Positions 1 through 58,475 of a stretch of 58,475 nucleotides of DNA are shown here, piece after piece; the first letter of the stretch is position 1; the number at the start of each line of letters is the position of its first letter. Source of the DNA: Candidatus Calescibacterium sp. (GTDB lineage Bacteria; Calescibacteriota; Calescibacteriia; Calescibacteriales; Calescibacteriaceae); assembly GCA_025060505.1 (NCBI GenBank), contig JANXBU010000013.1, positions 1 to 58,475 of the forward strand. The letters run 5' to 3'. The notes under the pieces were generated by a model. That model had not been told where the DNA came from. It was given only the letters and a program-made list of their open reading frames with translations, and did no database searches. The translations under genes were made by a program, and so were the position numbers.

Positions 1-2
1 CA

Positions 3-2279
3 GGTGGTTCTGATGTTTTCATAGTTAAATTGAATAGTTCAGGTGCTGTACAGTGGACAAGAACAGTTGGAGGTAGTAGTCCAGATTCCGGTAAATCAGT
101 TATTCAAACATCAGATGGAGGATTTTTGGTGGTTGGCGATACTTCAAGCTTTGGCGGCTCAGATATACTTGTGGTAAAACTATATAGTTCAGGTGCTACT
201 CAATGGATAAAAACTATTGATGTGTCTTTCAGTCAGGATTTTGCCAACTCGGTTATTCAGAGTCCAGATGGAGGTTTTGTTATTGCTGGATATACTGTTT
301 CTTTTAGCGCTACAGACATTTACATAGTAAAATTAAATAGTGATGGTTCTATTCAGTGGACAAGAGGAATAGGCAATTCGCTAAGTTCTGAATACGGGGA
401 AGCCATAATAAATAGCGGTGATGGTGGATATTTTGTCGTTGGTTCAACGTCTTACGGTGCTTATTCTGATATACTTGTTGCACGTTTGAATAGCTCTGGC
501 GATCTTTTGTGGTCAAAAACAATCGGTGGTGCTAATAATGATTACGCATACTCTGTAACGCATGGGTCAGATGGAGGTTATGTATTGGTAGGTTATACGA
601 ATAGCTTCGGAGCTGGTTATCAAGACATATACTTGGTAAAAATAGCAGATGATGGTACTCTTGAATGCCGCGATCAATCGTATTCAACAAGTATATATAC
701 TGGTGGAGCAGGACAGTTCCAAAATCTTGTTTCATTTCCTCAAACTCCAACGTCAACTTCTCCAGCTCCCATATCATACACAGTAAGTTCAACAGACTAT
801 GCTCTGTGTGTTCAGAATTTTGCTGTGGCTATAGGAGGACCTAATTCTGATAGAGGAAATTCTATAATTCAGACACTGGATGGAGGATATTTGGTAGTAG
901 GTGAAACAGATATTGGAGCAGGTAATTTTGATGCTTATATAGTTAAATTGAATAGTTCAGGTGCTGTACAGTGGACAAGAACAGTTGGGGGCAGTAATGC
1001 AGATTACAGTAAATCAGTGATCCAAACATCAGATGGAGGGTACCTGATAGTAGGTGAAACAGATAGCTTTGGAGCAGGTCTTTTTGATGTTTATATAGTT
1101 AAATTAGATAGTTCAGGTGCTGTACAGTGGACAAGAACAGTTGGAGGTAGTGGTGCAGATTACGGTAAATCAGTGATCCAAACATCAGATGGGGGATACC
1201 TGATAGTAGGGGATACATCAAGCTTTGGAGCAGGTGGTTCTGATGTTTTCATAGTTAAATTGAATAGTTCAGGTGCTGTACAGTGGACAAGAACAGTTGG
1301 AGGTAGTGTTTATGATATAGGTAAATCAGTGATCCAAACATCAGATGGGGGATACCTGATAGTAGGGTATACATCAAGCTTTGGAGTAGGTGGTTCTGAT
1401 GTTTTCATAGTTAAATTAGATAGTTCAGGTGCTGTACAGTGGACAAGAACAGTTGGAGGAACAAATTCTGATGAGGGGAAATCTGTAATTCAAACTGCGG
1501 ATGGAGGGTACCTTATAGTTGGAGATACAGTTGGTCCAGGCAATGTAGACGTTCTTGTTGTGAAAACAGATAGCTCTGGAGATGTTCAGTGGCTCAGAAG
1601 AGTTGGGGGTAGCAATTATGACAGAGGCGAATCGGTAGTCCAGAGTTCAGATGGAGGCTACATCGTGGTAGGACATACTAGTAGCTTCGGAGCTGGTGGG
1701 GATATCTATGTAGTGAAGCTTGATAGCTCTGGCTTAGTTCAGTGGAATAAGACAATGGGAGGTAGTGATTTTGATTCTGGAGCTTCTATAATACAAAGCT
1801 CAGACGGGGGTTATGTTGTAATAGGAGGCACCTATAGCTTTGGTTCAGGTTGGGATGATATTTATGTTGCAAAAGTTGGTAGTGCTTTTGAAAACTGCTT
1901 TGTTCAAGGAGTTACGAATTATACTGTATTTTCTCCTGTGACATCCTCCGTTCTTCAGAGTCCATCATCATCTTCTCATTCTCCTGCATCCTATACTTTT
2001 TCCGTTACTCCATCTTCTGGTGGATCGTTAACTCAGATATGTTATTCGGCAGGTGCTCCGCCACTTCCTATGTGCTATGTGAATAGAGATTGTGATTTCC
2101 CATCCTTTGATAGATCTTTTGTTGTTGAGAATAACCAAGCACTAAAAGACAATACAACAAGAATATCGGGACAAAATACTGAAAGTTATGGATGCTCAGC
2201 TTCTGCATTTACCTTGGTTGTTGTTTATTTAATTTTCTCTGCCGCTGTTTTAAGAGCTTTCAGATATACAAAAAGATAA
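3..2279 (+). CDS. Large secreted beta-propeller repeat protein with C-terminal sorting-type tag (5' end outside window)
   Basis: The reading frame is open from the first bases, and the codons before the TTG at 30 already encode the same repeat, so the gene starts upstream. The visible part has eleven blades of about 52 residues with the pattern VQWxRTVGG...D.GKSVIQ, DGGYLIVG and D(V/I)(F/Y)IVKLDSSG. Four blades (30-650) are followed by a Cys-bounded linker (660-820), then exactly seven blades (about 820-1885) and a second linker of similar form. This suggests consecutive seven-bladed propellers each closed by a Cys...Cys insert. The C-terminus is Y-G-C-S-A-S, about 18 hydrophobic residues, then a basic end with R and K; the Cys is 28 residues from the stop. 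Such tripartite ends resemble MYXO-CTERM-type surface-sorting signals. The ligand and role are unknown. Family position is inferred from the repeat pattern only. Confidence 0.85.
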   Translation, partial: GGSDVFIVKLNSSGAVQWTRTVGGSSPDSGKSVIQTSDGGFLVVGDTSSFGGSDILVVKLYSSGATQWIKTIDVSFSQDFANSVIQSPDGGFVIAGYTVSFSATDIYIVKLNSDGSIQWTRGIGNSLSSEYGEAIINSGDGGYFVVGSTSYGAYSDILVARLNSSGDLLWSKTIGGANNDYAYSVTHGSDGGYVLVGYTNSFGAGYQDIYLVKIADDGTLECRDQSYSTSIYTGGAGQFQNLVSFPQTPTSTSPAPISYTVSSTDYALCVQNFAVAIGGPNSDRGNSIIQTLDGGYLVVGETDIGAGNFDAYIVKLNSSGAVQWTRTVGGSNADYSKSVIQTSDGGYLIVGETDSFGAGLFDVYIVKLDSSGAVQWTRTVGGSGADYGKSVIQTSDGGYLIVGDTSSFGAGGSDVFIVKLNSSGAVQWTRTVGGSVYDIGKSVIQTSDGGYLIVGYTSSFGVGGSDVFIVKLDSSGAVQWTRTVGGTNSDEGKSVIQTADGGYLIVGDTVGPGNVDVLVVKTDSSGDVQWLRRVGGSNYDRGESVVQSSDGGYIVVGHTSSFGAGGDIYVVKLDSSGLVQWNKTMGGSDFDSGASIIQSSDGGYVVIGGTYSFGSGWDDIYVAKVGSAFENCFVQGVTNYTVFSPVTSSVLQSPSSSSHSPASYTFSVTPSSGGSLTQICYSAGAPPLPMCYVNRDCDFPSFDRSFVVENNQALKDNTTRISGQNTESYGCSASAFTLVVVYLIFSAAVLRAFRYTKR
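954..1577 (+). repeat. Tandem 156-bp coding repeats (52-aa blades), nearly identical at DNA level
   Basis: The block beginning AGTTCAGGTGCTGTACAGTG recurs at 954, 1110, 1266 and 1422, exactly 156 bp apart, and again at 36. Within blades 6-8 the DNA is almost unchanged, including silent positions, while outer blades have diverged. This indicates recent expansion or gene conversion of the inner blades. Confidence 0.9.
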
Positions 2280-2310
2280 AATTTGTTCTGATTTTATTTT
2301 TGCGAGCCGG

Positions 2311-2342
2311 TTGGTGATTGATCAAAAGATTTCGCATATAAT
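2311..2342 (+). promoter_or_regulatory. Possible promoter for the acyl-CoA synthetase gene
   Basis: A perfect TATAAT lies at 2337-2342, 58 nt before the ATG at 2401. The upstream TTGGTG at 2311 is poorly spaced (20 nt), so only the -10 is convincing. No Shine-Dalgarno sequence precedes the ATG. Confidence 0.3.
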
Positions 2343-2400
2343 GCAAGCAGTTTCTGATTGAGAAAAACAAAAGTACTTTGCTTTATTTTAAAATTTTGGT

Positions 2401-4320
2401 ATGAATGATTCTGAATTCTCTGTTATATGGAGTCCATATGGAGAGTATCTTGAATCAAGGGTTTCCGATTTCTGCAGGTATTTTGGAGCAAAAGATATAG
2501 ATGATCTTAGAAGAAAATCAGTTCAGGATATTGAAAATTTTTGGAAAAGAGTTGATGAATTTTTGGGCTTCAAGTGGAGAAAAAAATATGCAAAAGTTCT
2601 TGATGTCTCAGAGGGCATCGAATTTGCAAAATGGTTTCCGGATGGAAAAATAAACCTCGCTGAAAACTGTTTGAGATGGAAAAACTCCCAGTTGTCTCTA
2701 ATTTGGGAGGGAGAAGAAGGCAAACAGATGACTTTGACATATCTTGAGCTTTTGGAACTCACTGCTAAGATAGCTGGTGGACTGAGAAAGCTCGGGGTCA
2801 AGAAAGGAGATAGAGTTGGATTATTTATGCCTCTTACTCCTTATGCGGTCGCTTCTTTTCTCGCCGTAGCTTATATCGGAGCAATAGTTGTTCCTATGTT
2901 TTCTGGATATGGTCCGGAGTCTGTTTCTGTAAGACTAAACGACGCAGAAGCAAAAGTTCTTATCACATCAGACGGGTTTTGGAGAAAAGGCAAACAGATA
3001 AATATGCTTGAAGTTGCTCTGGAGGCTGTAAAATCTTCTCCTTCTGTTGAGAAAATTGTTGTTTTTGAGAGATTAGGAAATCTTGCAAAATTAAGCGGAA
3101 ATCTTTTGGTCAAAGGTCAAGATCTTCTTGATTCTGATCCTGTTGAGCCAGAGGATACTTGGTCGGAAGATATCTTTATGATAATATACACTTCTGGAAC
3201 AACGGGAAAGCCAAAGGGAGCGGTTCATGTTCATGGGGGATTTCTCGTGAAGATAGCAGAGGAGGGAGCTTTTCAGACCGATCTCAGGCAAGGTAGAACA
3301 CTTTTTTGGATCACAGATATAGGATGGATAATGGGACCATGGGAAATAGTAGCGGCTCTTGCCAATGGTGCGACTCTTTTTGTTTACGATGGAGCACCAG
3401 ATTTTCCTGAACCATCTCGGGTTTTTGATATGGTTGCAGCACACAGAATAAATGCTCTCGGACTTTCTCCAACGTTTGTCAGATCAATTATGAAGTTTGA
3501 TGAAAACAAAGTTATAAAGAAAAAACCTGATTCTCTGAAGTTTATTTGCTCCACAGGAGAGCCATGGAACTATTCTCCATACATGTGGACTTTTGAGAAG
3601 ATAGGTGGAGGAAAGGTTCCGATAATAAATCTTTCTGGTGGTACAGAGGTTGGTGCTTGCTTTCTATCTCCGCATCCTATTGATAAGATAAAACCGATGA
3701 GTTTGGTTGGGCCATCTTTGGGGATGGATGTTGATATATTTGATGAGAATGGTAAACCGGTGCAACATGAGACGGTGGGAGAGCTTATCTGCAAGCAACC
3801 TTGGCCGGGTATGACGCGTAGTATATGGAAAGATAAACAAAGGTATATAGATACATACTGGTCAAGATTCAAGGGAGTGTGGTATCATGGAGATTTTGCA
3901 TCAAGAGACAAGGAGGGTTTTTGGTTTCTGCATGGGAGAAGCGATGACACTATAAAGGTTGCTGGCAAGAGAATAGGTCCGGCCGAAATAGAAAGCATCG
4001 TTGTCGGTACTGGAGAAGTAATAGAGAGTGCAGCAATAGGAGTTCCAGATGAGCTAAAAGGTGAGTCAATAGTTGTTTTTGCAGTTCCAAAAGGGGAGCC
4101 AACCGAGGATCTTCGGGAGACTATAAAAAGAGCCGTTGCAGAGAAACTCGGCAAATCGTTCGCTCCAAAGGATGTGAAATTTGTGAAAGCTTTACCGAAG
4201 ACCAGAAACGCAAAGATAATGCGCCGAGTTATAAGAGCAAAATATTTGGGAAAACCAACTGGTGATATATCTTCTCTTGAAAACCCAGATGCCGTGGAGG
4301 AAATAGAAAGAGCTTTTTGA
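2401..4320 (+). CDS. Acyl-CoA synthetase, acetyl-CoA synthetase (AMP-forming) family
   Basis: This ANL-superfamily enzyme activates a carboxylic acid to acyl-AMP and then to the CoA thioester in the cytoplasm. The 639-residue length fits Acs-type enzymes with an N-terminal ACAS cap (about 35-95). The P-loop YTSGTTGKPKG is at about 263-273, the aromatic/acidic core YHGDFASRDKEG lies near 500, and the C-terminal catalytic lysine is in RNAKIMRR (Lys605), the site normally controlled by acetylation. The acyl pocket region reads NLSGGTEVGACF where true acetate enzymes have WWQTETGG. The gate Trp is therefore absent, and a larger acid (propionate, butyrate, acetoacetate or branched) is more likely than acetate; this is inference. 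A sirtuin gene lies 6 kb away (10430-11158) and could deacylate the Lys. The gene is monocistronic. Confidence 0.9.
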   Translation: MNDSEFSVIWSPYGEYLESRVSDFCRYFGAKDIDDLRRKSVQDIENFWKRVDEFLGFKWRKKYAKVLDVSEGIEFAKWFPDGKINLAENCLRWKNSQLSLIWEGEEGKQMTLTYLELLELTAKIAGGLRKLGVKKGDRVGLFMPLTPYAVASFLAVAYIGAIVVPMFSGYGPESVSVRLNDAEAKVLITSDGFWRKGKQINMLEVALEAVKSSPSVEKIVVFERLGNLAKLSGNLLVKGQDLLDSDPVEPEDTWSEDIFMIIYTSGTTGKPKGAVHVHGGFLVKIAEEGAFQTDLRQGRTLFWITDIGWIMGPWEIVAALANGATLFVYDGAPDFPEPSRVFDMVAAHRINALGLSPTFVRSIMKFDENKVIKKKPDSLKFICSTGEPWNYSPYMWTFEKIGGGKVPIINLSGGTEVGACFLSPHPIDKIKPMSLVGPSLGMDVDIFDENGKPVQHETVGELICKQPWPGMTRSIWKDKQRYIDTYWSRFKGVWYHGDFASRDKEGFWFLHGRSDDTIKVAGKRIGPAEIESIVVGTGEVIESAAIGVPDELKGESIVVFAVPKGEPTEDLRETIKRAVAEKLGKSFAPKDVKFVKALPKTRNAKIMRRVIRAKYLGKPTGDISSLENPDAVEEIERAF

Positions 4321-4504
4321 ATTTTATTGTGACATCTATACTTTCTATTCGCTCTCAGGTATTGAGATTTAAAATCCATTCGAGTTTTCTATGTTTTTGT
4401 TACCTGATGCATACCGATGAAGGAATTTGGATAGCGGAGCTGTTAGGAATTTTCGAGAGCTGATTATTTAATTGTAATGAATTTTCTTATCAAACCAATC
4501 ACTT

Positions 4505-4535
4505 TTTACATTTCTTCTTCAGTAGTTGCTATAAT
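4505..4535 (+). promoter_or_regulatory. Promoter of the SGNH hydrolase gene, leaderless geometry
   Basis: A perfect TATAAT is at 4530-4535, with TTTACA at 4505-4510 (19-nt spacer). Only seven bases separate the -10 from the ATG at 4543, so transcription should begin at or next to the start codon and give a leaderless mRNA. Confidence 0.55.
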
Positions 4536-4542
4536 ATGAATT

Positions 4543-5823
4543 ATGTTAGGAAAAAGAAAATACGTCTTCATTGTGATTTATGCTTTACTTTTTTTGGTTT
4601 TTTCTATCCTATTTATTGAAATTGTTCTGAGATTTACTCCGTATAGATTTCTATTAGTGGAGATTTATCCTATGAGATATTACTATGAGGTGGATCAGGA
4701 GTTGGGATATGATATTGTGAAGAATAAGAAAGGATATTCTCACAGAGTTGAGGGTACAAAGCTTTCCGTCTGGTCAAATGAAATCGGTTGCTATGATTAT
4801 CCGTACAGAGGAGAGAAAGATTTTATGATTTTGGTAGGTGATAGTTTCACCTGGGGCTTTGTTCCATTTGAGAAAACAATGGGTGTAGTGATAGAAAATA
4901 CAATTCGAAAAAGATTGCTGAAATGTGGGCTCCCAGGATCCGGCACAAAGCAACAGATGATAAAGGCAAAGAAGGTTATAGAACAAGTTGGATCTAACCC
5001 ATCAATAATCATTGTTGGCTATTTCTTGAGAAATGATCTTATTGATGACTGGCTTTTTCCTCGTATTACCGTAGTAGATGGTTTTTCTTTAATTCAAATT
5101 TTTCTCAAAGATATAAGAACTGGGGAAAAAGAGGTTGTCAGCATAGATGACCTTCGGAAAAAATTGAAGGAACTGGATTCCCTGGAGATTAAGATAAAAT
5201 TTTGGCTTATTCAGAATTCAGTGATATATAATATATTGCGGAATAGTATATTTCTTAGGAAAATTGCTGTGTCTTTTGGCCTTGCTGATCGTAGAAGAGA
5301 GGAAGAAGTATTACCAACATATTGGTTTGCATCTTATATTCCACCAGATATATATCAAAGTAAATATCATTGGTTGAACGAAGCGTGGTCTCAGCACATC
5401 AAGAATATTTTAGAATTCAATGATTATGCCAAACAAATAGGTTCAAAACTTCTTATGGTTTTAATACCTGTTAGGGAGCAGGTCTATGAGCCTCTTTGGC
5501 CGGATCTAGAGGATATCAAACCAGATGTTCCAAACAAAATACTTTCAGATGTATTTGAAAAACATGGGATTTTGTATTTAGATCTGACGGAAGAATTCAA
5601 GAGATATGCTAAGTTGCAGAGAAAACTTTCATTAGGAGAGCAGAAAGGCTTGTATTACAGATTTGATTCTCACTGGAATGAAAATGGCAGTTATATAGCT
5701 GGTCTTCTGGTATCAAAGTATATTGTTGAGAAGGGTTTGGTAGAAGTTCAAGACAAAGAGGGAGTTTTGCAGAACATAGAGTCGGAATTAAATAGAATGA
5801 AGAAAGTGTTAGCAGAGGATTAA
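4543..5823 (+). CDS. Membrane-anchored SGNH/GDSL hydrolase-like protein (AlgX/AlgJ-type acyl transferase or esterase)
   Basis: The protein has 426 residues. One N-terminal transmembrane helix (about 7-28) places the rest outside the inner membrane. Block I is LVGDSFTWG with the nucleophile Ser101, and the distal block is DSHWNENG with Asp375 and His377, which together form the Ser-His-Asp set of SGNH enzymes. The segment FLRNDL near 165 may supply the oxyanion Asn. In AlgJ/AlgX and similar proteins this fold moves or removes acetyl groups on exopolysaccharide or cell-wall glycans. The substrate here cannot be read from sequence, and no polysaccharide genes are adjacent. The ATG was chosen because a promoter -10 sits directly before it. 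Confidence 0.75.
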   Translation: MLGKRKYVFIVIYALLFLVFSILFIEIVLRFTPYRFLLVEIYPMRYYYEVDQELGYDIVKNKKGYSHRVEGTKLSVWSNEIGCYDYPYRGEKDFMILVGDSFTWGFVPFEKTMGVVIENTIRKRLLKCGLPGSGTKQQMIKAKKVIEQVGSNPSIIIVGYFLRNDLIDDWLFPRITVVDGFSLIQIFLKDIRTGEKEVVSIDDLRKKLKELDSLEIKIKFWLIQNSVIYNILRNSIFLRKIAVSFGLADRRREEEVLPTYWFASYIPPDIYQSKYHWLNEAWSQHIKNILEFNDYAKQIGSKLLMVLIPVREQVYEPLWPDLEDIKPDVPNKILSDVFEKHGILYLDLTEEFKRYAKLQRKLSLGEQKGLYYRFDSHWNENGSYIAGLLVSKYIVEKGLVEVQDKEGVLQNIESELNRMKKVLAED

Positions 5824-5941
5824 TTCTGGGTAAGTGGGTTTGGTAGATTTTGTTTTTTTCTGATCAATCCAATAAAAAATTGTAAGATGCATGGGTTGTA
5901 AAATTTGAAATACTTTGTAGGATAGCTAAAATTTTATATAT

Positions 5942-6985
5942 ATGAGAGATGATGTTGAGAGAACCGAGCCGCCTACGCCCCATAAAATAGAAGAAGCTCG
6001 CCAACGAGGAATTGTTCCGAAATCAAGAGAAATTGTTGGACTCTTTGTTCTTCTTTCAATAATACTATTTCTTTGGTTTGCTGGCAAATCTGTTGTTGAG
6101 TCTTTTCAACAGGGAATCGGAGTTATCACAGCAAGAGAATTCTCAGGTGGAGTTATGTCTTACATATTTGGAATAATTGGGAAAATAGTTTTCCCAATTC
6201 TCTTGATAGCAGCTGTTTTTGCTATTTTGGGAAATGTTGTTCAGGTGGGTTTTTTTATCGCTACAAAGGCTTTTGAACCGAAGGCTGAAAAATTTAATCC
6301 ATTTGAAAACTTCACCAGACTCTTTTCTCTGAGAAATCTTGTTGAACTTTCCAAAGCTGCAGCGAAGTCATTTGTTATACTCGGTATAGTTTTCATTTTC
6401 CTTTATTTGAGTAGAGAAAAGGTAGACCAATTCTTCGGAGTAAATATAGCTGATATACTGCCTAAATCAGCCGGTATTGTCATGCAGATTTCTCTTATTA
6501 TAATTGGTTTTTTGCTCTTTCTATCTGTTGTGGATTACGCTTGGCAAAGATGGGACTGGTGGAAGTCTCTTATGATGTCAAGAAGTGAGCTCAGAGAAGA
6601 AATGAGAAGATATGAGGGAGATCCACAAATAAGGAGCAGAGTAAGAAGAAGAATGTATGAAATGGCAAGAACAAGGATGATGGCAGAGGTGCCCAGAGCA
6701 GACGTTGTAATCACAAACCCAACGCACCTTGCAATAGCTCTAAAATACGAAAGAGAAAAAATGAAAGCTCCAAAAGTTGTTGCTAAAGGAATGAACTATA
6801 TCGCGCAGAAAATAGTTGAAATAGCAAAACAAAATAATGTTCCTATATATCAAGATCCACCACTTGCTTGGGCTTTACACAAATCAACCGAGGTAGGAGA
6901 TTTTATACCGGAAACTCTTTACAAAGCTGTTGCAAAAGTGTTGGCTTACGTTATAATGCTCAAACAGAAAAATAATAAAACATAA
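5942..6985 (+). CDS. flhB: Flagellar / type III export apparatus protein FlhB
   Basis: FlhB is the inner-membrane substrate-specificity switch of the flagellar export gate. The N-terminus carries the family signature RTEPPTPHKIEEARQRG, followed by four hydrophobic helices (about 30-50, 75-105, 135-155 and 175-200) and a cytoplasmic domain with the autocleavage motif NPTH at 259-262 (cut expected between Asn259 and Pro260). The C-terminal PLAWALHK and VAKVLAYV segments are typical. The length (347 aa) is normal. No other flagellar or type III gene is within 58 kb, so it is an orphan here. The flagellar rather than injectisome subtype is inferred from the overall sequence. A -10-like TAAAAT at 5927 lies just before the ATG. 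Confidence 0.93.
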   Translation: MRDDVERTEPPTPHKIEEARQRGIVPKSREIVGLFVLLSIILFLWFAGKSVVESFQQGIGVITAREFSGGVMSYIFGIIGKIVFPILLIAAVFAILGNVVQVGFFIATKAFEPKAEKFNPFENFTRLFSLRNLVELSKAAAKSFVILGIVFIFLYLSREKVDQFFGVNIADILPKSAGIVMQISLIIIGFLLFLSVVDYAWQRWDWWKSLMMSRSELREEMRRYEGDPQIRSRVRRRMYEMARTRMMAEVPRADVVITNPTHLAIALKYEREKMKAPKVVAKGMNYIAQKIVEIAKQNNVPIYQDPPLAWALHKSTEVGDFIPETLYKAVAKVLAYVIMLKQKNNKT

Positions 6986-6998
6986 ACACTCCGTATAC

Positions 6999-7013
6999 TG
7001 AGATTTGATCTCA
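6999..7013 (+). other. Small hairpin after flhB
   Basis: TGAGAT/ATCTCA pair with a 3-nt loop, 14 nt after the flhB stop. There is no U-tract on the plus strand, so termination by this hairpin is uncertain. Confidence 0.25.
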
Positions 7014-7239
7014 TGAAAAATAAAATCCCGAACCAGACAGTAATTGCTTTGACGTAATTGTAAAACTTTACCTACATTTTCGGAAATGATATTCAGGGAG
7101 ATTCCATGTCTGCTGAAGTATCGCAAAAAAGCGAGAAAAAGATAAACTAGGTTAATGTAAGAGAACAGATAGAACGGAAAATAAAAATATATTAGAAAGA
7201 TATTAGAATTTAAAGATATTCATTAGTAGTTAAGTTAAG

Positions 7240-8220
7240 ATGCAAAAGCTTTTAGTAGTATCTAATCTGAAAAAATATTTTCCAGTCAGAAGAAATCTCA
7301 AAGAATTTTTTTCACCGAGTTACATCAAAGCGGTTGATGATATTTCGTTTGATGTTATGAAAGGTGAGTTTTTTGGACTTGTTGGTGAATCTGGTTGCGG
7401 AAAATCAACAACTGGACTTATTCTTGCCGGGCTTCTCAGACCAACATCCGGAAAAATCGTGTTCAACGGAACAGATATAACGTTTACAAAACTTAAAGGA
7501 GATATGCGCAGGAAAATTCAGATGGTTTTTCAGAACCCATTTTCGTCTCTAAATCCAAGAATGAGGGTCGGAGAGCTTGTTCTTGAAGGTATAATAATCC
7601 ACAATCTTTTACCAAAAAGTAGATTACAGGAAAGGCTTGCTCAGATTCTTGAGGATGTTGGTCTTGGAATGGAGTTTTCGGAGAGATACCCAGATGAGCT
7701 ATCTGGTGGTCAGAGGCAAAGAGTGTGTGTTGCAAGAGCTATTGCACTTGAGCCAGAGTTTCTTGTAGCAGATGAGCCTACATCTTCTCTTGATGTTTCG
7801 GTCAGAGCTCAGATACTTGAACTTTTTGAAAAAATAAGAAGAAAATTTGGAACATCTATCTTCTTTATAACTCACGATATACACACTGTAAAGACATACG
7901 CAGATAGGTTTGCTGTTATGTATCTTGGAAAAATAGTCGAAATAGGTAAAAAAGATGAAATATTCTCATCGCCAGCTCATCCATACACGAAAATGCTTCT
8001 GAGTTCAGTGCCTGATTTCGATAGAGTGATTGAAGAGGGGAGGTATGATCTCAGAGGTATTCAGGGGGAACCTCCATCTCCGCTTAACCCACCATCCGGT
8101 TGCAGATTCAGAACAAGGTGTCCCTATGCAGATTCTTTATGCGAAAAACAAGAACCAGAGTTGAAGAAAATAACTGAAACACATTTTTCTGCTTGCCACT
8201 TCTGGAATAAGATAGTTTGA
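7240..8220 (+). CDS. Oligopeptide/dipeptide ABC transporter ATP-binding protein (OppF/DppF type)
   Basis: This is an ATPase subunit that powers peptide import at the inner membrane. Walker A is GESGCGKST (49-57), the ABC signature LSGGQRQRV begins at 154, Walker B is FLVADEPTSSLD, and the switch His is in ITHDIHTV. After about residue 235 comes the oligopeptide_HPY-type tail, with CRFRTRCPYADSLCE as the Cys motif seen in the OppD/OppF subgroup. The length (326 aa) is standard. The usual partners oppA-D are absent nearby, so the permease must be encoded elsewhere. The substrate (peptide, nickel or sugar) cannot be fixed from this subunit alone. Confidence 0.92.
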   Translation: MQKLLVVSNLKKYFPVRRNLKEFFSPSYIKAVDDISFDVMKGEFFGLVGESGCGKSTTGLILAGLLRPTSGKIVFNGTDITFTKLKGDMRRKIQMVFQNPFSSLNPRMRVGELVLEGIIIHNLLPKSRLQERLAQILEDVGLGMEFSERYPDELSGGQRQRVCVARAIALEPEFLVADEPTSSLDVSVRAQILELFEKIRRKFGTSIFFITHDIHTVKTYADRFAVMYLGKIVEIGKKDEIFSSPAHPYTKMLLSSVPDFDRVIEEGRYDLRGIQGEPPSPLNPPSGCRFRTRCPYADSLCEKQEPELKKITETHFSACHFWNKIV

Positions 8221-8445
8221 CCTTCTTTTCAATTTTTATCTATACTTGTGAATCCATGCTTTACTGAAAAACCAAAATAGTGAATCTATTGAGAATCTTT
8301 TCTGATTGTATGTTCTGTTGTTGTGAGCATGCTCTTGATTCTGGATGAGTTAAGACCGATGTTATTTCATCATTAGAGCCAAGTATTTTATGCGACAGAT
8401 TAAAGTTGTTATGATGTATATTATTTATTTGATTTATCTATTTAG

Positions 8446-9615
8446 CTATTCCTTGTTGCCTATTATAGTTACGCAGGCAACTGAACCGGGGCCGCCGAGG
8501 TTGTGAGCCATACCGATTCCGTTTTTTATCCTCACCTTTCTTTCTTCTTCAACTTTTCCCCGGAGTTGATTCACAACTTCATAGATCATCCGCAGACCAG
8601 AAGCACCAATCGGATGCCCAAAAGACTTCAGTCCGCCAGATGGATTTATTGGAATCCTCCCATTTAGCTCAGTTTCGCCATCCATAATAAGCTTCCAACC
8701 TTGACCCTTTTCTGCAAATCCGAGATCCTCATAGTTTGATATTTCTGTCCAAGTGAAGCAGTCGTGAACTTCTGCAAAATCAATATCTTTTGGTGATAAT
8801 CCGGCCATTTGATATGCTTGATTAGCTGCATTCACTGTTGCTGGAAAACCTATATATTCAAAATCTGGTTTGAACTGAGGCCTTGCCGATGTGACAGAAA
8901 GTCCAATTCCAAGTATGCTTATGTATTCTTTTTTAAGTTCTCTTGCAACTTCCTTTCTTGCTAAAATTGCACAGGCTGCTCCGTCTGTCACTGCACAGCA
9001 GTCAAGTAGTCCAAACGGGTATGCTATCATTGGTGCAAGTAGAACCTCCTCTTCAGTTATAACTTTTCTCAGATGTGCTTTTGGGTTTTTCGCTCCATTT
9101 TTGTGATTTTTCACCGCGACTTTTGCCAGAGGCTTTCGGTCTATTTTGAACTTTTCCATATATCTTACTGCTGGGAGTGCAAAAGTTCCCGGAGCTGTAT
9201 TCCCTTTTATAAGTAGTGGATGCCAGTCTACTCTTGGGAGTCCTCTGGATTGTCTGTCTTTTAGTTTCTCTATTCCAAGAGCTACAACTATGTCGTACAC
9301 ACCAGCTGCTACCGCAAACGCTGCATTCCGAAAAGCCTCCATACCAGTTGCACAATAGTTTTCTACTCGTGTTATTGGTTTTCCGTACAACTTTATTGTA
9401 TCTGCCAGAGATGAGCCAGACATACCTCCACCAAATCCGGGAAAAAACGTCCCAAGCCATCCGGCCTCTATTTCATCCCTGCTTATTCCAGCATCAACTA
9501 TAGCCTCTTCAAATGCTTCAACACCAAGATCTTCATATGATTTATTGTATCTTTCTCCAAACTTAGAACATCCTACTCCTATTATTACAACATCTTCTAA
9601 TTTCCCTCTCTTCAT
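8446..9615 (-). CDS. SCP-x-type thiolase (acetyl-CoA acetyltransferase family)
   Basis: This is a thiolase-fold enzyme of 389 residues resembling archaeal and bacterial SCP-x/lipid-transfer-associated thiolases. The acylated nucleophile is Cys88 in ENYCATG. Downstream are VHDCF (His284, Cys286) and GHPIGASG (His334), with the Gly-rich end GGPGSVACV. It should condense or cleave acyl-CoA with acetyl-CoA. No HMG-CoA synthase or DUF35 OB-fold partner, common beside archaeal homologues, is adjacent. It converges with the oppF-type gene across 225 bp. The acyl-CoA synthetase at 2401 could feed it, but that link is inference. Confidence 0.85.
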   Translation of the reverse strand: MKRGKLEDVVIIGVGCSKFGERYNKSYEDLGVEAFEEAIVDAGISRDEIEAGWLGTFFPGFGGGMSGSSLADTIKLYGKPITRVENYCATGMEAFRNAAFAVAAGVYDIVVALGIEKLKDRQSRGLPRVDWHPLLIKGNTAPGTFALPAVRYMEKFKIDRKPLAKVAVKNHKNGAKNPKAHLRKVITEEEVLLAPMIAYPFGLLDCCAVTDGAACAILARKEVARELKKEYISILGIGLSVTSARPQFKPDFEYIGFPATVNAANQAYQMAGLSPKDIDFAEVHDCFTWTEISNYEDLGFAEKGQGWKLIMDGETELNGRIPINPSGGLKSFGHPIGASGLRMIYEVVNQLRGKVEEERKVRIKNGIGMAHNLGGPGSVACVTIIGNKE

Positions 9616-9688
9616 ACTCTAAAATTTGTTGCTACCATAGATTTCCTTGAATATTTCAGTAAATTTAAAATTTGTTGTTTGAACTCAA

Positions 9689-9694
9689 TAAAGT
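9689..9694 (+). promoter_or_regulatory. Candidate -10 of rpsP-khpA, leaderless geometry
   Basis: TAAAGT is followed by exactly seven bases and then the rpsP ATG at 9702, and no Shine-Dalgarno site is present. The hexamer is weak (4/6), so support comes mainly from its position, shared with other genes here. Confidence 0.3.
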
Positions 9695-9701
9695 TTGAGC
9701 T

Positions 9702-9959
9702 ATGGTAAGAATAAGACTACAGAGATTTGGTAGAAAGAAAGATCCGTTTTATAGAATAGTCGTAGCAGATTCGCGCTCTCCAAGAGATGGAAAATTTATA
9801 GAGATTATTGGATACTACGAACCGAAGAAAAAAATCTTGAAGATAGAAAGAGATAAATATCTTCAATGGTTAAAAAACGGAGCTCAACCAACAGATATAG
9901 TTGTTTCTCTGGTAAAAAATTTCAAGGTCATTGACTCAAAGCCCTCTGAAATTTCATAA
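9702..9959 (+). CDS. rpsP: 30S ribosomal protein bS16
   Basis: This small-subunit assembly protein has 85 residues. The start [20 protein letters not shown] and the following [19 protein letters not shown] are diagnostic of the family. It is followed after 87 bp by the KH-domain gene khpA, the usual bacterial arrangement (rpsP-khpA-rimM-trmD), but rimM, trmD and rplS are missing and a terminator closes the unit after khpA. No upstream ribosome binding site is visible. Confidence 0.97.
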
Positions 9960-10046
9960 ATTGAAAATATCTGATAAAACACAAACAGATTTTGACACTG
10001 ATTATTTTAAGAATAAAAATATTTTTAAAAAGGAGGTGAAAATGCT

Positions 10047-10307
10047 GTGGGTGGACAAAACTCAGCTCAGCTTGTTAGAGACATGGTAGAAAAAATAGCA
10101 AAAACAATAGTAGATAACGAACAGGATGTAAAAGTAAACATAGTTGAGGGAGAAAGAACCGCAATAGTCGAGCTAAGGGTAAACAAAGATGAAGTCGGAA
10201 AAGTAATAGGTAAAAGTGGAAGAATAGTCAAAGCAATAAGAGCACTTGTTTCAGCTGCAAGTGCCAAGTATAACAAGAGAATAATTCTTGAGGTTCCAGA
10301 CGCTTAA
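10047..10307 (+). CDS. khpA: KH-domain RNA-binding protein KhpA (YlqC/DUF3552-partner type)
   Basis: The protein has 86 residues and consists of one KH domain with the GxxG loop in VIGKSGRIVKAIRAL (about 52-66). KhpA proteins bind RNA, often with KhpB/Jag, and affect cell-wall growth and ribosome function. The GTG start at 10047 is supported by a strong Shine-Dalgarno AAGGAGGTG at 10030-10038. An out-of-frame ATG lies at 10042. The gene is co-transcribed with rpsP. Confidence 0.93.
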   Translation: MGGQNSAQLVRDMVEKIAKTIVDNEQDVKVNIVEGERTAIVELRVNKDEVGKVIGKSGRIVKAIRALVSAASAKYNKRIILEVPDA

Positions 10308-10313
10308 ATTATT

Positions 10314-10336
10314 GGCCCCCTTACGGGGCCTCTTTC
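10314..10336 (+). terminator. Rho-independent terminator of rpsP-khpA
   Basis: GGCCCC (10314-10319) pairs with GGGGCC (10325-10330) around a 5-nt loop, followed by a short pyrimidine run TCTTTCC. It starts 6 nt after the khpA stop and is the clearest GC-rich hairpin in this AT-rich window. Confidence 0.8.
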
Positions 10337-10429
10337 CGATTACTCATATTTATTTAATTGAAATAATTCTTCTGCTGCGAAATAGCAGCACAATAAGCAA
10401 GCCCTCAGACCCACAAACAACCACTAAAT

Positions 10430-11158
10430 TTACTCTATTAATCTGGGCAGCAAAACAGAAGCTCTCTCTTGAATAGACACATCAACAAAATCAGAGAAAG
10501 GTGTTCTTTCGTAATTTATTTCGATTACTTTTTTAGCAGTTTTTACTGCATACTCCACCAAAGCAGCAGCTGGATACACAACACCAGATGTTCCGACTGA
10601 AAGCATAGTATCACATCTGCTCAGTGCCTCAAATGATTTCTGAATGTTCTCAAATGGCACAGCTTCTCCAAACCAAACGATATCTGGACGAATCAAGCTT
10701 CCGCATACAGGGCATGCAGGTGGCAAATCATCTTCTTTGTAGATGACTTCATTATATCTCTTGAAATCACACTGGACACATTTTTCTTTCCATATATTAC
10801 CATGAAACTCTATCAGTTTCCTGTTGCCCGCTTTTGAGTGAAGTCCGTCTACGTTCTGTGTTATCAACAAAAACTCTTCTTTTATGAGTTCGAGTTTATG
10901 TAAAGCAAGATGTCCTGGATTGGGTTTTGCTTTTGAGATCAGTTCTCTTCGCCAGTTGTACCACTGCCATACAAGTTTCGGATTTCTGAAAAATGCATCT
11001 GGATTTGCTAATTCCTGTGGCGAGTACTGCTTCCACAGGCCGTCCTCACCCCTGAATGTGGGTATTCCCGAGTCCTTTGATATTCCAGCACCTGTTAGAA
11101 CAACTATACTTTTTGATTTATCTATAATCTCCTTTGCATAACTTATCAGGTCAGTCAT
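10430..11158 (-). CDS. cobB: NAD-dependent protein deacylase, sirtuin (CobB/SIRT5-like)
   Basis: This class III sirtuin removes acyl groups from protein lysines using NAD. Visible motifs are GAGISKDSGIPTFRG (23-37), ITQNVDGLH (99-107), the catalytic His119 in FHGN, four zinc cysteines (127, 130, 149, 152) and VGTSGVVYPA for NAD binding. Tyr67 and Arg70 in WYNWRR match the Tyr-x-x-Arg pair that lets SIRT5/CobB accept succinyl and malonyl groups as well as acetyl. The length (242 aa) is normal. A plausible target is the acyl-CoA synthetase at 2401, whose Lys605 is the standard regulatory site; this is inference. Confidence 0.92.
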   Translation of the reverse strand: MTDLISYAKEIIDKSKSIVVLTGAGISKDSGIPTFRGEDGLWKQYSPQELANPDAFFRNPKLVWQWYNWRRELISKAKPNPGHLALHKLELIKEEFLLITQNVDGLHSKAGNRKLIEFHGNIWKEKCVQCDFKRYNEVIYKEDDLPPACPVCGSLIRPDIVWFGEAVPFENIQKSFEALSRCDTMLSVGTSGVVYPAAALVEYAVKTAKKVIEINYERTPFSDFVDVSIQERASVLLPRLIE

Positions 11159-11237
11159 AGCAATTAATATATGCTCTACAAATTATATTTTTGCTTTTTT
11201 ACCTTGTGACTGCAAATTTCTTATCTTCTTTAATTCA

Positions 11238-13757
11238 ATGAAAGATGTATCGGGTAATGATATTGTATCAGATTCTATATCGCAAATAAACTCTGCTCAA
11301 ATCAAAACATTTCAAGATGCAATAGATTTCAAATACGATACTCAGAAAAAGATGGTTTCTCTTTGGTTTTCTCACAGTTTGAAAACGGAGGACTTTATGT
11401 ATCTTCTGAGTGCTATGTATGAGAAAATTATGGATTCTCTTTTGTCTTATTATCTACCATTTGAAATAGCTGTAATAGGATTTGGTAAAATTGGTGCTTA
11501 TGAAATAAATTTCTCATCTGACATAGATGTTTGTTTTGTTTTCAGGTCTGGCCAAGATGAAGAGAAAATCATAAAAGAGGTTAGAAATTTTTTTTTGGAA
11601 ACGAATAATCAGAAGGACGGAAGGTTTATATGGAGGCTTGACATTGATCTGAGACCCGGTGGTAAATCCAGTCCAATTGCTGTCAGCGACAACTTTTTCT
11701 CTTGGTATTATCTGAATCTTGGAAAGGTTGATGATAGGTATGCTCTCATAAGAGCCAGACCAATAGGCGGAAGAAAAGACATAGCTCAAAGAGTTCTGCA
11801 AGAAATCGAACCTTTTGTTTTCAGGAGGTATCTTGATTTCTCTGTGATAGAACGACTTAAGGAGATAAAGATTCTTATATCAAGACATCTTCGGTCGGTT
11901 GAGAATGGCTTTGATGTAAAATATTCTTCGGGGGGGATAAGAGAGATAGAGTTTGTTGCTCTCGCTAATCAGCTCATATTCGGCGGCAAAGATCCCAGAT
12001 TCAAAGAAAAAAGAACTGCAAAAATTCTTGACATAATTGATAAAGAACTTATAAAGAAAAAGTTTGAAATTCCACTGAAAGAATGTTACCTGTTTCTGAG
12101 AGAAATAGAGTCCATCATTCAAATTGAAGAAGAATACAGATACAACCTAACAGAAAAAGATATACCTAAAATACTTGATTTCTACGGAGTCGGATACAAA
12201 GAATTTTTTGAAAGGCTTGAAGCTGTAAGAAAAGTTGTTTCGGAAGCTTTTAGAGAAACCTTTGAGGTTGAAGAGCCGGAATACAAAATTATAACAGGAG
12301 ACTCAAACGATAAAGATGTAGAAAACTATCTTTCTGACCTGAATTATAGGGATCCAAAATCTGTGAGAGAGATAATCAAGGGTATGCTCGGTAGAATATC
12401 TTTTCTGAAAGAAAGACATAGAGTTTTTATGTATGATCAAGATATTTCAGAGTCTGTGAATCCCGAGAGAATTGTATCGTCAATCGTTTGGCATTGCTCG
12501 AAAACTAGAAATGCCGACTCTGCTATTTCCTATATGTCTTCTTTTATATCTGCTGTTGGAAGAAGAAGAGGAATATATACTATGCTTTTTAAGAATCAAA
12601 AGCTTCTGAAAAATCTCGTTGAGCTGATGAGTAGGTCTGCTTTCTTTTCAAATTTCCTTATAAAACATCCAGAAAGTATAGATACTATATTTCTCTCTGG
12701 AAAAAGGGAAATTTTGCCGGAAAACGAAGAGAGTTTCTGGAAAAGAGTAAAAGACCTTCCAACAGATGATGTGCTTGATGAGATAAGAAGAGAAAAGAAA
12801 GAGAAAATACTCATAACTGTTTTAGATGACATATCAGCGAAGCTCGATATTTTTGATGTATCGGCGAGGATATCAAAGATCTACGATTTTGTGGTTAGAC
12901 AAACTGTTGCTTTAACATCAAGAGAGAAGCTCAATACAGATATACCACCATCTCAAATTAACATTCCTTATGTTATAATAGCCGTTGGGAAATACGGATC
13001 TGAGGAAGCTATATATGGCTCAGACGCTGATCTTATATTTTCTTTCTATGATGGGGAAGACTTTGAACAATGGATAAAGTTTTCTCAGAGATTTTTGAAT
13101 CTTCTTACTTCAAAAACAAAGGAAGGAGAAGGTTTGCAGGTGGATATGAGGCTAAGACCTTCTGGTAGAGCTGGTCCGCTTGCTCTATCGCAGGGTGCTA
13201 TTTTTTCGTTCTACACACAAACAGAAAATGTCTGGGAAATATTTCCTCTACTCAAAGCGCGTGTTATTTTTGATGGGTATGGTAAGTATTCCGATTTCCT
13301 CAGGGAAATCAAACAAAAGGCTTTTGATAGATTCCCGTTCGAGAAGGTAAAAACCGAGATGCTTAGAATCAGAGAAAAATCTCAGACACACCTTTCAGCG
13401 AAGATGGAAGGCAGCAGAAAACTACTGAATATAAAATACTGCGAAGGTGGTTTGTATGATTTTGAACTCATAATACACTTTTATCAGATAAAGGAAAGAT
13501 TGTTTGACCTTACATTTAAGCAAGTGTTGGAGAAAATCTCAAGTTCTGACAAAGAGATAAGGGAATCATACAAGACTCTCAGAAGAATAGAAAAGTTCAT
13601 CAAGCTCAGCAGCGATATACCACTTGAAGATATTTGGGTAGATCAAAATCCAGAAAGTGATTTTTGGAAAGACCTTCACTACTATGAGAACATAACCTAT
13701 GAAGATTTTCAAAGAGCAACATCCAAAATATCTAGTGTCTTGAAATCTTTGATATAG
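11238..13757 (+). CDS. glnE: Bifunctional glutamine synthetase adenylyltransferase/deadenylase
   Basis: GlnE adds and removes AMP on glutamine synthetase in response to nitrogen signals. Two nucleotidyltransferase halves are visible. The N-terminal half has GFGKIGAYEINFSSDIDV (Asp95, Asp97); the C-terminal half has VGKYGSEEAIYGSDADLIF (Asp596, Asp598). Each is followed by its own RLRP-type motif (DLRPGGKSSPIA and MRLRPSGRAGPLA). At 839 residues it is shorter than the roughly 950 of E. coli, mostly because little sequence precedes the first catalytic motif. Glutamine synthetase and PII genes are not nearby. The ATG has no Shine-Dalgarno site. Confidence 0.92.
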   Translation: MKDVSGNDIVSDSISQINSAQIKTFQDAIDFKYDTQKKMVSLWFSHSLKTEDFMYLLSAMYEKIMDSLLSYYLPFEIAVIGFGKIGAYEINFSSDIDVCFVFRSGQDEEKIIKEVRNFFLETNNQKDGRFIWRLDIDLRPGGKSSPIAVSDNFFSWYYLNLGKVDDRYALIRARPIGGRKDIAQRVLQEIEPFVFRRYLDFSVIERLKEIKILISRHLRSVENGFDVKYSSGGIREIEFVALANQLIFGGKDPRFKEKRTAKILDIIDKELIKKKFEIPLKECYLFLREIESIIQIEEEYRYNLTEKDIPKILDFYGVGYKEFFERLEAVRKVVSEAFRETFEVEEPEYKIITGDSNDKDVENYLSDLNYRDPKSVREIIKGMLGRISFLKERHRVFMYDQDISESVNPERIVSSIVWHCSKTRNADSAISYMSSFISAVGRRRGIYTMLFKNQKLLKNLVELMSRSAFFSNFLIKHPESIDTIFLSGKREILPENEESFWKRVKDLPTDDVLDEIRREKKEKILITVLDDISAKLDIFDVSARISKIYDFVVRQTVALTSREKLNTDIPPSQINIPYVIIAVGKYGSEEAIYGSDADLIFSFYDGEDFEQWIKFSQRFLNLLTSKTKEGEGLQVDMRLRPSGRAGPLALSQGAIFSFYTQTENVWEIFPLLKARVIFDGYGKYSDFLREIKQKAFDRFPFEKVKTEMLRIREKSQTHLSAKMEGSRKLLNIKYCEGGLYDFELIIHFYQIKERLFDLTFKQVLEKISSSDKEIRESYKTLRRIEKFIKLSSDIPLEDIWVDQNPESDFWKDLHYYENITYEDFQRATSKISSVLKSLI

Positions 13758-14456
13758 CGGATGATAGAATATGATAATAGGAGAATTCTCAAAATCTATC
13801 AATTTTCAATAGAAGATCTCTGGAAAGCAATTTGGTCATAGATAAGCTATCACAGGAGTGCTGCCGAGTAAAATAGCTCAGAAATTGATCTGATACCAAA
13901 GGAAAAAAGTAGCTGACGAAAAACAGTTCAGCAGTTGCAAGATGGTGGAGAGTAGAAAGATTTCTAAGAAGAATAGTAAAACTCCTGATGAATTGAAGTA
14001 AATTTTGACGGATTTTATAAAATTCAAGATTTCTATCAGTCAGATATAAGATTGATGGATTAGATTTTTTGAAGAAATAGTTGGAACGTCTCGTTGGGTT
14101 TTTTCAAGAAAAAGTTTCAAATTAAAGGGTAAGATCTTAAAGAAATCGAGGGAATTCAGGATTCAATATTGGAGAAAAGATTTTGTTTGATAGGAGAAAA
14201 AATTTTGTTATCAGCAAGCCTGATGTGTAGGACATAAATGGGCTGATGGATTATCTTTATTAAGGATTTTTTGAGTTTATAGATGAGTTGAGTTTATAAA
14301 TGAGTAAAGGTAGGTTTTTGTGAACAGTAGTTTGGAATAGGCTTTACAGAGTTAGTGGGTTTATGCGTGAAAAGACACGGTCTGCTTTTGGGTCAATAAG
14401 TGGGAATATCTATGAAGTTTACGAATTCGGATGTTCCGAAAATAAAAATTTTCAAG
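13758..14456. other. 699-bp stretch without a recognisable gene
   Basis: No ORF above 60 codons is present. One plus-strand frame gives segments with few stops, such as DINGLMDYLY and GSISGNIYEVYEFG near the end, but I could not match them to a family. A local repeat GAGTTTATAGATGAGT/GAGTTTATAAATGAGT occurs near 14274-14305. It may be a decayed gene or a noncoding spacer between glnE and the convergent glycosyltransferase operon. Confidence 0.4.
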
Positions 14457-15752
14457 TCAATTTACTCTGTGTAAGTTTGATTCATCATATCTTCTGAGAA
14501 ATTCTAGCTTACTTGTTATGTCTGAGTTTTCTGTGGTTTTCCCGATTGGATAAGACACGAGTTTATTTTTTTCATCCTTATTTTCGTTTGAAAGTATTTT
14601 AGATATGAGTTTTTCAGCCTCAATTTCAATTGAAGATTTACCAAAAACTATTTCCGAGAATCTCAGGATTTTGAAAACTTTGAAGGGATTCAGCCACGTT
14701 CTGAACTTCTTTATAAAATCCTGTTCATCTTTGCTCATTGATTTTATGTGATCAAGCTGGAGCTGATATTTTCTGTTGAGCTTCAAAAATTCTCTGAAAA
14801 ATTCATTTTTTGAACCTCTTTCTGGATTTCTGAATATTTCTCCTATTTCTTCAAAAGCTTCAAACCTCCATGTTTTTGTTATCCTATCTTTTTTTCCTTG
14901 AATATAGGCTCTTATTTCCATACCTGTTCCAAATGGAGTTCTTTCCGAAGGTTCTGCTTTCGGAAATACGTATGCAGGAAGATCATCTGTGGAAAAATAT
15001 GGTGTGACCTTCTGCATAAAATAAAAATCTTCTCCTCCTTTTTTTGTGTTCATACCTCCGGTGATTATGTATACACTTGTTCTGAAGGCGAAGAGAGATC
15101 CTATTGGATAGAAAGAAAAATCATATCCCGAAATTCTCAGAGAGTTTCTCCAATATCTCAAAAATAGTTCCCAAAACATTCCGGCCTCTTTTATTTCCGG
15201 AACATCTGAAAATCTGTGGGAGAAGAGAAAAACACCAAAATCTCTGATATTTTTCAGAGAATCAAAGTAGTTCTCAGATACAATGCAATCTGAGTCAACA
15301 GATATAATTGTTTTATGTCTGAATAAATCCATATCATTTGTTTTTTTTCGTCTCAGGAGTCTTTCGAACATGCATATTGTTTCATCCATAAGAAGCCTTC
15401 TCGCAAATCCAGCTCCGGCTAGTTTAGAAGGTATATTCTGAACATACCTTACAACCAGTTTGATGTCATCTGATATTTGCTTTTTATCTTTTAGTGATTC
15501 GTATATATTTTTGTTTTTTTCTTTGGTTTTATCATCTGAGTTACTTGGTTCATTTACGAGCAAAAATACGCATATTCTTATTTTTTCGGGATTTATTGCT
15601 TTTCCTATAGAATCTAGTGTTTCAAATATGTTCTCGTCGGCCAGAACGGGTATTGTCACAATAACGTCGTAATCATCTTCTGGGATATCAAGGCACAGGT
15701 GTCTTTTCAGAATTATCTCTTTTGCTTTTGAGAACTTTTCTTTTGTAATCAT
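14457..15752 (-). CDS. GT-A fold glycosyltransferase-like protein
   Basis: The protein has 431 residues and begins, after about 28 residues, with DVIVTIPVLADENIFETLDS, the nucleotide-sugar-binding start of family 2-like glycosyltransferases. A DxD motif is in SVDSDC (Asp153, Asp155), a GSLFAFR segment follows, and GGEDFYF (Glu241, Asp242) matches the acceptor/base region. It would transfer a sugar to an unknown acceptor in the cytoplasm. The last 130 residues are charged and helical and lack transmembrane segments. It is the third gene of a minus-strand operon, 8 bp after rluD. The substrate is unknown. Confidence 0.7.
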   Translation of the reverse strand: MITKEKFSKAKEIILKRHLCLDIPEDDYDVIVTIPVLADENIFETLDSIGKAINPEKIRICVFLLVNEPSNSDDKTKEKNKNIYESLKDKKQISDDIKLVVRYVQNIPSKLAGAGFARRLLMDETICMFERLLRRKKTNDMDLFRHKTIISVDSDCIVSENYFDSLKNIRDFGVFLFSHRFSDVPEIKEAGMFWELFLRYWRNSLRISGYDFSFYPIGSLFAFRTSVYIITGGMNTKKGGEDFYFMQKVTPYFSTDDLPAYVFPKAEPSERTPFGTGMEIRAYIQGKKDRITKTWRFEAFEEIGEIFRNPERGSKNEFFREFLKLNRKYQLQLDHIKSMSKDEQDFIKKFRTWLNPFKVFKILRFSEIVFGKSSIEIEAEKLISKILSNENKDEKNKLVSYPIGKTTENSDITSKLEFLRRYDESNLHRVN

Positions 15753-15760
15753 GTGAGTTT

Positions 15761-16774
15761 TTAGTTTTTCTTTATCTCTCTGATTTTTTCCATGGTTTTT
15801 TCTCCGAAGATTTTGTATATTGCTTCTTTAAACTCTGGTGGAAGCTGAGCACAGAATTTTTTATCAAATATCTCTAGGGAATACGAATGAAGAAATATTC
15901 CTCTGTAGTTTATTTGGCCTATCTTTTTCCAGAGTTCTTCAAGCTTCTCCCCGCCACCTCCATACATAACATCTCCGACTATTGGGAATCCATCTGAGCT
16001 CAGGTGAACCCTTATCTGGTGAGTTCTGCCTGTTATTGGGTTTAATTCAAAGAGTGTCAGACCAATTTCTGGATTAGTATCAATAACCTTAACGAGTGTT
16101 ATGGCTTCTTTTCCTTCTCCTGCTTTTGCTGTTGTCATAACTTTATCTTTTCTGTCTGATCTTTTTATATTTTTTCTGATCTCCCAGAATCTTTTTTCAG
16201 TTTTTCCAAAGCACAGGGCTATGTATGTTTTTTTTACTCTTCTTGCTCTGAACATTTCAGATGCCATCTCAAGAGCGGTTTTGTTTTTTGCAACAAGTAA
16301 AACTCCAGATACTTCTTTGTCTAATCTGTGAACTATTCCGGGTCTCACTTTTCCTTTCGCAAGATCTTCGGCAGAAAAATCTGAGTCTTCATATTCCACA
16401 TGTTCTAAAATTGCGCTCACTAAGGTTCCGTGTAGGTGATGTGGTGATGGATGAACAACCATACCAGCGGGTTTGTTGATTACAACAAAGTTATCATCCT
16501 CCCATATAACTTCAATCGGAATTTGTTCCTTTCTCAAAGTATATCTTATATCTCTTGGAACCGAGACCTCAATTATGTCTCCTTTCCTCAGAAGCTCTGA
16601 TTTTTTTTCTGGAATTCTCCCATTTATCTTCACAAGGTTCTGCTCAATCATTTTCTGAATCTGGTTTCTTGACTTTTTGATTTCATTGGCTAAAAATGCG
16701 TCAAGCCTTTCTGGTGTGTCGGATTCAAAAATTATTGAGATTTTTTCTTGATCTTTCTCACTATATTCTGTCAT
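15761..16774 (-). CDS. rluD: Large-subunit rRNA pseudouridine synthase, RluD family
   Basis: This enzyme isomerises uridine to pseudouridine in 23S rRNA (RluD acts on helix 69). An S4 RNA-binding domain covers about 21-75 (RLDAFLAN...KSRNQIQKMI), followed by the catalytic domain with VVINKPAGMVVHP and HRLDKEVSGVLLVAK (catalytic Asp152). TGRTHQIRVHLSSDGFPIVGD is the conserved late motif. The length (337 aa) is normal. It overlaps the upstream FAD oxidoreductase by 14 bp and is followed 8 bp later by the glycosyltransferase. RluC or RluA specificity cannot be fully excluded. Confidence 0.92.
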   Translation of the reverse strand: MTEYSEKDQEKISIIFESDTPERLDAFLANEIKKSRNQIQKMIEQNLVKINGRIPEKKSELLRKGDIIEVSVPRDIRYTLRKEQIPIEVIWEDDNFVVINKPAGMVVHPSPHHLHGTLVSAILEHVEYEDSDFSAEDLAKGKVRPGIVHRLDKEVSGVLLVAKNKTALEMASEMFRARRVKKTYIALCFGKTEKRFWEIRKNIKRSDRKDKVMTTAKAGEGKEAITLVKVIDTNPEIGLTLFELNPITGRTHQIRVHLSSDGFPIVGDVMYGGGGEKLEELWKKIGQINYRGIFLHSYSLEIFDKKFCAQLPPEFKEAIYKIFGEKTMEKIREIKKN

Positions 16775-18077
16775 ATATCATATCTTGTATTTTCATTATT
16801 CCTCTTACCACTTGTGATGCTATAAATCTTATGGGTTCTGGTGGCCATGGTATTGTGAATCTATTTACGAAAAACATAGATGTTCTTTCTGTTTTTCTTT
16901 CAAGAAAGAGTTCAGCGAGGGTAAGTCCATTGAGATGAGATAGCGAAACTCCGTGTCCAATGCAACCGAGAGAATAGAGAGCATTTTTGTCTCCAACGTA
17001 TCCGAGCGCCGGTGCTAGATCAACTGTTATTGAAACGGGTCCGCCCCACTTGTATTCTATTTTAACACCTTTCAGAGGTGGAAACACCTCACTTATATAT
17101 TTTTCAAGTTCAGAGAATGTTTTCTCATTTGTGTCATAGTCCATTTTTTTACCAAATGCAACCGAAACATCTCCTCCGCCCATAAGCAGTCTGTTGTCTT
17201 TTGTTAGCCGAAAATAATGAATCAAGTTTCTTGAGTCCTCCAGTCCCTCTCGTGTTTTCCATCCGATTTCTGATAATTTTTCTTCACTCAATCTTTCTGT
17301 AAGAACTATGTGAGTGAAAGCTGGAACCTGTTTTGTTCTTATACTTGGTATAAGGTGTGAGAAAGCGTTTGTTGCAAAAAGTATCTTTTCTGCCGTAATT
17401 TTTCCTTTTTGAGTCTTTATCTCGAATTTTCCGTTGGTTTTTCTTACCTCAACCAGTGGTGTTCTTTCGTATATCTTCACGCCAAGGTTCTTGACTACGT
17501 TCTTCATTCCAACGATAAGTTTTGCGGGATTAAGTATAGCGCAGTGTCTTTCGTACCAGCCTGCTCTTGCTATTGGAGATTTTATCTTTTCACTTATCTG
17601 TTTCTTATCAAGCCATTGTGCATCTTCTATTCCAAGTTTCTTTGCAAATTCAAACTCATGCCTTAACCTTTTTTCGTATAATTTTGTTGTCGCTATTCTG
17701 ATAAACCCATTGTATTCAAAGTCGCAATCTATCTTGTGTTTCTCCACGAGTTCCTTTACCAGAGAAACCGCTTCATACATATATTTGTATGCTCTGTACG
17801 CATTTTCCTTTCCAAATCTCATTGAAGTTATTCCAAGGGTTAAACCGAAAAGTGTCATAGCGAATCCTGCATTTCTTCCGCTCGCTCCAAAACCTACATA
17901 TTCTTTCTCAACAACCACAACATCTGATGAAGGCTCAAATGTTTTTAGGAAATATGATGTAGCTATTCCAGTAAATCCTCCACCTATGATAGCAAAATCA
18001 CATTTTATATCTCCTTCAAGTTGCGGCTCCAGATCAATATCAACTGTATGCAGCCAGAAACTCGGTCTTTTTTCCAT
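16761..18077 (-). CDS. FAD-dependent amino acid/amine oxidoreductase (DAO family, PuuB-like)
   Basis: The protein has 438 residues. A Rossmann FAD motif FAIIGGGFTGIATSYFL lies at 29-45, followed by the DAO-family arrangement VVVEKEYVGFGASGRNAGF (about 55-75), where GASGRNAG is typical of gamma-glutamylputrescine oxidase and related enzymes. A second FAD contact GCIGHGVSLSHLNG occurs near 385. The expected reaction is oxidative deamination of an amine or amino acid. No polyamine genes are near, so the substrate is open. It is the first gene of the operon with rluD and the glycosyltransferase. Confidence 0.85.
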   Translation of the reverse strand: MEKRPSFWLHTVDIDLEPQLEGDIKCDFAIIGGGFTGIATSYFLKTFEPSSDVVVVEKEYVGFGASGRNAGFAMTLFGLTLGITSMRFGKENAYRAYKYMYEAVSLVKELVEKHKIDCDFEYNGFIRIATTKLYEKRLRHEFEFAKKLGIEDAQWLDKKQISEKIKSPIARAGWYERHCAILNPAKLIVGMKNVVKNLGVKIYERTPLVEVRKTNGKFEIKTQKGKITAEKILFATNAFSHLIPSIRTKQVPAFTHIVLTERLSEEKLSEIGWKTREGLEDSRNLIHYFRLTKDNRLLMGGGDVSVAFGKKMDYDTNEKTFSELEKYISEVFPPLKGVKIEYKWGGPVSITVDLAPALGYVGDKNALYSLGCIGHGVSLSHLNGLTLAELFLERKTERTSMFFVNRFTIPWPPEPIRFIASQVVRGIMKIQDMIYDRI

Positions 18078-18083
18078 ATCTTT

Positions 18084-18089
18084 ATATTA
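18084..18089 (-). promoter_or_regulatory. Candidate -10 of the FAD oxidoreductase-rluD-GT operon
   Basis: TAATAT on the minus strand ends six bases before the ATG at 18077. There is no Shine-Dalgarno site, in keeping with the leaderless layout seen elsewhere. No good -35 was found. Confidence 0.35.
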
Positions 18090-18356
18090 CTACAAGCAGT
18101 TTGCATTGTATTAATACGGAGATTTTTTAGAATTTTCTCCTTATGTTGTTCAGATCATTATAAAGTTTATTTGCCCTGTGGCTAGCATCAAAAACTCTCC
18201 AAACATTGGATTGAAAATCTATGCTACATAAAATTCTATGATTATGCTGTTTGTGGCTTTTGCTATACTGTTTTTAATGAGAAGGAGTAAAAAAAGTAAT
18301 TGGAACTAAAATTTAGTTGTTTTGGGCAGAGTAATTTTTATATTAGTAAAGAAGAT

Positions 18357-18374
18357 ATATACTAACTAGTATAT
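18357..18374. repeat. Perfect 8-bp inverted repeat
   Basis: ATATACTA and TAGTATAT are separated by AC, ending one base from the last stop codon of the decayed nuclease-like gene. It could be an old terminator or an operator. Confidence 0.35.
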
Positions 18375-19000
18375 CTATAAGCTTACAACTTTTATCCTTT
18401 TTGGATTTTGAACCTGCATGATTTCATCAGAGACTTTCATAACAGACCTGATCTCAAGGCAAATACATCCGCACCCTTTCCATAGCTTACACCAGCTATA
18501 ATGCCATACAGATTCATGCCTTTGTACCTTTGAACAAAGAAATTAAATTCTTCCATATCAACAAGAAGCTCCTTGACATCTCTAGAGCTTACATAAGTTT
18601 TTGCAGATACTACGAACACCGATTTTTTATCACAAACAACAATAAGGTCGTATTACTTGTTTTTACCATTAATTTGAGAATTTGGCTCTTGGATAAATCT
18701 CAGGAATTCTGAAACCTTGGTTTTGCAGAAATTTTGCAACAGAAGGCTCAACCATAACATCTGCGAATCTTCCCCAGCTATCTGTCAAACCCTTGATTGA
18801 ATTCTTGAAATCTTGAGTTCCTTTGAAAGTTGCTTTAACTCCTCGGAGGTCTTTTTGTTCTGCTCAGTTCCTATTGTTCTCAGATAGCTTTGAAATAGCT
18901 AACCTACTTCCTTCAGCAAATTTAGCGATGGCTTGATCAATTTTCTGAAATCTTATTTCCCAGCTCTCCTTTTTCTTTTTTTTGAATTTTACGCTTCAGA
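18375..19000 (-). pseudogene. Decayed DUF3782/COG5493-type protein (coiled coil plus PD-(D/E)XK nuclease-like domain)
   Basis: Read on the minus strand, conceptual segments line up as one protein in the order expected for the COG5493 family. They are: a charged coiled coil ending in FAEGSRLAISKLSENN; then TDSWGRFADVMVEPSVAKFL; then GFRIPEIYPRAKFSN; then DLIVVCDKKSVFVVSAKTY; then YKGMNLYGIIAGVSYGKGAD; and finally MKVSDEIMQVQNPKRIKVVS. The reading frame is broken by a TGA at 18864-18866, a frameshift near 18670, a TAA at 18653-18655 and a frameshift near 18450. The final TAG is 18375-18377. The nuclease-type motif reads SAK where intact relatives have EVK. The true start is unclear. Family assignment is from memory of the consensus, not from a search. 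Confidence 0.78.
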
Positions 19001-19268
19001 TATTAAGTATGCTGATTTCAGACTGAAAAGTTCTAATCGTTTTTCATTCTAGAATGAAAATATGCATCCGATACAAATTTTTGCGATATAGTATCAAATA
19101 AAAATCTCCGAATTGAAATTCACTTTTTTGATCTGGCAATCGTAGAAGACTATCTCATAATCGGTTTTTTTCTATCTGTTAGAGAATACTGTTTTCAAGA
19201 AAGAAAAAAGTTATTAAGAATGCTATTTTTGAGAAAGAAAAAGTTATCAAATAAGTTTTCCAAATATT

Positions 19269-20687
19269 TCAAGTTTGTGTTAGACTGGATTTTTGGTTTT
19301 TGTTAATTCTGCTTATCACCTCTTTTAGTTTTTCAGAGAAGATTTTACCTCTTTCTTTTGCTGACCTGAACATATCAAACGATGCGCACCCAGGGGAGAA
19401 AAGAATAATGTCTCCATCCTCTGAGTTATCAATTGATTTTTCAATTGCCTCTTCAAGCGTTTTACATACAATCTTGTTTTTGAAATCTTTTGAGAGAGTT
19501 TGAGATGATGCACCTATTATTATCCCGAGCTTGATGTTTTGTATGGTATTTCTTATTGAAGAGAAATCAAAACCTTTCGCAAGACCTCCACATATCAGTA
19601 TAATTTTCTTGGTGTCATCAAAAGACTCAATAGCTGACTTTACAGAAAGTGGGTTTGTTGAAAGAGAGTCATTGTAAAATCTCAATTTTTTTATCCCGCC
19701 TTCATTTTTTTTGATTGCATACTCTCCTTCAAATTCGAGAACGTATTTTCTCTTCGGAACGAATTCCATTATTCCATCAAGTATATCTTTTTCTATTTTT
19801 ATATTCTTATAATCACAGTATTTCAGAAATATGCTGAAAGCCACAAGAAGATTATTTATGTTGTGTTTTCCCGGCAGAAATTCAAGAAATTTTTCTACTT
19901 TGAATTCAAAGTTTCTACCGTATTTATCTTTGATATGTTTCCCATCAAAATAAATATCTCTTCCAACTAAAAAAAGGTTTTGTGCTTTGGTCATTTTTTT
20001 TATTGTCTCCTCTATTTCAAGCGGAGCTATACATATACTTGATCTTTCGCAGATCTTCAACTTTGACCCCCAGTAATCTTGTATATCTTTGTGCCAATCG
20101 AGGTGATCGATTCCAAGATTTGTTATAGCGTGTACAACGGGCGAAGCATAATTTGTTGACTTTAACTGAAAGCTAGATACTTCAAAAATAGATAGAATAT
20201 CTGGATAATCTATTGCCTTTGCAGACGGAGAGTACAGATCTCCTTCTCCTATGTTCCCACCAAGAAAATGATTTATTCCAGCTTTTCTAAAAATAGCACC
20301 GGTCAGAAGTAGGGTAGTTCCTTTGCCCTTTGTTCCAGTTATGAAGATGTATTCTCTTAAAAAAGAACATACAAAGTCAAGTTCAGAGATGAAATCATAT
20401 CCGGAAAAATCATCTGGTTTCACCCCAGATGAAAGTATCAGGAGATCTGCTTTTCTAAGGTCATCGTCGGTGTAGTTGAATACGAAATCTGCTTTCTTTT
20501 TCTCTCTAAGTTCAATTATTAAATTTTTTGAATCTATATCTTCAAATTTTTTCTTCTCAAAAACCACTGGGCTTACTCCGAGTTTTATCAGAGCGTCTGT
20601 TATGTATCTTCCAGAAACTCCGAATCCTATAACACCTATCTTTTTAGTTTTTATAACCTTTTTGAGATTGCCGATTTCTTTGTCCAT
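19269..20687 (-). CDS. murD: UDP-N-acetylmuramoylalanine--D-glutamate ligase
   Basis: MurD adds D-glutamate to UDP-MurNAc-L-Ala in cytoplasmic peptidoglycan precursor synthesis. The N-terminal Rossmann domain has IGVIGFGVSGRYITDAL (17-33). The ATP loop is ITGTKGKGTTLLLTGAI (116-132). A middle DHLDWH segment and GKHNINNLLVAF mark the ligase fold, and ILICGGLAKGFDF and FSPGCASFDMF mark the C-terminal Mur domain. The length (472 aa) is normal. No other mur/fts genes of the dcw cluster are nearby. It follows a 39-codon ORF by 3 bp and probably shares a transcript with ilvB. Confidence 0.93.
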   Translation of the reverse strand: MDKEIGNLKKVIKTKKIGVIGFGVSGRYITDALIKLGVSPVVFEKKKFEDIDSKNLIIELREKKKADFVFNYTDDDLRKADLLILSSGVKPDDFSGYDFISELDFVCSFLREYIFITGTKGKGTTLLLTGAIFRKAGINHFLGGNIGEGDLYSPSAKAIDYPDILSIFEVSSFQLKSTNYASPVVHAITNLGIDHLDWHKDIQDYWGSKLKICERSSICIAPLEIEETIKKMTKAQNLFLVGRDIYFDGKHIKDKYGRNFEFKVEKFLEFLPGKHNINNLLVAFSIFLKYCDYKNIKIEKDILDGIMEFVPKRKYVLEFEGEYAIKKNEGGIKKLRFYNDSLSTNPLSVKSAIESFDDTKKIILICGGLAKGFDFSSIRNTIQNIKLGIIIGASSQTLSKDFKNKIVCKTLEEAIEKSIDNSEDGDIILFSPGCASFDMFRSAKERGKIFSEKLKEVISRINKNQKSSLTQT

Positions 20688-20690
20688 CTT

Positions 20691-20810
20691 TTAATCATCT
20701 ATTTCTTGTTTTTTTTCAGATTTCTTTGAATTTAATCTTGCATTTTGGGAAATTGTTGTGTTGAAATCGTATAGTTCTTTATCGCGGAAATTTTCGGGCA
20801 TTTTTACCAT
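20691..20810 (-). CDS. Small ORF (39 aa) between ilvB and murD
   Basis: The product starts MVKMPENFRDKELYDFN and ends in a Lys/Glu-rich tail SKKSEKKQEIDD. It lies in the same direction as its neighbours, 24 bp after ilvB and 3 bp before murD. A minus-strand TATACT at 20814-20819 sits just upstream, so a separate transcript starting at the first or fourth codon (the second Met) is possible. No similarity is recognised, and it is not an IlvN regulatory subunit. It may be a real small protein or a leader for murD. Confidence 0.4.
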   Translation of the reverse strand: MVKMPENFRDKELYDFNTTISQNARLNSKKSEKKQEIDD

Positions 20811-20834
20811 AAGAGTATATCCATTTGCAGAACA

Positions 20835-22574
20835 TTAAGAGATCAGCATTTCTGTTGGTGGAGAGCCAGGTGGAACCATTGGATATACATCTTCCTCTGG
20901 GTCAACTTTCACATCAATTATGACCGGAACATCTGGGGGTTCTTCCTTTATTGCTTTTCTCAGTTTTTCTTTAAGTTCGGATGGTTTTTCTATAACATAT
21001 CCTTTTGCTCCGAATGCTTCTGCGAGCTTCTTGTAGTCGGGCTGAATATGGAAAAGCGAAGCAGAGTATCTGTTTCCGTAGAATTTTCTTTGCCACTGTG
21101 TTACCATTCCGTGTGCTCCGTTGTTGAAGATTATAACTCTCACTCCAACTTTTTCTTCAACAGCAACAGAAAGTTCTTGCATGTTCATCTGGAAGCTTCC
21201 ATCTCCACTGAAACATATACCGAGTCGGTCTGGTTTTGCTATCTTTGCACCGATTATGGCTGGGAATCCAAATCCCATTGTTCCAAGTCCTCCGGATGTT
21301 AGAAAAGTTCTGGGTTCCCTTATTTTGTAGTATTGTGCAACCCACATCTGGTGCTGACCTACATCTGTTGAAATTATAACTTTATCGTTCTTCGTTATTT
21401 CGTATGTTGCTTCAATCAGTTCCTGCGGTTTTATTTTGGAGTCTGACTTTTTGTATTTGAGAGGGTATTTTGTCTGCCAATCTCTTATTTTTCCCCACCA
21501 GGAAGATATTCTCTCTCTGAAATTCTTTATCTTTGATTTCGGTGTATCTTTCAATACATTGATCATCTTTCGCAGGCATATTTTGGCATCTCCCACTATT
21601 GGAACATCTATATCTACATTCTTCGATATTGATGCTGGATCTATGTCAATATGTATTATTTTTGCAAACGGAGCAAAATATTCAACATTTCCTGTAACTC
21701 TATCATCAAATCTTGATCCGACTGCTATTATGAGATCGGAGTTATTTATAGCCATGTTTGCTGTATACGTTCCGTGCATTCCAAGCATTCCGAGAAACTC
21801 CGGTCTTGTACCATCGAAACCACCGAGTCCCATCAGGGTCAGTGTGACGGGTATACCAGTTATATCTACGAGTTCTTCAAGCTCCTCGGAAGCTCCTGAC
21901 GAGATAACTCCGCCACCAGCATATATTATCGGTCTTTCTGATTTCAATATAAGATCAACAGCAACCTCGATTTGTCTATCGTTTCCATCTAATTTATGTT
22001 TCTCTGGAAGTTTTATGTTCTCGGGCAGGGTAAAATCTATTTCATTGCTTATAACATCTTTCGGTATGTCAACTAATGTTGGACCGGGTCTTCCGGATTT
22101 TGAAATATTGTACGCTTTGATGATCTCATAAGCTAAATCTTCTGTCCTCTTAACTATTGTGTTGTACTTTGTTATCATTCTTGATATACCTGTTGAGTCT
22201 GTTTCTTGAAAAGCATCATTTCCAATGAAGTAGGTTGGAACTTGTCCAGTTATGACAAAAAGAGGTACAGAATCCATGTAGGCATCTGCGATACCAGTTA
22301 TTGTGTTGGTAGCACCTGGTCCAGAGGTGACAAGAACAGCTCCGGGCTTTCCTGTGACTTTGGCATATCCTTCTGCCATGTGTGTTGCACCTTGCTCATG
22401 CCTCGCGAGGATATGCCTTATTTTACCGTCTTTCATAAGTTCGTCATACAGGAGTAGGACAACTCCACCTGGAATACCGAAAATTGTGTCTACGCCGAGA
22501 GATTTTAGAGTTTCAACTATTATCTTTGCTCCAGTCATTCTCTTGCTTTTTTCTTCTTTGTTATTCTCTATCAT
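20835..22574 (-). CDS. ilvB: Acetolactate synthase large subunit
   Basis: This TPP- and FAD-dependent enzyme is the first common step in valine, leucine and isoleucine synthesis. The protein has 579 residues. The catalytic Glu60 is in ARHEQGATHMAEGYAK, FAD-binding segments are IAVGSRFDDRVTG and neighbours, and the TPP/Mg motif is GDGSFQMNMQELS (457-469), with NN spaced as expected (FNNGAHGM). The regulatory small subunit ilvN and other ilv/leu genes are not in the window. A -10-like TATAAA ends five bases before the ATG, and no Shine-Dalgarno site is present. Confidence 0.94.
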   Translation of the reverse strand: MIENNKEEKSKRMTGAKIIVETLKSLGVDTIFGIPGGVVLLLYDELMKDGKIRHILARHEQGATHMAEGYAKVTGKPGAVLVTSGPGATNTITGIADAYMDSVPLFVITGQVPTYFIGNDAFQETDSTGISRMITKYNTIVKRTEDLAYEIIKAYNISKSGRPGPTLVDIPKDVISNEIDFTLPENIKLPEKHKLDGNDRQIEVAVDLILKSERPIIYAGGGVISSGASEELEELVDITGIPVTLTLMGLGGFDGTRPEFLGMLGMHGTYTANMAINNSDLIIAVGSRFDDRVTGNVEYFAPFAKIIHIDIDPASISKNVDIDVPIVGDAKICLRKMINVLKDTPKSKIKNFRERISSWWGKIRDWQTKYPLKYKKSDSKIKPQELIEATYEITKNDKVIISTDVGQHQMWVAQYYKIREPRTFLTSGGLGTMGFGFPAIIGAKIAKPDRLGICFSGDGSFQMNMQELSVAVEEKVGVRVIIFNNGAHGMVTQWQRKFYGNRYSASLFHIQPDYKKLAEAFGAKGYVIEKPSELKEKLRKAIKEEPPDVPVIIDVKVDPEEDVYPMVPPGSPPTEMLIS

Positions 22575-22920
22575 ATTCTTTTATATTTATTATTTTACCT
22601 TTTGTTAGAGTATAAAACTGTATTCTTATGGTGCTTATAGAATTGTATGAAGTATGGCTAAAGATCTTTTCGCTAATACACTAAAAATTTAGGTAGATTA
22701 AAAATTGAGCCAATTTTGTAATATGAGTGGAATAGGGAATAATTTGCTTATAATTATAGGTTTTGTTGTGATATTTTGTTTTCATGATATGGAATTTCTG
22801 CAAACAATGCGAATTCTGTTTTCTTCAGAAACCCAATTTAAAATTTCCGCTGAAATTATAACATGAAAATTATAACTTCAAAATTCTTTTGAGATTTATA
22901 GGAATGCCAAGATAAATATC
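22575..22920. other. 346-bp divergent intergenic region between ilvB and livM
   Basis: It holds the start signals of ilvB (minus) and livM (plus). TATAAA for ilvB is at 22580-22585; GATAAA for livM is at 22911-22916. A short direct repeat AAATTATAAC occurs at about 22853 and 22866. No T-box or leucine leader peptide is evident. Co-location of ilvB and a branched-chain amino acid permease gene suggests shared control, which is inference. Confidence 0.4.
22580..22585 (-). promoter_or_regulatory. Candidate -10 of ilvB, leaderless geometry
   Basis: TATAAA on the minus strand is followed by five bases and then the ilvB ATG at 22574. No ribosome binding site is present. Confidence 0.4.
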
Positions 22921-23895
22921 ATGATAAAGAAAACAGTAAGAATGAAAACAGACTATCTTGATGATTACCGTTTGATCGCAGATCTCCCAGCTCTTGTATT
23001 CTTTGCTTTGGTTACTGTTGTTTTTATTTCAATTCCATTTTTGTTTTCGGAACTTTGGCTAAGTGTTATAACTCATATCGCACTTTATTCAATAGCTGTT
23101 TTAGGTCAGAACTTACTTATAGGATATACAGGTCTTATATCTTTTGGACAAGCTGGATTTTTAGCGATTGGAGCTTATACTTTTGCTCACAGTGTTCATA
23201 TCTTGGGGTTCATTCCATCTATATTCATTTCTGGTCTGATAGCTTCAGTTTTTGGAGTTATTGTAGGGTTTCCTTCGCTCAGACTCAAAGGACCATATCT
23301 TGCAATAGCTACTCTGGGTTTTTCGGTTGTTGTTTTTCAAGTTCTACAAAACACTCCAGCTATATCTGGTGGGAGAATGGGACTTTCGGTTCCGAGTTTC
23401 GGTAGCAAAGCAGAGATATTTTACCTTGTTCTCGCTTTCTGTTACTTGTTCTATATTGCTGGATACAAAATAGTTAAATCAAGTATAGGGAAGAGTTTTT
23501 CTGCAATAAGAGATAGCGAAGTCGCAGCTGAGACCCTCGGTATAAACATCGTGAAGATGAAACTGCTTTCTTTTGCCATAAGTTCTTTTTACACCGGAGT
23601 CGCAGGAGCTCTTTATGCTATATACATGAAATACCTTGAACCAAATATGTTTTTTATAACCGAATCAATTCTCATGTTTTCTGCAATAGTTATAGGAGGT
23701 ATAGGATCTGTTCTTGGGTCAATTTTAGGTTCGATTTTTGTTATAGCTGTTCCGCAGTTTTTCGTCGGAATGAAGGAGCTTGTACCAATAATATTTGGAA
23801 TAGTTATAGTCCTTGTAGTTATGTTTGAACCACTCGGACTTTACGGAAGATGGATAAAGATAAAGCTATATTTTATGAATCTACCATTTAGATGA
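22921..23895 (+). CDS. livM: Branched-chain amino acid ABC transporter permease LivM
   Basis: This is an inner-membrane permease of the high-affinity Leu/Ile/Val or related amino acid/urea uptake system. The protein has 324 residues with about nine hydrophobic helices. The family signature GLISFGQAGFLAIGAY is at 71-86, and the ATPase-contact (EAA-like) loop IGKSFSAIRDSEVAAETLG is at 189-207. The late motif GGIGSVLGSILGSIFV is also typical. LivH, LivG, LivF and the binding protein are absent nearby. The stop codon abuts the TTG start assigned to rsmE, so the two are co-transcribed. Confidence 0.9.
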   Translation: MIKKTVRMKTDYLDDYRLIADLPALVFFALVTVVFISIPFLFSELWLSVITHIALYSIAVLGQNLLIGYTGLISFGQAGFLAIGAYTFAHSVHILGFIPSIFISGLIASVFGVIVGFPSLRLKGPYLAIATLGFSVVVFQVLQNTPAISGGRMGLSVPSFGSKAEIFYLVLAFCYLFYIAGYKIVKSSIGKSFSAIRDSEVAAETLGINIVKMKLLSFAISSFYTGVAGALYAIYMKYLEPNMFFITESILMFSAIVIGGIGSVLGSILGSIFVIAVPQFFVGMKELVPIIFGIVIVLVVMFEPLGLYGRWIKIKLYFMNLPFR

Positions 23896-24660
23896 TTGAA
23901 GGAATACGAAAAGATTAGAGAACAGATAAAGAAGAGTTTCAGAGGTATGAAAAAGATCAGAGCTCTGAGGCAGGATGGAGAAATTGTCTTTTTAGATCCG
24001 CAACATACAAAGGTTCTCCGTATTGAACCTGATGAAACCGTAAAAGTACTGCTTCCTGATGGTGTTTTTGCTATTGCTAAGGTTACCGATACACAAAAAG
24101 CGTTAGCTCAAATAATCCAAACACTGCCACCAATAAAACATAAATATGCAATATATTTTGTTCTCCCTTTGCTCAAAAAACAACATACAGAAACAGCTGT
24201 TGAATTTCTCTCGCAAATAGGTGTAGAGAAGATAATACCAGTAGTAACAGAGAGATCTGAGGTAAGGCCTACATTTGAGAAGAAAAGAAAAATCGTTCAG
24301 AGATTTATGAAGATTTCCGCTGAAAATGCAAGGGTGTCTGGTGTGAAAGTTCCGCAGATAAACGATGTTGTAGAACTCAAAGATATACCAAAAATTCTGG
24401 ATTCAGAGCAAGTTGAATCAAGAATTGTTTTCTGGGAGAACTCAAAAAATGATTTTGATCTGGCAACACTAAAAGGTGTAAAACAAAAAGTAGCATTTAT
24501 TGTTGGACCAGAAGGTGGTCTTTCTGAAATCGAGATAAATTACCTTCAAAAATCTGGATTTTCCGATTTCAATCTTGGTGATAGGATAATCAAAGCTGAA
24601 TTTTTCCCTATATATATATGCTCAGTTATAGATTTTATTCTGAACTACAACGAGTACTAG
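23896..24660 (+). CDS. rsmE: 16S rRNA (uracil1498-N3)-methyltransferase
   Basis: This SPOUT-fold methyltransferase modifies U1498 in 16S rRNA using SAM. The N-terminal PUA-like domain runs from about 19 to 80 (HTKVLRIEPDE). The knotted domain includes AVEFLSQIGVEKIIPVVTERS and the SAM loop VGPEGGLSEIE (203-213). The usual LGxRILRTETA motif is altered to LGDRIIKAEFF, an unusual change close to the cofactor. The frame opens with TTG at 23896, immediately after livM. An internal ATG at 23947 (GMKKIRAL) matches the usual N-terminus better and is the likely alternative start. Confidence 0.85.
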   Translation: MKEYEKIREQIKKSFRGMKKIRALRQDGEIVFLDPQHTKVLRIEPDETVKVLLPDGVFAIAKVTDTQKALAQIIQTLPPIKHKYAIYFVLPLLKKQHTETAVEFLSQIGVEKIIPVVTERSEVRPTFEKKRKIVQRFMKISAENARVSGVKVPQINDVVELKDIPKILDSEQVESRIVFWENSKNDFDLATLKGVKQKVAFIVGPEGGLSEIEINYLQKSGFSDFNLGDRIIKAEFFPIYICSVIDFILNYNEY

Positions 24661-24740
24661 AAATCGCTTGATCGAAAAAATTTTTCTGAGAAATCCGAAC
24701 AATTTTTACATTCTCATTGAATTTTTTAAGTTTCCATTCT

Positions 24741-25130
24741 TCAATCAAGTACATGTTTTGACGGAATAATACAGGTGAAATTCCCCTCAAATACTTTTTC
24801 TTGGTTTGATTTTCTGAAAGAAGATACTTCAACTTTTATTTTTTTTCCTTCCTGTGAAACCACTTTTGCTTTTGAGACTATGGTTTCTCCCACTTTTGTA
24901 GGTTTTAAGAATTTGACCTCTGCTCCTGCCAGTACTACCAGCGGATGATTCACAGCAACCATAGCGGCGTAGTCTGCAGCAGAAAATGTAAATCCACCGT
25001 GAATGAGTCCCTTTTCATCAACGATCATCTCTTCTGTCAGATCAAGTTCAACTTCAGCTTCCCCATCTTCTAATCTTACAACTCTTCCGCAATATTTCGG
25101 GTTAGCTCTATTGTGTGTTTTTTGCTCCAT
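24741..25130 (-). CDS. Hotdog-fold thioesterase (PaaI/FapR-domain type)
   Basis: The protein has 129 residues and is a single hotdog domain. The core motif GLIHGGFTFSAADYAAMVAVN (His44, Gly45-46, Asp53) is close to the acyl-CoA-binding half of FapR and to PaaI-type thioesterases. It has no N-terminal helix-turn-helix, so it is not a complete FapR regulator. It probably hydrolyses acyl-CoA. The stop of this gene and the stop of rsmE converge across 80 bp. It follows the ribonuclease G gene's end by 9 bp in the same direction. Confidence 0.8.
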   Translation of the reverse strand: MEQKTHNRANPKYCGRVVRLEDGEAEVELDLTEEMIVDEKGLIHGGFTFSAADYAAMVAVNHPLVVLAGAEVKFLKPTKVGETIVSKAKVVSQEGKKIKVEVSSFRKSNQEKVFEGNFTCIIPSKHVLD

Positions 25131-25139
25131 CTTATCAAA

Positions 25140-26594
25140 TCAGACTTCTATTCCCCACTTGTTGATTCCGTACTTGGGTTGAATTACAACATTCATTTTG
25201 AGTTTTTTAGCGACATCGTCTATTATTTTGTAGTTTTCAGGAGATACCTTTATAGTTTTGCCCCTGTGTCTGTATATCTTCAACATGGTTGTGTGCAAAT
25301 TGAGTATGTCTGAGTTAACGTATCCATCTCCACAGGTTGGACATTTTGTCATTAATGTTTTCTTTATACTGTATCCAGATTTTTTCCTTGATATTTCAAG
25401 GAGTCCAAGTCTTGTTAGACCGAAAACTTTTGTTTTCTCGCGAGATCTTTCCGCTAACCTTTTTATTTCATTTATCATTTTATTTTTGAGTTGTTTGCTT
25501 TTTATGTCTATAAGATCTATGATTATTATGCCTCCAATTTTTCTGAGCTCAATTTGTCTTATCGTTTCGCGTATAGCCATGAGATTCGCTTGGTAAGCTG
25601 TTATGTCTAAGTTTTCTGCACCGGTGTAAGATGCGGTGTTTACATCTATTGATGTGAAAGCTTCTGTTTCGTTGAATATAAGTTTTACTCCACCTTCTAT
25701 TTCTATCTGATCTTTTAGCATGTTGAAGAATTCTTCTTCGAGTTTGTATTTTTGAAAAATGAATGGTTCCTCTTCATATAAGAATTCTATATTTTCTGAC
25801 ATTTTTGGTATATATTCCTGAACGAGATCCTTGAGTTTTGCAATTGCTTCTTTTGAATTGCTTATAAACTTTTTAAGGTTTGACGATGCAAAATCTCTTA
25901 CGGCCTTTTTGAGTATGTCACTATCTGACCAAAGAGTTATTGGAGCAGGTTCGTTTTCAATCTTGGACTTTATGTCTTTCATAATTTTATAGACTTTCTG
26001 AAAATCTTCCATAATGAGTTCTTCAGGTATGTTTTCTGCTTCAGTGCGCGCGACAACTCCGAATTCTCCGTTAATATCATCATAAAGTTTTTGAACTATC
26101 TTTTTGAGTCTGTTTCTTTCAAATCTGGATTTTATTTTCTTTGAAACACCGTTTTTCTTTTCGAATGTGAGAACTATATATTTTCCCGGAAGAGTAGGGT
26201 TGTCTGATACTTTTGCTCCTTTCCCATCTACGCTCTCTTTTTTGACCTGAACAACTATCTCTTGACCAACCTTGTATTCGCTTGTTTTTTCTTTGGACGG
26301 AACAAAAAGATATACATTTCTATCTGCTCCAACATTTATAAAAACAGCCTGCATAGATGGTATAACATCCTGGATCACTCCTTTGTAAATGTTTCCAACC
26401 GATACTTCCTGTTTCAGCTGTGGGATATCTATAAGAAAGTCTTTGACTATTCTGTTTTCGCATATAGATATTCTTGTCCAGTATGGTAGAACTTCTATAT
26501 ATATTTCCTGTCCGCTTGTTATTTCTTTTTTGATTTCTTCCTCAACTTCTCTTGGTATGTTTTTTTCTTCTTCAATTTTGTTTTGTGTTTCCAT
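25140..26594 (-). CDS. rng: Ribonuclease E/G family endoribonuclease
   Basis: This family cleaves single-stranded RNA in mRNA turnover and 5S/16S maturation. The protein has 484 residues and corresponds to RNase G or the catalytic half of RNase E. An S1 domain (about 65-145) includes GVIQDVIPSMQAVFINVG and LPGKYIVL. Metal-binding Asp317 (SIDVNTASYTG) and Asp360 (IIIDLIDIKSK) correspond to the catalytic pair of E. coli RNase E, and the zinc link CPTCG is at 418-422. There is no long C-terminal scaffold, so no RNase E-type degradosome tail. Its start overlaps the end of nuoF by 23 bp. Confidence 0.92.
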   Translation of the reverse strand: METQNKIEEEKNIPREVEEEIKKEITSGQEIYIEVLPYWTRISICENRIVKDFLIDIPQLKQEVSVGNIYKGVIQDVIPSMQAVFINVGADRNVYLFVPSKEKTSEYKVGQEIVVQVKKESVDGKGAKVSDNPTLPGKYIVLTFEKKNGVSKKIKSRFERNRLKKIVQKLYDDINGEFGVVARTEAENIPEELIMEDFQKVYKIMKDIKSKIENEPAPITLWSDSDILKKAVRDFASSNLKKFISNSKEAIAKLKDLVQEYIPKMSENIEFLYEEEPFIFQKYKLEEEFFNMLKDQIEIEGGVKLIFNETEAFTSIDVNTASYTGAENLDITAYQANLMAIRETIRQIELRKIGGIIIIDLIDIKSKQLKNKMINEIKRLAERSREKTKVFGLTRLGLLEISRKKSGYSIKKTLMTKCPTCGDGYVNSDILNLHTTMLKIYRHRGKTIKVSPENYKIIDDVAKKLKMNVVIQPKYGINKWGIEV

Positions 26595-27861
26595 TTTCTA
26601 CACTCTCCAGAAGTTCTTTTCTGAAAGATTTGACTATTTTTTTTGCTGGTAATGCTCCTGCATCAACATGGGCACATATTGCGCTCCCCGGTATCGACGA
26701 TGATATATCCTCCAGTATATCTATGTCTTTTTTCTCTGCTTTGCCATGCGCGAATTTTTCAAAAAGATACTCTATGAATTTTGTCCCTTCTCTGCAGGTT
26801 GTACACTGCCCGCACGATTCTTCTGCGTAGAATTTCGCCATGTTCATTCCAACTTCTGCTGCGCTGTGTTTTTCAGATATAACCACTACTGCGGCTGTTC
26901 CTAAAAATGAACCGAATGACGCTATTGACTCAAAATCTAAAGTTGCTTTTTCTATTTCTTCTGGTGTTAGAGGGGGGGCCGATGTGCCTCCCGGAACTAC
27001 CATCTTTATTTTACCGTTTGCACCTGCTATTTCAAGAAGCTTCTTCAGCGGAAAGCCCATAGGAAGCTCGTATATTCCCGGGTATTTTACATCTCCTGAT
27101 ACACAAAACAGTTTAGTACCAGTGCTTTTTTCCTTTCCTATGCTTTTGAACCAATCTCCACCATTTTTTACGATAAATGGAACTGCTGCAAGAGTCTCCA
27201 CGTTGTTCACACAGGTGGGATACCCGAGATAACCTTTTTGAGCAGGATAGGGTGGTCTTGGTCTTGGGTGTCCTCTTTTTCCTTCAAGAGAGTTCAAAAG
27301 TCCGGTTTCTTCTCCAACTATGTATGCTCCTGCTCCCTCCATAATTTCAATGCGATAATCTATACCGAATTTCTCCTTCACATATTTCTTTGCTTCATCA
27401 GCTGCTTTCCTGAGAATCTTTGCTTCTTCAAAGTATTCTCCTCTTATGTATATTATAAGTTCCTTTGTTCCTATTGCATATCCTCCTATCATCATACCTT
27501 CAAGAAGAAGATGCGGAGTGAGAGAAATTATATATCTGTCTTTAAATGTCCCGGGTTCACCCTCATCGGCATTGCATACAAGAAATTTTCTTCCTTCTTT
27601 TGGCATGAAGCTCCATTTTACACCAGTTGGAAATCCTGCTCCTCCTCTTCCACGAATACCTGACTTTTTTACTTCTTCTACTACTTCCTCTGGTTTCATC
27701 TGCAAAGCTTTTTTCAGTGATTCGTATCCACCGTTTTCAAGATAGCAAGATAAAGATGGGTCTTTCTTCAAAAATAGGTCACAAAATATAGGATTGAACC
27801 CGTCAATCTTTGCCTTAGTCCTTATCTTTTCCAGCGAACTTTCTGCTGTTATTTCTACCAT
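26572..27861 (-). CDS. nuoF: NADH dehydrogenase 51-kDa-type subunit (NuoF/HydB-like flavoprotein)
   Basis: This subunit oxidises NAD(P)H through FMN and passes electrons to Fe-S centres, in complex I or in bifurcating hydrogenases and related complexes. The FMN/NADH loop is GIRGRGGAGFPTGVKW (68-83), with CNADEGEPGTFKDR (96-109). The 4Fe-4S ligands are Cys350, 353 and 356 in ESCGQCTTCREGT, and Cys396 in SAICAHVDAG. The 429-residue length is that of plain NuoF; it lacks the ferredoxin-like additions of HydB. NuoE, NuoG and the membrane subunits are not in the window, so its complex cannot be decided here. A good Shine-Dalgarno site (AAGGAGGTTAC) precedes the ATG. Confidence 0.9.
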   Translation of the reverse strand: MVEITAESSLEKIRTKAKIDGFNPIFCDLFLKKDPSLSCYLENGGYESLKKALQMKPEEVVEEVKKSGIRGRGGAGFPTGVKWSFMPKEGRKFLVCNADEGEPGTFKDRYIISLTPHLLLEGMMIGGYAIGTKELIIYIRGEYFEEAKILRKAADEAKKYVKEKFGIDYRIEIMEGAGAYIVGEETGLLNSLEGKRGHPRPRPPYPAQKGYLGYPTCVNNVETLAAVPFIVKNGGDWFKSIGKEKSTGTKLFCVSGDVKYPGIYELPMGFPLKKLLEIAGANGKIKMVVPGGTSAPPLTPEEIEKATLDFESIASFGSFLGTAAVVVISEKHSAAEVGMNMAKFYAEESCGQCTTCREGTKFIEYLFEKFAHGKAEKKDIDILEDISSSIPGSAICAHVDAGALPAKKIVKSFRKELLESVENGNTKQN

Positions 27862-27905
27862 GCCTTGTAACCTCCTTCTTAAATATATTTAACAGAGACG
27901 GAGGA

Positions 27906-28196
27906 TTAAGAAAGTGTGTTGTTTAGGAAATTAACAAAATACTTTCCTGCCTGTTGATAAAATTTATTATCCTGAGCTTCTTTCTGAAATATGTTTTCAA
28001 CCTCTGCTATCTTTTCTTTTGTTATAACTTTTATCTTATTGTTGTTAAGCGTTCTTTTTACATAGGCTAAAACTTGCTGTCTTCTCTGGGCTACTCCCGG
28101 AAATCCCTTCAGGTGATTTTTTATATATTTCTCAAAGTGTTTCCATACTGGTTTCCAGTCAAATGGGAATACTTTGAGTTTTTCTTTTTGCTCCAT
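27906..28196 (-). CDS. Hypothetical 96-aa protein upstream of nuoF
   Basis: I do not recognise this basic, helical, soluble protein. It begins MEQKEKLKVFPFDWKPVW, and the middle section KGFPGVAQRRQQVLAYVK looks like a helix pair. No signal peptide, cysteine or metal motif is present. It has a clear Shine-Dalgarno (GGGAGGATT) and ends 44 bp before nuoF in the same direction, so the two are likely one transcript. The function is unknown. Confidence 0.75.
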   Translation of the reverse strand: MEQKEKLKVFPFDWKPVWKHFEKYIKNHLKGFPGVAQRRQQVLAYVKRTLNNNKIKVITKEKIAEVENIFQKEAQDNKFYQQAGKYFVNFLNNTLS

Positions 28197-28394
28197 ATAA
28201 TCCTCCCTCTCTGTTTAAAATTTTTACAGAAATTTAGTAGATAATAGATTACCTTGCAATATTTTCAGAATTTTTCATATATATTCTAAACAAATATTGG
28301 AAAATTTTTCTAATTTGATATAAGTTGTTGAATCTTGATAAGAAGAAAAATCAAAAAATACGAAATCAAATTTCTGTTTCTGAAAAATAACGAT

Positions 28395-28949
28395 ATGGTA
28401 ATGTGTGATAAATGGATAAAACAGATGGTAAAAGAATACAGAATGATTGAACCGTTTGAGGACTCTCTGGTAGTTAAGGGTAAAATATCCTATGGTATAT
28501 CTTCTTATGGGTACGATTTTCGTGTTGCTGATGAATTTAAGATATTTACGAATGTGGCATCTACTATTGTAGATCCAAAGAACTTTGATGAGAGATCGTT
28601 TGTAACAGTTCGTGGAGACTATTGTATAATTCCTCCGAACTCTTTTGCCTTGGCAAGATCTGTTGAATATTTCAGGATCCCCAGAGATGTTCTTGGAATT
28701 TGTGTTGGAAAGTCAACATATGCCAGATGTGGTATCATCGTAAATGTTACACCCCTTGAGCCAGAGTGGGAGGGCTATCTTACAGTCGAAATATCTAACA
28801 CCACGCCTCTTCCGGCCAAGATTTACGCTTTTGAAGGTATAGCACAGCTTATATTTCTGAAAGGCAATGAAATTTGTGAGGTGTCTTATTCCCAGAGAAA
28901 AGGGAAGTATATGAGACAACACGGAATAGTTCTGCCGCATGTTGAATGA
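28395..28949 (+). CDS. dcd: dCTP deaminase
   Basis: This enzyme deaminates dCTP to dUTP (some family members go on to dUMP) for thymidylate synthesis. From the ATG at 28395 the protein has 184 residues and begins like other family members: [20 protein letters not shown], then [20 protein letters not shown]. Catalytic Glu132 lies in TVEISN, with KSTYARCG (106-113) as the Ser/Arg motif. The frame stays open up to a TTG at 28335, but those 20 extra residues do not match the family, so the ATG is preferred. Whether it is mono- or bifunctional cannot be told. pheA follows 26 bp later. Confidence 0.9.
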
Positions 28950-28975
28950 AAATTAAAAAGAGATAACAAAGAAAC

Positions 28976-30064
28976 ATGGAAGAACTTAAAAAGTTAAGGG
29001 AGAAAATAGATCTGATTGATGCTAAGCTGCTTGATCTACTTGAAAAAAGAGCGAGGGTTGCAAAAGAGATATACCTAATAAAACAAAGAGATAATATTCC
29101 TATTTTTGATGTCTTGAGGGAAGATGAGAAGTTGGCTTGGGTGGGAAACTACGTTAAGCTTTTTCCAAAAGAGGCAGCAACAAAGATTTTCGTTGAAATT
29201 TTCTCTGCGACAAGAAAAATTGGTGGAAATGTTAAAGTTGCTTACTTGGGTCCAGAGGGAAGCTTTTCTCACCTAGCTTCGATTTCGGTTTTTGGATCAT
29301 CAGCCGAGTTCTCATCGGGAGGACTTGAAGACATATTTTTGAAAGTTCAGAAAGGAGAAACAGATTTTGGTGTTATTCCTATGGAAAACTCAAGAGATGG
29401 ACTTGTTGGAGAGTCACTTGACCTACTTCTTGAAAGCAATGTAAAGATAATATATGAAGTTTCAATGAAAGTTTCATTCTGCTTTTTCTCAAACGCGGAG
29501 GATATAAAAGATGTAAAAAGACTTTACTCTCACCAGAAAGCTCTTGTTCAGTGTTCAAAGTGGATAAAAGATAATCTTGTTGATGTTGACATAATATATA
29601 CGAGTTCCACATCTGAGGGAGCAAGAAGAGCTTATCAAGATAAACAAGGTGGAGCAATAGCGTCTGAGGAAATATCTAAAATATTAGATTTCAAAATATT
29701 TATCAGAGATATTCAAGATTCTCCGGATGAAAGAACAGAGTTTGCAGTTATTTCTTCCAATGACTTGTATGAGAAGTTGATCTCTACAAGAGATATTGCT
29801 GGCAAGAAGATCCGTGTTTCATTTTGCTTTTCTGTTGTGGATGAACCGGGGTCTCTTTTCAGAGTTCTTCAACCGATAGCTAAGAGAAAGATAAATATGA
29901 AAAAGATACACTCAAGGCCAGATAAAATTACAAAAAGATATAATTTTTTCGTTGAAATAGAAAGACCAAATAACAGATCAATCATGGAACGAACATTTAC
30001 GGATATGAAGAAAAATACTGTGTTCTTTAAGATCTTTGGGGAGTATCCCTACAGAGTGATTTGA
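28976..30064 (+). CDS. pheA: Bifunctional chorismate mutase/prephenate dehydratase
   Basis: The enzyme converts chorismate to prephenate and then to phenylpyruvate in phenylalanine synthesis. Residues 1 to about 85 form an AroQ chorismate mutase (LREKIDLIDAKLLDLLEKRA). Residues 92-270 form the dehydratase, starting VAYLGPEGSFSHLAS. The final 80 residues are an ACT domain (DEPGSLFRVLQPIAKRKINM) for Phe feedback. The usual TRF active-site triplet reads TEF in DERTEFAVI, an unusual Arg-to-Glu change worth checking. The length (362 aa) is normal for P-proteins. It is probably co-transcribed with dcd. Confidence 0.92.
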   Translation: MEELKKLREKIDLIDAKLLDLLEKRARVAKEIYLIKQRDNIPIFDVLREDEKLAWVGNYVKLFPKEAATKIFVEIFSATRKIGGNVKVAYLGPEGSFSHLASISVFGSSAEFSSGGLEDIFLKVQKGETDFGVIPMENSRDGLVGESLDLLLESNVKIIYEVSMKVSFCFFSNAEDIKDVKRLYSHQKALVQCSKWIKDNLVDVDIIYTSSTSEGARRAYQDKQGGAIASEEISKILDFKIFIRDIQDSPDERTEFAVISSNDLYEKLISTRDIAGKKIRVSFCFSVVDEPGSLFRVLQPIAKRKINMKKIHSRPDKITKRYNFFVEIERPNNRSIMERTFTDMKKNTVFFKIFGEYPYRVI

Positions 30065-30088
30065 TTTATTCGTTTTTCTATTTTCAAT

Positions 30089-32092
30089 TTACATTATTCC
30101 AAATTGAGATAGTAAGTTTGTAAGATTCTTGCCTACTATTTGTATAAATATGTTTATCTCGAACATATCTGGGAGCTGGTAGCCTTGTCCCTTCACATTC
30201 GCTCTGTACTGAGCTGGTATGGATGTTCTCAGAAAATCCTTGTTTATATATAGGAAGCCATATAGGTTCGGGCTTTGAAGAAGAATGTAGGGTACTATTG
30301 AAGAAATTCCATCTCTTGGTAATGGTTCCGGTTGTTGGTTTTTTGTTTTTATTTTTGATATGTTAGAAAAATGTTCGCTGTCTGATATAATAAGGTTCCC
30401 GTTGCATTGAGATGATATAAATGTCCCATCAATATTTTTCAGATCTTCCTTTTCAATACAGAATCTTATACACTCTTGTTCGTTTCTTTGTGTGCATATT
30501 TCTTGCGGTGTTTCCTGATTTCCACAATCTTCTCCACAATAGTTTTCGCATACTTTTTCTTCTGGGGAAAGGGGAGTCCAAAGACATTCTAAGTATCTGA
30601 TATTACATCTTTTTTCGGATTTTCTGAAGCAATATCTTGTTTTCGGGTATTTGCAGAAGAAAATAAAAACTGGGTTATCCTCTGCCAGAGGACTTATTCT
30701 TGGTGAATCTGATATACATTCCCATTCAAGTATAAATCTGTGATCCTCGGTCCAGGCAGGAAGAATATCTCTTATACTTATGGGTTTCTCAAAAACCGGT
30801 TTCAGAGAAAATCCGATTTGGTCCGGAATTATACCTTTTATGATTCCAGAGATGAATCCGGGATTTATTATGTTCCCTAAATTTTGAATTATATTGGGTG
30901 GTAGCCCTGCGCTTCCTGCGACGCTCACTATATTACTTATAATTGAATCAAATATTCCTGTTTTGAGTATTGCAACTATTAAGAACGAAGTTATTTCTAT
31001 AATGTCTCCCCATTTTACCATACTTCCATCTATACTTTTTGCCATATTCTCAAAAAAATACTTGAGATCTGGCGGAGGAATATTTACAGATGCTACCGTT
31101 CTACCTTTTCTTTCAGTTAATTCTGGATCATAAAAGTATGTTGAGGAGGTTGGAAATGAAAGTTTTGCGAGCTTTTCTCCTGTTTCTTCTTCGCTCTCAT
31201 AAGCAATTATGTCATCTTCTTGATTATCTTTTTCGTTGGTGATGTAATCGTAAAATAGTATTCCGTATTCGGACATTTTCCTTATAGCATTTGGTATATC
31301 TTCTTTCATATATTTCAGACCGCGTTTTGGTTCAACTCCGAGAAAAGTTTCTCTATCATTCAGAATGAAGGGAATTATGTTCAGGACAACAATTCGGGGA
31401 TTTTCCTGTATTGCCGAGATCCCTCCAAGATCTTCTATATAGTTGTATATCCTAGCAAAGTTTCTTACATCAAGATGTATATCAATTGAAATCAGAATCT
31501 TCAGTACTGTTTCTGCTAATCTGAAAAGAGATGAGAGTAAAGCTGCATCTGTTCTATCTACTTCTCCTGTTAATTCTATCTGCCAGAAGACTGTATCACG
31601 AAATTTCACGGTCCAGGTAAGACCTTCTATGTATAAGCTCCAGTCGTCGTTTGAGTTTGCAGCAATTTCTGAGTTCTCAAGTATGTTTGATATAGGTTGA
31701 ATTATGTTTGAATCTACTATGTAATAAACAATATCGTTTAAAGATGGTTGATCATTTTCTGATTCAAATTTTAATCTGGGTGAAAATCCTCCTATAAGCT
31801 GAACGATTATATTACCTATTTCAATTACAACTTTTTCTATCTGTTTGAAAAGAACTCCTGTTTGGGTTATCGCCATACCCATTCTTGCTTTTGGATTTTT
31901 TGGATCTTTTTCTATTGCTCTTGAAAAGTGGTATGCTGCTCCAGCCCAATCTTGCTCCTGTAATCTGCTTACCCCGTTTCTTATTATATCGTCTATGCTT
32001 TCTTCTTTTTTCTTACATTTTAATGGTTCAAAAAGTATTAAGCACAAAATGGCGACGAAAAAAAATTTTATTCTGTTTCTAGATGTGATCAT
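30089..32092 (-). CDS. Envelope protein with TPR-like start and Cys-rich segment (possible lipoprotein)
   Basis: The protein has 667 residues. A basic N-terminus and hydrophobic stretch (8-22) end in FEPLKCKKKE; Cys26 could be a lipid-attachment site, but Lys at -1 is not canonical, so this may be an ordinary signal peptide. A TPR-like unit follows (DWAGAAYHFSRAIEKDPKNPKA, about 48-69). The middle is helical without known motifs, and a region around 475-585 has 12 cysteines, suggesting disulfides or metal binding outside the cytoplasm. I recognise no family beyond the TPR and infer no function. It converges with pheA (24-bp gap). Confidence 0.7.
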   Translation of the reverse strand: MITSRNRIKFFFVAILCLILFEPLKCKKKEESIDDIIRNGVSRLQEQDWAGAAYHFSRAIEKDPKNPKARMGMAITQTGVLFKQIEKVVIEIGNIIVQLIGGFSPRLKFESENDQPSLNDIVYYIVDSNIIQPISNILENSEIAANSNDDWSLYIEGLTWTVKFRDTVFWQIELTGEVDRTDAALLSSLFRLAETVLKILISIDIHLDVRNFARIYNYIEDLGGISAIQENPRIVVLNIIPFILNDRETFLGVEPKRGLKYMKEDIPNAIRKMSEYGILFYDYITNEKDNQEDDIIAYESEEETGEKLAKLSFPTSSTYFYDPELTERKGRTVASVNIPPPDLKYFFENMAKSIDGSMVKWGDIIEITSFLIVAILKTGIFDSIISNIVSVAGSAGLPPNIIQNLGNIINPGFISGIIKGIIPDQIGFSLKPVFEKPISIRDILPAWTEDHRFILEWECISDSPRISPLAEDNPVFIFFCKYPKTRYCFRKSEKRCNIRYLECLWTPLSPEEKVCENYCGEDCGNQETPQEICTQRNEQECIRFCIEKEDLKNIDGTFISSQCNGNLIISDSEHFSNISKIKTKNQQPEPLPRDGISSIVPYILLQSPNLYGFLYINKDFLRTSIPAQYRANVKGQGYQLPDMFEINIFIQIVGKNLTNLLSQFGIM

Positions 32093-32149
32093 GTATTTTT
32101 AAAAACAATAATAACAAGTAAAATATAGTGATTCTCTCCTTTTTATGAC

Positions 32150-33283
32150 CTAATTTTGAATAGAGTTCTTTGACAAGTTCTTTTTCATAAGAAGGCTTTT
32201 CAGATATTCCTCTATAAACTCATCAATCTGTCCATCAAGAACTTTTTCGGCTTGGGTTGTTTCATATCCAGTTCTGTGGTCTTTGACAAGTTTATATGGA
32301 TGTAGTATGTAACTTCTTATCTGGTTTCCCCATGCTATGTCTTTTTTCTCAACCAGACTCTCTTTTTCTTCTTGTCTTTTTCTCATTTCAATCTCGTATA
32401 ATCTTGATTGAAGTATTTTCATCGCAATTTGTTTATTTTTGTGTTGAGATCTTTCATTCTGGCATACAACTACTATTCCGGTAGGTATATGCTTTATTCT
32501 TACTGCTGAATCTGTTTTATTCACATGCTGTCCGCCAGGACCGGATGCTCTGAAAGTCTCTATTATTATTTCTTCCGGATTTATTTTGATCTCTACTGTG
32601 TCGTCGATTTCTGGGTAGACTGTAACAGCTGCAAAAGATGTGTGTCTTCTTTTTGCTGCATCAAAAGGTGAGATTCTAACAAGTCTATGTATTCCTGATT
32701 CTCCCTTCAGAAGTCCATAAGCGAACTCTCCCTCAATAACGAGGGTCACGCTCTTTATTCCAGCTTGTTCTCCCGGAATTTTATCTATGATTTTTGCATC
32801 AAAGCCCTTTTCTTGAGCCCATCTTATATACATTCTGAGAAGCATTCCAGCCCAATCCATACTTTCTGTACCACCAGCTCCAGGAGTTATCTCAACAATA
32901 GCGTTTGACCTATCATATTTATCAGAAAGCATAAGCGTAAATTTCAAATTCTTTATCTCATCTTTTGCCTTAGGTACTAACTCAGATAGTTCCTTTATTA
33001 TTTCTGGGTCAGGTGTTTCTTTCCAAATCTCCATAAATCCGTCAATATCATAAATTATCTTCTCTGCGCTCTGTACTCTTTTGATTTCGTCTTCAAGATA
33101 GCTCTTTCTTTTCAGAAGTTCTGAAATTTTCTCATGATCTACTTCTGACTCAAGCATTTTGTTTATATTCTCAATTTCTTCTTTGAACTTATTTGTATTC
33201 GCTATGTCCTTTAAACTATAGAAAGTGTTTCTTATCTCTTCTATATCGTTGTAAAGATCTTGTATATTTTTATCTGTTGCCAT
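32150..33283 (-). CDS. prfB: Peptide chain release factor 2
   Basis: RF2 ends translation at UGA and UAA. The protein has 377 residues; the stop-recognition tripeptide SPF is at 205-207 (VRISPFDAAKRRH), and the peptidyl-hydrolysis motif GGQ is at 250-252 (ASGPGGQHVNKTDSAVRI). The gene is read through in one frame from the ATG. The programmed +1 frameshift with an early UGA, found in most bacterial prfB genes, is absent, so this autoregulation is missing. The gene is monocistronic. Confidence 0.95.
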   Translation of the reverse strand: MATDKNIQDLYNDIEEIRNTFYSLKDIANTNKFKEEIENINKMLESEVDHEKISELLKRKSYLEDEIKRVQSAEKIIYDIDGFMEIWKETPDPEIIKELSELVPKAKDEIKNLKFTLMLSDKYDRSNAIVEITPGAGGTESMDWAGMLLRMYIRWAQEKGFDAKIIDKIPGEQAGIKSVTLVIEGEFAYGLLKGESGIHRLVRISPFDAAKRRHTSFAAVTVYPEIDDTVEIKINPEEIIIETFRASGPGGQHVNKTDSAVRIKHIPTGIVVVCQNERSQHKNKQIAMKILQSRLYEIEMRKRQEEKESLVEKKDIAWGNQIRSYILHPYKLVKDHRTGYETTQAEKVLDGQIDEFIEEYLKSLLMKKNLSKNSIQN

Positions 33284-33288
33284 AACAA

Positions 33289-33294
33289 ATAGTA
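33289..33294 (-). promoter_or_regulatory. Candidate -10 of prfB, leaderless geometry
   Basis: TACTAT on the minus strand ends five bases before the prfB ATG at 33283. No Shine-Dalgarno site and no convincing -35 are present. Confidence 0.35.
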
Positions 33295-33355
33295 GATTTT
33301 ATTTCAATATTTTGGCCTTTCTTATTTTTTCATTTTCTTTTCAAAATTACAAAGT

Positions 33356-33949
33356 ATGTTTTCTGGAATAGTTGAGAAAGTAGGAATAGTAAAGAAAATA
33401 GAGAATCAAGGAAGCAAAATCTTTGTTGGAGCTGGGTTCAGTGTAAAGAGAGGAGAATCTGTCTCGGTCAATGGTGCTTGCCTTACGGTAGTTAGCTCAA
33501 AAAAAGGTGTTCTGGAATTTGACTTATCTCCGGAAACTCTCAGAAGAACGAATCTAAAATACTGCGCCAGAGGTTCAGCTGTCAACCTGGAGAGATCTCT
33601 GAAGCTTGGAGATAGAATTTCCGGACATATAGTTCAGGGACATATACTTACTACCTTAAAGATTATTTCTATAGAATCTTCTGGGATGTTCCATAGATTT
33701 GAGTTTGAGATGAAAGATGAAGTTAAACCTTATATAATACACAAAGGATATGTTGCTATAGATGGTATATCACTTACTGTTTCTGAAATTCTTGAGAAAT
33801 CTTTTTTGGTAGATATAATTCCAGAAACTTACAGAATAACTAACCTTCGTTTCAGAAAACAGAACGATGAGGTGAACTTTGAACCAGATATAATCGTGAA
33901 AACTATCGTAGATAAAATCAGAGAAATAGTACCGAATCTAAAGAGATGA
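33356..33949 (+). CDS. ribE: Riboflavin synthase, alpha subunit
   Basis: Two molecules of lumazine are dismutated to riboflavin in the last step of vitamin B2 synthesis. The protein has 197 residues and starts with the invariant MFSGIVEKVG. It has two lumazine-binding repeats, each with a VNGACLTV- or IDGISLTV-type motif (about 38-45 and 135-142), plus SGHIVQGH. ribB, ribD and ribH are not nearby, and no FMN riboswitch signature is visible in the 72-bp gap to prfB. The symbol could equally be ribC by other conventions. Confidence 0.95.
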   Translation: MFSGIVEKVGIVKKIENQGSKIFVGAGFSVKRGESVSVNGACLTVVSSKKGVLEFDLSPETLRRTNLKYCARGSAVNLERSLKLGDRISGHIVQGHILTTLKIISIESSGMFHRFEFEMKDEVKPYIIHKGYVAIDGISLTVSEILEKSFLVDIIPETYRITNLRFRKQNDEVNFEPDIIVKTIVDKIREIVPNLKR

Positions 33950-34304
33950 TTCGTAGATGAGATATATATTGTTATGGAACAGAAAAAAGCGCAATTTCAA
34001 AACAGTCAAAACAAATCTTATCAGAAGAGCTTGAATTTCACTGATAATTTTTCTTGCGTTAAAGTGTAAGTTCAGGGAGTTTGATCTGTACCATATTAAA
34101 TGCAAAAATGTTTTGCAAAGACGTTTGTAAGTTATTTGGTAGGTCGGAGAGGGTAAAACGAGAGGCTATAAAATCTTTTCGAAAATCTATGATTCTTCGG
34201 GATTTGTAAAATCAAAAAAGCTTGCAAGAATCTAATGTATAGATCAGGAATCTTAATAAATAGATAGATCAGAGAACTGCAAATACTTTCTGAAACTGGT
34301 AAAC
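33950..34304. other. 355-bp intergenic region after riboflavin synthase
   Basis: No ORF over 30 codons, hairpin terminator or tRNA is seen. A purine-rich tract GGTCGGAGAGGGTAAAACGA is at about 34143. Nothing could be assigned. Confidence 0.35.
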
Positions 34305-34739
34305 ATGTTTGAGATAATAGATCACACGGCAGATGTAGCCTTTGTGGTAAAGGCTCAAGATGAAAGATCTCTTATAAAGGATGCACTTGACGCTCTACAC
34401 TACATATATTTTGAAAAGCTACCGGATAGATCTGATAACTCTGAGAAGAGAACAGTAAAAGTTGAAGGTATAAACTTAGAGGATGCGATTATCAGTTTTC
34501 TGAATGAAATTGTTTATATATTTGATTCTCAGAAGCTTGTTTTTTCTGGTGTTCAGGATATAGATGTTTTCTACAGAGAAGATGGAGAAGTAGTGATAGA
34601 ATCTCAGTTGCTGTTTTCAAAGTTTTCTCCTGAGAAGCACAATCCTGTTATATATGTGAAAGCTGTGACTTACGGTGGTGCAAATATCAAAAGGGATGAA
34701 AACAACAATCTTCAGATGACACTCATAGTTGATATATGA
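34305..34739 (+). CDS. Archease
   Basis: Archease is a small metal-binding chaperone that enables multiple turnover by the RNA ligase RtcB in tRNA splicing or RNA repair. The protein has 144 residues. The N-terminal FEIIDHTADVAF carries the conserved acidic residue Asp10, KAVTYGG (119-125) and the terminal IVDI (Asp143) supply the other conserved positions. RtcB is not encoded nearby. The gene is convergent with tatA, with only 10 bp between stop codons. Confidence 0.9.
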   Translation: MFEIIDHTADVAFVVKAQDERSLIKDALDALHYIYFEKLPDRSDNSEKRTVKVEGINLEDAIISFLNEIVYIFDSQKLVFSGVQDIDVFYREDGEVVIESQLLFSKFSPEKHNPVIYVKAVTYGGANIKRDENNNLQMTLIVDI

Positions 34740-34749
34740 TTTTGGAGTA

Positions 34750-34974
34750 CTACTCTTTTTTGTATTTGTCTATATTTTTTATCTGAAGATATGTTTCTTC
34801 TTCATAGAGTTTCAGTTCCTCCTGAATTTTTCTCTTGACCTGTTCTCTGGCTCTTACGAAATCTCTTATGACTTTTGCGAGCGATCGAGCAAATTCTGGA
34901 ATTCTCTTTGGTCCAACTACAATCAGAGCAACCACTATTATCACAACTAGCTCTTGCCAACCTATTCCAAACAT
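34750..34974 (-). CDS. tatA: Twin-arginine translocase TatA/TatB-family subunit
   Basis: This pore or receptor component exports folded proteins with twin-Arg signal peptides. The protein has 74 residues: a short periplasmic N-terminus, one transmembrane helix ELVVIIVVALIVVGPK with the Gly-Pro hinge (21-22), the amphipathic helix RIPEFARSLAKVIRDFVR, and a charged tail. The missing FG before the amphipathic helix and the GPKRIPE motif lean toward TatB-like members, but the short length fits TatA. tatC is not adjacent. Confidence 0.88.
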   Translation of the reverse strand: MFGIGWQELVVIIVVALIVVGPKRIPEFARSLAKVIRDFVRAREQVKRKIQEELKLYEEETYLQIKNIDKYKKE

Positions 34975-35108
34975 ATAATATCAAAAATTAGCCTTCCTTC
35001 AATATCTTTACAAAAATTGAGGAAAGATCAAAAATAAATTCCGATAAGCCATAGTCAATTGCTGAATCTATTTTCAACTAATTCTGTCAGATCATTCTGT
35101 CAAAACAT

Positions 35109-35492
35109 TTAACTCTTTGAGAAAATTTTGTTGAACAGATGTGAAAGCAGAACTGTCGTGGGTACAAGAACAAGCCATACAGTGGCATTTATGATCGGAT
35201 TTCCTTTTTCTTCAATTACAAGAATTCCGAGTTTCCACCCCAGAAAGTCTAAAATCCATCCTCCTATAATTCCTATAACTATATAAAGAAAGATGTTTCT
35301 CACTCTGAAACTTCCGAGTGCATATATACCTGCAAGAAATATCCATAATACAAAAAAGATAGCTGGTGTTGAAAGTATTTTGTGGCTCCCCTCGACTCTG
35401 TAAAATTCGTTTGTATCAGATATGTACTCAACGATTGTGTTAAGAACTGATGCAATTGTTCCACCTAAAAATGATGCGATGATTTTTTTCAT
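35109..35492 (-). CDS. Small polytopic membrane protein, unknown function
   Basis: The protein has 127 residues with about four hydrophobic helices (roughly 3-20, 43-62, 68-90 and 103-122) linked by short polar loops. Motifs such as GGWILDFLGWKLGI are not recognised. It lies between tatA and tilS, each more than 130 bp away, so it is probably expressed alone. Confidence 0.65.
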   Translation of the reverse strand: MKKIIASFLGGTIASVLNTIVEYISDTNEFYRVEGSHKILSTPAIFFVLWIFLAGIYALGSFRVRNIFLYIVIGIIGGWILDFLGWKLGILVIEEKGNPIINATVWLVLVPTTVLLSHLFNKIFSKS

Positions 35493-35805
35493 AATAGAAG
35501 TTTAGTATTTTTCGGGTGTTAATCAAATGTTTGTGGAAGGGCAAAAGCCCGATGCATCTTTAACTATAGCTAACATTTTAAAGCTATTTAATGAAATTCA
35601 GATGACCAAGGTGCCAAGAATTTATTTTTCCATATTCTTTTCGTGTCCGAAACTATGCAAAGATATAATTCTCTGGGTGAGCTTTTGGATCTAAATCACT
35701 TTGTTGTGAATATTAGAAGGAAATAGAAACTACAGAGATATATTATTGTGTTATTACAGCAAAGCGGGAGTGATTAATCTTTACCTAATGACTGATTTTT
35801 AAAAA
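35493..35805. other. 313-bp intergenic region before tilS 3' end
   Basis: It contains a tight hairpin GGGC-AAAA-GCCC at about 35537-35548 next to the palindrome GATGCATC. A 55-codon plus-strand ORF (35527-35694, starting MFVEGQKPDASLTIANILKL) covers this hairpin but lacks a ribosome binding site and similarity, so it is not called as a gene. Confidence 0.35.
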
Positions 35806-36663
35806 CTAATCTTTCTTCAGAATAGACCTTTTCAGATTTTCATATTTTACTTCTCCAGTTTCTCTGTAAAGCTCTATTTGTTTTTTTATTGTTGGTGGTA
35901 GATCTTCTTTTTTCTTTTCATAAATTTCTATAAGAAAGTGCGAAATTGAATAAAGATTCAGCCAGAACTTGAAGAATCCAGAAAGAATAGAGTTGTATAG
36001 ATCTTCTGGTAGCAAAGATAAAATCATTCTCAGTCTATTTCTGGTTATTCTTATATCTATGTTTGACGTATCTTCTACATAGCCTATGTTTTTTTGTTTT
36101 ATGTACTCTAATATAGACTTTCTTTTCACTGGTAGAATTGGTCTGACAACCGGAACATTGCATAGATTCATATTAACAGGATATATTCCTAATGCAGACA
36201 TAAAACCGCCTCCTCTTTTTATATTTATCAGAAATGTTTCAAAAAGATCATCCAAGTTGTGTGCTGTTGCTATTTTTGTCAGGGAAAGTTCATCTGCTGC
36301 ATCGCTGAAAAAACTGTATCTCTCTTGTCTCATCTGATCTTCTGATCTCAGTTCCTTTTGAGCTCTTTTGCAGAAAAACCTTATACCCAACTCATTACAG
36401 GTATCTCTTACAAACTGTTCATCTCTGTCAGATTCTGGACCTCTTGTTCCATGATTGAAATGTAAGCAGATAACCTCTTTTATTCCAAACCTTGATCGGA
36501 AAAACGTCAGGATATTTAGCAAAAACATTGAATCTTTTCCGCCAGATACTCCAACTCCAACTATGTCTCCTGGGGAAAACAGCTCAAACTTCTTACAGAA
36601 CAACAAAGATAAATCAACAGGATCTTGTGGGAATGACTCAAAAAAATCTCTTGGAAATTTCAT
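35806..36663 (-). CDS. tilS: tRNA(Ile)-lysidine synthase
   Basis: TilS changes C34 of the CAU-anticodon tRNA-Ile to lysidine so that it reads AUA; the AUA codon is common in this window, so the enzyme should be essential. The PP-loop SGGKDS is at 40-45, followed by LHFNHGTRG (cf. HVDHGLR), ATAHNLDDLFETFLINIKRG and EDTSNIDIRITRNRLR. At 285 residues it keeps the catalytic core but lacks the long C-terminal tRNA-binding domains of E. coli TilS, like short versions in thermophiles. A TtcA/TtuA-like thiolase is less likely, as no CxxC pair is seen. It overlaps the LOG gene by 4 bp. Confidence 0.82.
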   Translation of the reverse strand: MKFPRDFFESFPQDPVDLSLLFCKKFELFSPGDIVGVGVSGGKDSMFLLNILTFFRSRFGIKEVICLHFNHGTRGPESDRDEQFVRDTCNELGIRFFCKRAQKELRSEDQMRQERYSFFSDAADELSLTKIATAHNLDDLFETFLINIKRGGGFMSALGIYPVNMNLCNVPVVRPILPVKRKSILEYIKQKNIGYVEDTSNIDIRITRNRLRMILSLLPEDLYNSILSGFFKFWLNLYSISHFLIEIYEKKKEDLPPTIKKQIELYRETGEVKYENLKRSILKKD

Positions 36664-37439
36664 TTAATGGATTGATTCCCATTTATGTTTCTCAGTATTT
36701 TTTTCAATCTGAATCTTTCGGAGGGTAGGAGATGGTATGAAAATGTTTTATAATTTTCTTTTATAAAATTGTTTATCTTTTGTATGGTTTCTTCAACTGA
36801 ATCTGCTGTTTGAAGAGAATATATTCCATGCGGTAATATAAAACCCTTTTCAAGAAGTGATTGGATGAAGTCTGTAATTGGTTTCCAGAATGAAGAATCA
36901 AATAGTATTACAGGATATGGATATAATTTTTGGGTGTGAATAAGATTCAGGACCTCAAAAAGTTCATCGAGGGTTCCGAAACCTCCGGGAAATATTATGT
37001 ATCCAACAGAGTATCTGACGAGCATAACTTTTCGTACAAAGAAGTAATCAAAATGTAAAGTGATGTTGTGAACGTGTTTTGCTGGTTCTTCGTCTGGTAC
37101 ATCTATTGTGAGACCTACCGAGGTTGCTCCGGCATCGAAAGCTCCTTTATTAACAGATCCCATTATACCCGGTCCTCCACCGGTTATTATGGAGTATCCA
37201 AACTTCCCTAATCTGTACCCTATTTCATAGGCTTTCTGGCAGTATGGATGATCGGATGAAATTCTTGAGCTTCCAAAGACTGTTATTCCGGGAGCTATTT
37301 TTGAAAGTTCATCAAATCCCATAACAAATTCGCTCATTATCTTGAATATTCTCCAAAGGTCTCCTTGCTTTACTTTGAGTTCAGAAAGCATTCTTCTTTC
37401 TTGAAAGAAGTTGTTTTTTCTACTTTTGAAGTTGTTCAT
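36660..37439 (-). CDS. LOG-family protein (possible nucleoside monophosphate phosphoribohydrolase)
   Basis: The protein has 259 residues of Rossmann type with ITGGGPGIMGSVNKGAF (85-101) and the LOG signature PGGFGTLDELFEV (151-163). Family members, long mislabelled lysine decarboxylases, remove ribose 5-phosphate from AMP or cytokinin nucleotides. It resembles the longer TIGR00730-type group with an extra N-terminal helix. The stop overlaps the tilS start (ATGA), so tilS is translationally coupled to it. Confidence 0.85.
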   Translation of the reverse strand: MNNFKSRKNNFFQERRMLSELKVKQGDLWRIFKIMSEFVMGFDELSKIAPGITVFGSSRISSDHPYCQKAYEIGYRLGKFGYSIITGGGPGIMGSVNKGAFDAGATSVGLTIDVPDEEPAKHVHNITLHFDYFFVRKVMLVRYSVGYIIFPGGFGTLDELFEVLNLIHTQKLYPYPVILFDSSFWKPITDFIQSLLEKGFILPHGIYSLQTADSVEETIQKINNFIKENYKTFSYHLLPSERFRLKKILRNINGNQSIK

Positions 37440-37463
37440 TTCTCACAAATGATATTTTAAGAA

Positions 37464-38573
37464 TTAGATATCTGTTCGGTGTAAAGATATGAACTTTCGG
37501 TTTTGAAATCCAACTTTGAAATTTCTCCCTTCTTCCATAAATATGTATGGAATAGTTATTCCCATTTCCTCTGTTCCCATTGAGCTGTTTACTATGAGAA
37601 TCGTTCCGTTATTAGTGCTTATTTTTTTTATCAGATCAATTCCTTGATCTTTGAGTTTTTCTTTAAGCTCGTTTTCATCAATATTCTCTTCAATGAAGAT
37701 TATTTTGTTCAGTCCGTTCAGTGTTTCAGCATATCTCGGATAGTTTTCGCTTATGGTCAGGAATAATCTGTAAACTCCTTCTTCAAGAACATCTTGTGGT
37801 GTCAGACTTTTTGGAAAGTCAAGGTTTATTTTGTCCTTTGCTATTATGAGAGAGGTTGTTGGTTCCAAGAAGGTAAATTCAAAAGAAAAATTCCTTCCAC
37901 ACTTTGTTTTTAGCTCTATTACAAAATCACATTCGTATGCAATACACTCAAAAAATTCAGATTCTTTACTAACAAGTTCTGATAATTGTTCTTCTATTTC
38001 CTCTATTTCTTCTTTTTCTTTATTTTCAGGAGATACAAACCTTGCTCCAAGCCTGCTGACCATTTTGGCGACCGTTGAATTTATGAATTCTATTTCTTCT
38101 GTTTTGCAGTCATTTTGTTTAATTTTTACCAAGAAGTTCGGAGTAAATCTGTTGTTCCTATAAGATATATTTTTTCTTGATATCTTTGATTTTGCAAGTT
38201 GTTCTTTAATTCGTGATTTAGATACAGCGAACGAAACTTTCACAATACTTTTATCTATTATTTCTTCTTTTCTATCTACTATCAGGTCTTTTGATTTATA
38301 TAACTTGTGTTTTGATTGATCGTATAAGTATTTTTCATAATTTGATTTGATGAAAATTTCTGCCGTTTTATCTATGGCTGATTCCATTGCTTTTTCTCTT
38401 GCATCTTCAATGTCTGCTCCTTCTTGTTCCACAACTACTATATATATGTCTGGATTAGCGCTATCGATGACTTTTATTTTAGAGATGTAGTTCTTCTTAC
38501 TTGCGCAAGATAGCGAGAGAATAAGGGTAGTTATGATAAGAGTATTAAGATATATCGATATTTTACCCCCCAT
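37464..38573 (-). CDS. Predicted lipoprotein, unknown function
   Basis: The start chosen (MGGKISIYLN) gives a compact signal peptide with a hydrophobic core ending in ILSLSC, so Cys23 is the probable lipid-attachment residue. The frame is open to a TTG at 38609, which would add 12 residues. The mature part is charged and includes a segment ARE-KAMESAIDKTAEIFIKS resembling the family of envelope lipoproteins related to LPP20/DUF4136-like domains, though I cannot assign it. It is transcribed divergently from rpsT across a shared palindromic -10. Confidence 0.7.
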   Translation of the reverse strand: MGGKISIYLNTLIITTLILSLSCASKKNYISKIKVIDSANPDIYIVVVEQEGADIEDAREKAMESAIDKTAEIFIKSNYEKYLYDQSKHKLYKSKDLIVDRKEEIIDKSIVKVSFAVSKSRIKEQLAKSKISRKNISYRNNRFTPNFLVKIKQNDCKTEEIEFINSTVAKMVSRLGARFVSPENKEKEEIEEIEEQLSELVSKESEFFECIAYECDFVIELKTKCGRNFSFEFTFLEPTTSLIIAKDKINLDFPKSLTPQDVLEEGVYRLFLTISENYPRYAETLNGLNKIIFIEENIDENELKEKLKDQGIDLIKKISTNNGTILIVNSSMGTEEMGITIPYIFMEEGRNFKVGFQNRKFISLHRTDI

Positions 38574-38630
38574 ATAAAAACAGGTAAACATCAGCAAGTA
38601 TTTTCGCAAAATTCAAATTTTTTCATGCAA

Positions 38631-38640
38631 ATTATATAAT
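38631..38640. promoter_or_regulatory. Bidirectional palindromic -10 between lipoprotein gene and rpsT
   Basis: ATTATATAAT is a perfect 10-bp palindrome that provides TATAAT on both strands. For rpsT the -10 is 38635-38640, with TTCAAA at 38612-38617 (17-nt spacer), and seven bases separate it from the ATG at 38648. On the minus strand TATAAT (38631-38636) points toward the lipoprotein gene. Confidence 0.6.
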
Positions 38641-38647
38641 AGACCCT

Positions 38648-38947
38648 ATGCCTGTATCTAAAAGCGCAAAAAGAGCTCTGAGGAAATCTGAGAGAGGAAG
38701 GGAGAGAAACCTATATCATATTACAAAGATGAAGGAAGCAATAAGACTTTTCAGAAAGAAAATAGAGGAATCCAGGGCTGATCAAGGTAAAAAGAATGAA
38801 TTGGAATCTGAACTCAGGAAAGTAATATCTATTATATCTCACACTGCAAGTAAAGGTGTTATACACAGGAACGAGGCAAGAAGAAGAATTTCAAGATTAA
38901 CAAAGCTTTTTAACAAAGCTACTCAGGATGTCGGAACACAGCAATAA
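38648..38947 (+). CDS. rpsT: 30S ribosomal protein bS20
   Basis: This small-subunit assembly protein has 99 residues and is rich in Lys/Arg. The start PVSKSAKRALRKSERGRERN and the later SHTASKGVIHRNEARRRISRL match the family (cf. KGVIHKNKAARKKSRL). Promoter spacing predicts a leaderless transcript. The gene overlaps trpG by 20 bp, an unusual pairing of a ribosomal protein with an amino acid biosynthesis gene. Confidence 0.95.
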   Translation: MPVSKSAKRALRKSERGRERNLYHITKMKEAIRLFRKKIEESRADQGKKNELESELRKVISIISHTASKGVIHRNEARRRISRLTKLFNKATQDVGTQQ

Positions 38948-39515
38948 AATAATTCTGATCGATAACTATGATTCCTTTGTTTACAATATATACCAATACC
39001 TGTGTCAGCTTGGTGTGGAGGTTGATGTTTTCAGAAACGATGAAGTATCTCTTGAAAATATAAAAAATTACGACGGAATAGTTATTTCCCCCGGGCCGGG
39101 TAGACCTGAGGATTCAGGACTTTCTCCGAAGATTGTTGAGAAATTTGCTGGTGTAAAGCCGATTCTTGGTGTTTGCCTTGGACACCAGACCATAGGATAT
39201 GTTTTTGGTGTCAAAATAGTAAATGCAAAAAGAATAATGCACGGTAAAATATCAAAAGTTCAACACGACTCATTAGGTATATTCAGAGGAGTTGTGAATC
39301 CAGTTTCTTCTGTTAGGTACCACTCTTTGGTTTTGGAAGAGGTTCCTCCAGACTTTGTTCTTTCTGCAAAATCAATTGAAGACGATGAAATAATGGGTAT
39401 AAGAAATGAAAAACTAAAAATCGAAGGTGTTCAGTTTCATCCAGAGTCTGTTATGACTGTTGACGGCTTGAAGATGCTCAAAAATTTTATAGATATTTAC
39501 GTCAAGTCTGCTTGA
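38928..39515 (+). CDS. trpG: Anthranilate/aminodeoxychorismate synthase, glutamine amidotransferase subunit
   Basis: This subunit hydrolyses glutamine and passes ammonia to TrpE or PabB for tryptophan or folate synthesis. It is a class I amidotransferase of 195 residues with nucleophile Cys83 (GVCLGHQ) and the His171/Glu173 pair (QFHPESV). IDNYDSFVYNIYQYL and SPGPGRPEDSG are typical of TrpG/PabA. The partner TrpE/PabB is not in the window, so it may serve both pathways (pabA is an equal name). Its start lies inside rpsT. Confidence 0.92.
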   Translation: MSEHSNKIILIDNYDSFVYNIYQYLCQLGVEVDVFRNDEVSLENIKNYDGIVISPGPGRPEDSGLSPKIVEKFAGVKPILGVCLGHQTIGYVFGVKIVNAKRIMHGKISKVQHDSLGIFRGVVNPVSSVRYHSLVLEEVPPDFVLSAKSIEDDEIMGIRNEKLKIEGVQFHPESVMTVDGLKMLKNFIDIYVKSA

Positions 39516-39537
39516 TATTTATGTTAAGTCTGCTTGA
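39494..39537. repeat. Adjacent 22-nt duplication at the trpG/pyrC convergent ends
   Basis: The last 22 nt of trpG (39494-39515, ending AAGTCTGCTTGA) are repeated directly downstream at 39516-39537 with two C-to-T changes. The second copy contains the 3' end of pyrC on the opposite strand. See finding on gene-end duplications. Confidence 0.85.
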
Positions 39538-40826
39538 TAGCACACCTTCCCGTTTATGATTGTATAGATAACTTTTCCTTTTATCTTGAAGTTTATATAC
39601 GGAGAGTTTTTACCTTTTGAGTATAGCATATCTTTTGTTATGTTATATTCCTTGTCCGGGTCAAGTAGAACTATATCTCCGATTTTCCCTTCTGCAATCT
39701 GACCAGCTGGGATTCCAAAAAGCATGGCTGGATTGAATGAGATCAGCTCAACAAGTTTTTCAATATTTATTAATCCTTTTTGAACCAATTCAGAGTAGAG
39801 TATCGGTACAAAGAAATCTGCGGAAGATATTCCAGGTGGAGCTGATACAAAATCATTTTCCTTCAGGAATCTGGGATGAGGGGCGTGATCTGACGCGATG
39901 GCATCAACAGTATTATCTAATATAGCTTCAATCAGTTTTTGTCTATCTCTTTTTGATCTGATGGGTGGGTTGACTTTGAGATTAGTGTTTGTAATTTGTA
40001 TATCTTCATCGCAGAAAATAAGATGGTGAGGTGTCACATCACACGTGATCCTTGCGTTTTTGATTTTTCTTTTAGCTTCTCTTATCATCTCTATTGAGTT
40101 GCCGGATGAAACATGAGTCAGATGCAAGTTTCCGCCAGTAAGCTCTGCGAGTATAATATCTCTTGCAACAATCACATCTTCTGCTGCGTTCGGGTATGGT
40201 GTAATTCCGTAATTTTGTGTCAGATAACCCTCGTTTGCGTCTCCCGAGAGTTCCTTGTCTTCTGCATGCTCAATCACTGTTAGTCCAAAGGTTTTTGCAT
40301 ACTCAAGAGATTTTCTCATGGCAAACGATGAAGATATAGAGCTTCCGTCATCTGTTACCGCTATTATGCCTTCGCGTAACATAAGTCCGTATTCGGATAT
40401 TTTTTTCCCCTCTCTTTTTTCTGTTGCGGCTCCAACGGGGAAAACTCTTGATAAAGCTTTCTTTTCAGCCTTCTGTCTTATGAATGAGATAAGTTCCGGA
40501 GAATCAAGAGGAGGTTTTGTATTTGGCATCATAAACAGAGAAGTTATCCCTCCGTGAGCAGCCGAAAGCGTACCGCTCTCAATATCTTCTTCATAAGGTG
40601 CGCCAGGTTCTCTTATATGAAAGTGAATATCTATGGCTCCCGGAAGAGCAATCAAACCTGATCCGTTTATCTCAACATCTATTTTTCTCCTTATTCCAAC
40701 AGATACCTCTTTTATTACACCGTTTTCAATAAGTATGTCAGCTTTTTTCCTACCGTTTGCGTTTATAATCTCTGCTCCTTTTATAAGTATGTTAGATGGA
40801 GGTACCGATGTGAATCCTTTTTTCAT
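39519..40826 (-). CDS. pyrC: Dihydroorotase
   Basis: This enzyme cyclises carbamoyl-aspartate to dihydroorotate in pyrimidine synthesis. The protein has 435 residues, of the long (class I, PyrC/multifunctional) amidohydrolase type. Zinc-site motifs are DIHFHIREPG (His68, His70), VIEHAED (His187), LTHVSS (His237) and ASDHAPH (Asp313). MMPNTKPPLDSPE and the C-terminal VLLDPDKEY are also characteristic. Pyrimidine partners are not adjacent. It converges with trpG, with only a few bases between stop codons. Confidence 0.93.
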   Translation of the reverse strand: MKKGFTSVPPSNILIKGAEIINANGRKKADILIENGVIKEVSVGIRRKIDVEINGSGLIALPGAIDIHFHIREPGAPYEEDIESGTLSAAHGGITSLFMMPNTKPPLDSPELISFIRQKAEKKALSRVFPVGAATEKREGKKISEYGLMLREGIIAVTDDGSSISSSFAMRKSLEYAKTFGLTVIEHAEDKELSGDANEGYLTQNYGITPYPNAAEDVIVARDIILAELTGGNLHLTHVSSGNSIEMIREAKRKIKNARITCDVTPHHLIFCDEDIQITNTNLKVNPPIRSKRDRQKLIEAILDNTVDAIASDHAPHPRFLKENDFVSAPPGISSADFFVPILYSELVQKGLINIEKLVELISFNPAMLFGIPAGQIAEGKIGDIVLLDPDKEYNITKDMLYSKGKNSPYINFKIKGKVIYTIINGKVCYQADLT

Positions 40827-40910
40827 TTCTATTTTGTTGAGAAGTTTTCTGTATTTTTAGGTATTTTTGGAAATCTGTATATTATTTTTCGTTTAAGGGA
40901 GGTATTTTTT

Positions 40911-41258
40911 ATGAACTTTGAAGCAGATTCTTATGCTGTTTTGAGATACGCAAGAGTATCGCCAAAGAAAGTTTTGATGGTTGTTGATTCAATCAAGGGC
41001 AAAAAAGCTCTTGAAGCACTTGATATGCTAAAAATGGTCAGAAAGAAGGCCGCAAGATTTTTAGAAAAGGTTTTACGCTCAGCAATAGCAAATGCAGAAC
41101 ATAACTTCAAAATTCCAGCAGACCAGCTATTTGTTAAAACGGTTCTGATTGGTCGGGGACCTTACATCAAAAGATGGAAACCTTCTGCATACGGAAGAGC
41201 ACTCCCTATTAGAAGAAAAACAACTCATATAACTGTTCTTCTTGAGAGGAGAATTTGA
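40911..41258 (+). CDS. rplV: 50S ribosomal protein uL22, outside the S10 cluster
   Basis: This protein lines the exit tunnel of the large subunit. It has 115 residues, with YAVLRYARVSPKKVLMVVDS near the start and the C-terminal loop GPYIKRWKPSAYGRALPIRRKTTHI. A clear Shine-Dalgarno GGGAGG (40898-40903) precedes the ATG, with a -10-like TATTAT at 40880-40885. In most bacteria rplV lies between rpsS and rpsC. Here it stands alone between pyrC and ispG, 6 kb from rpsJ-rplB. Confidence 0.96.
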   Translation: MNFEADSYAVLRYARVSPKKVLMVVDSIKGKKALEALDMLKMVRKKAARFLEKVLRSAIANAEHNFKIPADQLFVKTVLIGRGPYIKRWKPSAYGRALPIRRKTTHITVLLERRI

Positions 41259-41297
41259 GAACGCTCTGAAATTTGGATAGAACAAACCTTTTAACTG

Positions 41298-41331
41298 ATC
41301 TGAATAATTTGTGTAAAAACACAAGTCAGAT
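41298..41331 (+). other. Nested stem-loop between rplV and ispG
   Basis: ATCTGA/TCAGAT (41298-41303 and 41326-41331) enclose TTGTGT-AAAA-ACACAA (41309-41324). There is no U-tract, so it may be a processing or protein-binding structure or a weak terminator for rplV. Confidence 0.35.
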
Positions 41332-41411
41332 AAATTTAAGCGATTCAGAGAGTAAGGGAGTCAGGGTCTTTCAAACAATCTGAAAAACCCGAGTTCTGTT
41401 GTCATTTGAAA

Positions 41412-41417
41412 TAAAAT
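41412..41417 (+). promoter_or_regulatory. Candidate -10 of ispG, leaderless geometry
   Basis: TAAAAT is followed by exactly seven bases and the ATG at 41425, with no Shine-Dalgarno site. Confidence 0.4.
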
Positions 41418-41424
41418 AAAATGA

Positions 41425-42591
41425 ATGGAAACAGATGAAAAGATTCTGTTGGAGGAAGTTCACGAAATAGTCAAAAAGGCAACATCTCCGTTTCCTCATC
41501 CGAGAAGGAAAACGAAGAAAATAAGAGTTGGAAATGTATTTGTTGGAGGCGACGCTCCAATATCTGTTCAAACTATGACGAAAAATCCAACAGAAGATAC
41601 GCAAGCTTTAATTGAGGAACTCAGAGATATACAGGACGTCGGTGCAGATATAGTCAGAATATCTGTTCCAGATGAAAAATCCGCGATATCTTTGATGAAA
41701 GTTAGAGATAAGGTTGATATTCCGATTGTAGCAGATATACACTTTGATCCGAAAATGGCTTTGAAAGTTCTGGAGGATGAAACAGCAGATTGTATAAGAA
41801 TAAACCCGGGAAACATAAAAACTGCTGCCAGAGCCAGAGGATATGATCTTCTTGCAAAAATAGTTGAGTTAGCGAAATTGAAGCAAAAATCTATTCGTGT
41901 TGGTGTCAACGCAGGTTCTCTTGAAAAGCAAATTTTGGAAAAATACGGAAGACCAACTCCTCAAGCTCTTTGCGAAAGCGCTCTTCTGAATGTAAAACTT
42001 CTTGAAAAATTCGGATTCAACGAGCTAAAAGTTTCTCTGAAATCCTCTGACCCTTATGATACAATAGTTGCATATTTTCTTTTTTCATCTGTAAGCGACT
42101 ATCCGTTGCATGTTGGTGTCACGGAAGCGGGGACTCGACTTTCTGGAACTGCCAGATCTGCTGTAGCTTTCGGAGTTCTCCTTTGGCATGGTATCGGAGA
42201 TACAATAAGAGTTTCTCTTGCTGCTCCTGCAGTTGAGGAAGTCATAGTTGGGAAGAGAATATTGGAGTCTCTTGGAATAAGACCTGAGGAAGGGAAGGTC
42301 GTAGCTTGTCCAACCTGTGCCAGAGTTCAGATAGATGTCATGAGAATTGCGGAAGAAGTTGAGAAGGAGGTCATAAAGAGAAAAATAAAGAAATCTGTTG
42401 CCATTATGGGTTGCGTTGTCAATGGACCCGGTGAGTCATACATGGCTGATTTTGGTGTTGTGGGTGGTGGAAGCTCTGCCGTATTTTATGAAAACGGAGA
42501 GCCAAAATTCAAAACAGAAAAAAACACAGAAGAAATTATAAAAAGGGTTGTAAATATGCTTACCGAAGCCGATAGACTTCAGAAAAGCTGA
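41425..42591 (+). CDS. ispG: 4-hydroxy-3-methylbut-2-enyl-diphosphate synthase
   Basis: IspG (GcpE) is a 4Fe-4S enzyme in the penultimate step of the MEP isoprenoid pathway. The protein has 388 residues. The TIM-barrel part carries VQTMTKNPTEDT and ADIHFDPKMA. The cluster ligands are Cys295 and Cys298 in ACPTCAR and Cys330 in MGCVVNGPGE, with Glu337 as the fourth ligand. It is the short bacterial form without the plant/Chlamydia insert. The MEP route implies no mevalonate pathway requirement; no other isp genes are near. A methyltransferase gene follows 27 bp later. Confidence 0.95.
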   Translation: METDEKILLEEVHEIVKKATSPFPHPRRKTKKIRVGNVFVGGDAPISVQTMTKNPTEDTQALIEELRDIQDVGADIVRISVPDEKSAISLMKVRDKVDIPIVADIHFDPKMALKVLEDETADCIRINPGNIKTAARARGYDLLAKIVELAKLKQKSIRVGVNAGSLEKQILEKYGRPTPQALCESALLNVKLLEKFGFNELKVSLKSSDPYDTIVAYFLFSSVSDYPLHVGVTEAGTRLSGTARSAVAFGVLLWHGIGDTIRVSLAAPAVEEVIVGKRILESLGIRPEEGKVVACPTCARVQIDVMRIAEEVEKEVIKRKIKKSVAIMGCVVNGPGESYMADFGVVGGGSSAVFYENGEPKFKTEKNTEEIIKRVVNMLTEADRLQKS

Positions 42592-42618
42592 TTTCTTGTA
42601 TAAAAACATAAAAAAATA

Positions 42619-43452
42619 ATGGTTAAATTAAGCGGAAAGTTCAGACATCTGGTAAAGTCGATCGTGCCTCCGGTTCTTGAGCAGTCTATCAAAAATCTGG
42701 TCACATACTTGAATTTGAGAAAAGAGCGCTTTGAGTATATACCAGAGGGATGGAATTACCGCAGGAAATCAACGGATCGCAATATGCGTTCTGTTTACGA
42801 ATCTATTCTACAATATAGGATTTCTCAGTGGCCTTATTTTGTCAATACTTTTAAGAGCAAGGGACCATTTGGAAAGGATCCAGTAGATCACAATACAGTC
42901 ATGACATTCGCGTATGCTTTGATGATTGCTTCAAGAGGAAAGACAAAAATAAAAATGTTGGATTGGGGTGGTGCTCTTGGACATTATTATCTGCTCAGCA
43001 GATCAATTCTTCCAGATGTAGAGATAAAATATGTTTGTAAGGAACTTTCGTTTCTATGTGAACATGGTCGCAAACTTCTTCCAGATGTGGAATTCTATGA
43101 TAATGATAATTACTTGAATTACACATATGACTTCTCGTTATTCAGTGGCTCCCTGCAATATGTTGAGGATTGGAAAAAGGTATTCTCGGATGTGAGAAAA
43201 GCAACAGATGGTTACATATTCGTCACGATCTTGCCTGTTGTTATGAACAGTTCTTCTTTTGTGGTTTTAGAGCGTGGTTATTCTGGAGAGTTTCTAGAAT
43301 GGATTTTTAACAAGCAAGAATTCCTCAGGTATGCACAGGAGATTGGTTTAGATCTGGTTCAGGAGTTTTTAATTTCCTATAAAGTTTATGCACATCGTGC
43401 ACAGGAACCGTTTGACTACAGGGGTTTCCTGTTTCGTACAAAATCTATCTAA
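42619..43452 (+). CDS. Methyltransferase-like protein, TIGR04325 type
   Basis: The protein has 277 residues. After a basic N-terminal region comes a class I SAM-binding fold with KIKMLDWGGALGHYYLLS (about 112-129) and FSLFSGSLQYVEDW, typical of the TIGR04325 (LIC12133) group found in surface-polysaccharide loci of bacteria such as Leptospira. The acceptor is unknown. No sugar-nucleotide genes surround it, so a glycan role is only suggested by the family. It lies 27 bp after ispG and is probably on the same transcript; no ribosome binding site is visible. Confidence 0.75.
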   Translation: MVKLSGKFRHLVKSIVPPVLEQSIKNLVTYLNLRKERFEYIPEGWNYRRKSTDRNMRSVYESILQYRISQWPYFVNTFKSKGPFGKDPVDHNTVMTFAYALMIASRGKTKIKMLDWGGALGHYYLLSRSILPDVEIKYVCKELSFLCEHGRKLLPDVEFYDNDNYLNYTYDFSLFSGSLQYVEDWKKVFSDVRKATDGYIFVTILPVVMNSSSFVVLERGYSGEFLEWIFNKQEFLRYAQEIGLDLVQEFLISYKVYAHRAQEPFDYRGFLFRTKSI

Positions 43453-43799
43453 GTGCTAGTGAATTTTGATCTCTTGAAGAATTGATTTGATAACTATGTA
43501 GACAAAATTCGCTTTGTTGAAATCAGGTTTGTTTTGCATGCTTTTTGAAGTTGAAATGTGAAGGAACATATCTTTTTTAGAGTTTATATCTGCAATGGAG
43601 TGAGTGAAATTACTAAATACGATTTTTTGTGTTTTTGCTCCGTTGGATCAAGAAATTTTACGATTGTTTTTAGATTCAATATTCTTTCAATACTTGTTGC
43701 ATCTGAAAAATATCAGAGTTTTGCGAATATTCGAATAGATGGAATGGAGCGGGAGAATATTTTTGTGCGTAGAGTAATATCTTCTGACTTTTTATGAGA
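43453..43799. other. 347-bp region where an ABC ATPase domain would be expected
   Basis: It lies between convergent genes, exactly where the nucleotide-binding domain of the adjacent ABC exporter (minus strand) should continue. Minus-strand translations show no Walker A, signature or Walker B motif. A 79-codon plus-strand ORF with GTG start (43558-43797) has no recognisable similarity and biased composition; it is not called. Confidence 0.4.
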
Positions 43800-44825
43800 T
43801 CATTTTGGAATATTCTTATGTTCATAATAAACAGATAGATCTGGGATTTCTTGTGGTTGTTCAAAAATTCTGTTTATTCTCCACAAGCAAGCAACTCCTC
43901 TTTGTATTACAGCAAAAAGATAACCTATTGCCATTGCTGGCCAAGCGAGTATGAGTTGATACGCTATGAAGCCGGCAAGATCTCCTTTTGTTATTACACC
44001 AATATCTAAAAGATGGTATCCGGGTATTATAACCGCTACTATGGATAGCATAGAAAACAGAACTATTAAGGACTCAAATATAGCTCTCTGTTTTGAAAGA
44101 GTCAAGTTTGATTTTTTGTATTCAGATGAAAGGTGTGAGAATTTTTCTCCAACTTTATCTTCAATTGTGAAGTTCTTGATTATTTTTATTTTTGAAAATA
44201 TTTCTTGAGAGAAGTTTGTGATTTCAGATATTTTTTCCTGTACAAGCTCAGATAGTTCAAAAATTTTTTTTTCATGAGTGATAACAATGATCGGTATGAA
44301 CACAAGCGGTATCAAAGCTATTGTAGCAAGTATTGGTGAGATGAAAAATTCAAGTATTAAAGAGAACACAAAAACAGGTGCTATGTGTGATATTATCATT
44401 CCACCAAACCCAAGCATCATTCTTACATTCTCGATATCGTTTATTATCTGAGACGAGATCTTTCCTGTTCCTTCTTTATCAAAGAATTCGGTTTTTGTTA
44501 TAAGAAGTTTTTCAAAGGTTTTTTCTCTCATGTCTCTTTCTATGAGTCTTCCTGTTATAACTATGTGATTTCTTCCAATATATAGTAGAATGCTTCTTGA
44601 CATTCCAAAAAGAGCTATGAGGCTTCCTGTAAAAATTACAGACTTGTAGTTAGTTCCGCTTTCAAGTAAATCTATTCCGTATCTTATTATCATCGGGATT
44701 AATGCTGAAAACATCGCAGATATTATACTGAATGCTATTCCTTTGGCATATTCTTTCTTGTATCTTTTGATAAAGTTTGCAAGAATTCTTATTCCGGTTT
44801 TGAACTCGCTGCTCAACATACACAA
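43800..44825 (-). CDS. ABC exporter transmembrane domain without ATPase domain (truncated or split)
   Basis: The 341 residues form a complete type-IV ABC exporter membrane domain with six hydrophobic helices and the coupling segments TGKISSQIINDIENVR and GVITKGDLAGFIAYQLILAWP. The sequence stops 22 residues after RINRIFEQ, which is the normal linker to the nucleotide-binding domain, so the ATPase half is missing. Neither neighbour supplies it. It may be a pseudogene or a subunit working with a separate ATPase. The first Met (44825) or the third codon (44819) could be the start. It diverges from fusA by 80 bp. Confidence 0.8.
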   Translation of the reverse strand: MCMLSSEFKTGIRILANFIKRYKKEYAKGIAFSIISAMFSALIPMIIRYGIDLLESGTNYKSVIFTGSLIALFGMSRSILLYIGRNHIVITGRLIERDMREKTFEKLLITKTEFFDKEGTGKISSQIINDIENVRMMLGFGGMIISHIAPVFVFSLILEFFISPILATIALIPLVFIPIIVITHEKKIFELSELVQEKISEITNFSQEIFSKIKIIKNFTIEDKVGEKFSHLSSEYKKSNLTLSKQRAIFESLIVLFSMLSIVAVIIPGYHLLDIGVITKGDLAGFIAYQLILAWPAMAIGYLFAVIQRGVACLWRINRIFEQPQEIPDLSVYYEHKNIPK

Positions 44826-44905
44826 AATTTTTCTGAAATTTTTTTATCTTTGTTTCTTACTTCTTACAATAAAAACATTTGTTTTTAATATGAGAATTTT
44901 CAGCT

Positions 44906-47017
44906 ATGGTGAAAGAAGAAAAAGTCCCGTTGGAGAGAGTCAGGAACATCGGATTTGTCGCACATATAGATGCCGGTAAAACAACTACAACAGAAAGGTT
45001 TCTCTTTTACACTGGAACAACTTACAAAATAGGAGACGTTGATGAAGGAAACACAGTTACAGATTGGATGCCTCAGGAGAAAGAAAGAGGTATCACCATA
45101 ACTTCCGCTGCTGTTACATCTTACTGGAAAGGACACAAAATAAATGTTATAGATACTCCTGGACACGTTGACTTTACCGTTGAAGTTGAAAGATCTCTGC
45201 GAGTTCTAGATGGGTGTATTATAATATTTGATGCTGTAAATGGTGTTGAACCGCAGTCTGAGACTGTTTGGAGACAAGCTAATAAATATTCTGTCCCGCG
45301 TCTTTGCTATGTGAACAAAATGGATAGAGTTGGAGCGGACTTTTTTGCAACCATTGAAGATATAAAGAAAAAACTCGATGTCATTCCAATACCTGTTCAG
45401 ATACCCAACGGATCAGAGGATGCTTTCAAGGGACCAATAGATCTTATCACTATGAAAGCTATATATTTTTCGGAGCAAGATCAAGGAAGGACATACAGCT
45501 ACGAAGATATTCCAGCAGAATTTCATGACACTGCTGCTCAGTGGAGAGAAAAGATGTTGGAGTCAATTGCTGAGCTTGACGACGTTTTTATGGAAAAATA
45601 CATCCATGATTCAAACGGTATAACTGAGGAGGATATTCATTCCGCTTTAAGAAGAATTACGATCTCTTTCAAAGGAGTTCCCGTTTTCTGTGGATCTTCT
45701 TTAAAGAACAAGGGAGTTCAGCCGATGATAGATGGAATAGTTAGATATTTGCCAAGTCCGCTTGATAGGCCGAAAGTTTTTGGAATTGATCCTGATTCTG
45801 GAAAAGAAATTGAAGTGCTTTGCGATCCAGAAGGTCCTCTGGTTGGGCTCGTTTTCAAGATTATGAATGATCCTTATGCAGGTCAGATTTCGTACATCAG
45901 GATTTATTCCGGAAAACTGGTTCCGGGTTTGACAATATACAATCCGAGAATAAGAAAAACTGAGAGAATAGGAAGAGTTATGAGAATGTTCGCAAACAGA
46001 AGAGATGATATATCTGAGGTTGCTGCTGGAGATGTTATAGGGGTGACCGGTCTCAGAGATTCAATAACTGGCGATACGATTTGTCTGAAAGAGAAACCAA
46101 TATTGCTTGAAGGTATAGATATTCCAGAGCCGGTTATATACTCATCAATTGAACCGATGACAAAGCAGGATCAGGAAAAAATGTCAATATCTTTGCACAA
46201 GCTTGAAATAGAAGATCCTTCCTTCCGTGTGAAATATAATACAGAAACTCAGGAGACAATAATATGGGGGATGGGAGAACTTCATCTTGAAATAATACAA
46301 GATAGACTTCTGCGCGAGTACGGTGTTAAAACAAAAATGGGTAAACCACAGGTTGCATATAAAGAAACAATCCTGGGAACCGCAGATGCTGAGGGAAAAT
46401 ATATAAGACAGTCCGGAGGAAGAGGTCAGTATGGACATGTTATAATAAGAGTTGAGCCTCTTGAGAGAGGAAAAGGTTTTGAGTTTGTAAATCAGATAAA
46501 AGGAGGAATCATTCCTGCCGAGTTTATTCCATCTGTTGAAAAGGGAGTTCGTGATGCTATGGAAGAAGGAGTTCTTGCCGGGTACCCAATTGTAGATATA
46601 AGGGTGACACTTTATGATGGTTCTTTTCACGAGGTAGATTCTTCTGATATTGCTTTCCGTATAGCTTCTGCAATTGCTCTCAAAGATGCTGTCAGGAGGG
46701 CAAATCTCGTTTTACTTGAACCCATAATGAGAGTTCAGGTATTTACACCGGAGGAGTTTTTGGGAACTGTAATTGGAGATTTGAATTCAAGAAGAGCAAA
46801 GATTTTAGATATAGCTATAAAAGGTTCGTTCAGAGCAATTGAGGCTCACGTCCCACTTTCTGAGATGTTTGGATATGCTACTTCTCTTAGGTCTCTCACA
46901 CAGGGAAGAGGTTATTATGTTATGGAGTTTCACAACTACGAAATTGTTCCACAGGGTATCATGAACCAAATAGTTGAGCAGAGAAAATCTATCAAACAAC
47001 AGGAGGCAAATAGATAG
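44906..47017 (+). CDS. fusA: Elongation factor G
   Basis: EF-G is the GTPase that drives ribosomal translocation. The protein has 703 residues. G1 is [14 protein letters not shown] (19-32), the switch I region is [12 protein letters not shown]3 is DTPGHVDFT and G4 is NKMD. The C-terminal domains end in [18 protein letters not shown]. In the usual str operon fusA sits after rpsL-rpsG and before tuf; here rpsL, rpsG and tuf are missing and rpsJ follows after 60 bp. A -10-like TAATAT at 44886-44891 gives a leader of only about 8 nt. Confidence 0.97.
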
Positions 47018-47048
47018 ATTAAAAAATAAGAAAAGAAATAGATAGATT
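47008..47048 (+). repeat. Duplicated 3' end of fusA
   Basis: AAATAGATAGATT at 47008-47020 spans the last codons and stop of fusA, and recurs at 47036-47048, both followed by an A-rich run. The spacing is 28 nt, within the leader of rpsJ. Confidence 0.75.
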
Positions 47049-47077
47049 TAAAAATAGAACAAAGGAGGATTATTTTT

Positions 47078-47392
47078 ATGTTAAACCTTACAAAGATAAT
47101 AATAAAACTGAAGTCTTATGATCACCATTTGCTCGATGCGACGGTAAAAGACATAGTAGGAGCAGCTAAAAGAACGAATGCAAAAGTCAGAGGACCTATA
47201 CCTTTGCCGGTTAGGATAAGAAGATGGACTGTACTGCGCTCACCTCATACTGATAAAAAATCTATGGAAACTTTTGAACTGCGTGAGCACAAGAGATTAC
47301 TTTACATACTTGATCCACAGGCTGCAACCATAGAAGAACTCAGAAAAATTGATGTTCCATACGGAATTCACATTGAAATGAAAATGGAATAA
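47078..47392 (+). CDS. rpsJ: 30S ribosomal protein uS10
   Basis: uS10 is a head protein of the small subunit and also the antitermination factor NusE. The protein has 104 residues: IIIKLKSYDHHLLDATVKDIV, GPIPLPVRIRRWTVLRSPHTDK and ELREHKRLLYILDP. A strong Shine-Dalgarno (AAAGGAGGAT) is 9 nt before the ATG. It is the first gene of a shortened S10 cluster. Confidence 0.97.
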   Translation: MLNLTKIIIKLKSYDHHLLDATVKDIVGAAKRTNAKVRGPIPLPVRIRRWTVLRSPHTDKKSMETFELREHKRLLYILDPQAATIEELRKIDVPYGIHIEMKME

Positions 47393-47412
47393 TGGAATAG
47401 GAGGTAATTTAT

Positions 47413-48054
47413 ATGGTATCCGGACTTGTCTTGCATAAAGTTGGTATGACACAAATTTTTGATGAGAACGGAAGACCGGTTCCAGTAACGGTTTTGAAAC
47501 TATCGGGAGGACGTGTGGTTCGCTTGAAAGAAGTGAACGGAAAAAAAAGAGTTGTTCTTGCATTCGGTGAGTGCAAAATGAAAAACATACCGAAACCTAT
47601 TCAGGGAATACTTAAGAAAGCAGGTATAGAAGACAAAGGATACAAAGTTCTGAAAGAATTTGACTTAACTAAAGCAGATCAAGAAATAACTCCTGGTCAA
47701 AAACTGGGAGTAGATGTTTTTCAGGTTGGTGATATTGTAGATGTTACAGGTAAGAGCAAAGGAAGAGGATTTCAGGGTGTTGTGAAAAGATGGGGAGCAA
47801 AGGGCGGTCCAGCTACACATGGTTCTATGTCTCACAGGCGTCCCGGAGCAATTGGACAGAGAACAGATCCCGGAAGAGTTTGGAAAGGAATGAAGATGCC
47901 CGGTCATATGGGAATGAAAACTGTTACAGTCAAGAACCTAAAGGTAGTTGTTGTAGATGCTCAAAACGATGTGATTGCTGTCAAGGGGTCGGTTCCATCC
48001 TGGGTTTCCGCTTCATTGATTGTCAGAAAAGCAAAGAAAGGAGGTAGTGTGTGA
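47413..48054 (+). CDS. rplC: 50S ribosomal protein uL3
   Basis: This protein helps form the peptidyl transferase centre. It has 213 residues, beginning VSGLVLHKVGMTQIFDENG, with the conserved central loop GGPATHGSMSHRRPGAIGQR and GMKMPGHMGMKTVTVKNL. The Shine-Dalgarno AGGAGGT lies 9-10 nt before the ATG. It is followed at once by rplD. Confidence 0.97.
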   Translation: MVSGLVLHKVGMTQIFDENGRPVPVTVLKLSGGRVVRLKEVNGKKRVVLAFGECKMKNIPKPIQGILKKAGIEDKGYKVLKEFDLTKADQEITPGQKLGVDVFQVGDIVDVTGKSKGRGFQGVVKRWGAKGGPATHGSMSHRRPGAIGQRTDPGRVWKGMKMPGHMGMKTVTVKNLKVVVVDAQNDVIAVKGSVPSWVSASLIVRKAKKGGSV

Positions 48055-48055
48055 T

Positions 48056-48745
48056 ATGATCCAGTCTCAGCAGGTAGCTCAACAGAACACAGATCAAAAG
48101 ATAAAGCTCGAAGTTCTGGATACAAATGGAAACAAGGTAGAAGAAATAGAAATCGATAACATTTTTGCATCTCCAAATCAGTCTGTACTTTGGTATTATG
48201 TCAGGTGGTATCTGAGTTCCCAGAGAGCTGGAACCAGAAATACAAAGACAATCTCGGATGTAAGAGGTGGTGGGAGAAAACCCTGGCAGCAGAAACACAC
48301 AGGAAGAGCAAGACAAGGTTCAATAAGAAATCCACATTGGGTCGGTGGTGCAGTTGCTCACGGACCTCATCCAAAAGATTTCTCATATAAAATCAATAGA
48401 AAAGAAAAAGTAGAAGCTCTCAGAACCGCCATTGCTCTGAAGTATCAAGAAGGAAAATTGAAAATAGTTTCTGCCTTTAATTTCAATCAACCGAAAACTA
48501 AAACAGCGCTTGAAACTATAAGAAATATAGATGCATATCCTCTCTTGGTCATAACTAACGGTTCAAACAAGAATGTTTATCTTTCTTTCAGGAATATTCC
48601 ATTGACTCAGGTTGTTCCTGTGGAAGAACTTAATGCTTACCACATTGCAAATTTTGATTACTCTGTTTTTGAAAGGTCTGCATTTATGAAAGTTGTAGAA
48701 AGAATACAAAAAGCTAAATCAAATAAACAGGAGGTACAAAGATGA
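48056..48745 (+). CDS. rplD: 50S ribosomal protein uL4
   Basis: uL4 lines the exit tunnel and in some bacteria represses its own operon. The protein has 229 residues from the ATG at 48056, which is favoured over the open frame upstream because AAGGAGGT (48038-48045) precedes it and it starts one base after the rplC stop. The tunnel loop reads GGGRKPWQQKHTGRARQGSI. About 20 extra N-terminal residues rich in Gln are unusual for the family. Confidence 0.95.
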   Translation: MIQSQQVAQQNTDQKIKLEVLDTNGNKVEEIEIDNIFASPNQSVLWYYVRWYLSSQRAGTRNTKTISDVRGGGRKPWQQKHTGRARQGSIRNPHWVGGAVAHGPHPKDFSYKINRKEKVEALRTAIALKYQEGKLKIVSAFNFNQPKTKTALETIRNIDAYPLLVITNGSNKNVYLSFRNIPLTQVVPVEELNAYHIANFDYSVFERSAFMKVVERIQKAKSNKQEVQR

Positions 48746-49047
48746 GACATATTGAAATGATACCATTACTTTCTGAGAAATCTAGGAAATTGGTAGATAA
48801 TAAAAAATATGTGTTTTTGTGTCCTATTTCTGTAACTAAACCGGAGATAAAAAGAGCTGTTGAGAAGATGTTTGGTGTGAAGGTAGAAAAGGTAAACACA
48901 ATGGTGTACAGAGGGAAAATAAAGCGAAGGGGATTTTTCTTGGGAAAGAGACCAAACTTTAAAAAGGTAGTAGTATCTTTGAAGGAAGGTTCAATCGATT
49001 TTGCAAAGATAACACAGAGATTTTCTGAAACTCTTGCTAAGAAATAA
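48742..49047 (+). CDS. rplW: 50S ribosomal protein uL23
   Basis: uL23 forms the docking site for signal recognition particle and trigger factor at the tunnel exit. The protein has 101 residues: [20 protein letters not shown], then [23 protein letters not shown]-type motif and [19 protein letters not shown]. It overlaps the rplD stop by 4 bp (ATGA), with AGGAGGT upstream. Confidence 0.96.
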
Positions 49048-49061
49048 AGGAGGTATTTTAT

Positions 49062-49931
49062 ATGGGAGTTATAAAAGAAAAACCCGTGACACCGGGAAGA
49101 AGACATATGACCAAGTATGATTTTGAGGAGATAACAAAAGACGAGCCTGAAAAATCTTTGCTTTCAAAGTGGAAGCAGAAAGCTGGTAGGAACAATCAGG
49201 GTAGAATAACTGCAAGACACAGAGGTGGCGGGCACAAGAAAAGATACAGAATAGTAGATTTTAAGAGAGACAAATTTGATGTTATCGGTAAGGTGGTTGC
49301 TGTTGAGTATGATCCTTGTAGAACCGCTCGTATATCTCTTGTTAGGTATGAAGATGGTGAGAAAAGATACATAATTTGGCCAAAGGGTCTGAAAGTTGGA
49401 GATACTGTTTTATCTTCGAGAAATAAAATAGAGCCAAATATTGGATGGGCGATGCCGCTCAAATACATTCCAGATGGAACCATCGTACACAACATAGAAC
49501 TTATTCCGGGACAGGGCGGGGAGCTCTGCAGATCTGCTGGATCTTATGCGCAGGTTCTTGCAAAAATAGGTAAATATGTTCTTCTGAGACTCCCTTCTAA
49601 AGAAGAAAGATTGGTCAACCATAATTGTCTGGCGACCGTTGGGCAGGTTGGACTCGAAGAGCATGAACTCATTTCCCTTGGTAAAGCGGGGAGAAAAAGA
49701 TGGATGGGAAGGAGACCTCATGTGAGAGGCGTTGCTATGAATCCAGTTGATCATCCGCACGGTGGAGGTGAAGGAAGGTCTCCGCAAGGAAATCCTCATC
49801 CAGTTTCTCCAACGGGTGTCAAAGCGAAAGGATACAAAACCAGAAGAGGGAAGCGTCCATCTGATAAATTCATAATAAAGAGTAGGAAAGGAAAAATTCT
49901 CAGAAGAATAGAAATACAAAAGCCCGTGTAA
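49062..49931 (+). CDS. rplB: 50S ribosomal protein uL2
   Basis: uL2 is needed for subunit association and peptide-bond formation. The protein has 289 residues: [41 protein letters not shown], and the active-centre motif [13 protein letters not shown] with the conserved His. AGGAGGT precedes the ATG. In most bacteria rpsS, rplV and rpsC follow; here the cluster ends and pepA comes next after 178 bp. Confidence 0.97.
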
Positions 49932-50109
49932 ATCTTTGATAGCTGAATGCTCTTTCAATCTAACTCAAGAATATCATTGAAGAAAAAATGTTTGAGAGTA
50001 TCTACAAGAAATTGTTGACTCCAAAAATCAACCAATGAACGAAATCTTTACTGCACAAAATCTTTGTGTTTTCCGAAAAAAATTTTTAATAAGTAATTAC
50101 TTTTAGACT

Positions 50110-51615
50110 ATGCAGGTCTTTACTGAATCATTTTTCAAGCTCCCTGAAATTGAGCAGATAAAGGACTACAAGAGTGTAAATACAGACTCAATAGTTGCTG
50201 GTATTTTTGAGGAGGATACAAAAGATTCCGCTTTGCTGAGAAATCTTGAGAAAGATTTTCCCGATCTGATTCAATCAATCCAAAAAAAGAATTTCAAGGG
50301 TAAAGCGGGTAGATCTGTTCATCTGACTGCCAACGGAAAAGATATATTCATAGTTGGTTTTGGCTCAAAGGAAGAAAAGAAAAGTTGGATTAAGAAAGAA
50401 AATGTAAGAAGAGCATCTGCTTTGGGATGCATAAATTCAAGAGATAATGGAGCGAAATCCGTATTACTTTTGGGATTTGAAGGATATGAGAGAGAAGCTA
50501 TTGAAGGTGCTCTTTTAGGACTTTATGATTTTAGATTCTTCAAGAAGGAGGGAGGAGATGAAAATGGGGATAAACAAAAAAGAATAGAGAAAATATTTCT
50601 GGTCTCAGGAAATCAGGTTGACATTGGATTTCTCAAAATCTTATGCGAGGCTCAGAATTTTGCGAGAGATATCGTAAATCTTCCTGGAAACTACATAAAT
50701 CCATCTACATTGGCTGAGATCGCCTCCGCTGTTTCTGAGAAGTACGGTTTGAACTGCAGAATTTATGACGCAGAAGAGATAAAGAGAATGGGCATGGAAG
50801 GAGTTTTGGCGGTTGGAAAAGGAAGCTCCATTCCTCCGAAGTTCGTTCATATTTGGTGGTCTCCACAAGATGCTCGTGACAAAATAGCATTTGTTGGAAA
50901 AGCAATTACCTTTGATTCTGGCGGTTTATCTTTAAAAACTCCGCAAGCAATGGTAACGATGAAAGCAGATAAATCTGGTTCTGCTACTGTTTTGGGAGCG
51001 ATGAAAGTCGTTGGTCAGATAAAGCCGCCGGTTGAGGTTCATGGAATTTTTGCGGCTTGTGAAAATATGCCATCTGGAACTGCTCAGAGACCAGATGACA
51101 TAATAAAAACCATGGGAGGAAAAACAGTTGAAGTTGAAAACACAGATGCAGAAGGGCGCTTGACACTTGTTGACGCTCTGCATTATGCTCAGCAGCTTGG
51201 TGTGACAAAGATCGTAGATCTTGCTACTTTGACTGGCGCGTGTATGGTTGCTTTAGGAGAATACACAGCTGGTGCTATGGGAAACTCCGAGGATTTCATA
51301 AAATTCGTTTGCGATATAGGGAATGAACTTGGGGAAAAGATGTGGCATCTTCCGTTTGACAGAGATTTGGCTGAGAAACTCAAAAGTCCATATGCCGATC
51401 TCAAGAATGTTGGGGATTCATACGGTGGAGCCATAACGGCGGGGATGTTTATGAACGAATTTGTGAAGAAAGAAGTTCATTGGGTTCACCTTGATATAGC
51501 AGGCCCGGCTTTCACAAGAAACAAGATCGGATACTTCAACCAGAAGGGTGGAACAGGCTATGGAGTCAGGACTCTGGTTGAGATTGTCAGAAGAATAGAT
51601 GAGTTCAGGGGTTAG
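50110..51615 (+). CDS. pepA: Leucyl aminopeptidase (M17 family)
   Basis: This two-metal cytosolic exopeptidase has 501 residues. The macro-like N-terminal domain is followed by the catalytic domain with VGKAITFDSGGLSLK (metal-binding Lys264 and Asp269), NTDAEGRLTLVDAL (Asp346, Glu348; catalytic Arg350) and IVDLATLTGACMVALG. It turns over peptides and, in some bacteria, binds DNA in carAB control or cer recombination. The ATG at 50110 has no Shine-Dalgarno site; TAATTA lies 10 nt upstream. Confidence 0.94.
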   Translation: MQVFTESFFKLPEIEQIKDYKSVNTDSIVAGIFEEDTKDSALLRNLEKDFPDLIQSIQKKNFKGKAGRSVHLTANGKDIFIVGFGSKEEKKSWIKKENVRRASALGCINSRDNGAKSVLLLGFEGYEREAIEGALLGLYDFRFFKKEGGDENGDKQKRIEKIFLVSGNQVDIGFLKILCEAQNFARDIVNLPGNYINPSTLAEIASAVSEKYGLNCRIYDAEEIKRMGMEGVLAVGKGSSIPPKFVHIWWSPQDARDKIAFVGKAITFDSGGLSLKTPQAMVTMKADKSGSATVLGAMKVVGQIKPPVEVHGIFAACENMPSGTAQRPDDIIKTMGGKTVEVENTDAEGRLTLVDALHYAQQLGVTKIVDLATLTGACMVALGEYTAGAMGNSEDFIKFVCDIGNELGEKMWHLPFDRDLAEKLKSPYADLKNVGDSYGGAITAGMFMNEFVKKEVHWVHLDIAGPAFTRNKIGYFNQKGGTGYGVRTLVEIVRRIDEFRG

Positions 51616-51707
51616 GGAAATTTAGTAGCAAGATCTGAAAAGTTCAAGAGCCTATAGAATAAAAACCAAGACTTAAAAAAATTTCCCAAAATTTTTTCGG
51701 GCTGCTT

Positions 51708-51713
51708 TATCAT
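51708..51713 (+). promoter_or_regulatory. Candidate -10 of the giant surface lipoprotein, leaderless geometry
   Basis: TATCAT ends six bases before the ATG at 51720 and abuts an earlier in-frame ATG at 51714. Its position favours the second ATG. No Shine-Dalgarno site is present. Confidence 0.35.
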
Positions 51714-51719
51714 ATGCAT

Positions 51720-54700
51720 ATGAGGTTGGAGTGTTTGAGGGGAATAGATCTGAGTTTTCTGAGGCATATTCTTCACATACACGCAGCAATATTTGTGGTT
51801 TTGCTTTTTAATTTTGTTGGTTGTAGGAAAGGGAATCAGCAGGGGGTTGTGGAGGAAGCACCTTCTGTTATTTTTGTATCACCGCAAGATGGTCAGAGGG
51901 TGTCAGGGAATGTGCTGGTGAAGGTGGAGGTAGAGTCTGAAAGAGAGATAAGGAGGGTTGAGATATTCATAGATGGAGTGACAGTGGCTACATTCCAGAG
52001 TCCGCCGTATGAATATCAATGGAGCACGACAGCAGTAGAGGATGGAGCACACATAATAAGAGCCATGGCAGTGGATGAAGGGGATAGGATAGGAACAGAT
52101 AGGATAATGGTGTTGGTAAGGAACGCGGTAGGAGGAGTTTCGGGAGGAACAGGAGGGAGTGGTAGTTCTGGAGGAGGAACAACTGGTGCAGGAGGAGGAG
52201 CAGGTGGTGATGTTAGTGGTTCAGGAGGAGGAAGCGGAGGAGCAACAGGAGGAGGAGTTTCGGGAGGTAGTGGTTCAGGAGGAGGAAGTGGAGGATCGGC
52301 TGGAGGAGATGGTCAAGTTTTGGTTGATAACTACCCGTTTGTGAGGATAATAAGACCGCTGGATGGTCAGAGGTTAGTTGGAATTGTGTCTGTTGAGGCA
52401 GAGGCTTCTGATGATAGAGGTATTAGGAGAGTAGATTTTCATGTCAACAGCACAAGAGTAAGGACATACAGTTCTGGAGGTACTGTGTATACATACGAGT
52501 GGGATACGACATTGGTTCCCGATGGAGTGCATGTGATACGAGTGCAGGTGGAGGATACGGGTGGGAAGATAGGTCAGGACAAGGTAGTGGTATACGTTGA
52601 GAATTTGACGTTATCACGAGCGTGTCAGACACCGCAGACATTTTATTATGATTTTGATAGAGACGGATATGGAGATTTTGGTAGGCAGTTGACATCGTGT
52701 GTGGCACCAGAAGGATTTGTGAGGAGGGGAGGAGATTGCAATGATACAGATCCGAATATAAATCCAGCTTCTCCAGAGATATGCGATGGGATAGATAACA
52801 ACTGCAATGGAGTGGTGGATGAGGGAGTAGTAAGGGTGTTTTACAGGGATCGTGATGTAGACGGATACACAGATGGAACAACGGCGGTAGGATGCACAGC
52901 GCCAGCGGGGTATGCTGTGCTTGTTCCGGGAGGAGATTGTAATGATACAGATCCGAGTAGAAATCCTTCTGTTCCGGAGATATGTGATGGGATAGATAAC
53001 AACTGCAATGGAGCAGTAGATGATATTCCATTGTGTGCTGATTTCGGCTCAGTTCCAACTGCTCCATATGCAAATACACCGTATCCGCTGTCTCCGACAC
53101 AGATTTTTGTTTCTTGGATTGATCTTTCTACAAACGAACTTGGTTTCAGGATAAAGAGGGGATTGAATGCAAATTCATTGGTTGTGGTGGCAAGCGTTGG
53201 TGTAGGTGTTGAGACTTACATAGACGCAGGACTGAACCACTCAACACAGTATTTTTATCAGATATGTGCGTTTTCGCTTGGGGGAGAGAGATGTTCTTCA
53301 GTTGTGTCTGCGACAACACTCACACCACAGCCACCGTCACCACCGACGCTTCAGCAGATACAGGCCATAACAGCAAATCAGATAAATCTTCTGTGGTCAG
53401 ATAACTCTGTGGATGAGGTGGGCTTTTATGTTGAAAGGAGTTTGGACGGGACAGATTACACAAGAGTAGCAACGCTTGTGGCGAATGTAACGAGTTGGTC
53501 AGACACGGGGGTTCTGCCGGACAGAACATACTACTACCGAGTGAGAGCGTATAACCAGTTTGGTCAGTCTAATCCGTCAAACGTTCTGAGTGCGACAACA
53601 CCATCAAACTCTGCACCGTCAGCGCCATCAGGTCTGACAGCGCAGGCTCTTTCACGCTCATCAATACGACTGAGATGGCAGGACAACTCAACAAACGAGG
53701 ATGGATTCAAGATAGCAAGGAGTCAAGATGGGAACAACTTCACTTTTGTTGCTCTGGTTGCACCGAACCAAACAGAGTATACAGATACAAATCTTATATC
53801 AAACACGGTTTACTACTACAGGGTAGTAGCTTTCAATGAGGTGGGTAACTCTTTGCCATCGAACATAACATATGCGCAGACGTTTCCGGAGACAAATCCA
53901 CAGTCACCGACGAACTTAGAAGCAGATGCAGTATCTTCAACGGAGGTGGCATTGAGGTGGCAAGACAACTCAGACAACGAGACAGGATTTGTTATTGAGA
54001 GAAGGAAGGATGGTACTCCAAACTGGCAGGTTGTGGTGGTAACTTCTTTGAACAATACGAGCTATATTGATACAGGACTGGAGGCAAACACGAGGTATCA
54101 TTACCGTGTTTCTGCGACAAATGATGCAGGTATGTCATCAGGTGCAATTACAGAGGTTGTGACACAGAAAGGGCAGTGTCAGAACTTTCCGGTGGATGGG
54201 AGAGGATTTCTGATAGCGGATGTAACAGGAGACGGGAGAAACGAGATAGTGGCTATATCAGGTGATGGAAGGTTGGTATATATTTACTCATCAACTGGTT
54301 CTTTCGTTGGCCTGATTGGTTCCAGCTATGAGATTTCTTCTTTATCCATAGGAGATGTAAATGCCGATGGTAGAGCAGATATTTTGTTTGCTGATAGTGG
54401 AGGTATAGTTTGGGCGTACTCATATCAGAGTTGTCCGACTTCTGTGTTCAGTGGAGCGGAGGACGGGGAGCCATTGTGGGATATGGATGCTCCATACTGG
54501 GTAAGGACGAGCGAGGACAGGCGTTCTGGGAACTACTCTTTCAAGGCAACAGGGGGAACGAACTGGGATGGATATTACATCACATCTCCTGTGATAAACA
54601 TAGGTTGTGATACAGGTTTTGTGATTGAATTTTGGGCTAAGTGGAATTTGGATAATGCAAATGTATGTCTTGAAGTTTGGACTGGAAGTGGCTGGAGTGG

Positions 54701-56474
54701 GTGTATATGGATAGGTTGGGATGCTTCTCCATGGAGCAGACAAGTTGTAGATATATCAAGTTATGTATCTGGAGCAACCACTGCTGTAAGGTTCGGGATT
54801 TGGGGAAACAATGCATCTGCAAACTTTTATGTGGATGATATAAGAGTTTTATCAGGTCGTACGAGGAGACTATGGGATGTGAATATTGGAGGATGGAAAG
54901 TCTTATCGGATGACCTTGATGGAGACGGAAGAGTTGAGATCATTGTGGAAGGAGGAAACGGGATATTCCTTCTTTCATCAGGAGGTTCAGTTATTTTTGG
55001 ACCTGTGGATGGAGGAGTAAGAGCTTTTGGAGATGTTGACGGTGATGGGGTGAAGGAGATAGTGGGAATAAGAGATGGTAATGTGTATGCATACAAGATT
55101 ACAGGGGTTTTGGTTTCTGGATATCCGATAATTGGGATTGGAGCTCGAGACCTTGTTGTGTTTGACATAGATAGGGATGGAATAGAGGAGGTGATAGTTT
55201 CGACATCAGATGGTATCAGAGCATACAAGGGTTCGTCTTCGTTGTGGTATGTTCAGATGGGACAGAGTGTAGATGTTGTTTCTTCCTGCGATATAAACGC
55301 AGACGGTTTTGTGGATATCATTGGTGGGAGAGAAGATAAGGTTTATGCAGTAAGGGCGACAACGGGTAGCAGTTTGTGGAGTTATGACTGGGGAGTTACC
55401 AGATCCTTTTCATTTGGAGATATAGACGGGGATGGGAGGCTGAATGTTCTGTTTAACCAAAATGAAAGGATATACATATTAGATGACAATGGAGCAAACA
55501 GGTTTGGTTGGCCAAGGTATGTAGGTGAGAGTCAAAGAATCGCACCGGCCATAGCAGATATAGACGGAGATGGATTTGTAGATATAATTGTTGGAGGAAG
55601 TAGATGTCCTTTTGGTCAGAGTTGTCCTTCTCCTCGTCAGGCTCTATATGCTTTCAACATAACGGGAGGTCTGATCAGTGGCTTTCCGACTTCTTTAGAT
55701 TGGAATATAAGAGATATTCTCATTGATGACCTCGATAGAGATGGTAAGCCTGAGATACTTGCGTCTACACATTATTTTGATATGAATAATATGACGGATA
55801 GATATTTCATTTCCTGCTGGAAGGGAGAGGGGTACAGAGAAGATAAGGCACTCTGGCCTCTTCCATACGAAAGAGCTAATATGGGAGTGTGGCGTGAAGA
55901 AGGATGGTGGGATGAACCAAGATACTCCTACCGTCGTTCATTTGATTATGAGTTCAATGATACTCCAACGAGGGCTATGTATATTTCGGACATTTATCGT
56001 CCAATAAATGCATACATATGGAGGTCAGGAGATGTAGATTGGTATAAGTTTACTGTCACCGCTGGGGCGCGTCTCAGAGTTGAGCTAAGTTCTCTTCCGG
56101 CAAACTATGATATTCAGTTATATAGTTCAGTGATAACGCAGAATCCAAATGCGACACCTGTTGCTCAATCTACGAACTCTGGAAACATGGGAGAGGTGAT
56201 AGAATACAATGTTCCTGCAACCGGGTGGTATTTCATAAAGGTATATGGTAGCGGTAATACATTTTCTGTGTCTGATCCGTATATGCTGAAAGTAAGTATA
56301 GTTAATGCATCGCCTGCACCGAGAATTGGTGTAGGAGGATTAGATGTTGAAGGAGGAGTAGTAGAGTCAGATAGGTATGGATGCTCATCGTCTTCTGTGT
56401 CTTTATGGACTGTGTTTGCTCTTGTATGTATAGTTTTGAGGGAGGTAGGTAGGAGATTTTATAGGTTGAAGTGA
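51720..56474 (+). CDS. Giant multidomain surface lipoprotein (Ig, MopE, FN3, FG-GAP, PPC) with C-terminal tag
   Basis: The protein has 1584 residues (a further in-frame ATG lies at 51714). Domains in order: signal peptide with lipobox FVGC (Cys35); Ig-like (about 48-137); Gly/Ser-rich linker (138-197); second Ig-like (201-297); two MopE-type metal-binding repeats with GGDCNDTDP and EICDGIDNNCNG (303-440); four FN3 domains (441-818); FG-GAP/VCBS blocks with D-x-D-GDG calcium loops (822-900, 1050-1360), interrupted by a MAM/jelly-roll-like domain (903-1047); and a PPC domain (about 1408-1535). The end is Y-G-C-S-S-S, a hydrophobic helix, then GRRFYRLK. It therefore has a possible lipid anchor at the N-terminus and a sorting-type anchor at the C-terminus. 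An adhesion or surface-binding role is plausible; no enzyme domain is seen. Confidence 0.88.
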   Translation: MRLECLRGIDLSFLRHILHIHAAIFVVLLFNFVGCRKGNQQGVVEEAPSVIFVSPQDGQRVSGNVLVKVEVESEREIRRVEIFIDGVTVATFQSPPYEYQWSTTAVEDGAHIIRAMAVDEGDRIGTDRIMVLVRNAVGGVSGGTGGSGSSGGGTTGAGGGAGGDVSGSGGGSGGATGGGVSGGSGSGGGSGGSAGGDGQVLVDNYPFVRIIRPLDGQRLVGIVSVEAEASDDRGIRRVDFHVNSTRVRTYSSGGTVYTYEWDTTLVPDGVHVIRVQVEDTGGKIGQDKVVVYVENLTLSRACQTPQTFYYDFDRDGYGDFGRQLTSCVAPEGFVRRGGDCNDTDPNINPASPEICDGIDNNCNGVVDEGVVRVFYRDRDVDGYTDGTTAVGCTAPAGYAVLVPGGDCNDTDPSRNPSVPEICDGIDNNCNGAVDDIPLCADFGSVPTAPYANTPYPLSPTQIFVSWIDLSTNELGFRIKRGLNANSLVVVASVGVGVETYIDAGLNHSTQYFYQICAFSLGGERCSSVVSATTLTPQPPSPPTLQQIQAITANQINLLWSDNSVDEVGFYVERSLDGTDYTRVATLVANVTSWSDTGVLPDRTYYYRVRAYNQFGQSNPSNVLSATTPSNSAPSAPSGLTAQALSRSSIRLRWQDNSTNEDGFKIARSQDGNNFTFVALVAPNQTEYTDTNLISNTVYYYRVVAFNEVGNSLPSNITYAQTFPETNPQSPTNLEADAVSSTEVALRWQDNSDNETGFVIERRKDGTPNWQVVVVTSLNNTSYIDTGLEANTRYHYRVSATNDAGMSSGAITEVVTQKGQCQNFPVDGRGFLIADVTGDGRNEIVAISGDGRLVYIYSSTGSFVGLIGSSYEISSLSIGDVNADGRADILFADSGGIVWAYSYQSCPTSVFSGAEDGEPLWDMDAPYWVRTSEDRRSGNYSFKATGGTNWDGYYITSPVINIGCDTGFVIEFWAKWNLDNANVCLEVWTGSGWSGCIWIGWDASPWSRQVVDISSYVSGATTAVRFGIWGNNASANFYVDDIRVLSGRTRRLWDVNIGGWKVLSDDLDGDGRVEIIVEGGNGIFLLSSGGSVIFGPVDGGVRAFGDVDGDGVKEIVGIRDGNVYAYKITGVLVSGYPIIGIGARDLVVFDIDRDGIEEVIVSTSDGIRAYKGSSSLWYVQMGQSVDVVSSCDINADGFVDIIGGREDKVYAVRATTGSSLWSYDWGVTRSFSFGDIDGDGRLNVLFNQNERIYILDDNGANRFGWPRYVGESQRIAPAIADIDGDGFVDIIVGGSRCPFGQSCPSPRQALYAFNITGGLISGFPTSLDWNIRDILIDDLDRDGKPEILASTHYFDMNNMTDRYFISCWKGEGYREDKALWPLPYERANMGVWREEGWWDEPRYSYRRSFDYEFNDTPTRAMYISDIYRPINAYIWRSGDVDWYKFTVTAGARLRVELSSLPANYDIQLYSSVITQNPNATPVAQSTNSGNMGEVIEYNVPATGWYFIKVYGSGNTFSVSDPYMLKVSIVNASPAPRIGVGGLDVEGGVVESDRYGCSSSSVSLWTVFALVCIVLREVGRRFYRLK
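52131..52294 (+). repeat. Purine-rich imperfect repeats coding the Gly/Ser linker
   Basis: GGAGGAGTTTCGGGAGG occurs at 52131 and 52251 (120-bp period), and AGTGGTTCAGGAGGAGGAAG at 52215 and 52269 (54-bp period). The coding strand is dense in AGGAGG, that is, many internal Shine-Dalgarno-like sequences. Confidence 0.75.
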
Positions 56475-56533
56475 GAGAAGATCGTCTTTTTCTGATAATT
56501 ATCTGATTGCTGGTAGGAGATTTTATAGGTTGA
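56448..56533 (+). repeat. Duplicated 3' end of the giant surface lipoprotein gene
   Basis: GGTAGGAGATTTTATAGGTT (first 20 of 22 identical bases) occurs at 56448-56469 inside the gene end and again at 56512-56533, 64 nt downstream. The second copy would encode the same GRRFYRL tail followed by a stop. Confidence 0.85.
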
Positions 56534-56535
56534 GT

Positions 56536-56612
56536 TGAGAGGTCAGAAAGGAGATTTGTACCTTTTGTTTATGTGTTCATCTTGAGTAGCTGCAAATCAG
56601 AGCTATGAACGG
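56536..56612 (+). repeat. 77-bp direct repeat, copy A
   Basis: It is identical over at least 77 bp to 58399-58475. It begins TGAGAGGTCAGAAAGGAGAT and ends AGCTATGAACGG. It follows immediately after the duplicated gene end. Possible pairings include AAAGG/CCTTT, GATTTG/CAAATC and GTTCAT/ATGAAC, the last two interleaved as in a pseudoknot. The rest of the 312-bp gap up to bioB (56613-56786) shows no gene. Confidence 0.9.
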
Positions 56613-56770
56613 GGTGTTTTCATAATTTTCTGTTTTGTAATTTTTTTGTTTTGGTAGAGAAGGATTTTGTTGTGTGTTTTTGTATGTGGTTAGATTTTCT
56701 TCATATGAACGGCATCTGAATGTGGGAGTGGATCAAGTTTACTGAAAAAAGTATAAGGTTTACGAGCAGT

Positions 56771-56776
56771 TATACT
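56771..56776 (+). promoter_or_regulatory. Candidate -10 of bioB
   Basis: TATACT lies ten bases before the ATG at 56787 and one base before the TTG at 56778. The leader would be about 3 nt, with no Shine-Dalgarno site. Confidence 0.35.
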
Positions 56777-56786
56777 TTTGTGTATT

Positions 56787-57809
56787 ATGACATTGGTTTT
56801 TTCAGAGTCTATCAGAAAAATAGAGGCGATGACAAAAAAAATTCTGAATGGGGACAGTATCGATAAAGAAGAAGCAAAATTCATATTGAATTTTCCTGAT
56901 GAATACATTGAAAAGCTATTTGAATGTGCAACTTTGATAAGACAGAAGTTCAGAGGTGATAAAGTTGATTTTTGTGCTATAGTGAATGCCAAAAGCGGAC
57001 TATGTCCTGAGGATTGTAAATTCTGTTCTCAGTCAACGAAGTGGAAGACAGGTGTACAGAAATATCCACTTATGCCTGTTGGGGAGATTGTAAAGAGAGC
57101 AAAGGAAGCGTATCAGATGGGAGCTACCAAATTTGGAATAGTCACATCTGGACGCGGTCCAACAGATAAGGAGCTTGAAATTATTTGTGAGATGGTGAAA
57201 GCGATAAGAAGAGAGGTTCCGGGTATTTCACCGGATGCAACTTTGGGAGAGCTCACAGAAAAACAAGCTCAGAGACTCAAAGATGCTGGAGTTGATCATT
57301 CAAACCATAACATAGAGACATCTCCTAGATTCTTTGAGAAAATCTGCACAACACACACATACGAAGATAGATTGAGGACTATAAGTAATATCAAGAATGC
57401 TGGAATTGATCTGTGCTGTGGATGTATATTCGGAATGGGGGAGACCATTGATGATAGGGTTGAGATAGCATTTGAGCTCAAGAAGATAGATCCAAAAATT
57501 ATACCCTTGAATTTTCTGAATCCTCGCCCTGGGACACCTCTTGAAGGGGTTCAACTTATGAAACCTCAGGAGGCTGCGAAATGTATATCTATGATGCGAT
57601 TTGTTCATCCTTCAAAACAAATAAAGGTTGCTGGTGGTAGAGAAGTTGTCTTTGGAGATAAACAAGACTGGGTTCTAAAAGCAGGAGCAGATGATCTTAT
57701 GGTTGGGAACTATCTTACAACCACTGGACAAGATTACAAAAAGGATTGGGAGCTTGTTGTATCAGCTGGCCTCAAATTACCAGAACATATATCTTATCGG
57801 AGTATATGA
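56787..57809 (+). CDS. bioB: Biotin synthase
   Basis: This radical-SAM enzyme inserts sulfur into dethiobiotin. From the ATG at 56787 the protein has 340 residues. The 4Fe-4S ligands Cys73, Cys77 and Cys80 are in GLCPEDCKFCSQS, preceded by DFCAIVNAKSG as in family members. DHSNHNIETSPRFF, TTHTYEDRL and CCGCIFGMGETIDDRV follow, with the late GGREVVFG. A TTG at 56778 is an alternative start. The rest of the bio pathway is not nearby. It overlaps the next gene (ATGA), so the two are coupled. Confidence 0.93.
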   Translation: MTLVFSESIRKIEAMTKKILNGDSIDKEEAKFILNFPDEYIEKLFECATLIRQKFRGDKVDFCAIVNAKSGLCPEDCKFCSQSTKWKTGVQKYPLMPVGEIVKRAKEAYQMGATKFGIVTSGRGPTDKELEIICEMVKAIRREVPGISPDATLGELTEKQAQRLKDAGVDHSNHNIETSPRFFEKICTTHTYEDRLRTISNIKNAGIDLCCGCIFGMGETIDDRVEIAFELKKIDPKIIPLNFLNPRPGTPLEGVQLMKPQEAAKCISMMRFVHPSKQIKVAGGREVVFGDKQDWVLKAGADDLMVGNYLTTTGQDYKKDWELVVSAGLKLPEHISYRSI

Positions 57810-58180
57810 AGAGTTATAGATTTGATATACCTTTGATCATATTTGATAATGAGTGTCCGGCATGCAGGTTCTTTTCTAAGATTGCCAGAAAACTCAAATT
57901 TCAAACAAGACCTATACAGGAGAGTTCTGAAATCTTGAAAAAAATTATGGGAGATAATTTTCCGTTTGCATTATATCTCATAGATAGTCAGGGAATCTAC
58001 TGGGGAAAAGAAGCGGCAAAGCGAATACTTGAAATCAGGGGACACAGGTTCCTTTCGTATCTCGCTTACTTTGCCTACCCAATTATATCTTTTGTAAATG
58101 CTAACTCAAAGAAGTATAACAAAGGAATTTGTAAATGCCAGCTTCACGGCAAAAAGTATTTCAATAGTTTTTCTGCATGA
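57806..58180 (+). CDS. DCC-family thiol-disulfide oxidoreductase-like protein (DUF393)
   Basis: The protein has 124 residues. The start at 57806 overlaps the bioB stop by 4 bp, and an upstream in-frame extension lies inside bioB and is rejected. The N-terminal LIIFDNECPACRFFSKIA matches DUF393 (usual FDGxCxxC) with CPAC as the redox-type pair, followed by a thioredoxin-like helical part (ALYLIDSQGIYWGKEAAKRIL). The end has CKCQLHGK. The family is named for its DxxCxxC motif, and its substrates are poorly known. Coupling to bioB is unusual and may reflect a sulfur or Fe-S maintenance role; this is inference. Confidence 0.8.
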   Translation: MKSYRFDIPLIIFDNECPACRFFSKIARKLKFQTRPIQESSEILKKIMGDNFPFALYLIDSQGIYWGKEAAKRILEIRGHRFLSYLAYFAYPIISFVNANSKKYNKGICKCQLHGKKYFNSFSA

Positions 58181-58398
58181 TTGAACAATTAAAAGATAGT
58201 TGATTAGTTTTTCTACAAAGAAAATTTTCGGAGTAATAACAATTATTTATTTCTGTTGCTTTTTGCTGCTTCCAAAAATGTTCCATAATGTCCGATATTC
58301 AGCCACTTCGGAATTTGAGTCTGACTTTAAGTCTATAAAAACACTTACAATTCAAAGACAAAAGGTTTATTAGACAATTAGATATTAAATACAGCAAG

Positions 58399-58475
58399 TG
58401 AGAGGTCAGAAAGGAGATTTGTACCTTTTGTTTATGTGTTCATCTTGAGTAGCTGCAAATCAGAGCTATGAACGG
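58399..58475 (+). repeat. 77-bp direct repeat, copy B (runs off window end)
   Basis: It is identical to 56536-56612 up to the last base of the window, so the true length may be greater. It lies in the gene-free region (58181-58475) after the DCC gene. Only the repeat is recognisable there. Confidence 0.9.

Follow-up and report, generated by a model that had tools for sequence, protein, structure and literature searches.

A Cys-containing C-terminal tag on exported proteins of Candidatus Calescibacterium and its probable link to a myxosortase-like protease

The window, meaning the whole 58,475-nucleotide stretch of DNA analyzed here, is a complete contig (C20) of a 2.28-Mb genome (86% complete, 115 contigs) from an uncultured hot-spring bacterium of the Candidatus Calescibacterium lineage ("Calescamantes"). 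It encodes two large proteins that end alike (Table 1). Protein 1 runs off the edge of this contig and so lacks its N-terminus; its size is at least 758 amino acids. The C-termini read ...TESYGCSASAFTLVVVYLIFSAAVLRAFRYTKR (protein 1, stop at 2279) and ...VESDRYGCSSSSVSLWTVFALVCIVLREVGRRFYRLK (protein 2, stop at 56474); both consist of YGCS(A/S)S, then a hydrophobic stretch, then a basic tail, which confirms that the tag proposed in an earlier sequence-only reading is common to the two. The tag Cys is followed by 27 residues in protein 1 and by 29 in protein 2, in agreement with the distances of 28 and 30 given earlier once the stop is counted. A Glu-Ser pair had been placed directly before YGCS in both proteins; it stands there in protein 1, but protein 2 reads ES-DR-YGCS. 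Outside the tag, the two proteins are unrelated as judged by blastp.

Table 1. Coordinates of the tagged proteins, tags and candidate enzymes (positions without a prefix refer to the window; G000 is the source genome)
Feature	Location	Strand	Remarks
Tagged putative surface protein 1	3..2279	+	DUF5122 / delta-60 repeat beta-propeller (Pfam, NCBIfam); N-terminus cut off by the contig edge
C-terminal tag 1: ESYGCSASAFTLVVVYLIFSAAVLRAFRYTKR-stop	2181..2279	+	Cys codon 2193-2195
Tagged putative surface protein 2, 1586 aa	51714..56474	+	Big_7, MopE metal-binding motifs, FN3, FG-GAP, PPC
Lipoprotein-like N-terminal signal of protein 2 (...VVLLFNFVGC, Cys37)	51714..51824	+	Sequence inspection
C-terminal tag 2: YGCSSSSVSLWTVFALVCIVLREVGRRFYRLK-stop	56376..56474	+	Cys codon 56382-56384
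Sole PF02517 (CPBP, Rce1-like) protein of the source genome, 219 aa	G000:C38:28716-29012	-	74 bits, cut-off 22.4
Second, diverged Lgt paralog	G000:C115:50997-51737 (L221:4001-4795)	+	Orthologs L222-L225
Tagged 1377-aa protein	L189:13100-18578	-	Adjoins T2SS GspG gene and another pseudopilin gene
Internal tag in one open frame	L201:3058-9000	+	Relative's genome
Internal tag in one open frame	L210:3154-9501	+	Relative's genome
Internal tag in one open frame	L209:460-6669	-	Relative's genome
Internal tag in one open frame	L197:4554-7991	-	Relative's genome

We next looked into how far the tag recurs in the source genome. A search for the YGCS pattern at the DNA level returned three real tags, one of them new (C38:158967); the other five matches fell in non-tag contexts, and YGCS was set aside as a signature. 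A profile built from three tails found two proteins outside its training set, ending in ...EEGGGCSSTSPYSLYTLFALIVLVIMRSIKSVRNF (E value = 4e-5) and ...ENAGILGCSTASVSWIVFAGVMISLAIIRRRING (E value = 0.005), and later profile rounds added ...NKNYGCSIFSFGSISSAILFSIIILYMLMRKRKSIFKQKI and ...QPFGCACKSSGGAGVLSSIFVFVFLILYLRVRKIKLCRE, for a total of seven, which as a count from profile searches is read as at least seven. Confinement of the tag to the two window proteins, which the sequence-only reading had held up against its own proposal, was thereby contradicted. Each of the seven tails has a 17-residue stretch whose hydropathy averages 2.0 or more, followed by an end that is net positive. The tagged proteins, which include an M6 peptidase, a protein with a peptidase M19 match and Ig/PKD/FG-GAP proteins, are mostly unrelated; the sole blastp match among them was weak and joined two FG-GAP proteins. 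By inspection, all six with an intact N-terminus begin with a signal-peptide-like or lipoprotein-like segment. The lipoprotein-like kind was found in three of the six, and its combination with the C-terminal Cys tag suggests that such proteins may be anchored at both ends.

The search was then widened to 60 genomes. The lineage set comprised the source genome and four relatives (G001 to G004), with completeness of 82 to 86%; the relatives, which were the only other members of the family returned, match, in no set order, Candidatus Calescibacterium nevadense (AWOA01000098.1), Bacterium HR19 (BEHV01000002.1), JAUQOU010000003.1 and CALHPK010000006.1. The outgroup comprised 55 genomes that are kin to the lineage at the domain level only. 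The source-genome profile gave matches with E values below 1e-3 in three of the four relatives and an E value of 0.018 in the fourth, all confirmed by reading. With the subsequent profiles, long open frames in all four relatives proved to close with tags that had played no part in training (E values down to 1.3e-5). In the 55 outgroup genomes, the source-genome profile returned nothing below an E value of 0.008. With a 13-tail profile followed by reading, we counted 30 tags across the five lineage genomes (7 in the source genome, 7 in G001, 4 in G002, 9 in G003 and 3 in G004), 26 at the end of an open frame and 4 internal. Some profile matches, for example on G000:C33 and G004:C52, were discarded on reading. 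The genome-wide profile search and tag count that had been called for thus gave at least 7 carriers in the source genome and about 30 in the lineage.

Among the 30 tails, Cys is present in all 30, Gly before it in 29 and Ser after it in 24, giving the core G-C-S-(S/T/A), which in every tail is followed by a hydrophobic stretch and then by basic residues. The residue before the core is most often Gly (13/30); Tyr stands there in only 7/30, and the YGCS core named earlier has to be reduced to G-C-S as the conserved part. In one tag (LLSCQSSSFISQINIILLIAVVFLFYLIKAKGKSRNI, G002:C9:40687-40779, L206) SC replaces GC; it is possibly a natural variant and is the least certain of the 30.

In three of the four internal tags, two of which are orthologs, the basic tail leads into a second signal-peptide-like segment and then into a region that, by reading, is beta-rich and barrel-like; in the fourth, the basic tail runs into a lipoprotein-like segment. 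Pfam searches of the regions after the internal tags gave only a CarboxypepD_reg-like match, in one of them. These frames look like polyproteins to be cut in two and have a parallel in M. xanthus MXAN_5598, which has a similar internal-tag layout (PMC11980579).

We compared the 30 tails singly with 18,950 NCBIfam models. The most frequent matches were to JDVT-CTERM (three), MYXO-CTERM (two), GC_trans_RRR, which is also a MYXO-CTERM model (two), and a MYXO-CTERM-anchored family (two); other models were matched once each, among them PVV-, GlyGly- and Synerg-CTERM. Two tails, both in relatives, passed MYXO-CTERM cut-offs marginally, one with 20.6 bits (TIGR03901, cut-off 20) and one with 16.8 bits (TIGR03382, cut-off 15.85), and no further pass was seen among the 30. 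TIGR03901 gave no match in the source genome at an E value of 10 or less. The two window tails matched no CTERM model at all. The question of whether the tag belongs to a named family therefore has a divided answer, with no model matching the window tags and 2/30 lineage tails marginally within MYXO-CTERM; because both passing tails lie in relatives and the source genome is without a match, we class the window tags outside MYXO-CTERM, as a divergent tag that probably functions in a similar way.

A candidate enzyme was found elsewhere in the genome. The window encodes no PF02517 protease, in line with the sequence-only reading, and the only such protein in the genome sits on contig C38. Its gene adjoins no tagged gene, three tagged genes share its contig, and its neighborhood has no conserved adjacent partner in the relatives. 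The top NCBIfam matches of this protein were MrtP (101.7 bits, cut-off 250) and Mrt_core (97.0 to 98.6 bits, cut-off 100), followed by MrtC (92.8 bits, cut-off 195) and MrtX (76 bits, cut-off 180); it lies below the curated cut-offs of all four models (NF040674, NF040914, NF040594 and NF040593, respectively). When the 60 genomes were scanned with Mrt_core, each lineage genome had one protein at 88 to 99 bits (5/5), eight myxosortase-like proteins of the outgroup scored 82 to 142 bits, and other CPBP proteins scored at most 44. In an alignment-based scan of named genome contigs, the named relatives found were overwhelmingly from Myxococcota/deltaproteobacteria; the same kind of scan with the single protease sequence as the query returned no matches. 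Among the flanks read around proteases of other phyla, only one obvious tag was seen (L129).

The residues and fold of the protease were also compared with those of known enzymes. Its catalytic set is EExxxR/H/HxxxN, with a spacing (E128-H170-H206-N210) that differs by no more than one residue from that of the MrtX catalytic residues (E146-H188-H223-N227) (PMC11980579). The positions that do not vary over 24 sequences are PEE, the F-F-R-G residues, H, the P of FFP and H...N. Of the lineage proteases, 5/5 carry an F(F/V)P motif before the last catalytic helix, as do 8/8 and 15/16 myxosortase-like proteins versus 0/15 generic CPBP proteins, which favors placing the lineage proteases among the myxosortases. 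A tree of the 125-column core did not separate placement of the lineage proteins inside the myxosortases from placement outside them: support was weak (46/73), and neither grouping was rejected (AU test, P value = 0.26 and 0.43). For the enzyme from C. nevadense, AlphaFold2 gave a model with a mean pLDDT of 93.2. Foldseek returned a single credible PDB match for this model, the archaeal Rce1 structure 4cad (probability 1.00, TM-score 0.50, E value = 0.037), the next match other than 4cad having a probability of 0.08. A sequence search of the protease against the PDB gave no match.

We put at roughly 0.8 the probability that the tag is a divergent Cys-containing CTERM sorting signal, likely cut by the myxosortase-like CPBP protease of the lineage. 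The best reading of the sequences is that tag and protease form a variant of the known Cys-CTERM kind, as are MYXO-, JDVT-, Synerg- and CGP-CTERM, and not a new kind. The sequence-only reading had named MYXO-CTERM but, not recognizing the core, proposed a candidate new sorting signal; a new kind of signal is not supported, since the best tail matches, though weak, are to Cys-CTERM models, and the protease is closest to myxosortases. Its other suggestion, a tripartite CTERM layout with a plausible dedicated intramembrane protease, has held, with one myxosortase-like gene in 5/5 lineage genomes, a co-occurrence that, coming from five genomes of one family, amounts to one evolutionary event.

By analogy with MYXO-CTERM, we infer cleavage, the position of the cut, lipidation, a surface destination and the action of the protease on the tag. 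Tagged proteins would leave the cytoplasm by Sec, and the C-terminal helix would keep the exported protein in the inner membrane. The invariant Cys of GC(S) would probably be lipidated, the myxosortase-like CPBP glutamic intramembrane protease would remove the helix and basic tail, and the lipid-anchored product would go to surface display, possibly through a type II secretion system. In the MrtX/TraA pair, which has experimental support, cleavage needs the Cys and MrtX and takes place in E. coli too when MrtX is present; the same study proposes that a possibly Lgt-like enzyme lipidates the MYXO-CTERM Cys (PMC11980579).

The main rival holds that the tails are uncut membrane anchors, with a Cys that is acylated or forms a disulfide and a CPBP protease that has another job. 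A helix with a basic tail can anchor a protein by itself, and the three tagged proteins with a lipoprotein-like N-terminal signal could be anchored without processing. Other functions are known for some CPBP proteins, S. aureus LnsB among them. However, 29/30 tails, on proteins that are mostly unrelated, retain Gly-Cys while the helix sequence is free to vary, and the sole CPBP protease of the genome is of the myxosortase type, as is one in every lineage genome. In one orthologous group, formed by seven lipoprotein-like proteins, identity is 63% in the tag core versus 31% in the linker and 39% in the helix (body, 51%). Moreover, internal tags that precede a new signal-like segment make the most sense if they are cut. 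We consider uncut anchors unlikely.

Another enzyme might do the cutting, namely, a lineage rhomboid, as rhombosortase does with GlyGly-CTERM. The GlyGly-CTERM tag likewise has Gly, a helix and a basic tail at the C-terminus, each of the five lineage genomes has one rhomboid over cut-off, and GlyGly_CTERM gives a weak match to one internal tag (14.1 bits, cut-off 15.5). Yet rhomboids are also present in 14/14 control genomes, the source-genome rhomboid fails as a rhombosortase (TIGR03902, 19.1 bits versus a cut-off of 84), and the invariant residue of the lineage tag is Cys, as in myxosortase substrates. We regard this reading as very improbable. Finally, it is scarcely credible that the likeness of the tags comes from chance helices with a nearby Cys or from shared protein ancestry: single-tail scores are weak and profiles of short hydrophobic stretches easily yield false matches, but untrained tags end long exported proteins in five genomes, the search of the 55 outgroup genomes gave nothing below an E value of 0.008, and the carriers are mostly unrelated.

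The divergent Cys-CTERM signal that we favor can be set beside the known systems. It is like MYXO-CTERM in its tripartite tag of invariant Cys, helix and basic tail on signal-peptide-bearing surface proteins, in the occasional internal tags before a barrel-like domain and in the T2SS gene near one substrate, and like the myxosortases, its putative enzyme is of the CPBP type and carries the EExxxR and HxxxN motifs. In contrast, the MYXO-CTERM signature is described as "generic GCGC" (Guo, Haft and Wall 2025, PMC11980579), versus GC(S)(S/T/A) in the Calescibacterium lineage. The lineage also lies outside Myxococcota, many of its substrates have lipoprotein-like N-terminal signals as well, and its protease falls just under the Mrt_core cut-off and far under those of MrtX, MrtC and MrtP. 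JDVT-CTERM/MrtJ and Synerg-CTERM/MrtS also pair a Cys tag with a CPBP protease and gave weak tail matches (three for JDVT, one for Synerg), but none of the reported lineage tail matches to them was over cut-off, the source-genome protease scored 55.6 with MrtJ (cut-off 75) and 73.3 with MrtS (cut-off 130), and no two-gene protease/substrate pair was seen around it. PEP-CTERM/exosortase shares the overall tripartite layout but has another signature. No exosortase (PF09721) was over cut-off in the five lineage genomes (best score, 15.3 versus a cut-off of 25.7), and exosortase is not supported as the tag-processing enzyme.

We found no report of Cys-CTERM/myxosortase sorting in Calescamantes in the literature searched, which stopped short of the 2024 survey by Haft. 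If the favored reading is right, myxosortase-type sorting, itself recently established, would extend to an uncultured thermophilic phylum. In addition, surface proteins of the lineage are probably misannotated because the curated models miss the signature.

The lineage also has a candidate for modifying the Cys. A diverged Lgt-like second copy is present in 5/5 lineage genomes, with a fused C-terminal extension in four; the GCCYG motif of this paralog is also found in the ordinary Lgt of lineage genomes. At least two Lgt-like matches were found in 3/8 other myxosortase-bearing genomes versus 3/47 genomes without a myxosortase (Fisher test, P value = 0.034), in a comparison whose detection used a lineage-specific profile and whose split was chosen after the data had been seen. 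Additional Lgt-like copies are thus only weakly linked to myxosortases outside the lineage, as a lead. One could go further and propose a separate Calescibacterota Cys-CTERM system that anchors many substrates by an N-terminal lipoprotein signal and by the processed C-terminal Cys as well, with the second Lgt as a dedicated acyltransferase for the C-terminal Cys, but we hold this to be unlikely. With one CPBP protease, at least seven substrates and a second Lgt paralog, the lineage may offer a compact natural case for what modifies the Cys before cleavage.

The tagged 1377-aa protein is the one whose gene neighbors type II secretion genes. The order of tagged gene, GspG gene and pseudopilin gene is kept in G003 (L213); the part read of another relative's genome did not show it.
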